Assembly (NCBI RefSeq): GCF_039634785.1
Contig: NZ_JBBIAB010000006.1
Span: 186,001-250,000, forward strand
DNA length: 64,000 nt
Reading direction: 5' to 3'
Source of the DNA: Tistrella mobilis
GTDB lineage: Bacteria > Pseudomonadota > Alphaproteobacteria > Tistrellales > Tistrellaceae
This document shows, in pieces, positions 1 through 64,000 of the stretch. Position numbers and translations under genes: made by a program. Position 1 is the stretch's first letter; every line of letters starts with the position of its first letter. The notes below the pieces were generated by a model. It did not search any database. It was given only the letters and a program-made list of their open reading frames with translations, and had not been told where the DNA came from.

Positions 1-606
1 CCGGCGCTCGGCGACCCGGGTTGCCGCCACCTGGGCCAGCAGGTCGCCCTCGCGTTCGGCGGCGCCGCGGACATTGGCCAGGATCAGGCCGATCTTCTCG
101 TGGTCGGGCTGGTCGCCGGCGAAGATCCGGGTCGGCGGGATCCGCATGCCTTCCATCCAGGCATCGGTGGCGGCGGCGTAATAGCTGCCGGGCGCCGCCC
201 CGCCGATATCGGCCCAATGGGCAAGCTGAACCGAGAAGGCGAGCAGACGATCGCCGGCGAAGACCGGGCGGATCACCTTGACGTCGGGCAGATGGTTGCC
301 GCCGACATCGGGCAGGTTGAGGATCCAGACATCGCCGGGCGCCAGACGTTCGGCCGGCACCCTGTCCAGGAAGGCGCGGATGGTGAAGGCCATCACGCCC
401 AGATGCACCGGCACGTCATGGCCCTGGGCGATCAGCCCGCCTTCGTGGTCGGTCAGGGCCGAGGACAGGTCCCCCGCCTCGCGCAGCAGCGGCGACCGGG
501 CCGAGCGCATCACCACCAGCGACATCTCCTCGGCGGCCGAGGTGAGGGCGTTGCGGATGATCTCGACGACGAAGGGATCGACGGTGGTGGGGAGATCGGT
601 GCTCAT
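1..606 (-). CDS. hyuB: Hydantoinase/oxoprolinase subunit B (HyuB), N-terminal part only
   Basis: Partial gene. It starts at 606 and runs off the left edge, so only about 202 N-terminal residues are visible. They match the hydantoinase B/oxoprolinase B family: the opening DPFVVEIIRNAL, then MRSARSPLLREAGDLS and the GHDVPVHLG stretch. With HyuA the family opens lactam or hydantoin rings using ATP in the cytoplasm. The start codon lies 4 bp after the hyuA stop, so the two are one transcription unit. Substrate cannot be told from sequence. Confidence 0.9.
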   Translation of the reverse strand, partial: MSTDLPTTVDPFVVEIIRNALTSAAEEMSLVVMRSARSPLLREAGDLSSALTDHEGGLIAQGHDVPVHLGVMAFTIRAFLDRVPAERLAPGDVWILNLPDVGGNHLPDVKVIRPVFAGDRLLAFSVQLAHWADIGGAAPGSYYAAATDAWMEGMRIPPTRIFAGDQPDHEKIGLILANVRGAAEREGDLLAQVAATRVAERR

Positions 607-610
607 GGGC

Positions 611-2647
611 TCAGCTCCCGGTCGCAAGGCGGATGTGCAGATGGCCGAACCGGTCGGTCCAGGCGGTGGCGCCGGGTTCGACCACCACGGTCGAGACCGC
701 ATCCTCGATGATCGCCGGGCCTTGGACCTTCAGATCGACGGGCAGGCGGTCGCGGTCGATGCGCGGCGTGTCGACCGGGCCGGTGCCGTCGAACCAGCAG
801 GTGTTGCGGGAATTGACCGGCAGGTCTGCCCCGGACCCGGCGGCGGTCACCGGGGCGGCGGCGATCCGGGTCGCCGGCACCGAGGCGCGCACGCGGATGG
901 ATTCCACCTCCCAGGGCTCGTCGGTGGCATAGCCGTAGAGCCGGAGATGGGCCTGATGGAAGGCGCGGGTGATGTCGTCCGCCGCCCGCATGCCGGCGAC
1001 CGGCACCTCGACCGCGTCGGACTGGCCGACATAGCGCAGCAGGGCGGTTTCGGCGGCGGTGATCAGCCCGGCGTCGATCCCGGCCTCGACCAGCGGCTCG
1101 GCCGCCTGGGCGCGGAGTTCGGCGAGCGCCGCATCGAAACGGTCTTCCGACCAGTCGCTGCGTTTCAGGCGCACGGTGCGCTGAAGCGTGAAGGAGGGCT
1201 CGGCCGAAATGCAGCCATAGGCCGAGAAGCCGCCCGAGACGCCCGGCACCAGGATGCTGTCGATGCCGACCTCGCGGGCGAGGCCGCAGGCATGCATCGG
1301 GCCGGCGCCGCCGAAGGCGATCAGCGTGCAGCCGCGGATGTCGACACCGCGTTCCACCGTCACCCGGCGGAGCGCCCGGGCCATGACCGCATTGGCGACC
1401 TGGACCACGCCGAGGGCCGTGCCGTGGGTGTCGCGGCCCAGCGCCTCGCCGATCGGCGCCAGCACCTTCGCCGCCGCGTCGAGATCGAGCCGGATGGAGC
1501 CGCCCAGAACCCGGTCGGGATCCAGATAGCCCAGGATGGCATTGGCATCGGTGATGGTGGGCCGGGCACCGCCGCGGGCATAGACCGCGGGGCCCGGATC
1601 GGCACCGGCGCTGTCGGGGCCGATGGTCAGCCCGCCATGGGCGGCGCGCACGATCGAGCCGCCGCCGGCACCGATCGATTCGATCGCGACCATCGGCTGG
1701 CGCACCGGCCGGCCGGCGAGCCGGCGGTTGCTCGCGATCTCGACCACGCCGTCGACGATCAGCGAGACATCGGTGGTGGTGCCGCCCATGTCGAAGGCGA
1801 GGGCATGGGAGATGCCGGCTTCGGCCGCGGCCCCCGCGGCAGCGGCCGCCCCCGCTGCGGGACCCGACATCGCGAGCGAGAGCGGCCGTGCCCGCGCGGC
1901 GGCCAGAGAGGTCATGCCGCCCGCGGAGTGGAAGAGATGGACATGGGTGCCCGCCGGCACATGGCCGGCCAGCCGCTCGACATAGGTGGAGGCGAGCGGC
2001 ATGACGCCCGCATTCAGCACCGTGGTCAGCGTGCGTTCATATTCGCGCGCCTCGGGGCTGACCTCGTGCGACAGCGAGACATGGGGCATGGCCTCGCGCA
2101 GCTTCGCGCCCAGCCTCGCCTCGTGGGCGGGTTCGGCATAGGCATGGAGCAGGGCGACCGCCACGGCGCCGGCGCCGCTGGCCCGGACTTTGGCGACCAG
2201 GCGCTCGATCTCGGCATCGGTGGGCTCGACCACCACCCGGCCCTGGGCATCGACGCGCTCGTCGAAGCCGAAACAGCAATCCTGGGGCACGTCGGGCGCC
2301 AGCCGTGGTGGGGTGGCCAGGTCGTAGAGGGTCTGGCGGCTCTGCCGGGCGATCGCCAGCACGTCCTCGAAGCCGCGGGTGGTGACGAGTGCCACGGGTG
2401 CGGTCTTGCCCTCGACCAGGGCGTTGGTGACCATGGTCGTGCCGTGGACGAGTTCCGACACGTCCGCCCAGCCGAGGCCCACGGCGTCCAGTGCCGCGAC
2501 CAGGCCGCTCAACGGGGCGGAGGGGACGGTCGGGACCTTGGCCAGGCGGCGCTCGCCGCCGGCGGTGTCGATGGCGACGACATCGGTGAAGGTCCCGCCG
2601 ATATCGATGCCGACCCGCCAGCGGCGCGGGTTCGCGGAGTTGGTCAT
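611..2647 (-). CDS. hyuA: Hydantoinase/oxoprolinase subunit A (HyuA)
   Basis: A 678-residue ATP-dependent hydantoinase/5-oxoprolinase A subunit. The N-terminus has the actin/ASKHA-type nucleotide motif GIDIGGTFTDVVAID, followed by VHGTTMVTNALVEGK, and a second glycine-rich motif AFDMGGTTTDVSLI and IGAGGGSIV mid-protein. Length is usual for the family. I chose the ATG at 2647 because GGGAA lies 6 nt upstream. An in-frame ATG at 2665 overlaps the aminotransferase stop as ATGA and is the alternative, adding six residues. It works with HyuB and probably acts on a cyclic amide brought in or produced by the neighbouring importer and aminotransferase. Confidence 0.93.
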   Translation of the reverse strand: MTNSANPRRWRVGIDIGGTFTDVVAIDTAGGERRLAKVPTVPSAPLSGLVAALDAVGLGWADVSELVHGTTMVTNALVEGKTAPVALVTTRGFEDVLAIARQSRQTLYDLATPPRLAPDVPQDCCFGFDERVDAQGRVVVEPTDAEIERLVAKVRASGAGAVAVALLHAYAEPAHEARLGAKLREAMPHVSLSHEVSPEAREYERTLTTVLNAGVMPLASTYVERLAGHVPAGTHVHLFHSAGGMTSLAAARARPLSLAMSGPAAGAAAAAGAAAEAGISHALAFDMGGTTTDVSLIVDGVVEIASNRRLAGRPVRQPMVAIESIGAGGGSIVRAAHGGLTIGPDSAGADPGPAVYARGGARPTITDANAILGYLDPDRVLGGSIRLDLDAAAKVLAPIGEALGRDTHGTALGVVQVANAVMARALRRVTVERGVDIRGCTLIAFGGAGPMHACGLAREVGIDSILVPGVSGGFSAYGCISAEPSFTLQRTVRLKRSDWSEDRFDAALAELRAQAAEPLVEAGIDAGLITAAETALLRYVGQSDAVEVPVAGMRAADDITRAFHQAHLRLYGYATDEPWEVESIRVRASVPATRIAAAPVTAAGSGADLPVNSRNTCWFDGTGPVDTPRIDRDRLPVDLKVQGPAIIEDAVSTVVVEPGATAWTDRFGHLHIRLATGS

Positions 2648-2661
2648 GATCGTTCCCGAAG

Positions 2662-4017
2662 TCATGCGGCGCGGGCCTGGGCAAGGACGGTGTCGAGGGT
2701 GCGGGCGAGCTTGTCCACGATCTCGGCCAGTTCCTCGCGGCTGGCGGTGAAGGGCGGTGCCAGCAGCACGTGATCGCCACGGATGCCGTCGGCGGTGCCG
2801 GGCGAGGGGTAGCAGATCAGGCCGTTCTCGAAGGCCGTCTCGGCCACCCGGGCGGCGAGGCCCAGTTCGGGGGCGAAGGGGGTTTTGCTCTCGCGATCGG
2901 CGACCAGTTCGATGGCGCGGAAGAAGCCCCGGCCGCGGATGTCGCCGACGAAGGGGTTCTGGCCGAAGCTCGCCGTCAGCATGTCGTGCAGCGCCAGGCC
3001 GTCGATCCGGCATTTCTCGACCAGATCGTCGCGGCGGATCACGGTCTGCACGGCGAGCGAGGCGGCGCAGGCGAGCGTGTGGCCGGAATAGGTGTGGACG
3101 CTGGCGACACGGCCGTCAGCGGCGATGATGTCCTGATAGACCTGCTCGGAATAGATCGCGGCACCGATCGGCATGTAGCCGCCGCCCAGCCCCTTGGCGA
3201 TGGTCATGATGTCGGGCTCGACCCCGTCCACCGCCAGCGCGCGCCAGGCCTCGCAGCGGCCGACGCCGCACATCACCTCGTCCGAGACCATCAGCACGCC
3301 ATAGCGGTCGCAGATCTCGCGCATCCGCCGTGCATAGCCGGCAGGCGCGGGCACGGCGCCGCCGGCGGCCCCCACCACCGGCTCGAAGAAGAAGGCGGCG
3401 ACGGTCTCGGGCCCCGCGGCGAGCAGCGCCTGTTCGAATTCGGCGGCCAGCGCCTCGGCCAGCGCTTCCGGGCCGCGCCCCGTGGTGGCGATCGGCCGGT
3501 AATCGTTGGCGGCCGAGACGTGGATCACGTCGAGCAGCGCCTTTTCGTAAGGCGCGCGGCGGGCGGGATGGCCCGACAGCGACAGCGTGCCGATGGTGTA
3601 GCCGTGCCAGGACTGGTTGCGGGCCACGAAACGGGTGCGGTCGGCGAAGCCGCGGGCGCGCTGAACCTGCAACGCCAGCTTCATCGCGGTCTCGTTGGCT
3701 TCCGACCCGCCCGAGACATAGGAGACGCGGGTCAGGTTGCCGCCCGCCTGTTCCACCAGCAGCTCCGACAGCGCGTCGATCGCATCGGTGGTGAAGGTGG
3801 TGGTGTAGCCGAATTCCAGCGCCTCCAGCTGGCCGCGCATCGCTGCCAGAACCTCGGGATGCGAATGGCCCAGGCAGAACAGCGCCGGCCCGCCCGAGCC
3901 GTCGATATACCGACGGCCGGCGGCATCGTAGAGATACACGCCCTCGCCTTTCAGCGCCTTGGGCAGGATCTGGGTCGGGGCATGCTGGTTGACCCAGCGA
4001 TGGGGGCGTCCGGACAT
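2662..4017 (-). CDS. Class III PLP-dependent aminotransferase
   Basis: A 451-residue omega-type aminotransferase of fold type I, cytosolic. The PLP site is visible as MVSDEVMCGVGR (Asp246) and TIAKGLGGGYMP (Lys275, Schiff base); VSGGSEANETAMK forms the phosphate cup. The start at 4017 has AGGTGG about 5 nt upstream. It is the first gene after a promoter at 4050-4077 that carries the island's TTTGATCAAA palindrome, and it is coupled to hyuA. Next to a BKACE gene it plausibly turns an omega- or beta-amino acid into an aldehyde or keto acid. The amino donor and substrate cannot be told from sequence. Confidence 0.92.
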   Translation of the reverse strand: MSGRPHRWVNQHAPTQILPKALKGEGVYLYDAAGRRYIDGSGGPALFCLGHSHPEVLAAMRGQLEALEFGYTTTFTTDAIDALSELLVEQAGGNLTRVSYVSGGSEANETAMKLALQVQRARGFADRTRFVARNQSWHGYTIGTLSLSGHPARRAPYEKALLDVIHVSAANDYRPIATTGRGPEALAEALAAEFEQALLAAGPETVAAFFFEPVVGAAGGAVPAPAGYARRMREICDRYGVLMVSDEVMCGVGRCEAWRALAVDGVEPDIMTIAKGLGGGYMPIGAAIYSEQVYQDIIAADGRVASVHTYSGHTLACAASLAVQTVIRRDDLVEKCRIDGLALHDMLTASFGQNPFVGDIRGRGFFRAIELVADRESKTPFAPELGLAARVAETAFENGLICYPSPGTADGIRGDHVLLAPPFTASREELAEIVDKLARTLDTVLAQARAA

Positions 4018-4040
4018 CAGGCCACCTCGTATCTTCGATC

Positions 4041-4077
4041 TTTGATCAAACTTTACGCGCATGCCGACGCCTGTCAA
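4041..4077 (-). promoter_or_regulatory. Promoter with TTTGATCAAA operator, aminotransferase-hyuAB
   Basis: On the minus strand TTGACA (4077-4072), a 16-bp spacer and TAAAGT (4055-4050) form a sigma-70-like promoter. The perfect palindrome TTTGATCAAA (4041-4050) overlaps the -10 edge and the expected start point, as a repressor site would. The same palindrome is at the BKACE promoter. The adjacent GntR/FCD protein is the obvious candidate to bind it (inference). Confidence 0.65.
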
Positions 4078-4171
4078 GCGGCGCCGGCCGGAGGGGGAGC
4101 CGGCACCCCGTCAGAGGCACCGGGGCCGGACGGCGCAGCAGCGCCCGCCCGGCGAGGGGCAGACGAACCGG

Positions 4172-4900
4172 CTATTCGTCGTCGACAGGATCAAGCGCCG
4201 GTTCAGGCTCGACATCGGTGAAGGCTGCGGGATTGACCTCCTGGATGACCTCGGCGGCCTCCATCAGGTCCATGCGGATGGCGTTGGCCGCCGCGACCGG
4301 ATCGTGGGCGCGCAACGCCGCGATCGCCTCGCCATGATTGACCTCGGTCGCTTTCACGCCGCTCTGGTTGTAGCTCAGCCGGATGAACGGCCCCATCTTC
4401 AGCCACAGCATGCGGATGTGCTGCATCAGCACGTCCGAGTTCGAGGCCTTGTAGATGGTGAAGTGGAAATCCTGGTTGAGCGCGAAATAGGTCTCGGCGT
4501 CGTTCTCCGCCAGCGCCGCCGCCATGCCGTCGGACAGCTCCTGCAGGCGGTCGCACTGGGCATCGGTGAAATGAGGGGTGGCCAGTTCGGTCGCATGGCC
4601 TTCCAGCAGCAGGCGGATGCCCAGGATCTGCCGGAAGCGCTCGTGGGTCATGACCGGCACCTTGACCATGCGGTTGGGCAGCATTTCCAGCGCGCCTTCC
4701 GCGACCAGCTGGCGCAGCGCCTCGCGCACCGGCATGGCGCTGACATTCAGCGCCTCGGCCAGTGCGATGATGCCCAGATGCTGGCCCGGCAGAAACCGCC
4801 CGGCCATGATCGCCTCGCGCAGCCGCGTGTAGATCTGGTCGCGCAGGGTCGTCTTCATGGGCCGGTCGATGCCTGCCAGATCCAGCAGATTTTGCGTCAC
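4172..4900 (-). CDS. GntR-family (FCD domain) transcriptional regulator
   Basis: A 242-residue regulator. Residues about 14-80 are the GntR winged helix (LRDQIYTRLREAIMAGRFLPG, ALNVSAMPVREALRQLVAEG). The rest is an all-helical FCD ligand domain with NQDFHFTIY and VNHGEAIAAL, which supply the family's metal/ligand-binding Asp and His residues. It lies between the aminotransferase and the ABC importer on the same strand. FCD regulators usually repress catabolic operons and are released by a pathway metabolite, so I infer control of the two TTTGATCAAA promoters. The tail is acidic (EPEPALDPVDDE). Confidence 0.92.
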   Translation of the reverse strand: MTQNLLDLAGIDRPMKTTLRDQIYTRLREAIMAGRFLPGQHLGIIALAEALNVSAMPVREALRQLVAEGALEMLPNRMVKVPVMTHERFRQILGIRLLLEGHATELATPHFTDAQCDRLQELSDGMAAALAENDAETYFALNQDFHFTIYKASNSDVLMQHIRMLWLKMGPFIRLSYNQSGVKATEVNHGEAIAALRAHDPVAAANAIRMDLMEAAEVIQEVNPAAFTDVEPEPALDPVDDE

Positions 4901-4968
4901 GTGCGTCTCCTTGGCCCCTGGTCCTCAAGTCTTCTGCCCGGCGGCCCGATCGTCGGGTGTTGCCGACA

Positions 4969-6690
4969 TCAGGCCGCATCGGGTTCAAAATGCGGGATCG
5001 CCGCGATCAGCTCCGCCGTGTAGGGGTGGGCCGGGCGGTCGAAGACGGCGGCACTTTCCCCCGCTTCCACCACCTGGCCGCGCCGGAGCACCACCACCGT
5101 CTCGCACAACATCCGCACCACATTCAGATCGTGGCTGACGAAGAGATAGGTCAAGCCGGTTTCGCGTCGAAGGCGATCCAGCAAACCCAATACCACCGCC
5201 TGAACCGACACGTCGAGTGCGGCGGTCGGCTCGTCCAGGATCAGCAGCCGCGGCTCCACCGCGATCGCGCGGGCGATGCCGACCCGCGCCTTCTGGCCGC
5301 CCGACAGCTGATGGGGGAAGCGGTCGAGCAGCTCGCGCGGCAGGCCGACCCGATCGGCCAGATCCTCCGCCCGCGCTCTCAGGCTGCGGGCGCCCTGCGG
5401 GCCGCCCAGCCGGCGCAGCGGGTCGACGATGCTGTCGAAGGCGGTGAAGCGCGGGTTCAGGCTCTCGGTCGGGTCCTGAAACACGATCTGGATGTCGCGC
5501 CGCAGCCGGTGGCGGTGGAACACCGCGGCCGGCACCCGGGAGATGTCCTCGCCATCGAACAGGATCTCGCCCGCGGTGGCATCGACCAGCCGGCAGACCA
5601 TGCGCGAGATGGTGGTCTTGCCCGATCCGCTCTCGCCCACCAGCCCCAGCGCCTGCCCGGCATTCAGGCGGAAGGCGACGTCGTCGACGGCGTTCACGTC
5701 GCCGAACCGCTTGATCAGGCCGCGCAGTTCCAGAAGCGGTGTCGCCGGGCTGGCGGTCGCCGGTGCCCGGTGTGCCGCTTCGGCCGGCCTGGTGGCGAGG
5801 GAAGCGGCTTCGGGGGCCGCCGCCACCAGATCGTCGAGTGTGGACTCACGCCGTGGCGTCGCGGCGACCAGACGGCGGGTATAGGGGTGCTGCGGCCGGG
5901 CGAACAGCTCGGCAGAGGGTGCCGCCTCGACCAGCAGGCCGCGTTCCATCACCGCAATCCGGTCGCAATAGGCGGCGGCCAGGCCCAGATCATGGGTGAT
6001 CAGCATCATCGACATGCCCCGCTCGCGGGTCAGCGTCGCCACCAGATCCATCACGGTCTTCTGGGTGGTGACATCCAGCCCGGTGGTCGGTTCGTCGGCG
6101 ATCAGCAGATCCGGGTGGCAGGCAAGGGCCAGCGCGATCATCACCCGCTGGCACATGCCGCCCGACAGCTCGTGCGGATAGGCCTCCAGCCGCTTCGCCG
6201 GATCGTTGATGCGGACCTGATCGAGCAGTTCCACCGCCTTGGCCCGCGCCCGCCGGCCGGTCAGCCCCTCATGGGCCATCAGCACATCGGCCAGCTGGTC
6301 GCCCACCTTGCGGATCGGGTTCAGCGCCGCGCGCGGGTTCTGGAAGATCATCGAGATCGCACCGCCGCGAAGCCGCTTCATGGTCGACCGCGAGGCGCCG
6401 ACCAGATCCCGGCCGCGATAGAGGATGCGGCCGCCATCGATCCGGCCCGCCCGGTCGAGCAGGCCGGTGATCGCATAGGCGGTGACCGACTTGCCGGATC
6501 CGCTTTCCCCCACCACGCCCAGCGCCTGGCCGGGGGCGATGTCAAACGAGATGCCGCGGATCGCCTCCACCCGGCCGCGGCGGGTGGAAAAGCCGACCTT
6601 CAGATCCTGAACCGAGAGCAGGGGCTCTGCGGCATCGGCGCCGGTGTTGCGGGCAAGGGTCCGGGTCATCGTTGCGTGATCCACCATCAT
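4969..6690 (-). CDS. Oligopeptide-type ABC transporter, fused double ATPase (DppD-DppF)
   Basis: A 573-residue fusion of two peptide-importer ATPases. The first half has Walker [13 protein letters not shown], signature [12 protein letters not shown] and Walker [13 protein letters not shown]. The second half has [26 protein letters not shown] and [12 protein letters not shown], with the OppF-type PHFEPD tail. A linker rich in Ala/Pro joins them near residue 275. The start at 6690 overlaps the dppC stop as ATGA; the Met at 6669 is another possible start. Both nucleotide sites look intact. It energises uptake through the DppB/DppC channel. Confidence 0.93.
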
Positions 6691-7535
6691 GTCCGCATCC
6701 TGGGGTCGAGCATGTCGCGCAGGCCATCGCCGAGCAGGTTGAAGCACAGCACGGTCGCGACCAGGGCGAGGCCGGGGAAGGCCACGGTCCACCAATAGCC
6801 GGTGGTGATGAAGCGGGCGCCTTCGGCGACCATGATCCCCCATTCGGGGGTCGGCGGCTGCACACCCAGGCCGATGAAGGAGAGGCCGGCGGCGTTCAGG
6901 ATCGACCAGCCCAGATTGAGCGAGATCTGCACCATCATCGCCGGCATCACATTGGGCAGCAGGAAGCGGAACAGCACCGCCGCCTTGCCGTTGCCCGAGG
7001 CGCGTGCCGCCTCCACCCAGCCCAGATCGCGGCGGACATTCACCTCGGCGCGGGCGAAGCGGATGTAGAAGGGCAGGTTGATGATCGCGGTCGCATAGAC
7101 CACGTTCTCGACCCGGTTGCCCAGGGCCGCGACCAGCGCCATGGCCAGCACGAAAAGCGGGAAGGCCATGACCACGTCGACCGCCCGGCCGGTGACCTTG
7201 TCGAAGCGGCCGCCCAGATAGCCGGCCGCCCCGCCGATGGCGGTGCCGATGGCGAAGGACAGGATCACCGCCGCGACCGCGATGCCGAGATCGAGCCGGG
7301 TCGCCACCAGCACGCGGCTGAAGATGTCGCGGCCGAGCCGGTCGGTGCCGAACCAGTGCTCCGCCGAAGGCGGCGTCAGGGCGTTGGCGACGTTGGAGGT
7401 GAGCGGATCATGCGGCGCGATCGCCGGGCCCAGGATCGCGATCACCACCAGCAGCAGGGTGACCAGGGCGGCGCCGGCGGTGACCGCATTGCCGCGCAGC
7501 ACCCAGCCCACATGTTTCAGCGTTGCCGTGCTCAT
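6687..7535 (-). CDS. ABC transporter permease (DppC-like)
   Basis: A 282-residue inner-membrane permease with about six membrane segments. It has the cytoplasmic EAA-type loop (WVEAARASGNGKAAVLFRF, then LPN) that docks on the ATPase, the DppC-type N-terminal OppC_N region (GPAIAPHDPL) and the EHWFGTDRLGRDIFSRV signature of the OppC/DppC branch. It is translationally coupled by 4-bp ATGA overlaps to dppB before it and to the fused ATPase after it. Confidence 0.93.
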   Translation of the reverse strand: MSTATLKHVGWVLRGNAVTAGAALVTLLLVVIAILGPAIAPHDPLTSNVANALTPPSAEHWFGTDRLGRDIFSRVLVATRLDLGIAVAAVILSFAIGTAIGGAAGYLGGRFDKVTGRAVDVVMAFPLFVLAMALVAALGNRVENVVYATAIINLPFYIRFARAEVNVRRDLGWVEAARASGNGKAAVLFRFLLPNVMPAMMVQISLNLGWSILNAAGLSFIGLGVQPPTPEWGIMVAEGARFITTGYWWTVAFPGLALVATVLCFNLLGDGLRDMLDPRMRT

Positions 7536-8554
7536 TCGATCACCACCCGCGGATCGGCGATCCCATAGGCGAGATCGACCATCAGATTGACCACCACGAA
7601 GATGCCGGCCATCAGCAGGACGAAGCCCTGCACCGGGGCATAATCCGAGGCGAGCAGCGCATCCAGCGTGTAGGAACCGACGCCCGGCCAGGAGAAGACC
7701 TTCTCCACCAGCACATTGGCGCCGAGCATGGTGGAGAACATGATGCCGGTGGTTGTCAGCACCGGCAGAATGGCGTTGCGGAGCGCATAGACATTGACCA
7801 CCTTCCAGCCCGGCAGGCCGAGCGAGCGGGCGGTGCGGACGAAATCCCCGCCCAGCGCCGCCAGCATCGAGGCGCGGGTCATGCGGGCCAGGGGCGCCAG
7901 CACGAACAGGGCCATGGTGATCGCCGGCAGCATCAGCTGGCCGAGGGCGGCCTGGAAGACCTCCAGGTCGCCGGCGAGCAGCGCGTCGATCAGCAGGAAG
8001 CCGGTCACCGGCGGCGGCGCGATCAGGAAGACGTCGATCCGGCCGGTGGGGTCGGGCGCCCAGCCCAGCAGATAGTAGAAGACGAAGATCAGCAGCAGGC
8101 CCGAAACGAAGGTCGGCATCGCCACACCGGCGGTGCAGACCACGCGGACCACATGGTCGAGCACCGAGCCGGGCATCAGCGCCGCCAGGATGCCGAGCGG
8201 CAAAGCGGTCGCGAGCGCCAGCACAAGGGCGACCACGGTGAGTTCGAGCGAGGCGGGCAGGCGTTCGGCCAGATCGTCCAGCACCGGCCGGCCGGTGGTC
8301 ATCGAGGTGCCGAGATCGCCGGTCGCGACATCGCCCAGATAGAGGATCAGCTGTTCGGGCAGCGAGCGGTCGAGGCCCAGCTTCTCGCGCATCGCCTGGA
8401 TTTCGGCCTCGCCGGAATTCGGACCAGAGGCGAAGAAGACGGCCGGGTCGCCGGGCAGAAGCCGCATCAGCACGAAGGTGAAGACCAGCACGCCCAGCAG
8501 CACCGGCAGGGCGGCGGCCAACCGTCGGGCGGACCGGTATGCGATCGAGCGCAT
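7532..8554 (-). CDS. ABC transporter permease (DppB-like)
   Basis: A 340-residue inner-membrane permease of the OppB/DppB branch. It has the N-terminal LLGVLVFTFVLMRLLPGDPA motif, a YLGDVATGDLGTS periplasmic segment and the EAA-type loop FVRTARSLGLPGWKVV. Start at 8554 with an AAAGGA-type ribosome site. It heterodimerises with the DppC-like protein. A strong hairpin separates it from the upstream binding-protein gene, probably lowering permease expression relative to that protein. Confidence 0.93.
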   Translation of the reverse strand: MRSIAYRSARRLAAALPVLLGVLVFTFVLMRLLPGDPAVFFASGPNSGEAEIQAMREKLGLDRSLPEQLILYLGDVATGDLGTSMTTGRPVLDDLAERLPASLELTVVALVLALATALPLGILAALMPGSVLDHVVRVVCTAGVAMPTFVSGLLLIFVFYYLLGWAPDPTGRIDVFLIAPPPVTGFLLIDALLAGDLEVFQAALGQLMLPAITMALFVLAPLARMTRASMLAALGGDFVRTARSLGLPGWKVVNVYALRNAILPVLTTTGIMFSTMLGANVLVEKVFSWPGVGSYTLDALLASDYAPVQGFVLLMAGIFVVVNLMVDLAYGIADPRVVIE

Positions 8555-8583
8555 GGGGGGCGTCCTTTCCCTGAGGCGGGTGG

Positions 8584-8623
8584 CTGCCCCGTGGCCCGGG
8601 CGATGGCCCGGGCCACGGGGCAG
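8584..8623 (-). terminator. Perfect 18-bp hairpin between dppA and dppB (attenuator)
   Basis: CTGCCCCGTGGCCCGGGC (8584-8601) is followed by loop GATG and its exact reverse complement (8606-8623). No T-run follows on the minus strand, so this is more likely an mRNA-stabilising or partly attenuating hairpin than a full terminator. Such stems are common behind abundant binding-protein genes. Confidence 0.75.
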
Positions 8624-8630
8624 GGCGGCG

Positions 8631-10256
8631 TCACTTGGTCCGGGTCAGGCTGCGATAGTCGGTCTGACGGTGGAACCAGTAGGTGAAGCCGTCGATGTTC
8701 CTGGCCATCACCGCATCGAGCGCGGGCTGCCAGAGCATCACGACCGGCACCTCGTCGGCGGCGATCTTGACCATGCGCTTCGCGGCCGCTTCATAGGCCG
8801 CGGGGTCGCGCTCGTAGCGCGCCTTGGCGGTCAGTTCGGCCAGTTCCTCGTTCACGAACGAGCCGTAATTCCACCGGGTCTCGCCCTGGAAGAACACCCG
8901 GAAGAAATAGTCGGCCGAGGGCAGCCAGGCGATGGCGCTTTCGGTGAAGAAGGGCAGCTTCTTTTCCGAGATCAGGGTGCCCATCTGCGCATCCGGCACC
9001 TTCTCGACGGTGACGTCGATGCCGATCTTGCCGAGCGATTCCTTGATCAGCGCCGCGATCGGCTCGCTGGTCGCGGCCGAGCCGACATTGAACGAGAAGG
9101 TGGTCTTGAAGCCGTCGGGGAAGCCGGCCTCGGCCAGCAGGCCCTTGGCCTTGTCGAGGTTGGTGGAATAGGGCAGGCGCTGCGGGAATTTGCCGGTGTC
9201 GGGCAGGTCCTTCCAGGTCGCCCCCCAGAGCGGCGCGCCGCGGCGGTAGAGGGCGGCGGTGAACATGTCGTCGAAGGGCAGCGCATGGGCGATCGCCTGG
9301 CGGACCTTGACGTTGTCGAACGGCGCCATCCGGGTGTTGAAGGCGATCATCTGGAAGGCGTTGACCTGCGGGATCGACACCACCTTGACGGCGCCGCGAT
9401 CCTTCAGCGCCAGCACGTCGCTTGCCTGCAGATCGATCGAGAGATCGGCGTCGCCGCGCTCGATCAGGCTGGCGCGGGTCGATGCCTCGGGCACGGTCTG
9501 GACGATGATCCGCTTGAAATAGGGCAGCGGGCCGCTCTTCCAGTCGTCGAACCGCTCCAGCACCACCTGCTGGCCGGCCTTGAAGGTCGAGACCTTGTAG
9601 GCGCCGCCCGAGGCCTGGTTTTCCTTCAGCCACTCGGTCGCCCAGGGATCCTCGGCGGTGGCGTGTTCCCTGGCGAGCTTCGAATTCAGGATGACCGGGA
9701 AGACCACGGCCAGGTTCGGCACCGCCAGCCGGTCGGGCTTGTCCAGCGTCACCTGGATGGTGTGGGCGTCGATGATCTTGAACTGATCGGGCGATTTCAG
9801 CGAACCGGTCGCCATCTGCGCGCCCGGCCCCTTCAGCGACACCGCGCGGTCCAGCGACCACTTCACGTCCTCGGCGGTCACCGGCGATCCGTCGTGGAAG
9901 GTGGCGTCGGGGCGGAGCTTGAAGGTGATGGTCAGGCCGTCATCGCTGATCGTGAAGCTTTCGGCCAGCTCCCCCTTCATATGGTCGAAGTCGTAGATAT
10001 AGCCGTCGCCGAACTTCTTCCGGTCCCAGCTGACCAGCCGGTCGTAGATGTTCCAGTTCAGGCCGAAGCCGTCGCGGGTGATGCCCTGCATGCCGGCGTC
10101 CAGGGTGTTCACCTGGCCGCCGGTCACCACGCGCAGCGTCTCTTCCCGGCTCTGGGCCTGGGCTGCGCCGGCAATGGCCGTCAAGGTCAGCGCCGCCGAG
10201 GCGGCGGCGGCAATGAGGCGGGCGCGCAGGCGCCCCCTCGGCCGTGTGTGCAGCAT
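8631..10256 (-). CDS. ABC transporter periplasmic binding protein, family 5 (DppA/OppA-like)
   Basis: A 541-residue extracytoplasmic solute-binding protein. It has an Arg-rich n-region, a hydrophobic core (about residues 15-32) and an AQA-type signal peptidase site near residue 34. The mature part has family-5 features: ESFTISDDGLTITFKLRPDA, FHDGSPVTAEDVKWSLDRA and FDNVKVRQAIAHALP. The SD AGGAGGCAGGA is very strong. It delivers the substrate (peptide, amino-acid amide or similar; not defined) to DppBC. It follows BKACE on the same strand. Confidence 0.93.
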   Translation of the reverse strand: MLHTRPRGRLRARLIAAAASAALTLTAIAGAAQAQSREETLRVVTGGQVNTLDAGMQGITRDGFGLNWNIYDRLVSWDRKKFGDGYIYDFDHMKGELAESFTISDDGLTITFKLRPDATFHDGSPVTAEDVKWSLDRAVSLKGPGAQMATGSLKSPDQFKIIDAHTIQVTLDKPDRLAVPNLAVVFPVILNSKLAREHATAEDPWATEWLKENQASGGAYKVSTFKAGQQVVLERFDDWKSGPLPYFKRIIVQTVPEASTRASLIERGDADLSIDLQASDVLALKDRGAVKVVSIPQVNAFQMIAFNTRMAPFDNVKVRQAIAHALPFDDMFTAALYRRGAPLWGATWKDLPDTGKFPQRLPYSTNLDKAKGLLAEAGFPDGFKTTFSFNVGSAATSEPIAALIKESLGKIGIDVTVEKVPDAQMGTLISEKKLPFFTESAIAWLPSADYFFRVFFQGETRWNYGSFVNEELAELTAKARYERDPAAYEAAAKRMVKIAADEVPVVMLWQPALDAVMARNIDGFTYWFHRQTDYRSLTRTK

Positions 10257-10366
10257 TCCTGCCTCCTGTCGATGGGTCCCGTGTGGTTTTTTGCCCGTGC
10301 GGTTCTTGTCTGATCCGTCTCGGTCTGGGTCGTCTCGGGGGCTTCAGACGGGTGGTCTGCCGCTCG

Positions 10367-10408
10367 CCGTCCCGATGCCTTGCGCTCCCCGCAAGGGCAT
10401 CGGGACGG
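10367..10408 (-). terminator. Hairpin between BKACE and the binding-protein gene
   Basis: CCGTCCCGATGCCTTGCG (10367-10384) pairs with 10390-10408 with one bulged base. It lies 35 bp after the BKACE stop and 110 bp before dppA. No strong T-run follows, so partial termination or transcript processing is likely. Confidence 0.6.
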
Positions 10409-10442
10409 GAGGGGGATGGTGCGGAAGGTCTGCGTCAGGCGA

Positions 10443-11420
10443 TCAGGCGGCGGCGGCCCTGGACGGAACGCCCAGCATGGCGCGCGCCTCTTCGGGGCTC
10501 GCGATCGGCCGGCCCAGCTCCTCGACGATCCGGCGGATCTTGGCGACCTGTTCGGCATTGCTTTCGGCCATCTTGCCCGGGCCGGCATAGAGGCTGTCCT
10601 CAAGCCCGACGCGGACATGGCCGCCCATGGCAGCCGCCATGGTCGCGAAATTGATCTGATGGCGGCCGGCGGCCAGCACCGACCATTCGAAGGCATCGCC
10701 GAACAGCCGGTCGGCGATGGTCTTCATGTGCATCAGATTGTCGGGGTCGGCGCCGATGCCGCCCAGAATGCCGAACACCATCTGCACGAAGAGCGGCGGG
10801 GTCGCGAGCTTGCGGTCCAGGAAATGCGCCAGCGTATAGAGATGGCCGACGTCGTAGCATTCGTATTCGAAGCGCGCGCCCCGGCGTTCACCCATCTCGC
10901 GCAGGATGGTTTCGATATCGCCGAAGGTATTGCGGAAGATGACGTCCTTCGTCGCCTCGACATAGGGCTTTTCCCAGGGGAAGCGCCAGGTCTGATAGCG
11001 CTGGCCCAGATCGGAATAGACGAAGTTCATCGAGCCCATGTTGAGCGAGCAGATCTCGGGCGAGAGGCCGAGCGGGCCTTCCAGCCGCTGCTCCATGGTC
11101 ATGGCGGTGGAGCCGCCGGTGGTGATGTTGATCACCGCATCGCATTGCTGGCGGATGCGCGGCACGAAGCCCTCGTAATGGGCAAGCTTCGGGCTCGGTC
11201 GGCCGTCTTCGGGATCGCGCGCATGCAGATGCAGGATCGCGGCGCCGGCCTTCGCGGCATCCACCGCCTGGGTGGCGATGTCGTTGGGCGTGTAGGGCAG
11301 ATGCGGCGACATGGTCGGCGTGTGCACGGCGCCGGTCACCGCACAGCTGATGATCAGCTTCTTGCCGCGGCTGCGGGGCTTTGCGGGCGCATCGGCCGCG
11401 GTCTCGGGCGCGTCTGCCAT
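10443..11420 (-). CDS. Beta-keto acid cleavage enzyme (BKACE, DUF849 family)
   Basis: A 325-residue Zn-dependent BKACE/3-keto-5-aminohexanoate cleavage enzyme. Known family reaction: a beta-keto acid plus acetyl-CoA gives acetoacetate plus a CoA thioester. Visible motifs are LIISCAVTGAVHTPTMSPHL, the metal-binding AAILHLHARDPEDGRPS, INITTGGS and the C-terminal GGHVRVGLEDSLYAGPG with the conserved Glu. The first 18 residues are an Ala/Pro-rich extension. Substrate class cannot be read from motifs. Neighbours (aminotransferase, hydantoinase, thiolase, importer) suggest the step after transamination of an imported amino compound. Confidence 0.93.
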   Translation of the reverse strand: MADAPETAADAPAKPRSRGKKLIISCAVTGAVHTPTMSPHLPYTPNDIATQAVDAAKAGAAILHLHARDPEDGRPSPKLAHYEGFVPRIRQQCDAVINITTGGSTAMTMEQRLEGPLGLSPEICSLNMGSMNFVYSDLGQRYQTWRFPWEKPYVEATKDVIFRNTFGDIETILREMGERRGARFEYECYDVGHLYTLAHFLDRKLATPPLFVQMVFGILGGIGADPDNLMHMKTIADRLFGDAFEWSVLAAGRHQINFATMAAAMGGHVRVGLEDSLYAGPGKMAESNAEQVAKIRRIVEELGRPIASPEEARAMLGVPSRAAAA

Positions 11421-11764
11421 GGGGGAGGGTCCTCGTCCTCGGGGGTAATGACATCAGGGGCATGCCCGTCCGGCCGCGGTCGATCACATGCCATCGTATT
11501 CATTCGACGACAGTGGAAGGCCGCGCCCGCCAGGCGGGGAAGACGCCCGGCGAGAGGCCGCCGGGGAAGGCGGCCTGCCGGGCAGGCATGCGGGGGGGAA
11601 GGAGGTGGTGAGCGATTGATGCTCGATCTTTGATCAAAGATTTGATCATCTGGCCCCTGCTTGTCAAACTCCTTTCTGCCCCGGCCGTCGTCGAAGACGG
11701 CCCTGGCGCATGGGCCCTGGCGCATGAGCCCTGGGGCATGACACACCACAGACGGGGATAACCG
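11421..11764. other. Divergent intergenic region, BKACE / DUF35-thiolase
   Basis: 344 bp. It holds the minus-strand promoter and double TTTGATCA boxes described separately at 11626-11667. A purine-rich stretch around 11590-11610 and a repeated CCCTGG(C/G)GCATG motif (11701-11740) are also present. I see no gene and no clear plus-strand sigma-70 promoter. The BKACE leader would be about 210 nt. Confidence 0.6.
11626..11667 (-). promoter_or_regulatory. Promoter with perfect 16-bp palindrome plus half-site, BKACE operon
   Basis: The minus strand has TTGACA (11667-11662), a 16-bp spacer and TCAAAT (11645-11640). ATCTTTGATCAAAGAT (11626-11641) is a perfect palindrome and TTTGATCA (11641-11648) abuts it. 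Both boxes cover the -10 and start point, as at 4041-4077, implying one shared regulator. Confidence 0.65.
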
Positions 11765-12187
11765 ATGCTGAGAGGCAGCCTGCCCGAACCGACGCCGCAG
11801 ACGGCCTGGTTCTGGGACGCGACCCGCAGGGGAGAGCTTTACGTTCAGGAATGCACCGCCTGCGGCGGCCGCCATTTCCCGCCCCGGCCCTTCTGCCCGG
11901 CCTGTGGCGGCCGGGAGGTGACGGCGCTGAAATGCAGCGGCCGGGCGACGCTCTGGAGCTATGTGATCAACCACATGGTGCCCAGGGACGGCGATGGCCC
12001 CTATGCGGTCGCGGTGGTGCGGCTGGACGAGGGGCCGTTGATGATGACCAATATCGTGGATTGCCCCCAGACGCCCGAGGCGCTGCCGCTGGATATGGCG
12101 CTGGAGGTGGTGTTCGAGCCGGTCTCCGAGACGATCACCCTGCCCAAATTCCGGCCGGTGGCCACGAGCGACGGAGCCGGCGCATGA
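11765..12187 (+). CDS. DUF35 (OB-fold, zinc-ribbon) thiolase partner protein
   Basis: A 140-residue protein with an N-terminal rubredoxin-like zinc ribbon (CTACGG...CPACGG, residues about 30-50) and a C-terminal OB-fold segment. DUF35 proteins form complexes with thiolase-like enzymes (BbsA-BbsB thiolase, ChsH2-Ltp2 aldolase are known cases) and help bind acyl-CoA. The stop overlaps the thiolase start as ATGA, so the two are probably made as a 1:1 complex. It is divergent from BKACE. Confidence 0.9.
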   Translation: MLRGSLPEPTPQTAWFWDATRRGELYVQECTACGGRHFPPRPFCPACGGREVTALKCSGRATLWSYVINHMVPRDGDGPYAVAVVRLDEGPLMMTNIVDCPQTPEALPLDMALEVVFEPVSETITLPKFRPVATSDGAGA

Positions 12188-13332
12188 GCCTGACCCACCC
12201 CCTGGCCTCGATCGTGGGGGCTGCCGAAACCACCCGGCTCGGCGTGCTGCCCGACATGTCGGAACTGGATCTGCATGCCGATGCGGCACTGAATGCGCTG
12301 GCCGATTGCGGCCTCGCCCCTGGCGATATCGACGGCATCGCCACGGCGGGCGAAAACCCCGCGATGCTGGCCCAGTATCTGGGCATCACGCCCACATGGG
12401 TGGATGCCACCAATATCGGCGGCTGTTCCTTCATGGCCCATGTCGCCCATGCCGCGGCGGCGATCCGGGCCGGGCTCTGCCGCACGGTGCTGATCACCCA
12501 TGGTGAAAGCGGCCGGTCGCGGGTCGGCCATGTGCCCTGGACGGTGCCCGCGCATTCGCTGATGGGCCAGTTCGAACTGGGCTACACCCCGACCATGGCG
12601 GCGACGCTGTTCACCCTGCCGGCGCTGCGCTACATGAAGACCTTCGGGGTGACCGAGGAAGATCTCGCCCGGGTGACGGTGGTGCAGCGGCAATGGGCCG
12701 GTTTCCACCCGCGCGCCTTCCGCCGCGATCCGGTGACGGTCGACGAGGTGCTGGCCTCGCGCATGATCGCCTGGCCGTTCCGCATCCTGATGTGCTGCCT
12801 GGTCACCGATGGCGGCGGCGCCCTGGTCCTGACCGCCCCCGACCGCGCGGCCGATTTCCCGACCCGCCCCGTCGACGTGATCGGCACGGGCGAGAGCGTC
12901 GAGCATCTGATGATCACCGAGATGAAGGACTACACCAGCTCCCGCGCCTTCCGCGTGGCCGGGGACCAGGCCTTCGCCGCCGCGGGCATCGACCGCGCCG
13001 ATGTCGACCATCTGATGATCTACGACGCCTTCGCCCATGTGCCGCTCTATGGGCTGGAGGCGCTGGGCTTCGTGAAACCGGGCGAGGCGGCCGGCTTCAT
13101 CGCCGACGGTCACACCGCCCCCGGCGGCCGCCTGCCGATGAACACCAATGGCGGCGGCATCAACTACATGCATTCCGGCATGTACGGCATGTACGCGCTT
13201 CAGGAAGCCGTCCGCCAGATGCGCGGCACGGCGCCCGAAGGGGCACAGATCAGGGACGCCCGCATTTCGGTCGTCCAGGGCGTGGGCGGCATGTTCGGCA
13301 CCGCCGGCACCGTCATCCTGGCCCGCCGCTGA
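12184..13332 (+). CDS. Thiolase-like (SCP-x/lipid-transfer type) acetyl-CoA acyltransferase
   Basis: A 382-residue thiolase-superfamily protein of the type that pairs with DUF35. It has DIDGIATAGENP, a candidate nucleophile Cys in NIGGCSFMAHVAHAA, YDAFAH and the C-terminal NGGGINYMHSGMYGM loop. The start at 12184 overlaps the DUF35 stop by 4 bp. Expected to cleave or (retro)condense a CoA thioester. Its position suggests it finishes degradation of the acyl-CoA made by BKACE. A retro-aldolase role, as in Ltp2, cannot be excluded. Confidence 0.88.
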   Translation: MSLTHPLASIVGAAETTRLGVLPDMSELDLHADAALNALADCGLAPGDIDGIATAGENPAMLAQYLGITPTWVDATNIGGCSFMAHVAHAAAAIRAGLCRTVLITHGESGRSRVGHVPWTVPAHSLMGQFELGYTPTMAATLFTLPALRYMKTFGVTEEDLARVTVVQRQWAGFHPRAFRRDPVTVDEVLASRMIAWPFRILMCCLVTDGGGALVLTAPDRAADFPTRPVDVIGTGESVEHLMITEMKDYTSSRAFRVAGDQAFAAAGIDRADVDHLMIYDAFAHVPLYGLEALGFVKPGEAAGFIADGHTAPGGRLPMNTNGGGINYMHSGMYGMYALQEAVRQMRGTAPEGAQIRDARISVVQGVGGMFGTAGTVILARR

Positions 13333-13404
13333 CGGGGGCCGCGGGTGGGTCGAGGAAGAGGGTGATGGACATCGGGGCCTCTCTTTCGGCAGACATGGTG
13401 ACGA

Positions 13405-14472
13405 TTACGGCGTGCGCGCGCCCGCCCCCCGCCGATCCCGCCGCCAGCCGCTGGGGGTGGTGCCGGTGACCCGGCGGAATTCGCGGTTGAAGTTGGATTT
13501 GGTCTGGAAGCCGGCGTCGAACATGATCCGGGTGACCGGTTCGTCGGTGGTGGAGAGCAGGCGGCAGGCCTCGGCCACGCGGTGGTCGTTGACCAGCTGC
13601 GAGACGTTGCGGTCCAGGCGGCGGTTAACCGCGGCCGACAGGCGGCGGGCCGGCAGGCCCAGGCGGCGGGCCAGGCGGTCGAGGGTGAGGTCGGGGTCGC
13701 GATAGGGCGCGCGGTCCCGCATCAGGGCGTCGAGGCGGTCGATGATCGCCTGATCTTCGGCGAGGTCGTCCTCGTCAGCCGTGGGCTCGTCATCCTGTGC
13801 CGTCTTCGCTTGTGGCGGTTCCATCGGCGCCGCCGGCTGTTGCGGCGGGGCGAGACCGGTGGTGGCGATCGCCCAGGCGCCGGCCGGCAGGGCGATCAGA
13901 TTGGCCGCGGCCACGATCAGCACCGCATGGCGGCCGGCCGAGAGCGCAACGTCGAGGGCGATGGCGAGGTCGACCAGGGCGAAACCCGCCAGCAGCAGAC
14001 CGACCAGCCGCATCGACCGGATGGATTTCGGGGCGTCGTCCAGCCGCGCCGCCGCCAGCGCATCGGGGCCGCGGGCGGCGAGGCGCAGCAGGGCTGCGGC
14101 ATAACCAAGGAAGATGGCCGCCAGCACCCCGTCGATCGGCGCCTTCCACAGCGTCCAGATGCCCGACAGCACCGCCACCAGGGCCACGGGCAGCAGATGT
14201 GGCCAGAGGGCGCGGCGTCGCGGCCGGGTGAGGCGGGCGAAGCACAGCCAGGCGAGCGGCGGCAGGGTGGCGGCGACCACCGGCTGAAGGGCGCGGATGG
14301 CCGCGAGATCGGTGCTCCAGCGCAGCCCGACCACGATGAGATCCAGCGTGCAGGCGGCAACGAACACCAGCGGCGGCGTGATCCGCCGGCCGGGCTCGCT
14401 GCCTGCCACCAGCCGCGCGCAGAGAATGGCGAGCAGCAGCGCGCCGACGAAGGGCAGAGGCAGGGACGGCAT
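13405..14472 (-). CDS. AraC-family regulator with N-terminal membrane domain
   Basis: A 355-residue protein. Residues 1-210 have about seven hydrophobic segments (PSLPLPFVGALLLAILCARL onward). A Pro/Asp/Glu-rich linker follows, and residues about 250-350 form an AraC DNA-binding domain (LTLDRLARRLGLPARRLS, ITRIMFDAGFQTKSNFNREF, TTPSGWR). Membrane-embedded AraC regulators sense a signal at the membrane; the ligand is unknown. The ATG at 14472 shares one base with the stop of the upstream hydrolase (TGATG), so the two are cotranscribed. Confidence 0.88.
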   Translation of the reverse strand: MPSLPLPFVGALLLAILCARLVAGSEPGRRITPPLVFVAACTLDLIVVGLRWSTDLAAIRALQPVVAATLPPLAWLCFARLTRPRRRALWPHLLPVALVAVLSGIWTLWKAPIDGVLAAIFLGYAAALLRLAARGPDALAAARLDDAPKSIRSMRLVGLLLAGFALVDLAIALDVALSAGRHAVLIVAAANLIALPAGAWAIATTGLAPPQQPAAPMEPPQAKTAQDDEPTADEDDLAEDQAIIDRLDALMRDRAPYRDPDLTLDRLARRLGLPARRLSAAVNRRLDRNVSQLVNDHRVAEACRLLSTTDEPVTRIMFDAGFQTKSNFNREFRRVTGTTPSGWRRDRRGAGARTP

Positions 14473-15365
14473 CAGCGGCGGGCAAGCTCTGCCACCGCGC
14501 GGGCAAAGGCCGCGGGCGCTTCCTGGGGAATGTTGTGGCCGATGCCCGGCAGCACCTCGTAGGACCAGGGGCCCTGAAACTGCCGGCGGTCGCCGTCGCG
14601 GCCTTCGGGCGGATCGACCCCGTCGCTGGCGCCCTGGAGCACGATCGCGGGCACGGTGATCGGCGGCTGGGCCGCAAGCCGCTGTTCGATCGCCGCATGG
14701 GCCGGGTCGCCCGCCACCAGCCCATAGCGGTGGCGATAGGAATGGATGACGACCTCCACGAAATCGGGATTGTCGAAGGCAGGGGCGGTTCGGGCAAAGG
14801 TCGCGTCGTCGAAATCCCAGTCCGGCGACCAGAGGTTCCACAGCAGCCGGCAGAGATCGCGGCGGTTCCGGGTGAGACCGGCCCGGCCGCGCTCACCATG
14901 GAAATAATACTGATACCACCAGCGATGCTCGGCCTCGGGGGCTGCCGGTGCAGACGCGGCGGCGATGTTCTGGATGTTGTAGCCCGATCCGCCGCTCACC
15001 AGCCCGCGCACCCGGTCGGGCCAGAGGGCCGCCACGATGCAGGCGGCGCGCCCGCCCCAGTCATAGCCGGCGAGCACGGCGGGCGGCAGGTCGAGCGCCT
15101 CCAGGAAGGCCAGCAGATCGGCCCCCAGCGCCGCCTGTTCACCCGATCGTGGCGTCGCGTCGTCGAGGAAGCGGGTCGGGCAATAGCCGCGCAGCCAGGG
15201 GATCAACACCCGGTGGCCCGATGCGGCGAGAATCCTTCCCGCTTCGGTCATCGCGTGCACGTCATAGGGAAAGCCGTGGAGCAGGACCACCGGCGGGCCG
15301 TCCGCGGCGCCAGCCTCCAGATACGCGATCTCCAGCTGCCCGGCCCGGATGCGCTTCATGTCCAT
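14472..15365 (-). CDS. Alpha/beta hydrolase, epoxide-hydrolase-like
   Basis: A 297-residue alpha/beta hydrolase. The oxyanion motif HGFP is near the N-terminus. The nucleophile elbow is GYDWGG, with Asp instead of Ser, typical of epoxide hydrolases and haloalkane dehalogenases. The catalytic His is in GIGHNIPQE near the C-terminus. The start at 15365 has AGGAAGAAAG upstream; residues further upstream in frame look like noise. Coupled to the AraC-type regulator. Substrate unknown. Confidence 0.85.
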   Translation of the reverse strand: MDMKRIRAGQLEIAYLEAGAADGPPVVLLHGFPYDVHAMTEAGRILAASGHRVLIPWLRGYCPTRFLDDATPRSGEQAALGADLLAFLEALDLPPAVLAGYDWGGRAACIVAALWPDRVRGLVSGGSGYNIQNIAAASAPAAPEAEHRWWYQYYFHGERGRAGLTRNRRDLCRLLWNLWSPDWDFDDATFARTAPAFDNPDFVEVVIHSYRHRYGLVAGDPAHAAIEQRLAAQPPITVPAIVLQGASDGVDPPEGRDGDRRQFQGPWSYEVLPGIGHNIPQEAPAAFARAVAELARR

Positions 15366-15430
15366 GCCCGCGATCTTTCTTCCTGTCACTGATCCACGCC
15401 TCACCGGCCTACGCCTCACCGGCTTACGAC

Positions 15431-17278
15431 TCACTGGCCCGTGGCAATGCCTTCGCGCCTGGGGTCGGAGCCGCCCAGCAGCGTGCCGTCGGGGCGGATC
15501 CGGATCAGGTTCAGCCCGCTGGTCATTTCTGCGGTGGCGGTCTGATCGCCCAGCAGGCCGAGCCCGGTGATCAGGGCTTCGGCCCCGGTACCGGCCTCGA
15601 TCTCGGTCGGGCCGTTGCGGTTCAGCACATGGGGCAGTTCCGCCGCCGCCTGCGGGTCGAGGTCGAAATCGATCATCGCGGTCAGCGCCTGGGCGACATA
15701 GCCGATGATCCGGCTGCCGCCGGGCGAGCCGGCGACGATCGCCGGCCGGTCGTCCGGGCCATAAACGATGGTGGGCGCCATGGAACTGCGCGGCCGCTTG
15801 CCCGGCTCCACCCGGTTGATCACCGGCCGGCCGTCGATCTCGGGCCGGAAGGAGAAATCGGTCAGCTGGTTGTTGAGCAGGAAGCCGCGCACGAATACGC
15901 CCGAACCGAAGGCACCTTCGACGCTGGTGGTCATGGAGACGACATTGCCCGCGGCATCGACGATCGACAGATGCGAGGTGCCGTTCTCGTGCCGGCCGGG
16001 ATCGGCCGCCAGCGCCAGGGTCTGGGCCCCCGGCGGCAGGCCGGCCGGGACCGGCACCGGCAGGGCCTTGCCCGGCTCTATGGTGCGCGCCCGGGTGTCG
16101 AGATAGACCGGGTTGATCAGCCCGGCCACGGGCACCGGCACATGGTCGGGATCGGCCACCCAGCGGTCGCGATCGGCGAAGGCGAGCTTCGACGCCTCGG
16201 CCAGCAGATGGATGTTGGTCAGCGCCAGCGGGCCCTGTTTCGGATCGAGGGGATGGCGGTCCAGAAGCCCCATGATCTGGCCGATCGCAAGCCCGCCCGA
16301 CGAGGGCGGGCCCATGCCGCAGACGTCATGGGCATGATAGGGCACGCAGACCGGCGGCCGCTCCACCACCCGATAGGCGGCAAGATCGGCCTCGGCGATC
16401 CGGCCGGGATTGTCGGCGCGCGCGGCGGCGGCCGCGACCAGATCGGCCCCGATCGGCCCGGCATAGAAGGCGGCGGCGCCGTCCGTCAGCAGGGCGCGCA
16501 GCGTGTCGGCATAATCGGGGTTGGGCAGCAGCGTGCCCGGGGCGGGCGGCTGGCCCCCCGGCATGAAATGCGCCATGGCCCGCGGATCCTTGCGGAGCGA
16601 GGCCGAGGCGCGGGGATCGGCGAGCAGCCCGGCCAGGCGCGGCGAGACCGGCACGCCGGCCTCTGCCAGCGCAATCGCCGGCTGGAACAGGCGGGTGAGC
16701 GGCAGCCGGCCCCAGCGCTCGTGCAGTGCGAAGAGCAGCGCCGGCACCCCCGGCACCCCCACCGACCGGCCGCCGGGCACGGCATCGCGGAACCCCATCG
16801 GGCTGCCGTCTGTGGTGAGGAAGAGGTCGGGCCCGGCTGCGGCGGGCGCGGTTTCGCGCGCATCCAGCGTGGTCAGCCGGCCGGCGGCGGCATCGTGGTA
16901 GAGCACGAAGGCGCCGCCGCCGATCCCGCTCGATTGCGGCTCCAGCAGGCCCAGCATCAGCTGCACGGTGATCGCCGCATCGGCGGCGCTGCCGCCGTCT
17001 TCCAGCACCGTGCGCCCGGCATCGACCGCAAGCGGATGGGCGGCGACCACCATCATCTGCCGGGTGGCGACCGGGCCACGGCTTGCGGCCCGGCCGGTCG
17101 CGGCCTCGGGTGCCGCGCGGCCATCGGTCATCGAAGGGCCGGCAGGGGGGATCGTCGTCTGGCCGAAGGCGGGTGCCGTCGGGACCGGGCCGGTCAGAAC
17201 CGAGGCGAGCAGGGCCGCCGCAATCCCGGCGGCGGCGGATCGGCGGAGGCGGGCGAGCATGGCGGGTCCGGCTTTCAT
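15431..17278 (-). CDS. ggt: Gamma-glutamyltransferase (GGT) proenzyme
   Basis: A 615-residue periplasmic GGT. It has a Lys/Arg n-region and hydrophobic signal peptide (about residues 7-35), then MMVVAAHPLAVDAG and GGSAADAAITVQLMLG, SGIGGGAFVLYH. The autoprocessing nucleophile Thr is in NGTSHLSIVD, and MTTSVEGAFGSG follows in the small subunit. Known role: hydrolysis or transpeptidation of glutathione and other gamma-glutamyl compounds. I chose ATG 17278 (MKAG) for the signal peptide; 17260 and 17329 are alternatives. It ends 65 bp before the hydrolase. Confidence 0.92.
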   Translation of the reverse strand: MKAGPAMLARLRRSAAAGIAAALLASVLTGPVPTAPAFGQTTIPPAGPSMTDGRAAPEAATGRAASRGPVATRQMMVVAAHPLAVDAGRTVLEDGGSAADAAITVQLMLGLLEPQSSGIGGGAFVLYHDAAAGRLTTLDARETAPAAAGPDLFLTTDGSPMGFRDAVPGGRSVGVPGVPALLFALHERWGRLPLTRLFQPAIALAEAGVPVSPRLAGLLADPRASASLRKDPRAMAHFMPGGQPPAPGTLLPNPDYADTLRALLTDGAAAFYAGPIGADLVAAAAARADNPGRIAEADLAAYRVVERPPVCVPYHAHDVCGMGPPSSGGLAIGQIMGLLDRHPLDPKQGPLALTNIHLLAEASKLAFADRDRWVADPDHVPVPVAGLINPVYLDTRARTIEPGKALPVPVPAGLPPGAQTLALAADPGRHENGTSHLSIVDAAGNVVSMTTSVEGAFGSGVFVRGFLLNNQLTDFSFRPEIDGRPVINRVEPGKRPRSSMAPTIVYGPDDRPAIVAGSPGGSRIIGYVAQALTAMIDFDLDPQAAAELPHVLNRNGPTEIEAGTGAEALITGLGLLGDQTATAEMTSGLNLIRIRPDGTLLGGSDPRREGIATGQ

Positions 17279-17375
17279 GGCCGTCGGCGGCAACCGCCGT
17301 CGGCGGAGAGAGTGCAGGCCCGCCATCATGCCAGCTTGGGCCGAAGGCGTCAGCCCCGGTGCGCGTGTGCCGCGA

Positions 17376-18140
17376 TCAACGGCCGGTCCCGATCGACTTC
17401 GCGACCAGTTCGGCCGTGGCGCCGGCCCGCTGCCCGGCCTCGCGCCGTTCGGAATAGCGATCGACCAGCTGGCCCGCATGGGGGCGAAGCAGGATGGTGA
17501 AGCGGACCAGTTCCTCCATCACATCGACGATCCGGTCGTAATACGCCGACGGACGCATGCGGCCGGTCTCGTCGAATTCCTGCCAGGCTTTCGCGACGCT
17601 CGACTGGTTGGGGATGGTGAACATCCGCATCCAGCGGCCGAGCAGACGCAGCGTGTTGACCGCATTGAAGCTCTGCGAGCCGCCCGAGACCTGCATCACC
17701 GCCAGCGTCCGCCCCTGGGTGGGGCGCAGGCCCTTCATCTGCAGGGGCAGGTGGTCGATCTGCGCCTTCATGATGCCGGTGATCTGGCCATGGCGTTCCG
17801 GGCTGCACCAGACCTGCCCCTCGGACCAGAGCGACAGGGCGCGGAGGTCATGCACCGCCGGATGGTCGTCGCCCGGCACCTGGTCGGGCAAAGGCAGGTC
17901 GTGCGGATCGAAGATCCGGGTCTCGGCCCCGAAGGCCTCCAGCAGCCTGGCCGCCTCTTCGACCGCGAGACGCGAGAAGGAATGGTCGCGCAGCGAGCCG
18001 TAGAGCAGCAGGATCCTGGGCTTGTGATCGGGCCCGCCCGGCGCCAGCCCGGCGGCGGGATCGGGGATCATATAGCGCGGATCCAGCGCCGGCAGGTGAT
18101 CGGGATCCGGGAGCGGACGCAGGCGGGTGATGGTGGTCAT
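17376..18140 (-). CDS. arsH: ArsH NADPH-dependent FMN reductase
   Basis: A 254-residue ArsH flavoprotein. It has the FMN-binding [15 protein letters not shown] loop and [35 protein letters not shown], all typical of ArsH. The known role is oxidation of trivalent organoarsenicals and related redox chemistry in the cytosol. Its start overlaps the acr3 stop by 4 bp (ATGA), placing it last in the arsR-acr3-arsH operon. No arsC arsenate reductase lies in this operon. Confidence 0.95.
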
Positions 18141-19198
18141 CGGCGGGCGGGCCCTGGGGTTGGGGTGGTCCGGAACCGGGCGGCGCGGCGGGCGGCCTGG
18201 ACCAGCAGGATCAGCACCGGCACTTCGACCAGCGGCCCGATCACGGCGGCGAAGGCAGCCGGGGAGGCGAGGCCGAAAGCGGCGATCGCAACCGCGATCG
18301 CCAGCTCGAAATTGTTGCCGGCGGCGGTGAAGGCGATGGCGGTGGTGCGCGGATGGCCGGCTCCGATCCGACGGCCCATGACGAACGAGACCGTGAACAT
18401 CACCACGAAATAGATCACCAGCGGCAGGGCGATGCGCAGCGCATCCAGCGGCAGCCGGACCACGTCGCCGCCTTTCAGCGCAAACATGGCGATGATGGTG
18501 AAGAGCAGGGCGGCCAGCGTCACCGGGCCGATCCGGGGCAGAAAGCGGCTCTCGTACCAGTCGGGGCCGCGGGTTGCGACCAGGATCCGCCGGGTGAGGA
18601 AGCCGGCCAGGAACGGAATGCCCAGATAGATCGCGACCGCTTCGGCGACCGTGGCGAACCCCACCTCGATCACGACACCGTCGAGCCCGACGAGCGGCGG
18701 TAGCACGGTCAGGAAGAGCCAGGCATAGAGGCCGAAGAACAGCAGCTGGAAGATGGCGTTGAAGGCGACCAGCCCGGCCACGTACTCGCCGTCGCCGCCG
18801 GCCAGCCGGTTCCAGACCAGAACCATGGCGATGCAGCGGGCAAGACCGATCAGGATCACCCCGGTCATGTAGCCCGGCTGGTCGTGCAGGAAGATCACGG
18901 CCAGCGCGAACATCAGCCCCGGGCCGATCAGCCAGTTCTGGACCAGCGACAGCAGCAGGACCGGCCGGTCGGCAAAGACCTTGGGCAGGTCTTCGTAGCG
19001 CACCCGTGCAAGCGGCGGGTACATCATCAGGATCAGCCCGATCGCGATCGGCAGATTGGTGGTGCCGATGGTCAGCCGGTCGAGCATGGCCGGCAGACCG
19101 GGCAGCAGATGGCCAAGGGCGATGCCCGCGGCCATGGCCGCGAAGATCCAGAGGGTGAGCCAGCGGTCGAGGAAGGAGAGGCGGCCGGTTTCAGGCAT
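18137..19198 (-). CDS. acr3: Acr3-type arsenite efflux permease
   Basis: A 353-residue integral membrane protein with about ten segments. It has family hallmarks: [17 protein letters not shown] at the N-terminus, [20 protein letters not shown] (the Cys needed for arsenite transport) and [16 protein letters not shown]. It exports As(III) using the proton motive force. It lies 8 bp after arsR and overlaps arsH. Sequence fits the shorter Acr3 proteins of proteobacteria. Confidence 0.95.
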
Positions 19199-19206
19199 GC
19201 AGTGCC

Positions 19207-19545
19207 TCAGGCATGTGGGGGCGTCTCCGTCCCCGGGTGCGGCAGGCCGCAGGCGGCCGGGTTGCCGCCGCAGCAGTTTTCGGTGAGGAAGCCGACCAGC
19301 CCGGCCATCCGGTCGAAGGCGGCGGTGTAGATCAGCGAGCGGCTTTCCCGCCGGCAGGCGACCAGCCCCGCCTGTTTCAGCTGGGCCAGATGAAACGAGG
19401 CGGTGGGGGCGGCAAGACCGATCGCCTGGGCGATCTGCCCCGCAGGCAGCCCCTCGGGCCCCGCCTGGACCAGCAGGCGGAAGATGTCGAGCCGCGCCTC
19501 GTGGGCAAGGGCCGCCAGGGCGGTGATGACCTCTGTTTTTTCCAT
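19207..19545 (-). CDS. arsR: ArsR-family arsenic-responsive repressor
   Basis: A 112-residue ArsR/SmtB winged-helix repressor: [35 protein letters not shown] and the wing [11 protein letters not shown]. The C-terminal ENCCGG plus a further Cys in AACGLP is a likely As(III)-binding triad. The classical CVC box in the recognition helix is absent, as in other C-terminal-cysteine ArsR proteins. It heads the arsR-acr3-arsH operon and should repress it until arsenite binds. Confidence 0.93.
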
Positions 19546-19551
19546 ATTTCT

Positions 19552-19579
19552 AGAATATTAAAAATATAAAAGCCGTCAA
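19552..19579 (-). promoter_or_regulatory. arsR promoter, apparently leaderless
   Basis: On the minus strand TTGACG (19579-19574), a 16-bp spacer and TATTCT (19557-19552) are followed only 6 nt later by the arsR ATG (19545). The near-palindrome ATATTCTAGAAATAT covers the -10 and start codon and is the likely ArsR operator. No Shine-Dalgarno fits, so the transcript may be leaderless. Confidence 0.6.
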
Positions 19580-19586
19580 GCCCGGT

Positions 19587-19611
19587 GGCGGGGGGCGCCG
19601 TGCCCCCCGCC
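19587..19611 (-). terminator. GC-rich hairpin after lactate permease
   Basis: GGCGGGGGGC (19587-19596), loop GCCGT and GCCCCCCGCC (19602-19611) form a perfect 10-bp stem just past the permease stop (19619) and upstream of the arsR promoter. No strong T-run. It probably insulates the two units. Confidence 0.6.
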
Positions 19612-19618
19612 CTGGCGA

Positions 19619-21331
19619 TCAGGCCGGGGTCAGCGGGTCGCCGAGGCCGAGCAGGTGGAAGCCTGCCAGCAGCAATGCGCCGGCGAGCAGCACGTAATAG
19701 ATCGTCGGCAGGATGGTGATGCGCAGCGTCGACCCCTCGCGGCCGAGCAGGCCCACGGTGGCCGAGGCGGCGACGACATTGTGGATGGCGATCATGTTGC
19801 CGGCGGCGGCGCCGACCGACTGGCCCGCGACCATCAGCGCGCCCGACAGGCCGAGCAGTTCCGCCACGCTGAACTGGAACTGGCTGAGCATCAGATTGGA
19901 GACGGTGTTCGATCCGGCGAGGAAGGCACCGAGCGCGCCGACCGTGGGGGCGAAGAGGGGGTAGACATGGCCGACGCCGTCTGCCACGGCGCGGGCCATC
20001 ATCACCGGCATGCTGGCCAGCCCTTCGGCATTGATGCCGGAATTGATCATCACCCGCACCATCGGCACGGTGAAGATCAGCACGAAACCGGCACCGAGCA
20101 GGGTGCCGGCGCTTTCCCCGACCGCCCGGCCGAAGGCGGCCGGCTTCATGCGGTGGAGCAGCAGCGTGACCAGGCAGACGATGACCAGAATGCCGCCCGG
20201 CAGATAGAGCAGGGCGAAATCGCCGCCGATGCCGGTCTCGCCCAGGATGTTGGTGGCCCGGAAGGTGACGGATTTGAGCGCATCGCCGACCGCGGGCACC
20301 GTGCGGCTGACCACCAGGATGACGGCGAGCAGCACATAGGGCGCCCAGGCCAGCGCCACCGGAATGCGGCGGGCCGTCAGCTGATCGAGCCGGATTTCCA
20401 CCCGGCCCATCCAGCCGGACGGCCATTCCGACGGCGGGGCGAAATCCCAGCGGTCACGGGGGACCAGGAAGCCGGCGCGGGCGGCGGCGGTGACGATGGC
20501 GAGCCCGATCAACCCGCCCAGCAGCGACGGGAATTCGGCGCCGAGGAACACCCCCGCCGCGACATAGGGAAGGGTGAAGGCGAAGGCTGCGAAGATGGCG
20601 AAGGGCAGGATCGACAGCCCTTCGGTCCAGGACCGGTTGCGGCCGAAGAAGCGGGTCATGACCATGATCAGGAACAGCGGCATCAGCGTGCCGCAGATCG
20701 CATGGATGATGGCCACTTCCGAGGTGATCAGGCCGAAAAACGCGCCCCAGGACGACCCCTGGGCGGTGAGCGTCGCCGACAGCGCCGCCCGGTCGAGCCC
20801 GGTTTGCACGCCCACGATCAGCGGCGTGCCGACGGCGCCGAACGAGACCGGGGTCGACTGGATCATCATGCCGAAGACGACGGCCGCCGCGGCCGGGAAG
20901 CCTACCGCCACCATCAGGGGGGCCGCGACCGCGGCCGGCGTGCCGAAGCCCGAGGCGCCTTCGATGAACGAGCCGAACAGCCAGGCGATCAGGATCACCT
21001 GCACCCGGCGGTCAGGGCTGATCGCGGTGAAGCCCGATCGGATCGCGGCGATGCCGCCCGAATGTTTCAGCGTGTTGAGCAGCAGGATGGCGCCGAAGAT
21101 GATCCAGAGCAGGCCGGCGGTCTGGATCAGCCCCTGAAGGGTGGAGGCGAGCACGCGGTTGCCGCTCATCCCCCAGACGCCCAGGGCGATCGCGACGGTG
21201 AGCAGATACACGATCGGCATGGCACGCGCCGCCGGCCAGCGCAGGCCGATCAGCAGGATGCCGGCGACGAGGATCGGCAGGAAGGCCAGCAGGGCCATCA
21301 GCCCGGAGGTTTCGGTGGGCACGGGGGTCAT
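19619..21331 (-). CDS. lctP: L-lactate permease (LctP family)
   Basis: A 570-residue permease with 12-14 membrane segments. Family motifs: [38 protein letters not shown] and [20 protein letters not shown]. It takes up L-lactate, D-lactate or glycolate by proton symport. An AGGAGG sits only one base before the annotated ATG (21331). With a GTG at codon 4 (21322) the spacing would be 10 nt, so translation may start there. It lies downstream of the MocR gene on the same strand. Confidence 0.93.
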
Positions 21332-21479
21332 ACCTCCTGGAACGGGCGCCCGGCCCGGTGGCGCCCGGCCTGGTGGCGGCGGGCGGTGGTTGCTTCCGGC
21401 GGGGTACTGTGCAAGAAGTATGACTAATCAATAACAGGATTAACAGACGAGATTCGCAACCTTTAATTTATGGTGTGTT
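21332..21479. other. AT-rich intergenic region before lactate permease
   Basis: 148 bp. The AT-rich part (21412-21480) probably carries the permease promoter, but I cannot fix -35 and -10 boxes. It holds GACTAATCA (21423-21431), which recurs in the AT-rich region before the peptide/HDO cluster (43054-43062). Confidence 0.4.
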
Positions 21480-22961
21480 TTACGCGATCGGGCGGAGCGA
21501 CGACGGTGCCGCCCGCGGGTCGAGCAGCCGGGCCAGGCGGTCCAGCGCCTTCAGGAACACGGCGTCGTCGGGGGCGGCGGCCAGCGACAGGCGGGCGGCG
21601 GCGGGGACGGGAACCGGCGGCACGGTGAAGGCCCGGGCCGGAGCGACGCGCACACCGGCCGCTTCGGCGGCTTCGGCGAAGCGGTCCGGATCCCAGACAC
21701 GATCATGGCTGCGGTCGGGCCCGAGACCGATCCAGGCATGGGCGCAGGCCGGGGCGAGCGTCAGGTCCAGCCCGGGCAGGCGCTGGTCGAGCAGGGCGCG
21801 GCGGCGCAGATTGGCCGTGCGCGCCGCGGCGGCGAGGGTTTCGGCCGTGCCGTCGTCGATCCAGCGGGTGACGATTTCGGCGCCGAGCGGCGGGGCCATC
21901 CAGGCCGAGGCCCAGAGAGCGGCGGCGATGCGGTCGTCGAGGGCGGCCGGTGCCGCCAGCCAGCCGACCCTGAGCCCCGGCCCCAGCACCTTGGACGGGC
22001 TGCCGACCAGCAGCACCTGATCGGGGCAGAGCGCCGCGACCGGCGCCGGCAGGGCGGCCGGGGGGGCAAGGGGGGCGTGAACATCGTCCTCGATCAGGAA
22101 CAGGCTGCGACGGGCGAGGACCCGGGCGAGATCGGCCCGGCGGGCGGGGCCCATGCTGGCGCCGGTGGGGTTGTGCAGAGAGGGGGAGAGAATGGCGCCG
22201 CGAAGCCGGCCGTCCTCGGCGGCCAGCCGGTCCAGTGCGGCGGGGTCGGCGCCCTCGGCATCGATCGGCAGGGGCTTCAGGCGGATGCCGCGGAAGCGGG
22301 CCGCGGCCAGGATCGACGGGTTGGCGAGGCCTTCGACCGCCACCGCCTCTCCCGGTGCGGCGATGGCGGCCAGGGCCACCACCAGCGCATGCTGGGCGCC
22401 GGCGGTGACCGTCACCCGCGCCGGATCGGGTGACCAGCCGGCCCGGCCGAGCCAGGCTGCCCCGGCCGCACGGTGGCGGGCGGCGCCGCGGGCGGGCTGA
22501 TAGGCCAGCAGCTCCGCGGCCTGGGGGGCGGCCGCCAGGGCGGCAAGCGTGCGGGAGAGGGCGGCCGCTGCTGCCGGATCGGCAGGCTGGGCCAGGGAAA
22601 GGTCGATCAGCGCGGTTTCGTCCTCGGCCTCGGCGGATGTCTCGCGCCGCCGCCGCGGGCGGGTGGCCTCCCGCGGGGCGATCACCCCGTCATCGGCGCG
22701 GCGACGCCGGCCGACCCGGGTGCCGCGGCCGACCTCTGCCGTCACCAGCCCGCGGGCCGACAGCTCGTCATAGGCACGGGTGACGGTGGCGATGGCGACG
22801 CCGAGCCCCCAGGCCAGGCGGCGCTGCGGCGGCAGGGCTGCCCCGGGGGCAAGGCGGCCGGCGGCGATATCGGCGGCGATCGCATCGGCGAGTGCCCGAT
22901 AGACCGCGCCGCCGCGCGCGGCCTCCACCGCCTGCCGCCAGCCCTCGTGCAGCGCGTCCAT
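21480..22961 (-). CDS. MocR-type (GntR HTH + aminotransferase fold) regulator
   Basis: A 493-residue MocR/PdxR-like regulator. Residues about 20-90 are a GntR winged helix (YRALADAIAADIAAGRLAPG, VAIATVTRAYDELSARGLV). The remainder is a fold-type I aminotransferase domain with LSPSLHNPTGASMG, LIEDDVHAPL and the PLP lysine in VGSPSKVLGPGLRVGW. SD AAGGGGG lies upstream of 22961. It is divergent from a threonine-dehydratase-like gene, with two inverted repeats between them. MocR proteins usually activate the neighbouring enzyme gene and repress themselves. Confidence 0.93.
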   Translation of the reverse strand: MDALHEGWRQAVEAARGGAVYRALADAIAADIAAGRLAPGAALPPQRRLAWGLGVAIATVTRAYDELSARGLVTAEVGRGTRVGRRRRADDGVIAPREATRPRRRRETSAEAEDETALIDLSLAQPADPAAAAALSRTLAALAAAPQAAELLAYQPARGAARHRAAGAAWLGRAGWSPDPARVTVTAGAQHALVVALAAIAAPGEAVAVEGLANPSILAAARFRGIRLKPLPIDAEGADPAALDRLAAEDGRLRGAILSPSLHNPTGASMGPARRADLARVLARRSLFLIEDDVHAPLAPPAALPAPVAALCPDQVLLVGSPSKVLGPGLRVGWLAAPAALDDRIAAALWASAWMAPPLGAEIVTRWIDDGTAETLAAAARTANLRRRALLDQRLPGLDLTLAPACAHAWIGLGPDRSHDRVWDPDRFAEAAEAAGVRVAPARAFTVPPVPVPAAARLSLAAAPDDAVFLKALDRLARLLDPRAAPSSLRPIA

Positions 22962-22986
22962 GATTGCACGCCCCCTTGCCGTGAAA

Positions 22987-23003
22987 TTTGCCCTCAGGAC
23001 AAT
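22987..23003. promoter_or_regulatory. MocR-type inverted repeat, site 1
   Basis: TTTGCCC-TCA-GGACAAT, a 7-3-7 inverted repeat 26 bp upstream of the MocR start. It matches site 2 in architecture and in the GGAC(A/G)AT half. Probable autoregulatory site of the MocR protein (inference). Confidence 0.5.
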
Positions 23004-23092
23004 CGCGCCGTTGACCGGCGGCCGGTGAAGGCGTGTCCTGAAGATGACGTCAGAACGATACAACCATCTGACCTGACGACGTGAATTCAAAG

Positions 23093-23109
23093 ATTGTCCT
23101 TAGGACGAT
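23093..23109. promoter_or_regulatory. MocR-type inverted repeat, site 2
   Basis: ATTGTCC-TTA-GGACGAT, a near-perfect 7-3-7 inverted repeat 21 bp upstream of the dehydratase start. Its centre is 106 bp from that of site 1, about ten helical turns, which would suit looping by a MocR dimer. Confidence 0.55.
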
Positions 23110-23129
23110 CACGCAAGGGAGACGCCGGG

Positions 23130-24110
23130 ATGACGATCGATGCCGCATTGGAGGATGCCCGCCGGATCGTGGGGGAGGCGATGGCGCCCACGCCACAGAT
23201 CGCCTGGCCGCTGCTGTCCCGGCGGCTGGGGGTCGAGACCTGGATGAAGCACGACAACCACACCCCGATCGGCGCCTTCAAGCTGCGCGGCGGCATCGTC
23301 CACGTCACCCGCCTGCTGCGGGCGCGGCCCGAGGTCCGGCATCTGATCGCCGCCACCCGCGGCAATCACGGCCAGGCGGTCGCCTTCGCCGCCCGGCGCC
23401 ACGGCATCGCCGCGACCATCGTGGTGCCGCGCGGCAACAGCGCCGGGAAGAATGCCGCCATGCGCGCGCTGGGCGCCGAGGTGGTGGAGGGCGGCGCCGA
23501 CTATCAGGCGGCGCGCGACCATGCCGCGGCGATGGTCGAGGCCGCGGGCGGACGGGCGGTGATGGTGCCGGCGATCTCTGCCGACATCGCCGACGGCACC
23601 GCCACCCAGTCGCTGGAATTCCTGACCGCCGCGCCGGCGCTGGACCGGCTGTATGTGGCGGTGGGCATGGGCTCGGGCATCTGCGGCGCGGTGCGGGCCC
23701 GCGATGCGCTGGGGCTTGAAACCGAAATCGTGGGCGTGGTGGCCGAAGGTGCACCGGCCTATGCGCTCTCCTTCGCCGCCGGCCGGCGGATCGAGACCGC
23801 ACAGGCCACGACCTTTGCCGACGGCATCGCCTGCCGGTCGCCCGACCCCTGGGCGCTGGAGGTGATCGGCCGCGGCGTGTCGCGCTTCGTGACCGTGTCT
23901 GAAGCCGGGCTTGCCGAGGCGGTCCGGGCCTGTCACGCCGATACCCACAACCTGGCCGAAGGGGCGGGGGCGGCCGCCCTGGCCGGTGCCATGGCCGATG
24001 CCGCCGCCGGCCGGCTGGCCGGCTGCAGGCGGATCGGCGTGGTGCTGTCGGGCGGCAATATCGATGCGGCCCTCTATGCCGGGCTGATCGCGGCACCGGC
24101 AGCGGCCTGA
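23130..24110 (+). CDS. Threonine/serine dehydratase-like PLP enzyme
   Basis: A 326-residue fold-type II PLP enzyme. The Schiff-base lysine is in GAFKLRGG (Lys51), the substrate loop is TRGNHGQAV (TRG replaces the usual SAG of threonine dehydratase), and the phosphate-binding loop is VGMGSGICG. No C-terminal regulatory ACT domain. Related to catabolic threonine deaminases and to hydroxy-amino-acid dehydratases and racemases, so the substrate stays open. It is divergent from, and presumably controlled by, the MocR regulator. I start at ATG 23130, after GGGAGAC. Confidence 0.87.
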   Translation: MTIDAALEDARRIVGEAMAPTPQIAWPLLSRRLGVETWMKHDNHTPIGAFKLRGGIVHVTRLLRARPEVRHLIAATRGNHGQAVAFAARRHGIAATIVVPRGNSAGKNAAMRALGAEVVEGGADYQAARDHAAAMVEAAGGRAVMVPAISADIADGTATQSLEFLTAAPALDRLYVAVGMGSGICGAVRARDALGLETEIVGVVAEGAPAYALSFAAGRRIETAQATTFADGIACRSPDPWALEVIGRGVSRFVTVSEAGLAEAVRACHADTHNLAEGAGAAALAGAMADAAAGRLAGCRRIGVVLSGGNIDAALYAGLIAAPAAA

Positions 24111-24178
24111 CGGGCATTGACCGGAAGAGGATCGACCAACGGATGGAGGGCGGCCGGATTGGGGGGCGGCCGGATCGG

Positions 24179-24200
24179 GGGCGGCCCCGAAGGGCCGCCC
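24179..24200. terminator. Bidirectional hairpin between convergent genes
   Basis: GGGCGGCCC (24179-24187), loop CGAA, GGGCCGCCC (24192-24200): a perfect 9-bp stem between the ends of the dehydratase and cqsA. It is preceded by two copies of GGGCGGCCGGAT(T/C)GGGG. Confidence 0.6.
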
Positions 24201-24220
24201 GCCGGGTCGGGATCCGCGGA

Positions 24221-25501
24221 TCAGGCGGCATCGCGATCGATGCGCAGGTCGCTGACCAGCAGATCCCGGCAATCCGCCGCCGCCCGGATCACCCGGTCCA
24301 GATCGGCCTGGGTGAGACCGGAATTGACCGTCAGCCGCACCAGCGACCGGCCCTTGGGCGTTGCCGGGGCGCAGAACACAGCGCCGAAGATGCCGTGATC
24401 TTCCAGCCGGTCGCGCAGCTGCGCGGTCTTCGCCTCGGCCCCGCCGATCAGCGAGATGATCGGCGCCGGGCTGGAGCCCACATCGATGCCCACCTCGGCC
24501 AGGCCCGCCCGCAGATAGGCGGTGTTGGCGAAGAGCCGCGACCGCCGGTGCTCGTCGGCCCGGATCACGTCGAGCGTGGCGCGGAAGCCGGCGATTTCAT
24601 GCGGCAGCACGGTCGAGCTGAAGATCGCCGGCCGCGAGGTGTAGCGGAAGTATTCCAGCGTCTTCTTCGTGCCGGCCACGATGCCGCCGCGGCCGACCAT
24701 GGCCTTGGACAGGCTGAAGGTGCGGAAATGCACCCGGTGCTCCAGCCCCATGGCGGTCACCAGGCCCGAGCCCTGGGGCCCGAACACGCCGACGCCGTGG
24801 CTTTCATCCACCACCAGCATGCAGCCGGTCTCTTCCGCCAGATCGCAGAGCTGGTCGAGCGGGCAGAGATCGCCGCTGGTGCTGTAGACCGAATCGACCA
24901 GGATCACGCCCGGGCCGTTCTTGGCGATCACGCTGCGCAGATGGGTCATGTTGTTGTGGCGGAAGGGCCGCGGCTTTGCGCCGGCGCTGTGGATGCCCTG
25001 CCAGAGCGAGGCATGGCCGTAGAGATCGACATAGACCGGGGTGTCGGCATCGGCGATCGCCTGGATCAGCCCGTCATTGGCGGCCCAGCCCGACTGGCAG
25101 AGGGCCACGCCCTCCGAGCCCAGGAACCGGGCCATCTCGCGCTCATAGGCGCCCTGCGCGTCGAGGAACTGCACGAACACGCCCGACATGAAGGTCTCGG
25201 TCTTCACGTCGTCGAGGGCGGCGCGGAGCGCGCCGATGATCCGGCCGTCATCGGCGAGCGAGAGATAATCGTTATTGGCCAGCATGATGGATCCGGCCTG
25301 CGGCGCGCGGCCAACCGTGACATGATGTTCGGGGTACTCGGCCTTCCATTCCGCCATGCGGCGCTGCAGGCCCGGCAGTTCGGGGGCGAGCCCGCCCTGG
25401 CTGCGGGGCTGCGCCGCCGCGAAGGGCTGGGGGCCCGACAGGGTGCGGTGCAGGCTGTCGACGGCGGCGGTGCGGACGGTGGCGATGTCGTTGGTGAGCA
25501 T
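24221..25501 (-). CDS. cqsA: CqsA-type alpha-hydroxyketone autoinducer synthase
   Basis: A 426-residue PLP-dependent alpha-oxoamine synthase. The PLP lysine is Lys266 (FSLSKAMVGRGG), with VVDESHGVG (Asp232). It matches CqsA/LqsA rather than BioF, KBL or ALAS through QSGWAANDGL, YGHASLWQG, RHNNMTHLR, GPGVILVDSVYST, RPAIFSSTVLPHE and the C-terminal HGIFGAVFCAPATPKGRS. CqsA joins an acyl-CoA to an amino-acid-derived donor, giving CAI-1-type aminoketones/hydroxyketones for quorum sensing. AGGAG lies 8 nt before ATG 25501. No receptor or regulator is adjacent; a CqsS-like receptor lies at 61001-61894. Acyl chain length cannot be predicted. Confidence 0.88.
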   Translation of the reverse strand: MLTNDIATVRTAAVDSLHRTLSGPQPFAAAQPRSQGGLAPELPGLQRRMAEWKAEYPEHHVTVGRAPQAGSIMLANNDYLSLADDGRIIGALRAALDDVKTETFMSGVFVQFLDAQGAYEREMARFLGSEGVALCQSGWAANDGLIQAIADADTPVYVDLYGHASLWQGIHSAGAKPRPFRHNNMTHLRSVIAKNGPGVILVDSVYSTSGDLCPLDQLCDLAEETGCMLVVDESHGVGVFGPQGSGLVTAMGLEHRVHFRTFSLSKAMVGRGGIVAGTKKTLEYFRYTSRPAIFSSTVLPHEIAGFRATLDVIRADEHRRSRLFANTAYLRAGLAEVGIDVGSSPAPIISLIGGAEAKTAQLRDRLEDHGIFGAVFCAPATPKGRSLVRLTVNSGLTQADLDRVIRAAADCRDLLVSDLRIDRDAA

Positions 25502-26000
25502 GTGTCTTCTCCTGAGGGACAGGTCCGGGCATCCGGACAGTGGAGGGCGCGTGTCGCGCGCAACCGGGCGGTCATCGGCGCGTTCTGCCCGATGTTCGCA
25601 ATCCGGAGCTGCGTCCATGGACGCGGGCTCGCTCTAAGCTACATGGGGAGAGGGAGGGATCGAATCATGAACTGAAACTTAACGACGATATTTCATCACG
25701 TGTCATTCATCTTCAGGCCGCAGAAGACACACGTATGAAGGGTGCGATCGTCCTGTGCCCTTCTACGGTGTTTTGATTTATTCACACAACTTAAAGGCGT
25801 GTCTTCTTGCGGAAAATTCTCCCGGAACGTCGACCCGGCGGGCGTCACGCGGGGCGCACGAAATCGTGAAGACCAGGGGGTGGAGGGTGATTGGCGGCCG
25901 GCCCCGGATCCTGACTATGCTCATCTCAAGGACGGCAGGGATGCGGACGGGTTCCAGGGGGGACCGGCATTGCCGCCCGACCGAGAGGGAGCAGGATCCG
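25502..26000. other. Divergent intergenic region, cqsA / bufferin operon
   Basis: 499 bp without a convincing gene. It is AT-richer in 25660-25810, where the cqsA promoter probably lies. It contains a small hairpin next to the cqsA start, AGAAGACACACG (25723-25734) with a near-inverted copy CGTGTCTTCT (25798-25807), and CACGTATGA (25730-25738), shared with the promoter region of the kinase/receptor operon. The last 20 bp carry the bufA ribosome site. Confidence 0.5.
25523..25538 (-). promoter_or_regulatory. Small hairpin in the cqsA leader
   Basis: GTCCGG-GCAT-CCGGAC forms a perfect 6-bp stem 22 nt upstream of the cqsA start, just before the Shine-Dalgarno. It could influence translation. 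No known riboswitch is recognised. Confidence 0.35.
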
Positions 26001-26288
26001 ATGACCATGCGTATCGACAACGTCACCGCCGCCATCGCCGCCGCCATGTCGCTGGCCGCCGTGACGCTCGCCACCGTTCCGGCCACGGCCGCCGAGACCG
26101 AGAAGTGCTATGGCATTTCGAAGGCCGGCCAGAACGACTGCGCCAATGCCGCGGGCACCCATTCCTGTGCCGGCATGTCCAAGGCGGATTACGACGGCGC
26201 CGACTGGAAGGCCGTCGCCAAGGGCAGCTGCGTCGGCATGGGCGGCATGCTGGAGCCCTTCAAGGGCATGAACCCGAAGAAGAGCTGA
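26001..26288 (+). CDS. bufA1: Bufferin precursor (DUF2282, BufA1-like)
   Basis: A 95-residue small exported protein of the DUF2282/bufferin-1 family. It has a Sec-type signal peptide (about residues 1-29, ending ATAAE). The mature part of about 66 residues has four cysteines: [19 protein letters not shown] and GSCVGMGG. In described bufferins the neighbouring MNIO enzyme converts core cysteines to thiooxazole-type rings that bind copper. GGGAGCAGGA precedes ATG 26001. First gene of a four-gene operon. Confidence 0.92.
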
Positions 26289-26334
26289 GCGTTCCACAAG
26301 GCGGAATGATCCATCCGGCAGGAGGTGCGGTGAT

Positions 26335-27195
26335 ATGACAGGCACCAATGCGATTGCAGGGATCGGCCTGCGCCCGCCGCACCTCCCCGGCCTTCTGTCG
26401 GGAACCGCCGCCCGGCCCGGCTGGGTGGAGATCCATGCCGAGACCTTCATGGCCGCCCGCCCGGGCGCCGGGTCGCATCCGCGGCTGCGGGATCTTGAAC
26501 GGCTGCGGGCGGATCTGCCGGTCTCGATCCACGGCGTCGGTCTGTCGCCCGGCAGCGCCGGCGGTATCGATGCCGATCATCTGGCGCGGCTGGTCGATCT
26601 GGCCTGCCGGCTGGACCCGGTGCTGGTATCGGAACACGCCGCCTGGTGCCGGACACCGGCCGGCTGGATCGACGACCTGCTGCCGCTGCCGATGACGGCC
26701 GGGGCCTTGCGCAGTCTGGCAGACAATGTCTGCCGCATTCAGGACGCGCTGAAGCGGCCGCTGCTGATCGAGAACCCGTCCACCTACCTGCCGCTGGCCG
26801 GCGAGATGGACGAGCCGGCCTTCCTGACCGCCCTGGTCCGGCAGACCGGCTGCGGCCTGCTGCTCGACGTCAACAACATCGCGGTCAGCGCCCATAATCT
26901 GGGGGGCGATGCGCGTGCCTGGCTGGCGGCGATGCCGCTTGCGGCGGTGGGCGAGATCCACATCGCCGGCCATACGGCGGAGCCGGATCCCGACGACCCT
27001 GCCGCCCCGGCGCTGCTGATCGACGATCACGGCCACCCGGTGGCCGATCCGGTCTGGGATCTGCTCGATCAGGCTTTGGCGGCGACCGGTCCGGTGCCGG
27101 TTCTGCTGGAGCGCGACACCGATCTGCCGCCCTGGGCGGTGCTGATCGCCGAGGCGGCGCGCGCTGACCTTGCCATCGATCGGGTGCGGCCATGA
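26335..27195 (+). CDS. bufB1: MNIO (DUF692) multinuclear iron oxidase, BufB-like
   Basis: A 286-residue TIM-barrel MNIO enzyme. Metal-ligand motifs occur in family order: SIHGVGLSPG, SEHAAW, IENPSTYL, LLDVNNIAVSAHN, GEIHIAGH, IDDHGHPV and LERDTDLP. MNIOs use two or three iron ions and O2 to modify peptide cysteines. It should act on the DUF2282 peptide encoded 46 bp upstream. The stop overlaps the next gene as ATGA. Confidence 0.94.
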   Translation: MTGTNAIAGIGLRPPHLPGLLSGTAARPGWVEIHAETFMAARPGAGSHPRLRDLERLRADLPVSIHGVGLSPGSAGGIDADHLARLVDLACRLDPVLVSEHAAWCRTPAGWIDDLLPLPMTAGALRSLADNVCRIQDALKRPLLIENPSTYLPLAGEMDEPAFLTALVRQTGCGLLLDVNNIAVSAHNLGGDARAWLAAMPLAAVGEIHIAGHTAEPDPDDPAAPALLIDDHGHPVADPVWDLLDQALAATGPVPVLLERDTDLPPWAVLIAEAARADLAIDRVRP

Positions 27196-27959
27196 GCCTC
27201 GGCGATTTTCAGGACCGGATGGCGGCGATGGCACTCGGCCGGGCGCCGGTCGACCCGGCGGCCATTGCCGGCTGGGCCGATCCCCGCTGGTCCGCCGCCG
27301 CCCTGCAGCGCCGGCTGGCGGTGCATCGCCGCAATGCCGCGGGTGCGGCGATCGAGGCGCTGGCCGCGGCCTTTCCGGTCACCCGGATGATGATCGGCGA
27401 CGCCGCATTCGCAATCTTCGCCCGCGCATATCTGCGTGATCACCCCCCGGCCGTGCCGCAGCTGTCGGCCTGGGGCGCGGACTTCCCCGACCAACTGGCG
27501 GCAGAGGCCGATCTCTGGCCGGCGGTTGCCTGGGTGGCGCGGCTGGAATGGGCGCGGGTGGCGGTCTGGTTCGCGCCCGAGACCCCGGTCTTTCACCCCG
27601 GTGCGGCCCCGCCGACCCGCCTGATGCTCAGGCCTTCGGCCCGGGTGGTCGATGCGCCCTGGCCGGTTCAGGCGATCTGGGCGGCCCATCAACCGGATGC
27701 CGCCATGGATCTGGCCGAGGCGATCGAGCGCGGGCCGGACTGCGTGCTGATGGTGCGTGGCCCGTCGGGCCTGCCGGTTCACCACCTCATGCCCGCCGGG
27801 ACCGGTGGTCTGGCCGGGCTGTTCTGTCCGAACGACCGGGGCGAGGTGCCGGCGCTTGCCGCCGTGGTCGCGCTGGCACTGGAACGCCGCCCCGATCTGG
27901 ACCTGCCGGCGGCGCTGGGCGGGCTGATATCCGCGGGCGCGCTCGGCCCTGCGGCCTGA
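27192..27959 (+). CDS. bufC1: DUF2063 MNIO partner protein, BufC-like
   Basis: A 255-residue protein with the N-terminal DUF2063 domain (LQRRLAVHRRNAAGAAIEAL, AAFPVTRMMIGDAAF, FARAYLRDHPP). It is called a putative DNA-binding domain in databases, but in MNIO systems it is the partner that presents the precursor to the enzyme. It overlaps the MNIO gene by 4 bp, as is usual for these pairs. The C-terminal half is less conserved. Confidence 0.92.
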   Translation: MSLGDFQDRMAAMALGRAPVDPAAIAGWADPRWSAAALQRRLAVHRRNAAGAAIEALAAAFPVTRMMIGDAAFAIFARAYLRDHPPAVPQLSAWGADFPDQLAAEADLWPAVAWVARLEWARVAVWFAPETPVFHPGAAPPTRLMLRPSARVVDAPWPVQAIWAAHQPDAAMDLAEAIERGPDCVLMVRGPSGLPVHHLMPAGTGGLAGLFCPNDRGEVPALAAVVALALERRPDLDLPAALGGLISAGALGPAA

Positions 27960-27977
27960 TCATCGAAGGATCTTCCC

Positions 27978-28454
27978 ATGCGACGTATCCTGCAGGGCTA
28001 TTACCGCCTGCCCGGGGCCGGCGACGGCTGGATCGCGGCCGGTCTGCTGGCGGCGCTCCGGCTCTGGCTGGCCTGGCCGTTTTTCCACACCGGCATGCTC
28101 AGGGTGGAGCGCTGGTCGACCCAGACCTTCCTGTTCGGCGACATCCACCCGCTGCCGGGTGTCGATCCGTGGATCGCGGCGCTGCTGACCACCACGGCCG
28201 AACTCACCCTGCCGGTCTTGCTGGCCGTGGGGCTCGCCGGCCGGCTTGCCGGCCTCGGCCTCGCGGTCATGGCCGCCACCATCCTGCTGGTGGTGGGCCA
28301 GACGCCCCAGGGGCTGGAGAACGGCATCTCTCAGCCGGCCGAACAGATCCCCTGGATCCTGGCCGGTCTGGTCATCGCCCTGGCGGGGCCGGGGCGGCTG
28401 GCGCTGGATCGGGTGATCGCGACCCGTCTGTTGCCGGCGCGGGTCAGGTCTTGA
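27978..28454 (+). CDS. DoxX-family membrane protein (BufD-like)
   Basis: A 158-residue membrane protein with about four hydrophobic segments (LLAALRLWLAWPFFHTGMLR, ALLTTTAELTLPVLLAVGLA, GLAVMAATILLVVG, IPWILAGLVIALAG). DoxX proteins often close bufferin operons. A redox or copper-related membrane role is inferred from context. The last 11 bp overlap the convergent cupin gene. Confidence 0.88.
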   Translation: MRRILQGYYRLPGAGDGWIAAGLLAALRLWLAWPFFHTGMLRVERWSTQTFLFGDIHPLPGVDPWIAALLTTTAELTLPVLLAVGLAGRLAGLGLAVMAATILLVVGQTPQGLENGISQPAEQIPWILAGLVIALAGPGRLALDRVIATRLLPARVRS

Positions 28455-28788
28455 CCACATAGTCCTTGAGCGTGGTCTCCACCACTTCCCAGGTGCCGGT
28501 GAAGCCCTCGTGAAGGATGACGGCATCGCCGGGGCCGACCCGGCGGGCGGTGCCGCCATCCTCGGTGATGATCGAAAGCCCCGAGCGGATGCGGCAGTAT
28601 TCCCAGCAATCGCTGACGAAGCGCCATTTGCCGGGCGTGGCCTCCCAGAGCCCGGCGGCGAGGCCGTCGGGCCGCTCTTCCACGCTCCAGGTGCGGAAGA
28701 CCGGCGCGCCCTCCAGCACATTGGCGGGGTTGGGGGTGGAGCGTTCCGGCTCTATGCCGTCGATCTCGAGCATGGTGAGCAGGGCCAT
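28444..28788 (-). CDS. Small cupin protein (DUF861-type)
   Basis: A 114-residue single-domain cupin of the (S)-ureidoglycine-aminohydrolase-like DUF861 group: GLWEATPGKWRF, DCWEYCRIRSGLSIITEDGG and GPGDAVILHEGFTGTWEVVE. Such proteins are mostly unassigned, and metal ligands are incomplete compared with classic cupins. GAGGGAGA precedes ATG 28788. Confidence 0.83.
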   Translation of the reverse strand: MALLTMLEIDGIEPERSTPNPANVLEGAPVFRTWSVEERPDGLAAGLWEATPGKWRFVSDCWEYCRIRSGLSIITEDGGTARRVGPGDAVILHEGFTGTWEVVETTLKDYVVKT

Positions 28789-28861
28789 GGCGTCGTCTCC
28801 CTCTGATCCGGGGACCGTATCGCCCCCCGGGGTGAGAGCATAGCCTGCCGCCTGTGGAACG

Positions 28862-28899
28862 AAAACGGGCGCCGCCTCGATGAAGAGGCGGCGCCCGTT
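28862..28899 (-). terminator. Intrinsic terminator of gapR
   Basis: A perfect 15-bp stem, AACGGGCGCCGCCTC (28864-28878) with its reverse complement (28885-28899), loop GATGAA. On the minus strand it continues into TTTTCGTT, 20 bp past the gapR stop. Confidence 0.85.
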
Positions 28900-28919
28900 C
28901 GAATTCCGTCGCCGGGGGC

Positions 28920-29171
28920 TCAGCCGATCGGCATGCCCAGGGCGCGCTTGTAGAGTTCGAGCAGTTCGTCCTGCTCCGCCACGTCGTGCGGCTCCATCTT
29001 GCGGAGCTTGAGCACCTGGCGCATCACCTTGGTGTCGAAGCCGTTGCCCTTGGCTTCGGCGAAGATCTCGCGGATGTTCGCGGCGATGCCGGCCTTCTCT
29101 TCCTCCAGCCGCTCGATCCGCTCGATATACGAGCGCAGCACGTCGCCCGCGATGCCGCCGACCTCGGTCAT
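28920..29171 (-). CDS. gapR: GapR-like DUF2312 DNA-binding protein
   Basis: An 83-residue all-helical protein: VLRSYIERIERLEEEKAG, IFAEAKGNGFDTKVMRQVLKLRKM and LYKRALGMP. It matches DUF2312, the alphaproteobacterial GapR family. GapR of Caulobacter binds overtwisted DNA and helps topoisomerases during replication and transcription. Single gene with its own strong terminator. A good marker that the host is an alphaproteobacterium. Confidence 0.9.
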   Translation of the reverse strand: MTEVGGIAGDVLRSYIERIERLEEEKAGIAANIREIFAEAKGNGFDTKVMRQVLKLRKMEPHDVAEQDELLELYKRALGMPIG

Positions 29172-29298
29172 GGATCGTATCCCCGTCTCTCAAGGCAGAT
29201 GACCATCGGAACCCCCGGCCGCGGGGATCCCGTGCAAGGGCGGCAAGATAGCGGCTGGCGCGGGCCGGCGCAATCGCGGCGATGCGGCGGCGGCGGGC

Positions 29299-30195
29299 TC
29301 AGCCTTCGCGGAACCGGGCGGGGGTGATGCCGAAGGCGCGGCGGAAGCGGGTGGTGAGATGGGCCTGGCTGGCGAAGCCGGTGGCGGCGGCAATCTCGGC
29401 GATCGGCAGCCGGGTGCGGGCCAGAAGGTCGCGGGCCCGTTCGAGCCGCAGCCGCATGACATAGGCGAGCGGGGTCTCTCCGGTCTCGCCGCGGAAGCTG
29501 CGGGCGAAATGATAGGGGGTGAGGCCGGCGGCGCCGGCCAGATCCGACAGACGGATCGGCTCGTGCAGCCGGTCCATGATCAGGCCGTGTACCCGGGCGA
29601 GCCGCCCACCCGGCAGACCGGCCCGCTCCGGATCCGCGACCGGCGCAGCCCTGTGGCGGCGCAGCAGGTCGAGGGCGATCAGATAGGCGCGCGAATCCAT
29701 CTCGATCGGGCCGGGCGGATCGGTCGTGTCGAAGGCGCGGGTCAGATAGGCCGTCACCTGGCCCGGCAACTCGCCATCCGGCCGGCCGAAGAAATCGGCC
29801 AGCCGTCCGGCACCCCGGCGGCCGCCATGGCCGTCATCGACCTCGTCCAGCAATGACTGGCGGAAATAGAGATGGGCGTAGTCGACCGGGGCCGCCGCCT
29901 CGGCGCGAAACCGTCCGCCGCTGCCGGGAACCTGCAATGACACGGTGCCGTCGCGCCCGGCTTCGTCGGCAACCGGCCGGTCGACCCGGCGGACGACGGG
30001 GCCGGCGATCTGGATGGTCAGCACATAATGATCGACGCCGGGGAAGTCGGTCGCCTCGCCCAGACGGGCGACCTGGCGGCTGACCGGGGCATTCCAGCGC
30101 TCGGCCACCCCCACAGGGCTGGTCGCGACCGTGGTGCCCAGCCGGCGATAGAGCGCCAGATGCGCAGGTTCCTCATCGAAGGCGTGGACGCCCAT
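29299..30195 (-). CDS. AraC-family transcriptional regulator
   Basis: A 298-residue soluble AraC regulator. The N-terminal 180 residues are the ligand domain (DFPGVDHYVLTIQIAGPVVRR), and the C-terminal about 100 residues the double HTH (IRLSDLAGAAGLTPYHFARS, IAEIAAATGFASQAHLTTRF). It is divergent from the XapX-amidohydrolase unit and probably controls it. The intergenic region has two direct AGCAATC repeats. GAGGGAGG precedes ATG 30195. Confidence 0.9.
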   Translation of the reverse strand: MGVHAFDEEPAHLALYRRLGTTVATSPVGVAERWNAPVSRQVARLGEATDFPGVDHYVLTIQIAGPVVRRVDRPVADEAGRDGTVSLQVPGSGGRFRAEAAAPVDYAHLYFRQSLLDEVDDGHGGRRGAGRLADFFGRPDGELPGQVTAYLTRAFDTTDPPGPIEMDSRAYLIALDLLRRHRAAPVADPERAGLPGGRLARVHGLIMDRLHEPIRLSDLAGAAGLTPYHFARSFRGETGETPLAYVMRLRLERARDLLARTRLPIAEIAAATGFASQAHLTTRFRRAFGITPARFREG

Positions 30196-30216
30196 CTCCG
30201 CCCTCCCTCGCCGGAC

Positions 30217-30246
30217 AGCAATCTGCGGCTAAGAATTAAAGCAATC
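30217..30246. promoter_or_regulatory. Direct repeat AGCAATC, candidate AraC site
   Basis: AGCAATC at 30217-30223 and again at 30240-30246, 23 bp start to start (about two turns), in the AraC/XapX intergenic region. Direct repeats on one DNA face are the usual AraC-family site. Confidence 0.4.
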
Positions 30247-30345
30247 CGGTGAAAGACGCATCAGGCCGATGGCGGGAAGCTGGCGTTCATCGCGGTGCGC
30301 TTGACGGCACTGCCACAGACCTTGCGGGCCGGAGGCCGCAGCGCC

Positions 30346-30636
30346 ATGAAGATCTATGTCCTCTCCCTTGGTGCCGGCCTGCTGGTCGGCCTGATCTACG
30401 GTCTGCTGAATGTGCGCTCGCCCGCGCCGCCGGTCATCGCTTTGCTCGGGCTTCTGGGTATTCTGATCGGCGAGCAGGTGGTGCCGATCGCGAAGCGCGC
30501 GCTCGGCGGCGAGGGCATCACCCTGTCGTGGATGCGCCAGGAATGCACCCCGCACATTTTCGGTGATCTGCCCCGGCAGGCGTCGAAGACCGAGGGGCGC
30601 GATGATCCTGCATCCGATCCCTCCCGCCCCGCCTGA
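30346..30636 (+). CDS. XapX-domain (DUF1427) small membrane protein
   Basis: A 96-residue protein with two hydrophobic helices of the XapX type (YVLSLGAGLLVGLIYGLLNV, PPVIALLGLLGILIGEQVVP) and a polar tail containing WMRQECTPHIFG. XapX proteins are often next to YtcJ-like amidohydrolases, as here; their function is unknown. I start at ATG 30346, after GGAGGCCGC. Confidence 0.85.
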   Translation: MKIYVLSLGAGLLVGLIYGLLNVRSPAPPVIALLGLLGILIGEQVVPIAKRALGGEGITLSWMRQECTPHIFGDLPRQASKTEGRDDPASDPSRPA

Positions 30637-30665
30637 TGCCCCGCCCAATCGAAGGATCGCCATCC

Positions 30666-32570
30666 ATGTCTGCATCCAGCGGATCACCGACAGCCGACCT
30701 GCTGCTGGTCAACGGCCGGGTCACCACGCTCGATCCCGCCAATCCCGAGGCGGATGCGGTGGCGATCGCCGATGGCCGCATCCTCGCCGTCGGGCGCCGC
30801 CGGGATCTGGCGGCGTCGACCGGCCCCGAGACGCAGGTGATCGATCTGGGCGGCCGGCGGGTGATCCCGGGCCTCAACGACAGCCACACCCATCTGATCC
30901 GCGGCGGGCTGAACTACAACATGGAGCTGCGCTGGGAGGGGATCGAGAGCGTTCACGACGCGCTGGCCCTGCTGAAGGCGCAGGCGCGGGTGACGCCTCC
31001 CCCGCAATGGGTGCGGGTGGTGGGCTCGTTCACCATGTACCAGTTCCGCGAGAAGCGGCTGCCGACGCTGGACGAGATCAATGCGGCGGCCCCCGACACG
31101 CCGGTCTTCATCCTGCATCTCTACGACCGGGCGCTGCTGAACCGGGCGGCGCTCCGTGCGGTGGGCTATACCCGCGACACGCCGGAACCGCCGGGCGGCG
31201 AGATCCAGCGCGATGCCCATGGCGAGCCGACGGGGCTGCTGCTGGCCAAACCCAATGCGGCGATCCTGTACGCGACGCTCGCCCGCGGGCCGAAGCTGGA
31301 GCCGGAGGATCAGATCAACTCCACCCGCCAGTTCATGCGCGAGCTGAACCGGCTGGGCGTGACCAGCGTGATCGATGCCGGCGGCGGCTTTCAGAACTAT
31401 CCGGACGATTATGCGATCATCCGCAGGCTGGCCGAGGACGACCAGCTGACGGTGCGCATCGCCTACAACCTCTTCACCCAGCGTCCGGGTGCCGAGACAG
31501 AGGATTTCGTGAACTGGGCCGCCCAGGTGACGCCGGGCGATGGCGGCGACTGGTTCCGCCACAACGGTGCCGGCGAGATGCTGGTGTTCTCGGCCGCCGA
31601 TTTCGAAGATTTCTTCATGCCGCGCCCGGAGCTGCCGCCCGAGATGGAGGGCCAGCTGGAGCAGGTGGTGCGGGTGCTGGTCGCCAATCGCTGGCCCTTC
31701 CGCCTGCACGCCACCTATGACGAAAGCATCGGCCGCGCGCTCGACGTGTTCGAGCGGGTGAACCGCGAGATCCCCTTCGACGGGCTGCATTGGTTCTTCG
31801 ATCATGCCGAGACGGTGACCGCGCGCAATCTGGAGCGGATCGCGGCGCTGGGCGGCGGGATCGCGGTCCAGCACCGCATGGCCTTTCAGGGCGAGGCCTT
31901 CGTCGATCGTTATGGCGCCCGCGCTGCTGAGGCCACGCCGCCGGTGCGCCGGATGCTGGATATGGGCCTGCCGGTCGGCGGCGGCACCGATGCGACCCGG
32001 GTGGCCAGCTACAACCCCTGGACGGCGCTCGCCTGGCTGATCGGCGGGCGGACGGTGGGCGGTCTGCAGCTCTACCCGCCCTCGACCCGGCCCTCGCGGC
32101 TGGAGGCGCTCGGCATGTGGACCGAAGGCTCGGCCTGGTTCTCGACCGAAGGGGGGAAGAAGGGCCGGATCCAGGCCGGGCAGTTCGCCGACCTGGCGGT
32201 GCTGTCCGAGGATCTGATGACGGTCGCCGACGAGGCGATCGCCGGGATCGAAAGCCTGCTGACCATCGTCGGCGGCCGGATCGTGCATGGCGCCGGCCCC
32301 TTCGACCGGCTGGCGCCGCCGCCGCTGCCGGTCAGCCCCGACTGGGCGCCGACCAGGCGCTATGCGCTGGATCAGGTGAAGCAGCGCAAGGCGGCGATGG
32401 CGGCCGAGGGCATCGACCGCTCGGTCGCCGCGGCCGGCAGCTGCTGTGCCAGCGCCTGCGGCATCCACGGCCATGCCCATGCCCGGCCGCGCGCCGCTTC
32501 CCTGCCGGTGCAGGACGGCGATCTGGCCGGTTTCTGGGGGGCCGTCGGCTGCGGCTGCTGGGCGGTCTGA
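30666..32570 (+). CDS. YtcJ-like amidohydrolase with Cys-rich tail
   Basis: A 634-residue amidohydrolase-superfamily TIM barrel. Signature parts: LLLVNGRVTTLDP, the HxH metal motif GLNDSHTHLIRGG, FDGLHWFFDHAE, VQHRMAFQGE, GGGTDATRVASYNPW and GRIQAGQFADLAVLS. The first in-frame ATG (30636) overlaps the xapX stop but has no SD; GAAGGA favours ATG 30666. The C-terminal about 45 residues are unusual, with a Cys/His-rich segment (SCCASACGIHGHAHA, then GCGCW) that could bind metal. Substrate unknown. Confidence 0.9.
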   Translation: MSASSGSPTADLLLVNGRVTTLDPANPEADAVAIADGRILAVGRRRDLAASTGPETQVIDLGGRRVIPGLNDSHTHLIRGGLNYNMELRWEGIESVHDALALLKAQARVTPPPQWVRVVGSFTMYQFREKRLPTLDEINAAAPDTPVFILHLYDRALLNRAALRAVGYTRDTPEPPGGEIQRDAHGEPTGLLLAKPNAAILYATLARGPKLEPEDQINSTRQFMRELNRLGVTSVIDAGGGFQNYPDDYAIIRRLAEDDQLTVRIAYNLFTQRPGAETEDFVNWAAQVTPGDGGDWFRHNGAGEMLVFSAADFEDFFMPRPELPPEMEGQLEQVVRVLVANRWPFRLHATYDESIGRALDVFERVNREIPFDGLHWFFDHAETVTARNLERIAALGGGIAVQHRMAFQGEAFVDRYGARAAEATPPVRRMLDMGLPVGGGTDATRVASYNPWTALAWLIGGRTVGGLQLYPPSTRPSRLEALGMWTEGSAWFSTEGGKKGRIQAGQFADLAVLSEDLMTVADEAIAGIESLLTIVGGRIVHGAGPFDRLAPPPLPVSPDWAPTRRYALDQVKQRKAAMAAEGIDRSVAAAGSCCASACGIHGHAHARPRAASLPVQDGDLAGFWGAVGCGCWAV

Positions 32571-32604
32571 CGCGGACCGCGTGCGGCGGTCGGCGTCAGC
32601 GCCA

Positions 32605-32652
32605 GCCCGTCAGCGTCAGCCCCCGTCAGCGTCAGCCCCCGTCAGCGTCAGC
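32605..32652. repeat. Tandem 16-bp repeat, about 3 copies
   Basis: Three units of CCCCGTCAGCGTCAGC (the first one base different), with a decayed fourth upstream from about 32591. The last unit contains the stop codon of the DUF1244 gene on the minus strand. Probably slippage-derived. Confidence 0.85.
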
Positions 32653-32950
32653 CCTTGTGCGCCGCCGCCTGTTTCGCCGCAAAGGCCGCCTGCTGTTCGG
32701 GCGTCGCCTCGGTCTGGTGGCGGGCCTTCCATTCGGCATAGGGCATGCCATAGACCAGTTCGCGCGCCGCTTCCTTGTCGATCGGCTCGCCCTTTTCGGC
32801 CGCGGCATCGGCATACCAGTTCGACAGGCAGTTGCGGCAGAAGCCGGCCAGGTTCATCAGATCGATGTTCTGCACCTCCGGCCGGTCGCGCAGATGCTGG
32901 ACCAGACGGCGGAAAACGGCGGCTTCGAGTTCGGTGCGGGTATCGGTCAT
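32648..32950 (-). CDS. DUF1244 family protein
   Basis: A 100-residue protein with the DUF1244 signature VQNIDLMNLAGFCRNCLSNW (two Cys, CRNC) and GEPIDKEAARELVYGMPYAE. Widespread in alpha- and gammaproteobacteria, function unknown. GAGGA lies 9 nt before ATG 32950; the in-frame ATG at 32965 has no ribosome site. The stop codon lies inside a 16-bp tandem repeat, so the C-terminal Ala/Lys-rich end may vary between strains. Confidence 0.9.
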   Translation of the reverse strand: MTDTRTELEAAVFRRLVQHLRDRPEVQNIDLMNLAGFCRNCLSNWYADAAAEKGEPIDKEAARELVYGMPYAEWKARHQTEATPEQQAAFAAKQAAAHKG

Positions 32951-33002
32951 CTGGCTGGTCCTCATCAGACGGGAGACGGGGAATGTGGGGCGCGGAGGCC
33001 GA

Positions 33003-33779
33003 TCAGTCCAGCCCGGCGATCGCCGCAGAAAGGGCGGCGGCGATCAGCCCGGCCATGACCGCAGCGCCCTCGGTCGTTGTGATCAGATCCTGGCGGATCT
33101 CCAGCGCCACATAGGGCAGGCCGCGCCGTTCGGCATGGATGTCGGTGGTGTAGCCGCGCATGGTTTTCAGCGAATAGGGCTGATTGTCGCCCACCACCAG
33201 CCCGGGCGAGGCACGCAGATGGCGGAGCAGCGGCGTCGCCAGACGGTCGTTGCGGGCATGGAGCACACCCACATGCCAGGGGCGATGCTGGCCGTCCATC
33301 CGGTCGGTGCAGGAATGGACCGAGACCACCGCCGGGTGCAGCCCGGCGGCGACCAGGGCGGTGATCCGGCGGTCGACGGCGGTGTGATAGGGATGGAAGA
33401 TCCGCGCGGCCCGATCCCGATGCTCTGCCGGCCCGGCCCGCCGGTTGCCCGGCACCTCGATCCCGTCGGACCGGCCGGGCATCGACGCCGGGTCGTCGAG
33501 GAAACGGTTCACATCCAGCACCAGCCGCGAGACCGTGGTCAGCACCGCAGGGGCCGCGAAGGCACCGGCCAGGCGGCGGGTCACCTCGGCCGCCCCGATA
33601 TCCCAGGCCACATGCCGGCCGAGCACGGCCGGATCCAGACCAAGCCCCTGATATTCAGGCGGGATGTGGTTGCTGGCATGATCGCAGAGGAAGATCACCC
33701 GGGCGCGGGCGTCGGGGCGGATCAGCTCGGGCGTGAAGGGGTCGGGCGTGAGGGGGGCGGGCGTGAGGGGGGCGGTCAA
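33003..33779 (-). CDS. N-formylglutamate amidohydrolase-like protein
   Basis: A 258-residue member of the N-formylglutamate deformylase (HutG-like) family: FLCDHASNHIPPEYQGLGL, HVAWDIGAAEVTRRL, LDVNRFLDDPAS, IFHPYHTAVDRRI, VSVHSC and GDNQPYSL. The family deformylates N-formyl-L-glutamate in histidine catabolism, but no hut genes are nearby, so the substrate may differ. The N-terminus has a short TPAPLTPDPFTPE repeat from a 15-bp tandem repeat. It follows the creatininase gene by 12 bp. Confidence 0.88.
   Translation of the reverse strand: MTAPLTPAPLTPDPFTPELIRPDARARVIFLCDHASNHIPPEYQGLGLDPAVLGRHVAWDIGAAEVTRRLAGAFAAPAVLTTVSRLVLDVNRFLDDPASMPGRSDGIEVPGNRRAGPAEHRDRAARIFHPYHTAVDRRITALVAAGLHPAVVSVHSCTDRMDGQHRPWHVGVLHARNDRLATPLLRHLRASPGLVVGDNQPYSLKTMRGYTTDIHAERRGLPYVALEIRQDLITTTEGAAVMAGLIAAALSAAIAGLD
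33728..33772. repeat. Tandem 15-bp repeat (3 copies) at a gene start
   Basis: Three in-frame units of CGGGCGTGAGGGGGG (first copy diverged) encode the Thr-Pro-rich N-terminus of the amidohydrolase. Unit length of five codons keeps the frame if copies are gained or lost. Confidence 0.8.
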
Positions 33780-33791
33780 ATCCGGCCGGCC

Positions 33792-34535
33792 TCAGCTGTC
33801 GTCGCCTGCGACCATGACCGCGGCGCGGACGATTTCGGTCGCGCCGGTCGCCCCCAGGGCGGCGAGCAGGGCATGGCCCTTCTCTGCCGTGGCGGCAGAG
33901 GGATCGCCGATCACGCCGCTTCGGGTATAGGCGGCCATGCCCAGCTCGGTCAGCCGCGGCCGCTCTCGCGCGCCATCGGCGGCGGGCAGGGGCAGTGCCA
34001 CGGCATCGGGGGCGGCGGCCAGCAGGATCGAGGTCTCGATCTCGCCCGCATGCATGTCTTCCGACAGGCTGCGGGTGATGCCGGCCGCCTGCAGGGCCTC
34101 TGCCCAATGGTCGCGGCCGGGCAGCAGCAGGGTGCGGGGATGGGCGGTCAGGTTCAGTTCCTGGACCAGATTGGCCAGCACGTAATTGCCGCCATGGGCG
34201 TTGACGATGGCGAACACGCCGATGCCCTGATGGCGCAGGCTTGCCGCCAGATCTTCCACGAAACCGCCAAGCGCGCGGGCACCAACCCAGACGGCGCCGG
34301 GGAAGCCCGCATGTTCCTGGGAACAGCTGACCGGCAGCGGCGGCAGCACCAGCGTGGCGGCGGCCATGTCCGCCGGCAGGGCGTCGTGGATCGCGGCGGC
34401 GACGGCACCGGCGATCAGCGTGTCGGTGGTCATGGGCAGATGGGGGCCGTGCTGTTCGAACGACCCCACCGGCAGGATCGCAGCCAGCGGCGCGGTGGCG
34501 GAAAGATGGGGCAGGCGCTGTCGTGACGGGATCAT
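33792..34535 (-). CDS. Creatininase-family amidohydrolase
   Basis: A 247-residue creatininase/FAPy-deformylase-fold protein. Metal motifs: ILPVGSFEQHGPHLPMTTDT (Glu, His, Asp ligands), INAHGGN and DMHAGEIETSI. Family members open cyclic amides or hydrolyse formamides (creatinine, FAPy, mycofactocin-precursor-type peptides). Paired with the N-formylglutamate amidohydrolase-like gene, suggesting a small amide-degrading operon. Confidence 0.9.
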   Translation of the reverse strand: MIPSRQRLPHLSATAPLAAILPVGSFEQHGPHLPMTTDTLIAGAVAAAIHDALPADMAAATLVLPPLPVSCSQEHAGFPGAVWVGARALGGFVEDLAASLRHQGIGVFAIVNAHGGNYVLANLVQELNLTAHPRTLLLPGRDHWAEALQAAGITRSLSEDMHAGEIETSILLAAAPDAVALPLPAADGARERPRLTELGMAAYTRSGVIGDPSAATAEKGHALLAALGATGATEIVRAAVMVAGDDS

Positions 34536-34734
34536 CGGATGCGGATCTCTCGACGAATCGGATCTCTGGACGACGGCCGGCCCTACCCTTGATGGGCGGC
34601 CGGCCAGTCACCGGAGGGGGAGGGCTGCGCGCGCGCCACAAGAATGGCCCGTCCTGCAGGACTTGCCAAGCCATGCGACCTCCGGTCACGATCTTCGCGC
34701 CGCCTCTTCCCCTGACCTGATGGATCCGCCACCC

Positions 34735-36009
34735 ATGACCCTCGCCCCCGAAACCCTGCTCCGGCGCCTGTTCGACGCCGGTCTGGCCGCCAGCCGCCCC
34801 TCGGCGGCGCTGCTTGCCCCGCATATGCCGGCGCCGCCCAAGGGGCGGCTGATGGTGCTGGGCGCGGGCAAGGCCGGGGCGACCATGGCGGCGGCGGTGG
34901 AAGAACTGACCGCCGACTGGCCGATGCGGCCCGAGGGACTGGTGATCGTGCCCTATGGCCATGGGCTAGAGACGCAGCATATCCGCGTGGTCGAAGCCGC
35001 CCATCCGGTGCCGGACGAGGCCGGGCGGCGGGCGAGCGCGGCGTTGATCGATCTGGCGCGCGGCCTCGGCCCCGACGATCTGCTGCTGGCCCTGATCTCG
35101 GGCGGCGGCTCGGCACTTGCCGCGGCACCGGTGGCGGGGGTGCCGCTCGACGACAAGCGGGCGGTGACCCGGGCGCTGCTGGCCTCGGGCGCACCGATCG
35201 GGGCGATGAACACCGTCCGCAGGCATCTTTCGGCGATCAAGGGTGGCCGGCTGGCGGCCGCGGCGGCGCCGGCACGGGTGGTGACGCTGGCGATTTCCGA
35301 TGTGGCCGGCGACGATCCGGCGACCATCGCCTCGGGCCCGACCGTGCCCGACCCCACCACGCTTGCCGATGCCGGGCGGGTGCTGGCGGATTGGGGCATC
35401 ACGCCCCCTGACAGCGTCGCCCGGGCGCTCGCCGACCCCGCCAACGAGACGCCGAAACCCGGTGATCCGGTTTTCGATCGGGCCCGCTATCACATGATCG
35501 CGACCCCGATGCTGGCGCTCGAGGCCGCGGCGGCAGAGGCGGCCCGCCTTGGCCTCGCCCCCCTGGTGCTGGGCGACCGGATCGAGGGCGAGGCCCGCGA
35601 GGTCGCCCGCGTCATGGCCGGCATGGCGCTCTCGGCCCGCGCCCACGGCCGGCCGGTCAGGGGCCCCGCGGTTCTGCTCTCGGGCGGTGAGACCACCGTC
35701 ACGGTGCGCGGCGACGGACGCGGCGGCCGCAATGTCGAATTCCTGCTGGCGCTCGCCCTGGCGCTGGGCGGCGCGCCCGGCATCCACGCCCTGGCCGCCG
35801 ATACCGACGGCATCGACGGCGCCGAGCCGGTGGCGGGCGCCGTGATCGGCCCCGACACGCTCTCCCGCAGCCATGCGCTCGGCCTCGACCCGGCGGAGAT
35901 GCTGGCCCGCAACGACGCCCACACCCTGTTCGCCCGGCTGGACACCCGGATCGTGACCGGGGCGACGCGGACGAATGTGAATGATTTCAGGGCGATTCTG
36001 ATAAGCTGA
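34735..36009 (+). CDS. Glycerate 2-kinase (GckA/TtuD, DUF4147)
   Basis: A 424-residue MOFRL-type glycerate kinase. Motifs: MVLGAGKAGATMAAAVEEL, EAAHPVPDEAG, LISGGGSALAAAP, MNTVRRHLSAIKGGRLA, LLSGGETTVTV and the C-terminal ADTDGIDGAEPVAGA. It phosphorylates D-glycerate to 2-phosphoglycerate in hydroxypyruvate, tartrate or glyoxylate metabolism. ATG 34735 gives the usual length; an in-frame ATG at 34720 is possible. Confidence 0.93.
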   Translation: MTLAPETLLRRLFDAGLAASRPSAALLAPHMPAPPKGRLMVLGAGKAGATMAAAVEELTADWPMRPEGLVIVPYGHGLETQHIRVVEAAHPVPDEAGRRASAALIDLARGLGPDDLLLALISGGGSALAAAPVAGVPLDDKRAVTRALLASGAPIGAMNTVRRHLSAIKGGRLAAAAAPARVVTLAISDVAGDDPATIASGPTVPDPTTLADAGRVLADWGITPPDSVARALADPANETPKPGDPVFDRARYHMIATPMLALEAAAAEAARLGLAPLVLGDRIEGEAREVARVMAGMALSARAHGRPVRGPAVLLSGGETTVTVRGDGRGGRNVEFLLALALALGGAPGIHALAADTDGIDGAEPVAGAVIGPDTLSRSHALGLDPAEMLARNDAHTLFARLDTRIVTGATRTNVNDFRAILIS

Positions 36010-36043
36010 GCGGCGGCCTCATGGCCCTGACGTGGAGGGAGGC

Positions 36044-36202
36044 ATGACCCGGAAGCACCACGACGCCCACCCGCCGCCCGCACGGACGAGAGCGGGTGTC
36101 GAGGAGTTGCTCGACATCGCCGATCGTACGGCTGCGGAGGTGTGGCGGCCTTATGAAGACCATGATCGTCTGCTTTATGATGAGGACGGCCTGCCTAAAT
36201 AG
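36044..36202 (+). CDS. Small unrecognised protein, 52 residues
   Basis: A short reading frame starting MTRKHHDAHPPPARTR and ending LLYDEDGLPK, with a very strong Shine-Dalgarno (GGAGGGAGG, 36034-36042) 1 nt from the ATG. The first 17 residues are basic and Pro-rich. The rest is acidic and predicted helical (VEELLDIADRTAAEVWRPYE). I recognise no family. It lies 34 bp after glycerate kinase and convergent with the TetR gene. No toxin partner is visible. Confidence 0.6.
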   Translation: MTRKHHDAHPPPARTRAGVEELLDIADRTAAEVWRPYEDHDRLLYDEDGLPK

Positions 36203-36234
36203 TGCCCGGGTGACGTCCGACCCGAACAGATCGC

Positions 36235-36807
36235 CTACAGGATCGACCGGAACACCGCCGCCACCTGATCGGTGGTGGGTTTGGGGCCCTGGCCGGTGGC
36301 GTACATCAGCGTGATGCCGTCGATCAGGCCGGCGGCGGTTTCGACCGGGACATCGGGGCGGCCATCGGCGATCAGGGTCAGAAAAAAGGCGATCGGGCGG
36401 CGGGCGGCCGATGTCAGCTGCGTGCCGAGATCCGCGAGTTCCGGGCGGCGGGCGGCGGCCATGGTCAGTTCCATCCGGGCCAGGAACAGGGTGCGTTCCG
36501 TGTCGGCATAGGTGACGAGTTCCCGGGCGACATAGGCGACCGCCGAATCCAGGCCGTCGCGGGCGGCGATGTCGGCGAAGCCCAGCTGAAGGTCGTCGCA
36601 ATCCTTTTCCAGCAGGGCCGCCAGATGTTCTGCGGCCGCGATCAGCAGGGCCGTCTTCTTCGGAAAATAATACGAGCAGGAGCCCTGAGGGAGGCCGGCG
36701 GCCTCGTCCACGGCCCGGTGAGTCACGCCCTCCAGCCCGCGGGTTCCAAGCAGGCCGATGGTGGCGTCGAGTATCGCGCGCCGACGCGCGAGCTTGTCGG
36801 TTGACAT
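36235..36807 (-). CDS. TetR-family repressor
   Basis: A 190-residue TetR regulator: N-terminal HTH (ILDATIGLLGTRGLEGVTHR, EAAGLPQGSCSYYFPKKTAL) and a helical ligand domain. It is divergent from a RidA-family gene, with the perfect inverted repeat CTCTACA-AA-TGTAGAG only 5 bp upstream of its start. Probably represses itself and ridA. Ligand unknown. Confidence 0.9.
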   Translation of the reverse strand: MSTDKLARRRAILDATIGLLGTRGLEGVTHRAVDEAAGLPQGSCSYYFPKKTALLIAAAEHLAALLEKDCDDLQLGFADIAARDGLDSAVAYVARELVTYADTERTLFLARMELTMAAARRPELADLGTQLTSAARRPIAFFLTLIADGRPDVPVETAAGLIDGITLMYATGQGPKPTTDQVAAVFRSIL

Positions 36808-36812
36808 GGATC

Positions 36813-36828
36813 CTCTACAAATGTAGAG
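36813..36828. promoter_or_regulatory. TetR operator between tetR and ridA
   Basis: CTCTACA-AA-TGTAGAG, a perfect 7-2-7 inverted repeat, 5 bp before the TetR start and 48 bp before the RidA start. Best explained as the TetR binding site for both divergent promoters. Confidence 0.65.
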
Positions 36829-36876
36829 ATTTCTTATGCAATAGCATGGAAATCCCAGATGATGCCGGAGGAAAGC

Positions 36877-37284
36877 ATGACACAACCGATCATCCGCTTG
36901 AACCCGTCGACGCTGCCCGATACCAGCGGCATCGGCTATTCCCAGATTTCGGTGGTGGAGCCGGGGCGCATGGCCTGGGTGTCGGGGCAGGTGGCCTGGC
37001 GGGCCGACGGCACGGCCGTGCCCACGGGGCTTGCCGCGCAGATGGAAGTGGTGGCCGGAAATGTCCGGGCCGCGCTCGCGGATCTTGGCGCCGGCCCGGC
37101 CGATGTCGTGATGGCCCGGGTCTATGTGGTGGATCTGACCCCTGAGCGGCTGGACGAGATGATGCCGGGCTTCCGGGCGCTGTTCGGCACGGCGCAGCCT
37201 TCCGTTACCGGCATCGGTGTGGCCGCGCTGGCGGCGCCGGAGCTTCAGATCGAACTGGAGCTGGTCGTCCGGCTGCCGGATTGA
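36877..37284 (+). CDS. RidA/YjgF-family protein
   Basis: A 135-residue Rid-superfamily protein: GYSQISVVEPGRMAWVSGQV, NVRAALADLGAGPADVVMAR, TPERLDEMMPGFRALF and the end LQIELELVVRL. The RidA imine-hydrolase arginine, usually in a YVxDxxRA(x)-type context, is not evident. This may be one of the Rid subgroups with other reactions. GGAGGAAAG precedes ATG 36877. Ends 6 bp from the convergent HDO gene. Confidence 0.88.
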   Translation: MTQPIIRLNPSTLPDTSGIGYSQISVVEPGRMAWVSGQVAWRADGTAVPTGLAAQMEVVAGNVRAALADLGAGPADVVMARVYVVDLTPERLDEMMPGFRALFGTAQPSVTGIGVAALAAPELQIELELVVRLPD

Positions 37285-37290
37285 CCCGCG

Positions 37291-38859
37291 TCAGATCAGG
37301 CCGTCGCGGGCCCAGCCGGCCAGATCCCGCGCCGGTACCGGCAGCCAGTCGGGGACGGGGCGGCGGGCCGGGTCGCCATGGAAGGCGGCGAGCCAGCCCA
37401 GCGCGCGGGCGTTCAGCTCTACCATCAGCGCATAAAGATCCAGCGCCCGGCGGGCATCGTCGCGGCCCAGATGCGGGATTTCGGCACCCAGCCGGCGGGG
37501 CATGGTGGTGTGATCGAGGCCGATATTGATCTGCTCATGGGCGCGGACCTCGGCATCCTCTGCGGCGGTGATGCCGGCGGCGGCCAGCCGGCCGTTCATC
37601 GGATTGGGCCGGCCGGGCAGGCCTTCGGTCACGATCAGCACCGCCGGGAAGGCGGCGGGTGCACGATCGGCGATCAGGCCCAGCAGGTCGACATAGGCCG
37701 TGAAGGGCGGCAGCGGCAGACCGTCGATCACCGCGTCGGCATCGAGCCCCAGGCGGCGGCAGGCCTCCAGCTCATGGGCTTCATGGCCGCTTTCCTCGAC
37801 ATGATAACGCCGCATGCGGCCGCGCAGTCCCGGGCGCAGCGCCATGCGCATCGCCGGCAGGAAGATGTCGGTGATCCGCGCCGAAACATGGTACTGCGCC
37901 AGATAGACGCCGCGCGCGATCGCGGTTGCGATACCGGCATCCCGGCCGGCCAGCAGCGCCCCGATCCGGTCGTCGCCGATGGCGGAGAGCAGGGCCGGGG
38001 TCATCGCCTCGGCGGTGAGGATCAGGCCGATGCCGGTTTCGGGGATCGGGGTTCCGGCGGGCGGCAGCGCCCGGCGTTCGGCCCCGGGCAGGCCCGCCAG
38101 GATCAGCGTGGTTGCCGCCACCCCCAGATGGCGTTCGGCTTCCGTGATGTCATAAAGACAGCCGGGCGGGGCCGAGAACCGTGCCTCGGTGCCGGTCAGC
38201 CGGGCGAGCAGGCGCCCGGTGGCGACCAGGCTCAACGGCGCGGTCACCGCCCAGGCCTCGACCAGCAACCGCAGGATGGCGGCATGGAATCCGGCGCCCT
38301 GCGGCAGCTCCGGCGGCGGGGCGAAGGGGCCCGCCTGGCCGCCGCCGGCGATCACGTCGCGGATGCGGTCGAGCAGGCCGCGGGCAAGATCCAGCATGGC
38401 GGTGTGGTCGAGCCCGCCGATCTCGCGCCGCCCGGCGGCGATCCAGCCCGCCGCGCGGTCGAGTGCTGCATCCAGCCGGGCATGATCGGCGACCAGAACA
38501 TCGTGGCCGTCATCGGTTTCGGTGATCAGCCCCAGCCGGTCGAGCCCGTCCAGAAGATCGACCAGCCCGTCGGGGTCCGGGTCGGCGCCCGCCGCACGCC
38601 GCTGTGCGCGGGCCGCCGAGGCGCTGCGTATCGCAGCCCAATCCCCCGCCGCCGCATCGCGCAGCCGGTCGAGCCGGGCGGCGAGGTCGGCCGCACCGAT
38701 GCCGGTGACGTCGAGTTCGGTGACGCCGCCGTCATGGACCAGGGCGAGGGTGTCGGGGCTGCGGGGATCGATCCGCAGCACCGCCAGCCGCGGCCGTCGA
38801 TAGGCGCCGAGGCTCCAGGGGGAGAAGGGGATACTCGCGGGGGAGGCGGAAGCGGTCAT
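37291..38859 (-). CDS. RRE-like/heme-oxygenase-like diiron oxidase (HDO), single
   Basis: A 522-residue protein. Residues about 20-115 resemble a leader-binding winged helix (starts RRPRL, ends LLDGLDRLGLITE). The C-terminal about 220 residues have a heme-oxygenase-like diiron fold with candidate ligands His324 (AQYHVS), Glu355/Glu356 and His359 (YHVEESGHEAHE) and a late helix with HEQINIGLDH (441-450). HDO enzymes activate O2 for N-oxygenation, decarboxylation or C-C cleavage. It overlaps the double-HDO gene by 4 bp (ATGA) and ends the peptide/ThDP/HDO operon. I recognise no characterised close relative. Confidence 0.75.
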   Translation of the reverse strand: MTASASPASIPFSPWSLGAYRRPRLAVLRIDPRSPDTLALVHDGGVTELDVTGIGAADLAARLDRLRDAAAGDWAAIRSASAARAQRRAAGADPDPDGLVDLLDGLDRLGLITETDDGHDVLVADHARLDAALDRAAGWIAAGRREIGGLDHTAMLDLARGLLDRIRDVIAGGGQAGPFAPPPELPQGAGFHAAILRLLVEAWAVTAPLSLVATGRLLARLTGTEARFSAPPGCLYDITEAERHLGVAATTLILAGLPGAERRALPPAGTPIPETGIGLILTAEAMTPALLSAIGDDRIGALLAGRDAGIATAIARGVYLAQYHVSARITDIFLPAMRMALRPGLRGRMRRYHVEESGHEAHELEACRRLGLDADAVIDGLPLPPFTAYVDLLGLIADRAPAAFPAVLIVTEGLPGRPNPMNGRLAAAGITAAEDAEVRAHEQINIGLDHTTMPRRLGAEIPHLGRDDARRALDLYALMVELNARALGWLAAFHGDPARRPVPDWLPVPARDLAGWARDGLI

Positions 38860-40931
38860 CGGGCAGGCTCTCCGCGGGTGGCGGTCATCGAAAGCGGCAG
38901 GCGCAGGGTCGGGATCGGGTCGGCACCCTGCCCGTAATGGCTGAGGATGCGGCGCTCCAGCCGGTCGAAGGCTTCGAGCAGGGTGACGGCCGCCTTCAGC
39001 GTCACCAGAGTCTGCTCCCGGCCGACGAAATCACGCAAGCCCATCAGGCGGGACGAGATGTCGCCATGCGCACCTTCGTCGTTCAGCCCGGCATGCCAGA
39101 CCAGCGGCGACCAGAAGCCTTCTGGCATGTCGAGCGCCCGGGCGCGATCGACCAGCAGATCGTGGAACCGCTGCGCCGGCCGTTCGAACAGGAAGAGCAG
39201 GGCTTCGAACGAAACCGGATCCTGGGCGGCGAGCACCGCCAGCGTCGAGGTGAGCGCGAAAGTCTCGGGCAGCGGCACCAGGCGGTCGAGCAGGTCCTCG
39301 TCGATGCCGACCGCAGCCAGGGCATCGGCAAGGGTGCGGTCGTGGCCGACCTCTTCGGCGAGGAAGCCTTCCAGCAGCCGGGTCCGGGCCGGCGATCCGG
39401 CATGGCCGAGTGCCGGGGCGACCGCCCGCGGGCCCATCCGCACCACCTGATGATACTCGATCGCATAGCCGATCAGCTGCGCGCGTGTGGCGCTGCCTTC
39501 GGCGAAGGCCCGGCCCAGGGCACCGGTGCAGATCCGCGCCTCGGCGGCGGCGACGAAGCGGCGCAGCTCGCGCATCGCCTGGGCGCCCGACACGCCATGG
39601 GCGATGCCGGGATCGGCGTCTTCCAGCAGGCCCAGCCCGTCCAGCGCCTGCAGGATTTCGCCCACACCCGCGGCGCCGAAACCGGGGGCCACGGCCGCCA
39701 GCTGCGCCCGCGGGGCACCCGCGGCGAGGGCGGCCATCAGCCGGCGCGCCTCGTCCAGCCCTTCCGGCAGGATGTCGATCGCACAGCCCTGATCGCCGTA
39801 ATCCAGGCGGATGGAGGCGGGCTCGATCGCCACGCCGACACCGTCCCTGAGTTTCGGCCGGCGCGGCACCGCCGTCTCGGGCGCCGAGGGATCGGTGGTG
39901 ACGTTGCCCGCGATCGCCGGCAGCCCGGTATCGGGGGCGAAGCCCTCCACCCGCCGCACCCGGTCGCCCGGCACGGCATAGTGATCGAGGATCGCGCCGT
40001 AGAAATCGTCATACAGCTCGACGAACAGGTCGAGCCCGTCGATCACCCGGCCGAGCTCGTCCTCGCCGATGCCGTCGAGCGCATCGAAGATCTCGCGGGT
40101 GAGCAGGCCGTGGCCGCCGTTCATGTTGATGCCGGCATGGGCACGGATCGGGCCGATGAAGGCCTCGTCCATGCCGCGGCGCTCGGCCGCGCGCACGAAG
40201 CTGTCGACGTCGATGTCCCGGCCTTCCAGCACGCCGAGCGTCGCGAAGAACAGGATCGGGTCGGTCCGGGCCCAGTGCGACAGCGCATTGGCAAGCGCCA
40301 TCGTCTCGGGCAGCGGCACGGTGCGGGCCAGGATTTCGCGGTCGAGCCCCACGGCCTCCAGCGCCTTCAGGATCAGCTCGTCATGGCCGACCTCTTCGCC
40401 GTAGAAGCGGTTCATCGCCACCCGCGCGGGCGTGCTGCCGGTCCAGGCCAGGACCGGGCTGTCGAACCAGCTTTCGCGGAACAGGAAGTGGTAGTTCTCG
40501 ATCGCCATGCCATGGAAGACCCGCTCGGGCACGGCATGGGGATCGTCGAGCATCGCCCGCCAGAACCGGTTGCGATACAGCCGGGTGAAGAGCAGGCGGT
40601 TGGTCCGGTCCTCGATCGCGAACAGGGCGGCCCGGCCCGACCGGGCGGCCGGCGGGGCCGCTTCGTCGACCAGGTCGAAGGCGGCGAGGTCGCGGATCAG
40701 CCGGGGCATGTTGGCGCCCCCGGCCTCGCGCTCCAGCGCCTCGGCATCGCGACCGCCGTCGATCAGGCGCAGCACCCGGCCCAGCGCCGGGGCATCCACG
40801 CCCCCGGCCTCCAGATGGAAGCGCGTGCCGCCGCGGTCGAGAGCGATGCCGTCCGCCGCCTCGACGATGCGGGCGGCAAGGCGCGGGCGGCGGGGTGCAG
40901 AGGGGTGGGGGGGAAAGGTGTCGACGGACAT
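38856..40931 (-). CDS. Tandem [RRE-like + HDO] x2 protein
   Basis: A 691-residue duplicated protein. Each half is a winged-helix/RRE-like segment (about 14-92, RRPRL start; about 357-440, RRPKL start) followed by an iron-containing redox HDO domain. Ligand candidates in half 1: His148 (IENYHF), Glu180 and His183 (GEEVGHDE), His265/His274 (HAGINMNGGHG). In half 2: His494 (IEYHQV), Glu527/His530 (AEEVGHDR), Glu619/His622 (NDEGAHGD). Half 1 has Asn where half 2 has the ExxH glutamate. The halves are clearly paralogous. Likely cytosolic oxidase acting on the peptide encoded upstream (inference). Confidence 0.78.
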   Translation of the reverse strand: MSVDTFPPHPSAPRRPRLAARIVEAADGIALDRGGTRFHLEAGGVDAPALGRVLRLIDGGRDAEALEREAGGANMPRLIRDLAAFDLVDEAAPPAARSGRAALFAIEDRTNRLLFTRLYRNRFWRAMLDDPHAVPERVFHGMAIENYHFLFRESWFDSPVLAWTGSTPARVAMNRFYGEEVGHDELILKALEAVGLDREILARTVPLPETMALANALSHWARTDPILFFATLGVLEGRDIDVDSFVRAAERRGMDEAFIGPIRAHAGINMNGGHGLLTREIFDALDGIGEDELGRVIDGLDLFVELYDDFYGAILDHYAVPGDRVRRVEGFAPDTGLPAIAGNVTTDPSAPETAVPRRPKLRDGVGVAIEPASIRLDYGDQGCAIDILPEGLDEARRLMAALAAGAPRAQLAAVAPGFGAAGVGEILQALDGLGLLEDADPGIAHGVSGAQAMRELRRFVAAAEARICTGALGRAFAEGSATRAQLIGYAIEYHQVVRMGPRAVAPALGHAGSPARTRLLEGFLAEEVGHDRTLADALAAVGIDEDLLDRLVPLPETFALTSTLAVLAAQDPVSFEALLFLFERPAQRFHDLLVDRARALDMPEGFWSPLVWHAGLNDEGAHGDISSRLMGLRDFVGREQTLVTLKAAVTLLEAFDRLERRILSHYGQGADPIPTLRLPLSMTATRGEPAR

Positions 40932-40969
40932 GGGGAACGGCGCCTCTCGTGATCGGGATCCATCCAGGC

Positions 40970-42727
40970 TCAGGACTTGAAGGCGTCGGGATCGCCGCCG
41001 CCGAAGGCTGCGGCGATCGCCTTGCCCGAGACGGCGCCGGCCGGGCGGCGGGCGGCCGGATCGAGCATCACCTCGACCACGGCCGGCACGCCCGCCTCGG
41101 CGGCGCGCGCGGCACGGGCCAGGGCGGGGGCGATGCCCGAGGCGCGCTCCACCCGCTCGCCATGGCCGCCCAGCGCTTCGGCCAGGCGGTCGTAGCGGGT
41201 GGCGCGGCTTAAGAACTGGCCGTCGAGATTGGCGTCGCCGAAGATGTCGTCGTGGAAATTGCGCATCTCGCCCCAGGCGCCGTCATTGCCGATCAGCACC
41301 ACGAAGCCGGTCTTCGCGCGCACGGCGCTGTCGATTTCCATGGCATTGAAGCCGAAGGCGCCGTCGCCCTGCACCGCCAGCACCGGGCATGCGGGCCGGG
41401 CCAGGCGGGCGGCAATGGCGAAGGGCAGGCCGATGCCCAGGCAGCCGAAGGGGCCCGGATCCATCCAGTGGCCCGGGCGGCCGACCGGGATGGCGCCGGC
41501 GGTTTCGGCGATCACGTCGCCGCCGTCGCCGATGGTGACGGTGTCGGGGGTGACGAACCGGGCGGCCTCGGCTGCGAAACGGGCATGGTCGATCGGGCCG
41601 TCGCCGTCCAGGCGGTCTTGACGTGCGCGGGCCGCCCTGGCGTCGCGGGCGGCAAGCTGTTCGGGCCAGGCGGCCGGCACCCGGTGGCCATCGGCCTCGA
41701 AAGTCTGGGCCAGGGCGGTCAGGAAATGGCGCGGGCTGGCGGTAACGCCCATGACCGCGCCGCGATTGCGGCCAAGCCTTGCGGGGTCTGCATCGACATG
41801 GACGATCACGCAATCGGGATCGATCAGCGGTGCGCGGCCGTAATTCAGGCGGAAGTCGAAATCGATGCCGATCGCGATGATCAGATCGGCCGCGGGCAGG
41901 GCGCGGGCGCGGGCGGCGCTGTGCATCTGCGGATGGTCCGGCGGCAGGATGCCGCGGGCGGCACCATTGGCGAAGACCGGGCAGCCGGTCTCGCGCACGA
42001 AACGGTCGAGCGCCTCTTCCGCCCCCGCCCAATAGACGCCCGATCCGGCCAGCAGCAGGGGGGTGCGGGCGGCGCGGAGCAGGGCGGCGGTCTTGGCCAC
42101 GGCGTCCGGATCGGCGGCGGGGGCGTGGCTCTGGCCGCGCCCCTGCGCGAAACTGAGCGCATCCGCCGGCACGCGACCCATCAGCAGGTCGAAGGGCAGA
42201 TCCAGTGCCACGGGGGCCGGCCGCGGCACCATGGCGGTGGCGGCGGCCTCTGCCAGCAATTCGGGCAGGCGCCACAGATCGCCCGGCGTCGCGGTCATGC
42301 GGGTGACGGGCTTCAGCATGTCGAGCTGGGGGGCTTCCTGCAGCGCCCCCATGCCTTCCGTAGCCCCCGGATTGCGGCCGGCCAGCAGCATCAGCGGGCT
42401 GCCGGCCGCCCATGCATTGGCGACCGCGACCGCGGCCCCGACCACGCCCGGGCCTGCGGTTGCAGCCGATACCTGAACCTGGCGGGTCAGCCGGGCCATG
42501 GCATCGGCGGCATGGGCGGCGGCCTGTTCATGGCGGAAATCGACCAGCCGGATGCCGGTGCGGGCGCAGCCGTCGAACAAGGGCGACAGATGCCCGCCGG
42601 TCAGCGTGAAGAGATGCCCGATGCCCAGCGCGCGCAGCTGGGCGGCGGCGACGATGCCGCCATGGAGCAGGGGGGCCGGATCGGCGTCGATCCGCGATGC
42701 AGCCGGATCGGGGGCGGCGTGGCTCAT
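40970..42727 (-). CDS. Thiamine-diphosphate enzyme, acetolactate-synthase-like
   Basis: A 585-residue ThDP enzyme with the three usual domains. The PYR domain has the activating glutamate in DFRHEQAAAHAADAMAR (Glu67) and GPGVVGAAVAVANAW. The PP domain has the GDG...N motif (VQGDGAFGFNAMEID...NDGAWGE). It resembles acetolactate synthase, oxalyl-CoA decarboxylase or 2-hydroxyacyl-CoA lyase; motifs do not decide between them. No ilvN-like small subunit is nearby. It sits between the small peptide gene and the HDO genes, so it may carry out carboligation or decarboxylation in that pathway. Confidence 0.85.
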   Translation of the reverse strand: MSHAAPDPAASRIDADPAPLLHGGIVAAAQLRALGIGHLFTLTGGHLSPLFDGCARTGIRLVDFRHEQAAAHAADAMARLTRQVQVSAATAGPGVVGAAVAVANAWAAGSPLMLLAGRNPGATEGMGALQEAPQLDMLKPVTRMTATPGDLWRLPELLAEAAATAMVPRPAPVALDLPFDLLMGRVPADALSFAQGRGQSHAPAADPDAVAKTAALLRAARTPLLLAGSGVYWAGAEEALDRFVRETGCPVFANGAARGILPPDHPQMHSAARARALPAADLIIAIGIDFDFRLNYGRAPLIDPDCVIVHVDADPARLGRNRGAVMGVTASPRHFLTALAQTFEADGHRVPAAWPEQLAARDARAARARQDRLDGDGPIDHARFAAEAARFVTPDTVTIGDGGDVIAETAGAIPVGRPGHWMDPGPFGCLGIGLPFAIAARLARPACPVLAVQGDGAFGFNAMEIDSAVRAKTGFVVLIGNDGAWGEMRNFHDDIFGDANLDGQFLSRATRYDRLAEALGGHGERVERASGIAPALARAARAAEAGVPAVVEVMLDPAARRPAGAVSGKAIAAAFGGGDPDAFKS

Positions 42728-42763
42728 CGGGGGGCTTCCTTCGGCGTCGGCGTCGGCGGGGAA

Positions 42764-42796
42764 GGCGCCGGCCCGGGAGCCCCCGGGACCGGCGCC
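42764..42796 (-). terminator. Hairpin between peptide gene and enzyme genes
   Basis: GGCGCCGGCCCGGG (42764-42777) pairs with CCCGGGACCGGCGCC (42782-42796) with one bulge, 22 bp past the peptide stop and 36 bp before the ThDP gene. No T-run. It probably stabilises or attenuates, so the peptide would be made in excess of the enzymes. Confidence 0.65.
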
Positions 42797-42818
42797 CGAT
42801 CGTTCAGATGTCGCCGGC

Positions 42819-42986
42819 TCAGAGATGCACGGCGATCAGCACCGGCTTCTCCTGGGTGGCCGGGCGGATCTGGACCAGGAAGGTCTTGCCGCCGGTCAGC
42901 CCGGTGCGAAGGGCGATGTCGGGCTCCTTCGCGTCCAGCCCGAGCTTCGCCACCGTATCCCTGACGTCCACCACTTTGTCGCTCAT
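42819..42986 (-). CDS. Small conserved-looking peptide, candidate RiPP precursor
   Basis: A 55-residue peptide, first gene of the operon with the ThDP enzyme and HDO proteins. It starts MSDKVVDVRDTVAKLGLDAK (helical, leader-like), has a central TGLTGGKTF and ends EKPVLIAVHL. No Cys, no signal peptide, no membrane helix. GGAGGGAGA precedes ATG 42986; an ATG at 43001 would add five residues. A strong -10 (TATAAT) lies just upstream and a hairpin just downstream. It could instead be a small folded subunit. Confidence 0.7.
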   Translation of the reverse strand: MSDKVVDVRDTVAKLGLDAKEPDIALRTGLTGGKTFLVQIRPATQEKPVLIAVHL

Positions 42987-43001
42987 GGCGTCTCCCTCCA
43001 T

Positions 43002-43214
43002 ACGGGGATTATAGAAACAGGAACATTCTACCTGAGGTTAACAAAGAGTCACGACTAATCAGAATTAAATGACCGAAAATCATATACATAAGGTTGTAAA
43101 ATTTGCGAAGGGGCCGGTAAAGGGCGGTTGTTCCGTCAGGCGATTTCATGGAGCCAGACCATTGCATCCTGCTATGCTGACCCGGGCAAATCGTGGTGAA
43201 CCGGAGGTTGCTTC
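43002..43214. other. AT-rich divergent region, peptide cluster / M20 gene
   Basis: 213 bp, clearly AT-richer than its surroundings at 43005-43110. On the minus strand TATAAT (43013-43008) would start transcription about 15 nt before the peptide ribosome site. No good -35 is visible, so an activator or other sigma factor may be needed. CAGG-N9-CCTG (43018-43034) and GACTAATCA (43054-43062) lie upstream. Plus-strand promoter for the M20 gene not resolved. Confidence 0.45.
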
Positions 43215-44423
43215 ATGTCCGCCCCCCAGCCGCAGTCGAAGCCGAATGGACCAGGCCGTCAGATCGCAGCCTGGCTGCATGAAATGGTGGCGCTGCGCCA
43301 CGATCTGCATCGCCATCCGGAACTGGCGTTCGAAGAACGGCGGACCGCCGCGCTGGTGGCCCGATCGCTGGCCGATTGGGGGTGGGAGGTTCATGAAGGC
43401 CTGGGCGGCACCGGTGTCGTCGGCACCCTGACCACCGGGCCGGGGCCGGTGATCGGCATCCGGGCCGATATGGACGCCCTGCCGATCACCGAGACCACCG
43501 GCCTGCCCCATGCCAGCCTGCATGACGGCCGGATGCATGCCTGCGGCCATGACGGCCACACCACCATCCTGCTGGCGGCCGCGCGCTGCCTGGCCGAGCG
43601 GCGGCGCTTCCGCGGCACCGCGCGGGTGATCTTTCAGCCGGCCGAGGAACATGGCGGCGGGGCGGCGGTGATGATGCGCGACGGGCTGTTCACCCGCTTT
43701 CCGGTCGATCGGATCTATGCCCTGCACAACATGCCGGGGCTGCCTGCCGGCGTGTTCGGCTTCCGCCCGGGCGCGCTGACCGCGGCATCGGACGATTACG
43801 TGATCACCGTCCGCGGCCGCGGCGGCCATGGCGCCTATCCCGAACGGGCGGTGGACCCGATCGTGGCCGGATCGGCGATCGTGCTCGCCCTGCAATCGGT
43901 CGTGGCGCGCAACGTGCCGCCCACCCGGCAGGCCGTGGTGACGGTGGGCGCGTTTCGGGCCGGCGAGGCGGCGAACGTCATTCCCGAAACGGCGGTGCTG
44001 AAGGCGAGCGTGCGGACCACCGACCCCGAGACCCGCAGCCTGATCGAGATGCGGATCCGCGAGCTGGTCGCGGGCCAGGCCGCCGCCTGGGGGGCTTCGG
44101 CGACCGTCCAGGTGGACCGCGGCTATCCGGCGGTGATCAACGATGCCGGCGCGACCGCCTTTGCGCGCGCGGTGGCGGTGGACGCCTTCGGTGCCGGGCG
44201 GGTGATCGACATCCCCGAGGCATCGATGGGCAGCGAGGATTTCGCCTATATGCTGGAGGGCGTTCCCGGCTGCTATCTGGTGGTGGGCAACGGCATCGAA
44301 TCAGGACCGACCAGCTGCATGATCCACAACCCCGGCTATGACTTCAACGATGCGGTTCTGGGCGATGCCGCCGCTTTCTGGGTGGCATTGGCCGAAGCCT
44401 CGGCGCCGGCAGGTGCCGCCTGA
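43215..44423 (+). CDS. M20-family amidohydrolase (hippurate/N-acyl amino acid hydrolase-like)
   Basis: A 402-residue M20D peptidase/aminoacylase. Metal motifs: RHDLHRHPELAFEE, IRADMDALPI, MHACGHDGHTTILL, PAEEHGGGAAVM and GSEDFAYMLE. Cytosolic, hydrolyses N-acyl amino acids or similar amides. GGAGG lies 8 nt before ATG 43215. It ends 2 bp before the GGDEF-EAL gene, an unusual pairing of a metabolic hydrolase and a signalling protein that implies cotranscription. Confidence 0.92.
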   Translation: MSAPQPQSKPNGPGRQIAAWLHEMVALRHDLHRHPELAFEERRTAALVARSLADWGWEVHEGLGGTGVVGTLTTGPGPVIGIRADMDALPITETTGLPHASLHDGRMHACGHDGHTTILLAAARCLAERRRFRGTARVIFQPAEEHGGGAAVMMRDGLFTRFPVDRIYALHNMPGLPAGVFGFRPGALTAASDDYVITVRGRGGHGAYPERAVDPIVAGSAIVLALQSVVARNVPPTRQAVVTVGAFRAGEAANVIPETAVLKASVRTTDPETRSLIEMRIRELVAGQAAAWGASATVQVDRGYPAVINDAGATAFARAVAVDAFGAGRVIDIPEASMGSEDFAYMLEGVPGCYLVVGNGIESGPTSCMIHNPGYDFNDAVLGDAAAFWVALAEASAPAGAA

Positions 44424-44425
44424 AC

Positions 44426-47080
44426 ATGCACCCGGTCACGGCCCGCCATTGCCTGCGCCTTGCCCTGGCCTGGATGCTGCTGCTGGCATCCGCGCTGGCC
44501 GGGGGCGGCCCGCTGCGGACAGCCTCTGCCGCGGAGGCGCCGGTCGTGACGATCCGGGGCATCGAGGCCGGCCTGGATCTTACGCCCTTCGCCCGTATCC
44601 TGCCCGATCCGGGCGGCCGGATGGATCTGGAGGCGGCGCGCCGGGCCACCGGCTGGCAGACCACGCCGAACCGGCTTCTGCGTTTCGGATATGCGCCCGA
44701 CATGGCCTGGTGGGCCCGTGTGACGCTGACCAATCCGTCGGCGCGGGCGGCACGGGTGGTGATCGATCTCGGCACGTCGCAACAGGATTATGTCGACTGG
44801 TACGTCACGGCGCCCGACGGGCAGGTCCTGCTGGCCAATCAGACCGGCGACCGGCGATCCTTCGCAACCCGGCTTCTGCCCTATCGCGACCTCGTGCTGC
44901 CCTATCAGCTGCCGCCGGATGCGACCGTCACGGTCTATCTGCGCCTGGGAACCCATGACGGCCTGTTCGCGAGCATGCCGTTCCGATTGTACGACTACAC
45001 CGGGTTCTTTACGACATCAGGACGTGAAAGCGCGCTGCTTTCGATGTTCCATGGCGGACTTGCCGCACTGGCGTTGTTCAATCTCCTGGTTTTTCTGGTC
45101 ACCCACCAGGGCGCGGTGGGTCTCTACGTCCTGCATCTTCTGGCGGTGCTGACTGGCAGCGTCAGTTTCCGCGGTTTCGGTTTTCAGTATCTCTGGCCGG
45201 ATCTTCCGGGCCTCAGCAATGCCATGACCGCGGGCTCGATCATCCTGGCCTTCGTCACCGGCAGCCTGTTCGTTGTCCGTTATGTCCGTCTGCACCGCCA
45301 TGTATCGGTGGCCACCCGCCGCGTGGTCAGCCTGCTGATGATCGCGGCCCTGTCCGGGCTGGTGCCGCTGGCGTTCGGGCAGTATGCGCTGGCGGTGGGG
45401 TTCAGCCTGATCGGCCTCGGCCTGGTGGTGGTGGTCTACCTGTTGAATGTCCGTCTGCTGTTCAGGGGCGTGCGCGAAGCCCGGTTCACCGTGCCGGCCT
45501 TCTTCGCGCTGATCGTCGCCGTGGCCCTGCATTACCTGGAAATCAGCGAATTGCTGCCGCCCAGCGGCTTCCGGGTCTGGCCCCTGATCATCGGGTCGTC
45601 GATCGAGGTGATGCTGCTGGCCTTCGGCCTGGCGGATGCCATGAACCAGCAGCGGGAGCGGCGCTTCGCCGCCGAACGCCGGGAAGAGCTGGCCCGGCTG
45701 CACATGGCGGAGATCGAGCGTGAGGCCAGCCACAAGGCGCGTCATGACGAACTGACCGGCCTGCTGAACCGTCGGGCGGCTGAAGAATGGCTTGAGGCGG
45801 CGGTGGAGCGGGGCCAGCCGGTGGCCGTGCTGCATCTGGGCCTGAATGATTTCGGCGCGGTGAACGAGGCGGTGGGCCATACCGGCGGTGACGCCGTGCT
45901 GCGCCAACTGGGCCGCCGGCTGGAGACGGCGATAGCGCCGGGGGAGATTGCGGCACGGCTGCTGGCCGATGAATTTCTGGTGCTGATGCCCGATACCGAT
46001 CAGGCGCGGGCCGTGATCGCCGCCGATCGCATCCAGCGGCTGTTCGCGGTGCCCCAGCAGGTGAGCGGCACCGACATCTCGATCGCCTGCCGGGTGGGGA
46101 TCGTGATCCATCCCGACGACGCGCGCACGGCCGAGGATCTGCTGCGGCGGGCGGCGATCGCCATGCAGGATGCGGCACGCCTGCCGCGGCGGATCCAGCT
46201 CTATCAGGCCGGGCGCGACGACGACCATCGCCGCCGGATCGCCCTGATCCGCGACCTGCGCCATGCGGCGGAACATGGCGAGTTCCGGCTGCTCTATCAG
46301 CCCAAGATCCATGTCGCCACCGGCCGGCTGGTGGCGGCGGAAGCGCTGATCCGCTGGCAGCATCCCACTTATGGCATGATCTCGCCGGCCGAATTCATCC
46401 CGCTGGCCGAGCAGAGCGGTGCCACAAGCGGCATGACCCGCTGGGTGATCAGAGAGGCGGTGCACCGGATGCGCAGCTGGCGGCTGGCCGGGCTCGATAT
46501 CGGGCTGTCGGTCAACATCTCGGCCCTGGACCTGGATGATCCGGATCTCGTGGGCTTCGTCGGCCGCAGCCTGGAGGCCGAGGGGATCGCGGGCGGGCGG
46601 CTGACGCTGGAGGTGACCGAGAGCGCGATCATGACCGACCCCGACCGGTCGCGCGCAGTGCTGGAAGGGCTGAGACTGAGCGGCGTGACGATCTCGGTGG
46701 ATGATTTCGGCACCGGCTATTCCTCGCTCGCCCATCTGAAGCGGCTGCCGGTGCAGGAACTGAAGATCGATCAGTCCTTTATCCGCGATCTGTCGGCGGC
46801 GAGCGAAGATGCGGTGATCGTGCGCTCGACCATCGGCATGAGCCACAATCTGGGGCTCTCGGTGGTGGCCGAGGGGGTGGAGAGCGAGGAAATCCTGACG
46901 CTGCTGGGCAGCTGGGGCTGCGATGTCGCCCAGGGCTATGCCATCGCCCGGCCGATGGATGCCGCGGATTTCGAACGCTGGGCGGGGCACCGCATGGCGG
47001 CTGCGCGCGAACAGGCGGCAGCCGCCGACTTGACACGGGTCAGAACCGTCCCCGGTGATCAGGCGTCTCAGCCCGGCTGA
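44426..47080 (+). CDS. 7TMR-DISM membrane protein with degenerate GGDEF and intact EAL
   Basis: An 884-residue sensor. Signal peptide (about 1-36), periplasmic DISMED2-like beta domain (about 40-200), seven membrane helices (about 205-410), short coiled coil, GGDEF (about 435-595) and EAL (about 610-865). The GGDEF signature is replaced by LLADEF, so cyclase activity is unlikely. EAL residues are intact: AEALIRW, NISALDLD, LEVTESA, VDDFGTGYSSL, ELKIDQSF, AEGVESEE, QGYAIARP. Expected to degrade cyclic di-GMP in response to a periplasmic ligand, perhaps a carbohydrate or a product related to the coupled M20 hydrolase (inference). Confidence 0.92.
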   Translation: MHPVTARHCLRLALAWMLLLASALAGGGPLRTASAAEAPVVTIRGIEAGLDLTPFARILPDPGGRMDLEAARRATGWQTTPNRLLRFGYAPDMAWWARVTLTNPSARAARVVIDLGTSQQDYVDWYVTAPDGQVLLANQTGDRRSFATRLLPYRDLVLPYQLPPDATVTVYLRLGTHDGLFASMPFRLYDYTGFFTTSGRESALLSMFHGGLAALALFNLLVFLVTHQGAVGLYVLHLLAVLTGSVSFRGFGFQYLWPDLPGLSNAMTAGSIILAFVTGSLFVVRYVRLHRHVSVATRRVVSLLMIAALSGLVPLAFGQYALAVGFSLIGLGLVVVVYLLNVRLLFRGVREARFTVPAFFALIVAVALHYLEISELLPPSGFRVWPLIIGSSIEVMLLAFGLADAMNQQRERRFAAERREELARLHMAEIEREASHKARHDELTGLLNRRAAEEWLEAAVERGQPVAVLHLGLNDFGAVNEAVGHTGGDAVLRQLGRRLETAIAPGEIAARLLADEFLVLMPDTDQARAVIAADRIQRLFAVPQQVSGTDISIACRVGIVIHPDDARTAEDLLRRAAIAMQDAARLPRRIQLYQAGRDDDHRRRIALIRDLRHAAEHGEFRLLYQPKIHVATGRLVAAEALIRWQHPTYGMISPAEFIPLAEQSGATSGMTRWVIREAVHRMRSWRLAGLDIGLSVNISALDLDDPDLVGFVGRSLEAEGIAGGRLTLEVTESAIMTDPDRSRAVLEGLRLSGVTISVDDFGTGYSSLAHLKRLPVQELKIDQSFIRDLSAASEDAVIVRSTIGMSHNLGLSVVAEGVESEEILTLLGSWGCDVAQGYAIARPMDAADFERWAGHRMAAAREQAAAADLTRVRTVPGDQASQPG

Positions 47081-47107
47081 CGGACGCCCGCACCAGCTTA
47101 TGGCGTC

Positions 47108-47818
47108 TCAGTTCACGGCTTCCTGCGGCGTGCGACGCCGGGCGGCCATGGCGGCCGCGGCACGGCGCAGCCTCAGCGTCCACATGGTGATCATCGGCAG
47201 GGTGACGGCCGCCGGCGCCATCCAATGGGCGCCATCGGCGATCATGCCGCCGCCCAGCCCCGCGAAGGGACGGTGCAGAACCAGGGCGAGCGTGACGGTG
47301 GCGGCCAGCGCGCCCAGCATGCGCACCATATGCCGGCCGACCCGCACCCGGCCCGGTTCTTCCAGAACGTCCTGAACCGCCAGGAAGGCGCCGACCAGGC
47401 CCAGAACCGGCAGCGCGACATTGGCTGCAACCGGCATCACCGCCGCCAGCGCCGGGTCGACCTCGCGGCCGATCATGCCGGTCAGCCCGGCCATCACGGT
47501 CAGAAGGCCGGTGCCGATCACCACGCCCGACATCATCCGGTCGGCGGTGGACGGCTCGGCGGTCTGTCGGGTGTTGGCCCGCCAGCCGGCGATCAGCGTA
47601 TAGATGGCAAGCAGGGTGACGATCAGCAGCAGAACCGAGGGCTGCACGATCGCAAGCCCCAGCCCGGCCAGGATCGAAATGCCCATCAGCACGCCGAAAA
47701 CCCGGCTCATCGGCCGGATGCGTGCATCCTCGTGCGGCAAAAGAGCAAGTCTGAAGGCGGCGAGCACCGCAGCCGCGGCCGCGGCGGCCTCGATGGCCAA
47801 TAGTCCGTCGACAACCAT
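47108..47818 (-). CDS. Membrane protein of unknown function (paralogue of 62031-62663)
   Basis: A 236-residue protein with about seven hydrophobic helices. I recognise no named family; the layout resembles small DUF2306-like membrane proteins. It is a clear paralogue of the product at 62031-62663: both share GWRA, the AEP...ADR loop, VAGLTG or MAGLTG, PV(L/F)GL(V/I)G and the end R(L/V)RRA. Start at ATG 47818. Convergent with the GGDEF-EAL gene, 27 bp apart. Confidence 0.75.
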   Translation of the reverse strand: MVVDGLLAIEAAAAAAAVLAAFRLALLPHEDARIRPMSRVFGVLMGISILAGLGLAIVQPSVLLLIVTLLAIYTLIAGWRANTRQTAEPSTADRMMSGVVIGTGLLTVMAGLTGMIGREVDPALAAVMPVAANVALPVLGLVGAFLAVQDVLEEPGRVRVGRHMVRMLGALAATVTLALVLHRPFAGLGGGMIADGAHWMAPAAVTLPMITMWTLRLRRAAAAMAARRRTPQEAVN

Positions 47819-48098
47819 GGTTTGCCCCTCCCGATGTCCCGTCTTTGCCCCGCCGTCATAAGGGGTCATATGGGGCCCCCGGAACACTGAGCAAGCGTAA
47901 ACCATCTGTTAACCATGATTTTTATATCAAGGATTTTGACGGTTTTTTATGTAACCGAGGTAACCGGCTGATTTCGCTGCGACTCCCGATAATGTCACGG
48001 CAGGGGCCGCCATACGGGGCGTCTGCCACGAAAATGACATGCGGTGACCGGTTCCGCCGCCGCCTCGGCAAAACCGGTCAATGATCGGGCACCGGTCC

Positions 48099-49541
48099 TC
48101 AATCGGCCGGACGGTCCAGATCCACCGCCGCCAGTGCCGCCTCCTGGCGCCTGGTCAGGGTGTTGACATCGAAATCGTCGATCAGATCGCGGAACATCCG
48201 GTGCCAGTTGATTTCGGCCTTCAGATGCAGGAAGACCGATCCCAGCCCGATCGCGGCCCGGTCCATCAGCACGAATTCGCGCGGCGGGGTCACCCCGCCC
48301 AGCCGCTTCAGTTCGGCATGGACCTTCTCGGCCACCGCGCGGCCGTACTGGCCGCTGCTTTCTTCCTGGATCCGCTGCACCCGGTCTTCCAGCAGCGGCC
48401 GGTAGAGGAAACCGGCCCAGGTGTTCAGCACCTCGAGCAGGGTCTTGTCGATCTTCTCGAAACCCCAGGCGCGGTAGGCTTCCACCGCCAGCTCGTCGTC
48501 CTTGCGGTCGAGCGCGTGATAGAGGTCGATCACCCCCTTCACGAAGCCCGGCCGGAACACACGGATGCAGCCGAAATCGAGCAGGTTGATCCCGTAATCC
48601 TGGGGGCGGACGGCGTAATTGCCCAGATGCGGGTCGCCATGGATCACGCCGTACTCGTAGAAGGGCACATACCAGGCCCGGAACATGTTCATGGCGATCC
48701 GGTCGCGCACCGTCTGATCCGCGTCGCGGAACGACATCAGCCGCGCGCCGTCGAGCCAGGTCATGGTCAGCAGCCGCTTCGTCGACAGCTCCGGCAGCCA
48801 GTCGGGCACATGCACATCGGGTTCGTCCCGCAGCATATGGGCATAGAGCCGCATCTGCCGGCCCTCGCGGCCGTAATCCAGCTCTTCCCTGAGCCGCGCC
48901 GACAGTTCGGCATGGATCTGGTCGGGGTTGATCGCCCGGTCATAGCGGCGGTAGATGCCGAAGATCAGCTTCAGCTGACGCAGATCCGCCTCCACCGCCG
49001 AGGCCATGTCGGGATATTGCAGCTTGCAGGCAAGCGCCCGGCCGTCATGGGTGGTGGCCTTGTGGACCTGCCCCAGAGAGGCGGCGGCCACGGCCTCGCG
49101 TTCAAAGCTGCCGAACCGGCTGCGCCAGTCGGGCCCGAGTTCGGTCGCCATGCGCCGCTTGACGAACAGCCAGCCCATCGACGGCGCATCGGCCTGAAGC
49201 TGGGCCAGTTCTTCGGCATATTCGCGCGGCAGCGCGTCGGGGATGGTGGACAGGATCTGCGCCGCCTTCATCAGCGGCCCCTTCAGCCCGCCCAGGGCTG
49301 CGCGCAGATCTTCGGCATGGCGGCCGCGATCCAGCGGCAGGCCGAACAGGCGCTCGCCCGCCAGCCGGGCGGCCAGGCCGCCGACACCGGTGCCGACCCG
49401 GGCATAGCGCCGGATCCGGCCGCCCAGGCGATCGTCTTCGTCGGACGTAGCCGCCGCCCCTGTCGGGGCGGCGGTATCGTCATGAGAGCGGGGCGCCCCA
49501 CCCGGGGCGGCGGTATCGTCATGAGAGGTCGGCGTGGTCAT
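48099..49541 (-). CDS. ABC1/UbiB-family atypical kinase
   Basis: A 480-residue ABC1/UbiB protein kinase-like ATPase: KGPLMKAAQILSTIPDALP (KxGQ-like motif), AAASLGQVHKATTHDGRALA, the catalytic-loop region VIHGDPHLGNYAV and LLDFGCIRV. Family members act in ubiquinone biosynthesis or lipid trafficking at the membrane. The N-terminus carries two copies of SHDDTAAP from a 39-bp tandem duplication. It lies 54 bp downstream of pepF. Confidence 0.9.
   Translation of the reverse strand: MTTPTSHDDTAAPGGAPRSHDDTAAPTGAAATSDEDDRLGGRIRRYARVGTGVGGLAARLAGERLFGLPLDRGRHAEDLRAALGGLKGPLMKAAQILSTIPDALPREYAEELAQLQADAPSMGWLFVKRRMATELGPDWRSRFGSFEREAVAAASLGQVHKATTHDGRALACKLQYPDMASAVEADLRQLKLIFGIYRRYDRAINPDQIHAELSARLREELDYGREGRQMRLYAHMLRDEPDVHVPDWLPELSTKRLLTMTWLDGARLMSFRDADQTVRDRIAMNMFRAWYVPFYEYGVIHGDPHLGNYAVRPQDYGINLLDFGCIRVFRPGFVKGVIDLYHALDRKDDELAVEAYRAWGFEKIDKTLLEVLNTWAGFLYRPLLEDRVQRIQEESSGQYGRAVAEKVHAELKRLGGVTPPREFVLMDRAAIGLGSVFLHLKAEINWHRMFRDLIDDFDVNTLTRRQEAALAAVDLDRPAD
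49464..49527. repeat. 25-bp direct repeat, period 39
   Basis: CGGGGCGGCGGTATCGTCAT plus GAGAG at 49464-49488 and again at 49503-49527. In frame within the UbiB N-terminus (13 codons per period), giving SHDDTAAP twice. Confidence 0.85.
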
Positions 49542-49595
49542 GGGGGAGGAGGCTCCTTCCGGGCAGGCGGCGCCGGAGGCCCGGCAGCCGGGCCC

Positions 49596-51407
49596 TCAGA
49601 GACCCGCCGCCGCGACTTCCGCTTCCAGACGGTCGATATAGCCCTCGATCAGCTGAAGGCCACGGCTCCAGAACGCCGGATCGCCGGCATCCAGGCCGAA
49701 GGGGGCCAGCAGTTCGCGATGATCCTTGGCCCCGCCGGTAGCGAGCAGGGTGCGGTACTTGGCGACGAAATCCGGATCGCCCTGTTCGTGCACGGCGTAA
49801 AGCGCGTGCACCAGGCATTCGCCGAAGGCATAGGCATACACATAGAAGGGCGTGTGGAAGAAGTGGGGGATATAGGCCCACCAGTTCCGATAGTCTTCCG
49901 AGAAATCGAAGGCCGGGCCCAGGCTTTCGGTCTGAACCTCGAACCACATCCGGCCCAGATCTTCGGGTGTCAGCTCGCCCGACCGGCGCGCGTCGTGGAC
50001 CTTCATCTCGAAACTGGCGAAGGCCACCTGGCGCACCACGGTGTTGATGATGTCCTCGATCTTCGAGGCCAGCATCAGCCGGCGGCGGGTCGGGTCGGTC
50101 TCGGCATCCAGCAGGGCGCGGAAGGTCAGCATTTCGCCGAAGACCGAGGCGGTCTCGGCCAGCGTCAGCGGGGTTTCCGACAGGAACAGGCCCTGATGGG
50201 CCGCCAGCGTCTGATGCACGCCATGGCCCAGTTCGTGGGCAAGCGTCATCACGTCGCGCGCCTTGCCCTGATAGTTCATCAGCACATAAGGATGGGCACC
50301 CGGCACGGTCGGATGCGAGAAGGCACCGCCGGCCTTGCCATGGGCGACCGGCGCATCGATCCAGTTCTCGGTGAAGAACCGACCGGCGATCTCGGCCATT
50401 TCGGGCATGAAGCGGCCGAAGGCGTCGAGCACGATCTCGCGCGCCCGGTCCCAATGGATCGCGGCATCGGCATCCTGGGGATAGGCGGCGTTGCGGTCCC
50501 AGTAGTTCAGCTTCTCCATGCCGAGCAGCCGGGCCTTCAGCGCATAGTAGCGGTGCGAGATCCGCGGATAGGCCTCGCGCACCGCCTTGATCAGCGCATC
50601 CACCACCTCGTCTTCCACCTGGTTGGACAGGTTGCGCGACGAGATCGGCCGGGCGAAGCCGCGCCAGCGATCCTCGGTCTCCTTGTCCTTGACCACGGTG
50701 TTGTAGATCAGCGTCAGCATCGGGATGCGCTGGCCCAGCCCTTCCGAGAAGGCGGCCGCGGCCTTGCGCCGGCGCTCGGGGTCGCGATCGCCCAGGCGCG
50801 AGAGCACGGCGTCCGAGGTCAGCTCTTCGCCGTCGATGGTGAAGCGGGCCGAGGCCCAGCTTTCATCGAACAGCCGCACCCAGGCTGCGCGGCCCGAGAC
50901 CGACTTCTCCAGCAGCAGCTTTTCCAGCCGGTCTTCCAGCTGATGCGGCCGGAAGGCGCGCTGCCGCTCGATCCAGGGGCGGTAGCGGGCAAGCCGCGGC
51001 TCGGCCTCGTAGGCGGCTTCGAGTGCTGCATCGTCCAGCCGGTTGAACTCCAGCACGAAGAACAGCAGCCGGCTCGAAATCTCGGTCAGCTGTTCCGACA
51101 CCGTCTGATAGCGGCGCCCGGCCTCGGCCTGGTCCAGGCGGGTGACGTGCATCAGCCCGATATAGGACCCGATCCGGCCCATCGCCTCTTCGATGCGTTC
51201 ATAGGTTTCGATCGCATCGGCGAGGGCCGTGGGCGCAAGCTCGGCCAAGCGGCCTTCATGGGCCGTGGCGAAGGCCTCCGCATCCGCACGTGCCGTGGCG
51301 ACATCGGCATCGATCGCCGGATCGTCCGGGGCCGCATAAAGATCGTCGAGGCGCCAGCGGGGCAGATCGCCGATCTCGGGGCGAAGGGGCTCGTGGCCGT
51401 CGGGCAT
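49596..51407 (-). CDS. pepF: Oligoendopeptidase F (M3 family)
   Basis: A 603-residue cytosolic zinc metallopeptidase. The active site LAHELGHGVHQTL (HExxH) and downstream ETASVFGEMLTF (third ligand Glu) are intact. The N-terminal PepF domain begins WRLDDLYAAPDDPAID. It cleaves short peptides of about 7-17 residues. Start at ATG 51407 with TGAGGAG upstream. The upstream in-frame extension (to 51479) looks non-coding. Confidence 0.94.
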   Translation of the reverse strand: MPDGHEPLRPEIGDLPRWRLDDLYAAPDDPAIDADVATARADAEAFATAHEGRLAELAPTALADAIETYERIEEAMGRIGSYIGLMHVTRLDQAEAGRRYQTVSEQLTEISSRLLFFVLEFNRLDDAALEAAYEAEPRLARYRPWIERQRAFRPHQLEDRLEKLLLEKSVSGRAAWVRLFDESWASARFTIDGEELTSDAVLSRLGDRDPERRRKAAAAFSEGLGQRIPMLTLIYNTVVKDKETEDRWRGFARPISSRNLSNQVEDEVVDALIKAVREAYPRISHRYYALKARLLGMEKLNYWDRNAAYPQDADAAIHWDRAREIVLDAFGRFMPEMAEIAGRFFTENWIDAPVAHGKAGGAFSHPTVPGAHPYVLMNYQGKARDVMTLAHELGHGVHQTLAAHQGLFLSETPLTLAETASVFGEMLTFRALLDAETDPTRRRLMLASKIEDIINTVVRQVAFASFEMKVHDARRSGELTPEDLGRMWFEVQTESLGPAFDFSEDYRNWWAYIPHFFHTPFYVYAYAFGECLVHALYAVHEQGDPDFVAKYRTLLATGGAKDHRELLAPFGLDAGDPAFWSRGLQLIEGYIDRLEAEVAAAGL

Positions 51408-51671
51408 GGGAAGGCTGCTCCTCAAGGAACCGTGTCGTCGTGGTGGACACAATATAGGCCGGCGGGCGGAGCCGACCAACCCGAACGGACATGCGCCGCT
51501 GATTTCAATGAACCGTCACAGGTCAACCCCAGCCATCAGGCCATCGCGCCGTTGGCGTTGGCCAACTTGGTAAATGGACGTGATACGCTTATCTGATTAA
51601 ATATGCAGTCTCCCGCGGCCGGCCGGGTTTCCGGCCGCCCGTCCACGGCATCGGAACGGCGCATCCATCAT
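51408..51671. other. Intergenic region pepF / NtrC-type regulator
   Basis: 264 bp between divergent genes. It contains the palindrome GTTGGCCAAC (51557-51566) and an AT-rich stretch at 51568-51605 that may hold the regulator's promoter. No sigma-54 (GG-N10-GC) promoter is convincing. Confidence 0.4.
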
Positions 51672-53393
51672 ATGACACCCACCATCCTGATCGTCGATGA
51701 CGACCCCGCTCAGCGCCGGCTGCTGGAGGCGACGATCGGCCGTTTCGGCTATCGGCCCCGGCCGGTGAGCAGCGGCGAGGAGGCGGTGCGCCTGCTGATG
51801 CCGGGGCGCGAGCGGGTGGATGCCGTGCTGCTCGACCTCACCATGCCGGGGCTGTCGGGCATCGATGTGCTGAACCAGGTGCGTCCCACCCGGCCGCATC
51901 TGCCGATTCTGGTTTTCACCGCCCATGGCGGCATTGATGTGGCGGTGCAGGCGATGCGGGCCGGTGCGACGGATTTCATGGTCAAGCCGGTCTCGGCCGA
52001 CCGGCTGCAGATCGCGATCCGCCAGGCGCTGCGTCCCGGCGTCGCCGACGATCTGGACGGGGTGGCGCCGCGGCGCGGCCGGCCGATGCCGGTGACCGAT
52101 ATTCTGGGCGACAGCCGGGCGATCCGCGCCGTGCTGGGCCTGGTGGCGCGGGCAGCCAATTCGACCATCCCGATCCTGATCGAGGGTGAAAGCGGTGTCG
52201 GCAAGGAGCTGATCGCCCGGGCGATCCATGCCCGCAGCGACCGTGCCCACGGGCCGCTGGTGACGGTCAATTGCGGCGCGATCCCCGAAAATCTGGTCGA
52301 GAGCATTCTGTTCGGCCACGAGAAGGGGGCGTTTACCGGGGCGAGCGAGCGCCATATCGGCAAGTTCCAGGAAGCCTCGGGCGGCACCCTGTTTCTGGAC
52401 GAAATCGGCGAGCTGCGCCCGGATCTGCAGGTCAAGCTGCTGCGCGCCCTGCAGGCGGGCGAAATCGACCCCGTCGGCTCCAAACAGCCGGTGCCGATCG
52501 ACATCCGGCTGATTTCGGCCACCAACCGCAATCTGTGGGATCTGGTCCAGACCGGCCAGTTCCGCGACGATCTCTATTACCGTCTCAACGTCTTTCCGAT
52601 CTATGTGCCGCCGCTGCGCGACCGGCGCGACGACATCCTGGTTCTGGCCCGCCATTTCATCCAGCGCTTCGAGGCGGCCGAGGGCAAGCGCATCCGCGGC
52701 CTGACCGAGGCGGCGGAGCGGCTGCTGACCACCTATCACTGGCCGGGCAATGTCCGCCAGCTGGAGAATGCGATCTTCCGGGCGGTGGTGCTGTCGGACG
52801 GCGACATCCTGGATGTGGAGCATTTCCCCCAGGTCCAGCAGGCGGCCTATCGTGCCAACGGCTTCGGCGATACCGCGCTGCCCGGCGATTACGGCGCCGG
52901 CCCGCCGGTCTATGCCGTGCCCGGCGGTCAGCCGCCGCTGGCGCCGACGCCGGGCGGGCTCGCCTATCCGCAGGCGGGGGGCCAGATGGCGCCTGCGCCC
53001 ATGCCGGGTACTCAGGTGCCGGGCACTCAGATGCCGGGCACTCAGATGCCGGGGGGGCGCCCGATGCTGGTCGCGGCCGGCGGCGGGCAGCCGGCCCCGA
53101 TGATGCCGCAGGGCTTCGCCCAGGCGCCCATGCCGGCGCCGATGCCGCCGGCCCCCCAGGGCCCGCTGCCGGCAGCCGGCCTGCGCCCACGCGACGACGA
53201 GGCCGAGGCGCCGATCCGCGCCTTCGACGAGGCGGGCCATATCCGGCCGCTGGAAGAGATCGAAGCCGACATCATCCGCATGGCGCTGCGCCAGTATCGC
53301 GGCCGGGTGAGCGAGATGGCCCGCCGCCTGGGCATCGGCCGGTCCACCCTCTATCGCAAGCTGCGCGATCTGGGTCTCGACGGCACCGATTGA
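51672..53393 (+). CDS. NtrC-type sigma-54-dependent response regulator (orphan)
   Basis: A 573-residue regulator. Receiver domain (1-120) with acidic pocket DDD, phospho-acceptor Asp55 (LLDLTMPG) and Lys105. AAA+ domain with Walker A GESGVGKE (172-179) and the sigma-54 loop GAFTGA (219-224), both intact. C-terminal Fis-type HTH ([20 protein letters not shown]). A Pro/Gly/Met-rich linker of about 100 residues with MPGTQ repeats separates AAA+ and HTH, which is unusual. No adjacent kinase. Start at ATG 51672; the earlier ATG at 51603 adds an unlikely tail. Confidence 0.92.
53001..53056 (+). repeat. 15-bp tandem repeat in the regulator linker
   Basis: About 3.7 copies of ATGCCGGGCACTCAG encoding [19 protein letters not shown]. 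In-frame unit, so length can vary without breaking the protein. Confidence 0.85.
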
Positions 53394-53460
53394 GCCGGCG
53401 CAGAAAAGACGCGGGCGAGCATGAGCCCGCCCGCCGCACCGCATCCCCCCGTTCCGGCCG

Positions 53461-54570
53461 TCAGGCGTAGCGCGCCTGCCGGGCGGTGTTCTTTCGTGCC
53501 CGCTTTGCTTCTGCATGCAGCCGGCGCGCGGACTTCACCAGTTCGACCGCGTCCGGCCCCCACATCATCCGCAGAAAATAGCGTTCGATCGGGCCGCGCT
53601 GGAGCAGCCAGATCAACGGCATCATCGCGAAGCATGCCGCCAGGATCATCTTCTCCCGGCGCGGCGTCACGCCGCTGTTGCGGCGTGTCTTCGCGGAGAC
53701 GGCACTCATGGCGATGAGTTTGAACAGACCTTCCTGGAAGAAGAGCTGGCGTTTGACCTTGCGTTGTGACGGGTGATAGTTCTTCTGAATCGACGATTTC
53801 CACAAGTCATGGAAGTCGTCGCCCGTTTCCGGAATGATGCTGAGCGTCTTCGTCACACCGAAGAGATGGTCGTATTTTTTGTAGAGCGCTTTCAGATCTG
53901 CCATTGAGGCAGGGAGGTCCGCTTCATCGTGCGGGAACAGGCGGCAGTAGTCGCTGACCTCGCGAATGTAGCGATCCCGCTCCTCGGCCGGGAGGCGCCG
54001 CGGAAGCCGGAGGCCCCGGAAGCCGAGGCGTTCATAGACCCAGAGCATGGAATGCATCTCGGTCAGCGCGGCCCACATCGATTCGCGCGGGGAATTGGCC
54101 CGGTAGCCGCCGATCTCGGGCGCGCCGACATCGATGACGTCACCGGCCACCTTCTCGTGGACCCGTATCAGGTGCTGAGAGACGCGCCGTGCCGTGTCCA
54201 GATCACCCAGCCACATCGGCGCGTGGATGCCCGAATTGCGCTGGGCGCGGTCGAAGACGTCGAACATCGTCAGCTCGCCCCGATGCGCCTTGCGGGAGAT
54301 GGGATCCCAGTCCCGAACCCCGGCCACGACCGGCTTGTAGGTGAGCTGCAGAATGAACTGAGCCGGCGACTGAAACACGATGACCGCCGGATGCAGAAGA
54401 ACATCCCAGGCCACCGAGCCCGGGCCGAACACGCCGCGATCCCCGACGTCTCCGGGGCTCGCGACCTTCGGCTGACCATGGCGTCGCCAGCGGCTCGCCT
54501 TTCCAAGCAGGCGCTCTCTGGTGACGATGACGTTCGGCCGGCGTTCTTCGGTTTCTGATTGTACGCTCAT
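53461..54570 (-). CDS. MpaB/rubber-oxygenase-type heme protein (DUF2236)
   Basis: A 369-residue DUF2236 oxygenase-family protein: DPISRKAHRGELTMFDVFDR, HLIRVHEKVAG, the conserved helix SPRESMWAALTEMHSMLWVY and KRQLFFQEGLFKL. The family includes latex-clearing protein and fungal MpaB, b-type heme oxygenases that cleave isoprenoid double bonds. C-terminal hydrophobic segment (ILAACFAMMPLIWLL) suggests membrane association. GGGAGG precedes ATG 54570. Divergent from a TetR regulator with two operators. By eye its GC is a little lower than its neighbours. Confidence 0.85.
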   Translation of the reverse strand: MSVQSETEERRPNVIVTRERLLGKASRWRRHGQPKVASPGDVGDRGVFGPGSVAWDVLLHPAVIVFQSPAQFILQLTYKPVVAGVRDWDPISRKAHRGELTMFDVFDRAQRNSGIHAPMWLGDLDTARRVSQHLIRVHEKVAGDVIDVGAPEIGGYRANSPRESMWAALTEMHSMLWVYERLGFRGLRLPRRLPAEERDRYIREVSDYCRLFPHDEADLPASMADLKALYKKYDHLFGVTKTLSIIPETGDDFHDLWKSSIQKNYHPSQRKVKRQLFFQEGLFKLIAMSAVSAKTRRNSGVTPRREKMILAACFAMMPLIWLLQRGPIERYFLRMMWGPDAVELVKSARRLHAEAKRARKNTARQARYA

Positions 54571-54585
54571 GGGGTTAGCCTCCCT

Positions 54586-54603
54586 ATTTCCCGTTCGGGA
54601 ATA
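54586..54603. promoter_or_regulatory. TetR operator, proximal copy
   Basis: ATTTCCC-GTTC-GGGAATA, an imperfect inverted repeat sharing the GGGAATA half with the next site. It lies 16 bp upstream of the MpaB start, overlapping its leader. Confidence 0.6.
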
Positions 54604-54607
54604 AACG

Positions 54608-54627
54608 ATATTCCCGAGAGGGAATAT
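54608..54627. promoter_or_regulatory. TetR operator, perfect copy
   Basis: ATATTCCC-GAGA-GGGAATAT, a perfect 8-4-8 inverted repeat; centre 23 bp from that of the proximal site. Likely the main binding site of the divergent TetR protein. Confidence 0.7.
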
Positions 54628-54726
54628 GAGTCAAGGCGTGCGGGCGTGCTGCATCGGCACCGGGGGCGTGATAAGGAAGACCCTTGCCTGATCACCAGAG
54701 CCGGGCAGACAGGGAGCGGGGATGAC

Positions 54727-55419
54727 ATGGCAGTGCGGCGAACCCGCCGGCCGGGAAAACGGGCCGGCCTGGATCTTCGGCAGATCGTTCAGACCGCCCG
54801 ACAATTCGACATCGCGGATCTGTCCATTCAGTCGCTGGCGGACCGCCTGAACGTCGACCGCAAGGCGCTGCACTATCATGTGAAAGACAGGCAGTCCCTT
54901 TTCGAACTCGTCGCTCTGGACAGCTTCGCAGAACGCCTGCAGGGGCAAGGCGTCGCGGCCGCCGAAGACTGGCGCGAGGCGTGCCGGGTCTATGCCAGAG
55001 AATTCGTGGACAGCGTCACCTCGCTGGGGGAGCTGTCCGAATACCTCTGGTTCAACGAAGCGGTGACCGCTTGGGCGCTGGAACCCGCCGAGGCGCTGTT
55101 CGCCCGGTTGAACGCGGCCGGATTTCCCGATGAAGATGCCGTTCGGATGGTGACCATGCTCGCCACCCTCTGTCTCGGCCATGCGCGCGACATCGTCCAG
55201 GCGGGCCGGGAGGCGGAACGACCCCGTGCCCGTTCACTCCGCGCGGCGCTGTCCGAGGCCGGGCAGCCCGGATTTCCCAATCTGGAGCGGATCGCCGGTC
55301 TGGGGGTGGACACCTATGGTCCGGCGCAGCTGGCCTTCGGCGTCGAGCTCTTTCTGGAAGGGGCCGACGCGGTTCTGAGGCGCGCCCGGGCTGCGGCCGA
55401 CCGGCCTGCCGGGCTGTGA
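54727..55419 (+). CDS. TetR-family regulator
   Basis: A 230-residue TetR regulator. N-terminal HTH (IVQTARQFDIADLSIQSLA, DRLNVDRKALHYHVKDRQSL) with the YHVKDR type seen in TetR_C-group proteins, then a helical ligand domain. I start at ATG 54727 after GGAGCGGGG. Divergent from the MpaB-type oxygenase and probably its repressor. Ligand unknown. Confidence 0.9.
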   Translation: MAVRRTRRPGKRAGLDLRQIVQTARQFDIADLSIQSLADRLNVDRKALHYHVKDRQSLFELVALDSFAERLQGQGVAAAEDWREACRVYAREFVDSVTSLGELSEYLWFNEAVTAWALEPAEALFARLNAAGFPDEDAVRMVTMLATLCLGHARDIVQAGREAERPRARSLRAALSEAGQPGFPNLERIAGLGVDTYGPAQLAFGVELFLEGADAVLRRARAAADRPAGL

Positions 55420-55760
55420 TCGGGGGCCAGGTCGCGGGTCGTGCCGAACAGGCCTCGGGCGATAATTTTCCGCATGATTCTTAAGGGATGTCAGGGGTTT
55501 TCTTTCGGAAAATCCTGAAAAATCCGTGCTCTATTCCCCTCGGACAAGGATGTTGCGGCATGGCCCGCATCCATCGTATAACCGGGAAAATAGGTCACTA
55601 ATACTGACCTAATTTGATCTGCCGGCAGCCAGGCCGGTCAGCATCGACAAGACGAGCCCGGCCCGGCGCATCGATGCCCGACGCATCGATTGCGGCGAAG
55701 GCGGGGCCATCACCCGGGGATCCGCCTCAGGCGGGGACGATGTCGTGTGGAGACGCCGAA
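55420..55760. other. Intergenic region before indolepyruvate oxidoreductase
   Basis: 341 bp. AT-rich at 55465-55620. It holds GGTTTTC-TTTC-GGAAAATCC (55496-55515, imperfect inverted repeat) and the perfect TAGGTCA-N7-TGACCTA (55591-55611). The last 140 bp are GC-rich with no clear feature. No gene seen. Confidence 0.55.
55591..55611. promoter_or_regulatory. Perfect inverted repeat upstream of ior gene
   Basis: TAGGTCA-CTAATAC-TGACCTA, 7-7-7, 150 bp before the indolepyruvate oxidoreductase start. Likely operator of an unlinked regulator; no regulator gene is adjacent except the TetR at 54727. Confidence 0.6.
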
Positions 55761-58700
55761 ATGACGCTGCCCGAATTGTCGCAGGACGATAAGTACACCG
55801 TCGAGCGCGGACGGATCTTTCTGACCGGAACCCAGGCCCTGGTGCGGCTGCCGCTGATGCAGCGCCAGCGCGACCTGGCCGCCGGGCTGAACACCGCCGG
55901 CTTCATCTCGGGCTATCGCGGCTCGCCGCTGGGTGCGCTCGACCAGCAGCTCTGGAAGGCGCGCAAGCATCTGGAGGCGCATCACGTCGTCTTCCGGCCG
56001 GGGGTGAACGAAGATCTGGCGATGACCTCGGTCTGGGGCAGCCAGCAGGCCAATATGGACAACATGACCCGGCCGGAACATGCGGCGCTGGCGAAATACG
56101 ACGGCGTGTTCGGCATGTGGTACGGCAAGGGCCCCGGCGTCGACCGGTCGGGCGATGTGATGAAGCACGGCAACATGGCCGGCTCGTCGCGCCATGGCGG
56201 CGTGCTGCTGCTGGCCGGCGACGATCACGGCGCCAAATCGTCGACCCTGCCGCATCAGGCCGAATACACCTTCATGGACTGCCTGATCCCGATCCTGAAC
56301 CCGTCGGGTGTGCAGGAAATCCTGGATTACGGCCTGATCGGCTGGGCGCTGTCGCGTTTCTCGGGCGCCTGGGTGGGGATGAAGACCATCGCCGACACGG
56401 TCGACAGCTCGGGTTCGATCGATGTCGATGCCGGCCGGGTGCGGGTTCTGCTGCCGGAGTTCGAGTTTCCGGCCGATGGCGTCCATATCCGCTGGCCCGA
56501 CGCGCCGATGGACCAGGAATACCGCCACCATCGCTACCGGCTGGCGGCGGTCGCGGCCTTCGCCCGCGCCAACCGGCTGGACCGGGTGGTGATGGACGCG
56601 CCGCGCGCCCGTATCGGCATCGTCACCGCCGGCAAGAGCCATCTGGACGTCTGCCAGGCCCTGGACGAGCTGGGCATCGACGAGGCGCTGGCGGCCCGGA
56701 TCGGCATCCGGCTCTACAAGGTCGCCATGCCCTGGCCGCTGGAGCCGGAAGGCATCCGCCGCTTCGCCGAGGGCCTGGAAGAGGTGCTGGTCGTCGAAGA
56801 GAAGCGGGCCGTGGTCGAGCCGCAGCTCAAGGAGCATCTCTACGGCTGGCGCGCCGATGTCCGGCCGCTGGTGGTGGGCAAGTTCGACGAGGCCGGCAAC
56901 TGGATCCTGCCCTCGGCGGGGGAGCTGCGCCCCAGCCGGATCGCCCAGGTGCTGGCCGACCGTCTGGCCCGCTTCCTGCCCGACGAGCCGGGCCTGGCCG
57001 AGCGTATCCGCACCCGGGTGGCGCATCTGCGCCAGTTGGAGGACGCGTCTTCGGGCAAGGCGGCGATCGAGCGCAAGCCCACCTTCTGTTCGGGCTGCCC
57101 GCACAACACCTCGACCGTGGTGCCCGAGGGCAGCCGGGCGCTGGGCGGCATCGGCTGCCACTACATGGCGACCTGGGTGATGCCGCGCACCGAGACCTTC
57201 AGCCAGATGGGCGCCGAAGGGGCCTCGTGGATCGGCCAGGCGCCGTTCACCACCGAGCCCCATGTCTTCCAGAATCTGGGCGACGGCACCTATTTCCACT
57301 CGGGATCCCTGGCGATCCGCGCCGCGATCGCGGCCAAGGTCAACATCACCTACAAGATCCTGTTCAACGACGCGGTCGCGATGACCGGCGGCCAGCCGAT
57401 CGACGGTTCGCTGACCGTGCAGCAGATCGCCCATGAACTGCTTCAGGAAGGTGTGCGCCGCCTGGTGGTGGTGACCGACGACACCACGGCTTACGAGGGT
57501 GGCGCCGGCCTGCCGGCGGGCGTGACGGTCCACGACCGCGGCGAACTCGACGCCGTGCAGCGCATGCTGCGCGAGATCGAGGGCTGCACGGTGATCATCT
57601 ATCAGCAGACCTGCGCCACCGAAAAGCGCCGCCGTCGCAAGCGCGGCACCCTGGCCGACCCCGACCGTCGGGTGGTGATCAACGATCTGGTCTGCGAGGG
57701 CTGCGGCGATTGCTCGGCCAAGAGCAATTGCGTGTCGGTGCAGCCGCTGGAGACCGAATTCGGCCGCAAGCGCCAGATCGACCAGTCGAACTGCAACAAG
57801 GATCTGTCGTGCCTGCAGGGCTTTTGCCCCAGCTTCGTGACCGTCTCTGGTGCGAAGATCCGCAAGCCCGCGCCCAAGGCCGCCGATGCCACCCCCTTCG
57901 AGGTGCTGCCCGATCCGGAGCTGCCGGCGCTGGGGGCGCGGCCCTATGGCATTCTGGTCGCCGGTGTCGGCGGCACGGGTGTCGTGACCATCGGTGCGCT
58001 GATCGGGGTTGCCGCCCATCTGGAAGGCAAGGGCGTCGGCGTGCTCGACATGACCGGCATGGCCCAGAAGGGCGGGGCGGTCTTCACCCATCTGCGCATC
58101 GCAGAGCGCCCAGAGGACATCAAGTCGATCCGCATCACCACCGGCGGCGCCGATCTGATGCTGGCCGCCGATCTGGTGGTGGGCGCGCGCCCCGATGCGC
58201 TGGGGCTGCTGGATCCCGGGCGCAGCCGGGCGGTGATCAACGACCAGGAACTGATGACCGCGGCCTTCGTCAAGGACCCGGATCTGGCCTTCCCCGGCCA
58301 GGATCTGCGTGCGGCCTATCGCCGGGCGGCCGGCCCTGCGGGGGTGGATTTCATCGAGGCCGGGCCGATCGCGACGGCCCTGCTGGGCGACAGCATCGCC
58401 AGCAACCTGTTCCTGCTGGGCTATGCCTGGCAGCGCGGGCTGGTGCCGCTGGCCGAGGCCAGCATCCTGAAGGCGATCGAGCTGAACGGTGTTGCGGTGA
58501 AGCTCAACCTCGACGCCTTCCTCTGGGGGCGGCGTGCGGCCCACGATATCCGCCGGGTGCGGGATCTGGTCATGCGCAGCCGGCCGGTGGCCGAAAGCGA
58601 GCGGCTGTCGGAAACGATCCACGAGGTGATGGCCCGGCGGACCGATTTCCTGACCGCCTATCAGGACACCGCCTATGCCGGCGCCTATGCCGAACTGGTG

Positions 58701-59273
58701 GAGCGTGTGCGCCAGCACGAGATGCGGGTGATGCCCCGCAGCACCGCGCTGACCGATGCGGTGGCGCGGTCGCTGTTCAAGCTGATGGCCTATAAGGACG
58801 AGTACGAGGTGGCGCGGCTTTACACCGACGGCGCCTTCCAAGACAAGCTGGCGCGGCAGTTCGAGGGCGATGTCAGGCTGACCTTCCACCTGGCCCCGCC
58901 GCTTTTCGCCCGGCGCGACAAGGCCACCGGCCGGCCGCGCAAATCGAGCTATGGCCCGTGGGTGATGGGCGCTTTCCGCCTGCTCGCCCGGATGAAGCGG
59001 CTGCGCGGCACCGTCTTCGACCCCTTCGGCCACACCGCCGAACGCAGGACCGAGCGCCGGCTGATCGCCGAGTACCGTGCCACGGTGGAACGGCTGGTCG
59101 CGGGGCTGACGCCGGAAAATCACGCCCGCGCTGTGGAGATCGCGAAGCTGCCGATGGACATTCGGGGCTTCGGTCACGTGAAGGACGAGAACCTGAAACG
59201 GGTTCGCCTGAAGGAACGGCGCCTGTTGGCCGCGTGGGAGAGGCCGGGGCCGGTGGTACAGGCGGCGGAATGA
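55761..59273 (+). CDS. Indolepyruvate:ferredoxin oxidoreductase, fused IorAB
   Basis: A 1170-residue one-piece 2-oxoacid oxidoreductase, the long form found in proteobacteria. N-terminal pyrimidine domain (ISGYRGSPLGALDQQLWKA), ThDP region (SGCPHNTSTVVPEG, MTGGQPIDG), Fe-S motifs (CEGCGDCSAKSNC and SNCNKDLSCLQGFCP) and C-terminal gamma-type domain (GVGGTGVVTIGALIG, MAQKGGAVFTHLR). It decarboxylates aryl- or branched-chain 2-oxoacids to acyl-CoA, reducing ferredoxin. GGAGAC precedes ATG 55761. Single-gene unit with its own terminator. Confidence 0.94.
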   Translation: MTLPELSQDDKYTVERGRIFLTGTQALVRLPLMQRQRDLAAGLNTAGFISGYRGSPLGALDQQLWKARKHLEAHHVVFRPGVNEDLAMTSVWGSQQANMDNMTRPEHAALAKYDGVFGMWYGKGPGVDRSGDVMKHGNMAGSSRHGGVLLLAGDDHGAKSSTLPHQAEYTFMDCLIPILNPSGVQEILDYGLIGWALSRFSGAWVGMKTIADTVDSSGSIDVDAGRVRVLLPEFEFPADGVHIRWPDAPMDQEYRHHRYRLAAVAAFARANRLDRVVMDAPRARIGIVTAGKSHLDVCQALDELGIDEALAARIGIRLYKVAMPWPLEPEGIRRFAEGLEEVLVVEEKRAVVEPQLKEHLYGWRADVRPLVVGKFDEAGNWILPSAGELRPSRIAQVLADRLARFLPDEPGLAERIRTRVAHLRQLEDASSGKAAIERKPTFCSGCPHNTSTVVPEGSRALGGIGCHYMATWVMPRTETFSQMGAEGASWIGQAPFTTEPHVFQNLGDGTYFHSGSLAIRAAIAAKVNITYKILFNDAVAMTGGQPIDGSLTVQQIAHELLQEGVRRLVVVTDDTTAYEGGAGLPAGVTVHDRGELDAVQRMLREIEGCTVIIYQQTCATEKRRRRKRGTLADPDRRVVINDLVCEGCGDCSAKSNCVSVQPLETEFGRKRQIDQSNCNKDLSCLQGFCPSFVTVSGAKIRKPAPKAADATPFEVLPDPELPALGARPYGILVAGVGGTGVVTIGALIGVAAHLEGKGVGVLDMTGMAQKGGAVFTHLRIAERPEDIKSIRITTGGADLMLAADLVVGARPDALGLLDPGRSRAVINDQELMTAAFVKDPDLAFPGQDLRAAYRRAAGPAGVDFIEAGPIATALLGDSIASNLFLLGYAWQRGLVPLAEASILKAIELNGVAVKLNLDAFLWGRRAAHDIRRVRDLVMRSRPVAESERLSETIHEVMARRTDFLTAYQDTAYAGAYAELVERVRQHEMRVMPRSTALTDAVARSLFKLMAYKDEYEVARLYTDGAFQDKLARQFEGDVRLTFHLAPPLFARRDKATGRPRKSSYGPWVMGAFRLLARMKRLRGTVFDPFGHTAERRTERRLIAEYRATVERLVAGLTPENHARAVEIAKLPMDIRGFGHVKDENLKRVRLKERRLLAAWERPGPVVQAAE

Positions 59274-59289
59274 CGCTTCGGACAGATGG

Positions 59290-59326
59290 TCCCCGGCTCC
59301 GGCTTTGCGTCGGGGCCGGGGATTTT
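59290..59326 (+). terminator. Intrinsic terminator of the ior gene
   Basis: TCCCCGGCTCCGGC (59290-59303), loop TTTGC, GTCGGGGCCGGGGA (59309-59322) form a 14-bp stem with two G-U pairs, followed by TTTT. 17 bp after the stop. Confidence 0.85.
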
Positions 59327-59375
59327 CGCAGTTTCAAAGAATTTTATGCGTCTTAATTTTATATGACTGTCAGAC

Positions 59376-59394
59376 ATGCACGTATGAGGTGCAT
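59376..59394. promoter_or_regulatory. Inverted repeat upstream of kinase/receptor operon
   Basis: ATGCAC-GTATGAG-GTGCAT, a perfect 6-7-6 inverted repeat 101 bp before the histidine kinase start, in AT-rich DNA. Its CACGTATGA core also occurs upstream of cqsA (25730-25738). Confidence 0.5.
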
Positions 59395-59495
59395 CCACGG
59401 ATCTGCTCACAACGCTCCATCGCCAAGGGCACTGAATCCCGCCATAATGGCCGGACCTGTTTCAAGGGCCGGGATAGAGGGCATATCGGCACATC

Positions 59496-60995
59496 ATGAA
59501 CCTGCGGCGGGACGGTGGAGCGGAGGGTCAGGCGGCGACAGTGACGGCGCGCATGCGCGCCGCGCAGCTCGATGCGCTCTATCGCGCCGCCCGGATCGGC
59601 ATCCTGATGGAACCGCTGGTCTCGATCTGTCTGGCGGTGCTGATCTGGCCCGCCGCCGCCCAGCAGCAGATCGCGCTCTGGCTGGTGGCGGTCAACTGTC
59701 TGGTGGGCCTGCGCTTCGCCGCCATCCAGCGTGATCTGCGCGACGGCGGTGCCGACACGGAACCCGAACAACGCGCCCTGCCGATCCTGATGATCATCGC
59801 GGTCAGCGGTGTGATCTGGGGGCTGGCGCCGCTGGTGCTGGCGCCTGCCGCCGCCTCGATCGACATGGCCAAGGTGCTGTTCGCCACCGCCGCGATCGGT
59901 GTGGCCGGCACGGTGATGATGTCCTGTCATCTGACGGCGGCTCTGGTCTGGCTGGGGGTGACATCAACAGCACTCGCGGGCGGGCTGATCATCGCCGGGC
60001 GGATGGATCTGCCGCTGCTGCTGGCGATCGCCGCATCGGCAGCCGTATTGGCGGTGGGCGCGCATTATCTGGCACGGTTGCTGGACGACGGGCTGCGCCT
60101 GCGGATCGAACTGGCCGATGCGGTGCAGGCCGCCCAGGCGGCCAACATCGCCAAATCCGATTTCCTCGCCAATACCAGCCATGAACTGCGCACGCCGCTG
60201 AATGCGATCATCGGTTTTTCGGAGATCCTGATGAACGATCGGCCGCGCACCGACGCCCAGATCGACGAGCAGATGGAATTCGCCCGGCTGATCAACGAAA
60301 GCGGCGTCCACCTGCTCGACATCGTCAATGACATTCTGGATCTGTCGAAGATCGAGGCCGGCGCCTACAACCTGGACGAAAGCGTCTTCACGCTGGAGAG
60401 CATCGTCCGGACCACGACCAATCTGATGCGCGGCCAGGCCGAAAAGGCCGGGCTGAAACTGGTCAACATGCTGGCACCCGACCTGCCGGCGCTGCGCGGC
60501 GACCAGCGGGCGATGAAGCAGGTGCTGCTGAACCTGCTGTCGAACGCGGTCAAATTCACCCCGATCGGCGGCAGTGTCACGGTAGAGGCGCGGATCGCCG
60601 AAGAGGGCGGGTTGACGATCGCGGTGGTCGATACCGGCATCGGCATCGCACCTGAAGACATCAACCGGGCGATGGAGGCCTTCGGACAGGTGGACAGTGC
60701 GCTCAACCGTCGCTATGCAGGCACCGGGCTGGGCCTGCCGCTGGTCCGGTCGCTGATCGAGATGCATGGCGGTCGCTTCCAGCTGATCAGCCGGGTGAAC
60801 GAGGGCACCCGTGCCGAGATTGCCTGGCCGGCGGCGCGCGTGGTGGGCAGTGGCAGACGCGGCGGACCGCATTCAGGGATCAGCGACCAGGGGGCCGGCG
60901 GCCGGCTGAGCGGCGGTGCCGATCCGCGCACCGGGGGACGTGGTGACAAGGGGCGGGGCGGCATGCCGACGGGCCCGAGCACGGTGATGGGCTGA
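59496..60995 (+). CDS. Membrane histidine kinase next to CqsS-like receptor
   Basis: A 499-residue sensor kinase. About six hydrophobic helices in residues 35-195, then a HisKA domain with phospho-acceptor His229 (ANTSHELRTPLNAIIGFSE) and a complete HATPase_c (LLNLLSNAVKFTP, VVDTGIGIAP, GTGLGLPLVRSLIEMHGG). The last about 50 residues are Gly/Arg-rich and disordered. No receiver domain. The stop is 5 bp before the CqsS-like receptor, so they are cotranscribed and may form a mixed complex in which this protein supplies the catalytic part (inference). Confidence 0.92.
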   Translation: MNLRRDGGAEGQAATVTARMRAAQLDALYRAARIGILMEPLVSICLAVLIWPAAAQQQIALWLVAVNCLVGLRFAAIQRDLRDGGADTEPEQRALPILMIIAVSGVIWGLAPLVLAPAAASIDMAKVLFATAAIGVAGTVMMSCHLTAALVWLGVTSTALAGGLIIAGRMDLPLLLAIAASAAVLAVGAHYLARLLDDGLRLRIELADAVQAAQAANIAKSDFLANTSHELRTPLNAIIGFSEILMNDRPRTDAQIDEQMEFARLINESGVHLLDIVNDILDLSKIEAGAYNLDESVFTLESIVRTTTNLMRGQAEKAGLKLVNMLAPDLPALRGDQRAMKQVLLNLLSNAVKFTPIGGSVTVEARIAEEGGLTIAVVDTGIGIAPEDINRAMEAFGQVDSALNRRYAGTGLGLPLVRSLIEMHGGRFQLISRVNEGTRAEIAWPAARVVGSGRRGGPHSGISDQGAGGRLSGGADPRTGGRGDKGRGGMPTGPSTVMG

Positions 60996-61000
60996 AGACC

Positions 61001-61894
61001 ATGTCGGGCAGCAGCACCTACCGATCCGACCCGAGGCCGGCTGGCGAGGCCGCGCGCCCCGGCACCGACGTTCCGGCTGGCAGCCTGCGTGGCATCATCC
61101 TGAACGGCTTTCGCCATATCGAGCCCAATCTCGTGCCGGTGTCGATCGCCGGTGCGGTGATGATGCCGGCCTATTGGATGGTCTGGACCTTCCTCTTTCC
61201 CCAGGCCTATGAAAATCTCGGCCTGCGCCTGGCCGGGTCGGTGCTGTGCCTGCTGCTTGCCTTCCGCCGGCGCTGGCCGGCGCGGCTGCAGCCCTGGATC
61301 CCGGCGGTCTGGCTGGTGATGCTGGGCTATTGCCTGCCCTTCTTCTTCACCTTCATGACGGTGATGAACGGCGGTTCGGTCATCTGGCAGATGTCGACCC
61401 TGACGGCGCTGTTCCTTCTGGTGCTGCTGGTCGACTGGTTCAGCCTGATCATGCTGTTCCTGATCGGCACCGGGCTTGGGGTGGCGATGGCCCTGATCAC
61501 CGGCCCGCCCCAACACGACGTGGCGATCTATGCCGAATACGCCCCGATCCTGGCCTTCGGCCTGCTGGGCGGTGCGATTTTCAACTACAACGCCGCCAAT
61601 TCGCGGGCGGTGCGCGAACGGGCGCTCGCCGAAAGCGGTCGGGCTGCCGGGCGCATGGTGCAGACGCCGCTGATGAGCATCCGGACCTCGGCCCGTTCGC
61701 TGGAGACCTATCTGCCCGGGCTGGTGCGCAGCCATCGCATCGCCCGCGCCCAGGGCGTGCCGGTGGAGAGCTTCGACGATGCGCATCTCGAGGCCCTGCT
61801 GCACGTGCCCGCCCGGATCGACGACGACTGCGCCGAGGTCGCCCGCCGCCTCCAGGCCTTGGGAGATCCGGCCGAACTTCGCCGTCGCAGCTGA
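61001..61894 (+). CDS. CqsS-like receptor lacking kinase catalytic domain
   Basis: A 297-residue membrane protein whose N-terminal about 200 residues match the Vibrio CqsS sensor: RHIEPNL, PAYWMVWTFLFPQAYENLGL, then GYCLPFFFTFM and IWQMSTLTALFL, with six membrane helices. The following helical part still resembles the CqsS dimerisation domain (TPLMSIRTSARSLETYLP), but the phospho-acceptor His position is Arg218. The ATPase and receiver domains are absent. The protein ends naturally in RRRS with a normal stop. It probably binds an alpha-hydroxyketone and signals through the upstream kinase (inference). Confidence 0.8.
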   Translation: MSGSSTYRSDPRPAGEAARPGTDVPAGSLRGIILNGFRHIEPNLVPVSIAGAVMMPAYWMVWTFLFPQAYENLGLRLAGSVLCLLLAFRRRWPARLQPWIPAVWLVMLGYCLPFFFTFMTVMNGGSVIWQMSTLTALFLLVLLVDWFSLIMLFLIGTGLGVAMALITGPPQHDVAIYAEYAPILAFGLLGGAIFNYNAANSRAVRERALAESGRAAGRMVQTPLMSIRTSARSLETYLPGLVRSHRIARAQGVPVESFDDAHLEALLHVPARIDDDCAEVARRLQALGDPAELRRRS

Positions 61895-62030
61895 CGACCG
61901 GCGGAGGGGGCATTTTACACGGAACTCACTCAAACCGTGTTCGATCGCACAAGCATCGGCACGGCGGTACCATTATGATGAAGCCGCAGCTGCCCGATGG
62001 GCGGCCGTAAAATATCGCAACGGGGCAGGC

Positions 62031-62663
62031 ATGATTTCGACGGCGTTTCTGGTGCTGCATGTGGGGGCGGGCGCCCTGGCGCTGGCGAGTGGCTTGACCC
62101 TGATGGTCCTGCCGGGCAAGGGCAATGACCGCCACCGACGGATCGGCCGGGTTTTCGGCTGGTCGATGGCGGTATCGCTTGCCGCCTCGGTGGTGCTGGC
62201 GCTGGTGAACTTCTCGTCCTTCCTGCTCGCCATTGCCGGATTTTCGGCCTATCTGCTCGCCGCCGGCTGGCGTGCCGCCCGCCGGCGCAAGGCGGAGCCG
62301 GGCATGGCCGACCGGCTGATCGCCGGGCTGATGCTGGGCCTGGCCCTGGTGATGATCGTCGCCGGCCTGACCGGTGCGGTGGGCGGGGCGGCCAATGTCG
62401 TCATGCCGGTCTTCGGCCTGATCGGCGGCGCGCTTGCCTGCCAGGACCTGATGGAGGTGAGCCGCGTCGGCCCGCCGCGCATCGCCCGCCACCTTTCGCG
62501 CATGATGGGCGCGCTGATCGGCACCATCACCGCCGCCCTGGTCGTCAACGGCCCGACCCTCGGCCTGCCCCCGATCGCCACCTGGCTGGTGCCGACGGTG
62601 CTGGTGGTGCCGGCGATCGTGTGGTGGAACGTCCGGCTACGGCGGGCGAGCGGGCAGGGCTGA
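62031..62663 (+). CDS. Membrane protein of unknown function (paralogue of 47108-47818)
   Basis: A 210-residue protein with about seven hydrophobic helices. It starts MISTAFLVLHVGAGALALAS and has the HRRIGRVFGWSMAV loop, which recalls DUF2306-like membrane proteins. It shares GWRA, AEPGMADR, VAGLTG and the end WNVRLRRA with the product of 47108-47818. GGGGCAGG precedes ATG 62031. Its last 119 bp overlap the convergent DUF3325 gene. Confidence 0.78.
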   Translation: MISTAFLVLHVGAGALALASGLTLMVLPGKGNDRHRRIGRVFGWSMAVSLAASVVLALVNFSSFLLAIAGFSAYLLAAGWRAARRRKAEPGMADRLIAGLMLGLALVMIVAGLTGAVGGAANVVMPVFGLIGGALACQDLMEVSRVGPPRIARHLSRMMGALIGTITAALVVNGPTLGLPPIATWLVPTVLVVPAIVWWNVRLRRASGQG

Positions 62664-62919
62664 CGGTCAGCAGCAGCGTGAAGGCAACCCCCGCGACCGG
62701 CATCAGGCAGATCCAGGCCGCGAGGCCGATGCCCCAGCCGCGGTCGTGGACGGCGAGAGCCGCCGAGGCGGTGAGGGCAAGACTGCCGGCAAGGCGCAGG
62801 GCGGCAGCCTGTGATCGGCGCGGCGGGCGATTCCACACCTGTCGGTGGTGGCGTTCCATGGCCAGGCCGAGACCCGCGAACCCCGCCAGGGACAGGAACA
62901 GGGCGGTGAGCAGGATCAT
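62545..62919 (-). CDS. DUF3325 small membrane protein
   Basis: A 124-residue protein with three hydrophobic helices (ILLTALFLSLAGFAGLGLAM, LRLAGSLALTASAALAV, GLAAWICLMPVAGVAFTLLL), typical of DUF3325, found next to PepSY-TM genes in siderophore-uptake loci. The C-terminal about 30 residues (Ser/Pro/Arg-rich) are encoded opposite the neighbouring gene's end. The start overlaps the PepSY-TM stop by 4 bp (ATGA). Confidence 0.82.
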   Translation of the reverse strand: MILLTALFLSLAGFAGLGLAMERHHRQVWNRPPRRSQAAALRLAGSLALTASAALAVHDRGWGIGLAAWICLMPVAGVAFTLLLTVSPARSPAVAGRSTTRSPAPPAPSAPARWRSGAGRGSGR

Positions 62920-64000
62920 GCCGCCTCCTTCCGCAGCCTGCGGCGCAGGCGGAGACTGATGAGGCCGAGCCCCAGGCCCGCGATGACCGCCGACAGATGC
63001 ACGCCGATCACAACGGCATCACCTGTCCGCCATCCGTCGAGGGCATAGCCGCCGGAACTCCCGAGATCGAGCACCGGCAGCGCGATGCACAGCAGGGCCG
63101 AGAGACCGCATTGCACCGGCCAGCCGCGCTCCGGCGGCACGGTGAAACCGTGGATGATCGCGGCGATCCAGACCGCCAGAAAGCAGCCGAGTTCGGCCGG
63201 CGCGCGTAACGGCATGTCCGCGGGCAGCAGGCGATTGGCCCAGAGCAGGGCAATGCAGGCAAGCAGCAGCCCGGCGACGGCCCCGATATTGGCCCTGGCC
63301 ACACGGTCGGGGAACCGGTCCCCGTCCTTGCGGGGACGACTGGTGAACAGCACCAGGCCGGTTGCGATCATTGCCGAGCCGGCGGCGCCGGCGGCGAAAT
63401 AGGACCAGCGGATCCAGGGATCGGCGAAGGATACCCGGTGCAGACCGATCATCGCCCCCTGGACGTGGTGGGCGGGCCGCAGATCTTCGGGCCCGGAGAG
63501 GCGGATGCCGGTGACGCCGTCGAAGCGGGTGACCTGCGCGACGCGGACCAGACGCCGGTCCCAGGCATCGTGGAGCTGGACCAGGGCCGCGGCGTCGCCC
63601 GGATGGTCGATGATGATGACGCGCACACCCTGGCTGCCGTCGGGGCGGCGGAGGCTGTCGAGCATCGGTTCGAGGGGAGCCGGAGGTGCGGAACGGCCCG
63701 CGGCAGGGCGCGTCGGCGGCTCCGGTGCTAGTTCCGCCAGAAAGCTGCCGCGGCTGCCGTCATAGAGCCGGTCCACCGCTGCCGGCATGTAAGTGTCGTA
63801 GAGGATGGCGAGGCCGGTATAGGTGATCATCAGATGGAAGGGGAGAAACAGCACCCCCGCCAGCAGATGACCGTCGAGCCAGGCCCGCCTGGGGTTCGAC
63901 GCCGGGCGGAAGGTGAAGACGTCCTTGAAGATCCGCTTGTGGATCAGCACGCCGGCCGCCAGCGCCACCAGCATGGCCATGGCCGCCGCCCCCACCACCC
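62916..64000 (-). CDS. PepSY-associated membrane protein, C-terminal part
   Basis: Partial gene; the N-terminus lies beyond the right edge, so about 360 residues are visible. It is a PepSY-TM family protein: FRPASNPRRAWLDGHLLAGV, LPFHLMITYTGLAILY, HHVQGAMIGLHRVSFADPWI and RWSYFAAGAAGSAMIATGLV. Family members sit in the inner membrane next to TonB-dependent siderophore receptors and may reduce ferric siderophores. With the coupled DUF3325 gene this suggests an iron-uptake locus continuing to the right. Confidence 0.87.
   Translation of the reverse strand, partial: VVGAAAMAMLVALAAGVLIHKRIFKDVFTFRPASNPRRAWLDGHLLAGVLFLPFHLMITYTGLAILYDTYMPAAVDRLYDGSRGSFLAELAPEPPTRPAAGRSAPPAPLEPMLDSLRRPDGSQGVRVIIIDHPGDAAALVQLHDAWDRRLVRVAQVTRFDGVTGIRLSGPEDLRPAHHVQGAMIGLHRVSFADPWIRWSYFAAGAAGSAMIATGLVLFTSRPRKDGDRFPDRVARANIGAVAGLLLACIALLWANRLLPADMPLRAPAELGCFLAVWIAAIIHGFTVPPERGWPVQCGLSALLCIALPVLDLGSSGGYALDGWRTGDAVVIGVHLSAVIAGLGLGLISLRLRRRLRKEAA

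What the first reader, a model, noticed from the sequence alone, without database searches (positions are those of the whole stretch)
37291..42986. Candidate undescribed RiPP-like system: 55-residue peptide, ThDP enzyme and three HDO domains
One minus-strand operon encodes, in order, a 55-residue peptide with strong SD and -10, an acetolactate-synthase-like ThDP enzyme, a tandem HDO protein and a single HDO protein, the last two with ATGA coupling. Each HDO follows a leader-binding-like winged helix. HDO plus ThDP chemistry on a ribosomal peptide is not a pathway I know.
Basis: partly seen in the sequence, partly recalled or inferred. Interest (0 to 1): 0.85.

Follow-up and report, generated by a model that had tools for sequence, protein, structure and literature searches.

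The report
Iron-oxidase family modifying tiny ribosomal peptides
A Tistrella gene cluster encodes a short peptide whose tail is nearly unchanged in unrelated bacteria and sits beside iron-type oxidases with a peptide-binding-like front domain, so it looks like an undescribed kind of natural product made by oxidising the tail of a gene-encoded peptide.

Summary
In detail: peptide, ThDP enzyme, fused double-HDO and single-HDO genes form one minus-strand operon. The RiPP idea survives its main test, but the ThDP enzyme is not part of the core. All 14 loci found with an HDO-A homologue (3 Tistrella; 11 from beta- and gammaproteobacteria and one actinomycete) carry a 17-55 residue peptide upstream of the enzymes, ending ...[AVS]-His-Leu, with mostly synonymous codon change and a stem-loop after the stop. 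Three more distant HDOs follow tiny peptides in the same layout: a double-glycine-like leader ending -HL beside a C39-peptidase exporter, -RL on an Enterobacter plasmid, -CG in another alphaproteobacterium. HDO-A, B and C keep all six ligand positions of MboA, the mangotoxin acetylenase that oxidises a peptide's C-terminal residue, with Asp changed to Asn. The HDO-A N-domain matches PqqD/RRE (hhalign 93%; weaker for B and C). ThDP occurs only in Tistrella; elsewhere a class III aminotransferase, ATP-grasp ligase, transporter and acetyltransferase are typical. I propose an HDO-centred RiPP or carrier-peptide family in which the C-terminal residue is oxidised. Reaction and product are inferred; ten searches of the open library found no paper on it.

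The parts
42819..42986 (-). 55-residue precursor-like peptide, C-terminus ...EKPVLIAVHL*
   Evidence: tail motif in 14 of 14 HDO-A loci; substitution pattern
42994..42999 (-). Shine-Dalgarno GGAGGG of the peptide gene
   Evidence: direct reading
42764..42796 (-). G+C-rich hairpin between peptide stop and the first enzyme gene
   Evidence: -34.8 kcal/mol, z -2.55 against dinucleotide shuffles when folded alone; in the 90-nt fold another structure wins; no long T run here
40970..42727 (-). ThDP enzyme of the acetolactate synthase / 2-hydroxyacyl-CoA lyase group; Tistrella-specific accessory
   Evidence: HEQ Glu (residue 67) and GDG (residue 454) present; found only in 3 Tistrella loci
39900..40931 (-). 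HDO-A half of the fused protein: PqqD/RRE-like N-domain (about residues 14-95) plus HDO domain (about 97-321); ligand positions E180, H183, E236, H265, N269, H274
38856..39899 (-). HDO-B half of the fused protein with its own N-terminal domain; a separate gene in the non-Tistrella loci; ligand positions complete with Asn
37291..38859 (-). HDO-C: N-domain, extra helical region, HDO domain; ligand positions complete with Asn
43215..44423 (+). divergent M20-family amidohydrolase/peptidase; present in 3 of 3 Tistrella loci, link to the pathway unproven

Best explanation
The operon is an HDO-centred RiPP or carrier-peptide pathway. (1) A short peptide is translated from a strong SD; a stem-loop after its stop lowers transcription into the enzyme genes, so the peptide is in excess [sequence shown, effect inferred]. 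(2) The PqqD/RRE-like domain at the N-terminus of the HDO proteins holds the basic, strand-like stretch before the tail (K[VI]VIK[PA]K in most gammaproteobacterial peptides, FLVQIRP in Tistrella) [domain supported, best for A; binding inferred]. (3) The free C-terminal His-Leu enters the HDO-A iron site, its carboxylate on iron as in MboA, and O2 is used to oxidise the terminal residue (desaturation, decarboxylation or a carbonyl); HDO-B and HDO-C carry out further oxidations on the same tail [inferred from complete ligand sets, the nearest characterised HDO and the fixed place of the motif at the stop codon]. (4) The oxidised tail is worked up by a class III aminotransferase and an ATP-grasp amino-acid ligase in most clusters, or by a ThDP carboligase/decarboxylase in Tistrella; both kinds typically act on carbonyl groups [inferred]. 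(5) Product leaves through MFS/EamA carriers with GNAT acetylation as likely self-protection; in the second locus of the Lysobacteraceae MAG a C39-peptidase ABC exporter would cut a double-glycine-like leader and export a short core [gene content shown, function inferred].
For: Peptide with HDO-A in 14 of 14 loci, C-terminal His-Leu in all. In nine of ten compared pairs outside Tistrella, synonymous codon changes outnumber replacements in the last 17-20 codons (for example 12:3, L014-L018); the tenth, L043-L045, is 2:2. Stem-loop after the stop. L077: SD, 47-aa peptide ...ALSECEFAEITGA|AVLGVVAHL, HDO, HlyD, Peptidase_C39 ABC exporter, NTP_transf_5. Enterobacter plasmid: SD, 15-aa MKVTRRVIPVMNARL, hairpin, HDO. 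G051: SD, 21-aa peptide ending CG, hairpin, HDO. Fold: Z 21.2 to 3dde, 19.9 CADD, 18.5 HrmI. At E up to 0.1 only 3dde and MboA match the HDO-A profile in the PDB. The alignment puts MboA E86, H89, D90, E143, H172, D176, H181 on HDO-A E180, H183, D184, E236, H265, N269, H274; the six ligand positions, with Asn for Asp, are complete in 13 of 14 A, 13 of 13 B and 11 of 11 C rows and in L077. PqqD match 93% for A, decoys at most 1.3%.
Against: No chemistry, mass or binding was measured. The ligand Asp of MboA is Asn in every A, B and C row, and MboA's proposed base Tyr82 falls on Phe176 in 14 of 14 A rows and on Phe or Leu in 13 of 13 B rows; a Tyr at this spacing is seen only in C, 11 of 11. So A and B need not do MboA's desaturation. 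PqqD similarity is weak for C (19%), and the Enterobacter and L077 N-domains taken alone give 4.6%; PF05402 did not appear for A, B or C rows. No leader peptidase was seen in the three-HDO clusters. The tail does not vary within the HDO-A family. Over 90 nt the folding energy is not clearly better than mononucleotide shuffles in the 3 Tistrella loci and L043.
Confidence: 0.72

Rival explanations
1. Carrier-peptide variant: the conserved tail is a handle. The C-terminal residue(s), or an amino acid added to them by the ATP-grasp ligase, are oxidised on the peptide and released as a small amino-acid-like antimetabolite, as in 3-thiaglutamate made on TglA.
For: Invariant rather than variable His-Leu in 14 of 14 HDO-A loci; aminotransferase, ATP-grasp ligase (LAL_C2 match just under its cut-off), MFS and GNAT suit a small exported amino-acid derivative; TglA precedent (start of the PMC9016710 abstract in the listing).
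Against: No PEARL-type gene was noticed among the genes identified (not searched for as a family); ATP-grasp not found in Robbsia, Rhodococcus or Tistrella; the L077 locus has a C39 exporter that fits export of a whole core peptide.
Confidence: 0.3
2. The short ORF is a regulatory leader: an attenuator or arrest peptide that, with the hairpin, controls transcription of the HDO genes, and is not a substrate.
For: Short ORF, SD, then a stem-loop before the enzyme genes; arrest peptides can be conserved near their C-terminus (recalled).
Against: Amino acids are conserved while codons change, with no run of regulatory codons; the enzymes carry a PqqD-like domain; the L077 relative has a double-glycine-like leader beside a C39-peptidase exporter.
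Confidence: 0.08
3. One reading: ThDP enzyme and HDOs together form the core of one RiPP pathway, ThDP chemistry acting on the peptide.
For: In all 3 Tistrella loci the ThDP gene lies between peptide and HDO genes and its ThDP motifs are intact.
Against: ThDP gene not found in the other 11 HDO-A loci nor in L077, L078, L083 or L087; by name the nearest solved relatives act on small acyl-CoA and aldehyde substrates.
Confidence: 0.12
4. Ordinary small-molecule HDO pathway with a small accessory protein (a subunit or metal carrier) beside it.
For: Several characterised HDOs act on free amino acids (PMC12614342 abstract; PMC13185094 introduction); the clusters carry amino-acid enzymes.
Against: Peptides as short as 15-20 residues with a fixed C-terminal end are unlikely subunits; the characterised HDO matched by sequence, MboA, uses a peptide.
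Confidence: 0.1

Closest known systems
Mangotoxin MboA (HDO acetylenase; Badding et al. 2026, PMC13185094)
   Same: One of two PDB sequences matching the HDO-A profile; ligand positions align, E-x2-H-[D/E], E, H-x3-[D/N]-x4-H; substrate is a peptide oxidised at its C-terminal residue with the carboxylate on iron; cluster also has ATP-grasp ligases.
   Different: Its tripeptide is made by ligases, not ribosomes; Asp where the window's HDOs have Asn; base Tyr82 replaced by Phe in HDO-A; the paper describes a reductase MboB and deiminase MboE, of which I noticed no counterpart here (not searched for).
Thiovarsolin VarO (haem-oxygenase-like protein in a RiPP; PMC6511847)
   Same: The one earlier case I found of such an enzyme on a ribosomal peptide; cluster also has ATP-grasp ligase and MFS carrier; about 30% identical to MboA.
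   Different: Desaturates Arg in a YcaO/TfuA thioamide pathway with a repeated core; here no YcaO or TfuA was noticed, HDOs are the only oxidising enzymes identified, and the tail is the conserved part.
PQQ biosynthesis (PqqA, PqqD, PqqC; natural PqqCD fusion)
   Same: Haem-oxygenase-fold enzyme associated with a PqqD-type domain; HDO-A matches PqqC (Z 17.8); PqqCD appears among weak Foldseek matches of HDO-C (E 0.15 and above).
   Different: PqqC acts late on a small intermediate without metal (recalled); here the PqqD-like domain is N-terminal and HDO ligand positions are kept.
Carrier-peptide pathways (TglA, 3-thiaglutamate)
   Same: Small ribosomal peptide with chemistry at its C-terminus (PMC9016710, start of abstract).
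   Different: Cys is appended from tRNA and modified by TglHI, an MNIO (recalled); neither kind was identified here.
Daptides
   Same: Class III aminotransferases of L016 and L011 have distant similarity to the daptide aminotransferase model (177 and 158 bits, cut-off 450); C-terminal modification (recalled).
   Different: Far below the model cut-off; no HDO in daptide clusters as far as I recall.

Membership tests
HDO (haem-oxygenase-like dimetal oxidase) superfamily | haem-oxygenase-like helical bundle | tested here: met
   HDO-A: Z 21.2, 2.8 A, 223 aligned to 3dde; CADD Z 19.9. HDO-C: Foldseek HrmI E 9e-5. PF14518 (E up to 5) in 14 of 14 A, 13 of 13 B, 8 of 11 C rows
HDO (haem-oxygenase-like dimetal oxidase) superfamily | ligand motif E-H-E-H-D/E-H | tested here: inconclusive
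   five of six positions met; the Asp/Glu position is Asn in every row. With Asn allowed, complete in 13 of 14 A (Tyr183 in L019), 13 of 13 B, 11 of 11 C rows. PMC11363339 predicts Asn in about 4% of HDO groups. Metal binding not testable here
RiPP | genetically encoded precursor peptide co-located with the modifying enzyme | tested here: met
   14 of 14 HDO-A loci; also L077, L083, L087
RiPP | post-translational modification of that peptide | not testable with these tools
   needs mass spectrometry
RiPP | leader removal or release enzyme | tested here: inconclusive
   Peptidase_C39 exporter and double-glycine-like leader in L077; none noticed in the three-HDO clusters; the M20 protein in Tistrella is unproven
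RRE (PqqD-like) domain | winged-helix PqqD-like fold in the modifying enzyme | tested here: inconclusive
   topology fits in models of A and C; hhalign to PqqD 93% A, 53% B, 19% C, pooled 80%; decoys at most 1.3%; PF05402 not hit; N-domain not searched as a model on its own
MboA-type C-terminal peptide oxidase | sequence relation to MboA and aligned ligand positions | tested here: met
   E 0.0019; positions align apart from Asp to Asn
MboA-type C-terminal peptide oxidase | active-site Tyr82 as base | tested here: not met
   Phe176 in 14 of 14 HDO-A rows, Phe/Leu in 13 of 13 HDO-B; Tyr352 in 11 of 11 HDO-C rows, by spacing only. So HDO-A is not filed as an acetylenase
MboA-type C-terminal peptide oxidase | alkene/alkyne formation with a dedicated reductase | not testable with these tools
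   no activity data; a reductase was not searched for
thiovarsolin-type RiPP | YcaO and TfuA pair | tested here: inconclusive
   none among the genes identified, but no dedicated search
PEARL / TglA carrier peptide | aminoacyl-tRNA-dependent ligase | not tested
   none noticed among the genes identified; not searched for as a family

The most novel reading that the evidence does not exclude
A new RiPP class defined by an RRE-HDO fusion: tiny precursors (15-55 residues) whose free C-terminal residue is remodelled by one to three iron oxidases, with different tails (-HL, -RL, -CG) giving different products, and with the new carbonyl or amine handled by interchangeable partners (class III aminotransferase plus ATP-grasp ligase in most, ThDP carboligase in Tistrella).
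Probability: 0.5. Interest if true: 0.9.

Novelty: new variant of a known kind. Interest (0 to 1): 0.8.

Why it matters
If true, a non-haem iron oxidase family best known from free amino acids and fatty acids would head its own ribosomal-peptide class, with precursors short enough for annotation to miss: in the gene tables of the Robbsia and Rhodococcus records the -HL peptide is not listed, nor is the Enterobacter -RL peptide, though those tables are incomplete. It would give a simple mining rule (HDO with an N-terminal PqqD-like domain, short SD-led ORF and stem-loop just upstream) and a compact genetically encoded system for editing a peptide's C-terminus. It also offers a natural series for the open question of what an Asn in the HDO ligand set does.

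Tried and rejected
Wrong family: one search searched HDOD (PF08668). Ligands: my first assignment took E145/H148 as the first pair and made HDO-C look degenerate; on re-reading the alignment MboA E86/H89/D90 fall on E180/H183/D184, and recounted. The E145-N-Y-H148 stretch is conserved but not invariant (Gln145 in Rhodococcus, Asn148 in three Pseudomonas). ThDP as core enzyme: rejected as a general feature. RidA (36859-37284): not found in the other two Tistrella loci, dropped. Viral contigs: no relatives; phages none (L077 HDO as query); E. coli genomes none for the Enterobacter unit by blastn. Rarity: HDO-A profile (E at most 1e-60; 1e-50) matched only the centre genome in 345 of the order of P. 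luminescens (26), 341 of the order of the Pseudomonas (27), 227 of the genus of the Vibrio (29) and 398 Pseudomonadota (33); 2 of 12 in the genus of P. luminescens (28), 4 of 348 in the genus of the Pseudomonas (32); the broader profile 1 of 148 in the order of the Lysobacteraceae MAG (109, E at most 1e-12). The scan used exact patterns from one query, so genome contigs is under-sampled. PqqD set: 24 of the 30 loci were used; two near-duplicates (L053, L075), a truncated one (L076) and L063, L064, L072 were left out before the comparison. Contrast set: five HDOs with H-x3-D-x2-H (L005, L006, L080, L081, L082) gave no SD-led short ORF in the 500 nt before the gene in four, and one 65-codon ORF in L006; L080 has one chance -AHL reading without a start. 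My script picked wrong frames for L004 and L005; redid them. Plasmid hits H7 and H10 were not opened. Stem-loops: in the window and L045 the 90-nt minimum-energy structure differs from the stem named; the window's was confirmed alone, L045's only by eye. Peptide starts were chosen by an SD score and are unproven. P. luminescens L019 looks decaying (38-aa ATP-grasp remnant, no HDO-C found, Tyr183). Fold search listed no RRE for the N-domain; the HDO domain fills the lists and the N-domain was not modelled alone. HDO tree: B and C clades supported 0.99 and 1.0, A 0.24 under midpoint rooting, so no claim on the order of duplication. Literature: ten searches gave nothing on this peptide family; most subscription journals are not held. 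Papers: PMC13185094 outline, parts 1-2 of the text, crystallography and discussion sections; PMC11363339 one section and passages; PMC6511847, PMC13108848, PMC7470986, PMC13419390 passages only; PMC12710340 abstract and passages; PMC12614342 abstract and outline; PMC9016710 start of abstract in a listing. The term 'heme oxygenase' does not occur in the main texts of the two RRE papers. After mending the ligand facts I left all odds as they were: complete ligand sets argue for, the missing Tyr against.

Full report
WHAT IS THERE. The 55-residue peptide (42986-42819) has the SD GGAGGG and no Pfam or NCBIfam match. The ThDP protein carries all three TPP-enzyme domains; its best curated models are acetolactate synthase PRK05858 and 2-hydroxyacyl-CoA lyase, both below cut-off. 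The 691-residue protein has two stretches of PF14518. The 522-residue protein overlaps it by ATGA. The host is a Tistrella: peptide and double-HDO protein are 96% and 99% identical to copies on T. mobilis plasmid pTM3.

RELATIVES. Searching with the double-HDO protein gave relatives in Chimaeribacter, two Photorhabdus, a Lysobacteraceae MAG, Pseudomonas and Vibrio sp. AND4 and on plasmids of Robbsia and Rhodococcus. In these the two halves are separate genes, called here HDO-A and HDO-B; HDO-C is homologous to the window's single HDO protein. An HDO-A profile found three more loci in the genus of the Pseudomonas (4 of 348 genomes with the centre), and none beyond the centre in 345, 341, 227 and 398 genomes of four other samples. 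With a second Tistrella species this makes 14 loci: window, L046 and L013 (Tistrella), L011, L012, L014-L019, L043-L045. The family is rare and scattered.

THE PEPTIDE IS CONSERVED. Upstream of HDO-A (upstream of the ThDP gene in Tistrella) there is a short SD-led ORF in every one of the 14 loci: 20 residues in the Lysobacteraceae MAG (MKKITIVPKNKRPVLLPVHL), 27 in Robbsia, 17 in Rhodococcus, 32-37 in the Chimaeribacter, Photorhabdus, Vibrio and Pseudomonas loci, 55 in Tistrella; starts are chosen by SD score. All end in [AVS]-His-Leu. The three further Pseudomonas loci were found after the motif was known and 3 of 3 carry it. A regex for the tail, written after the fact, hits 14 times in 559,528 codons of six-frame translation, each time at this peptide. 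In ten pairs compared outside Tistrella, over the last 17-20 codons, synonymous changes outnumber replacements in nine (7:1, 8:1, 7:2, 7:2, 5:1, 6:1, 12:3, 12:4, 6:3) and equal them in one (L043-L045, 2:2); within Tistrella 7:1 and 2:2 over 55 codons. Pairs are not independent. So the ORF is very likely translated, with its tail under purifying selection. Within this family the tail is fixed and the N-terminal part varies, the reverse of the usual conserved leader and variable core.

STEM-LOOP. A stem-loop follows the peptide stop in the 14 loci (in the window and L045 the 90-nt minimum-energy structure is another one). Four stems folded alone: window -34.8 kcal/mol (z -2.55), L016 z -5.1, L014 z -5.0, L018 z -4.5. 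Over 90 nt the energy is not clearly better than shuffles in the three Tistrella loci and L043. T runs are clear in L014, L015, L018 and L019. That this lets the precursor be made in excess is inferred.

THE CLUSTER. Class III aminotransferase, ATP-grasp ligase, MFS carrier and GNAT relatives occur with the HDO genes in L014, L015, L017, L043, L044 and L045; L016 has aminotransferase, two ATP-grasp stretches, GNAT and a different MFS protein; Robbsia has aminotransferase, EamA carrier and GNAT, no ATP-grasp found; Rhodococcus has MFS and GNAT, no HDO-C found. The Vibrio cluster is split over contigs: the second (L078) holds most of HDO-C's C-terminal part (73% identical to L014's over 264 residues) and relatives of the aminotransferase, ATP-grasp ligase, MFS and GNAT. 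P. luminescens L019 looks degenerate. The ThDP gene was found only in the three Tistrella loci.

WIDER FAMILY. Looking at weaker HDO matches gave three single examples, read by eye. In the same Lysobacteraceae MAG a second locus (L077) has, in order, an SD-led 47-residue peptide ...ALSECEFAEITGA-AVLGVVAHL, an HDO of 335 residues, a HlyD-family protein, an ABC exporter with Peptidase_C39 (E 4e-32) and an NTP_transf_5 protein. The leader looks double-glycine-like (my reading, no model run). On an Enterobacter plasmid (L083) MKVTRRVIPVMNARL (15 residues, SD AAGGAG) is followed by a hairpin and an HDO of 449 residues with HEKINIEGEH; NTP_transf_5 is again next door. In an unnamed alphaproteobacterium (G051, L087) an SD-led 21-residue ORF MNIKKISTPVKVRSVKGATCG is followed by a hairpin with a T run and a 341-residue HDO with HSRIDEGLGH, an Asp form. 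As a small contrast, five HDOs with a different third-helix spacing (H-x3-D-x2-H; L005, L006, L080-L082) show no such ORF in four cases and a 65-codon ORF in one.

ENZYMES. The HDO-A model (12 sequences, mean pLDDT 79) has an N-domain of four strands, three helices and a strand, then the HDO bundle. The bundle matches 3dde (Z 21.2), CADD (19.9), HrmI (18.5), PqqC (17.8) and FlcD (17.5). The HDO-C model is weaker (pLDDT 72) with a similar N-domain. N-domains against 24 PqqD sequences give 93% (A), 53% (B), 19% (C), 80% pooled; four decoy families at most 1.3%. Adding the L077 and Enterobacter domains gives 88% (A) and 80% (B), decoys at most 1.7%; those two alone give 4.6%.

ACTIVE SITE. At E up to 0.1 the PDB sequences matched by the HDO-A profile are 3dde and MboA, the mangotoxin acetylenase. 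MboA binds two irons by E86, H89, E143, H172, D176 and H181, with D90 as an exchangeable ligand, and holds the C-terminal carboxylate of its peptide on iron. The alignment (chain numbers there are 25 higher than the paper's, by my count) puts these on HDO-A E180, H183, E236, H265, N269, H274 and D184. With Asn in place of Asp the six positions are complete in 13 of 14 A rows (Tyr183 in the decaying L019), 13 of 13 B rows and 11 of 11 C rows, and in the L077 HDO. The proposed base Tyr82 is Phe176 in all A rows and Phe or Leu in B; C has Tyr at that spacing in 11 of 11 rows. Asn in the last three ligands is predicted for about 4% of HDO groups. So all three HDOs look competent to bind metal, but the reaction of A and B may differ from MboA's.

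HOW IT MOST LIKELY WORKS. Peptide in excess; N-domain holds the basic strand; the free His-Leu end reaches iron; O2-driven oxidation of the terminal residue by HDO-A and then B and C; follow-up by aminotransferase and ligase, or by the ThDP enzyme in Tistrella; export and acetylation. HDO precedents: desaturation to alkyne on a C-terminal peptide residue (MboA), desaturation in a RiPP (VarO), azetidine formation on Ile and Val through a 3,4-desaturated intermediate (PolF abstract). Shown here: gene content, conservation, fold, aligned ligand positions. Inferred: binding, substrate, reaction, product, export and self-protection.

KNOWN OR NEW. HDO-type enzymes in RiPP pathways have one precedent that I found (thiovarsolin; a 2026 HDO review cites the same work for ribosomal peptides). 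A pathway in which an HDO carries its own PqqD-like domain and acts beside a tiny precursor with a fixed C-terminal end is not in the papers found by ten searches of the open library, which lacks many journals. I file it as a new variant of a known kind (RiPP or carrier-peptide biosynthesis).

Noticed in passing
L019 4377-7121: The degenerate P. luminescens locus lies next to a gene with Pfam Tc-toxin and RHS repeats.
   Followed up: no
L083 937-13174 (Enterobacter chuandaensis plasmid): Larger cluster around the 15-residue -RL peptide: APH-like kinase, U32 peptidase, class I/II aminotransferase, NAD(P)-dependent oxidoreductase, a second HDO, DUF2817/AstE-like protein, MFS, NTP_transf_5 and histidine phosphatase.
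   Followed up: partly
L087 7237-7302 and 7363-8388: 21-residue ORF ending in Cys-Gly, terminator-like hairpin, then an HDO with an N-terminal domain and Asp in the ligand set.
   Followed up: partly
whole Tistrella genome (G000): Seven PqqD-family (PF05402) matches in one genome, suggesting several RRE-dependent pathways.
   Followed up: no
window 36859-37284 and 36235-36885: RidA and TetR genes downstream of the operon; RidA was not found in the other two Tistrella loci.
   Followed up: partly
L080 and L082: Alteromonas and Pseudoalteromonas plasmids share a run of thermostable hemolysin, AMP-binding protein, HDO and SDR genes, an unrelated HDO setting.
   Followed up: no
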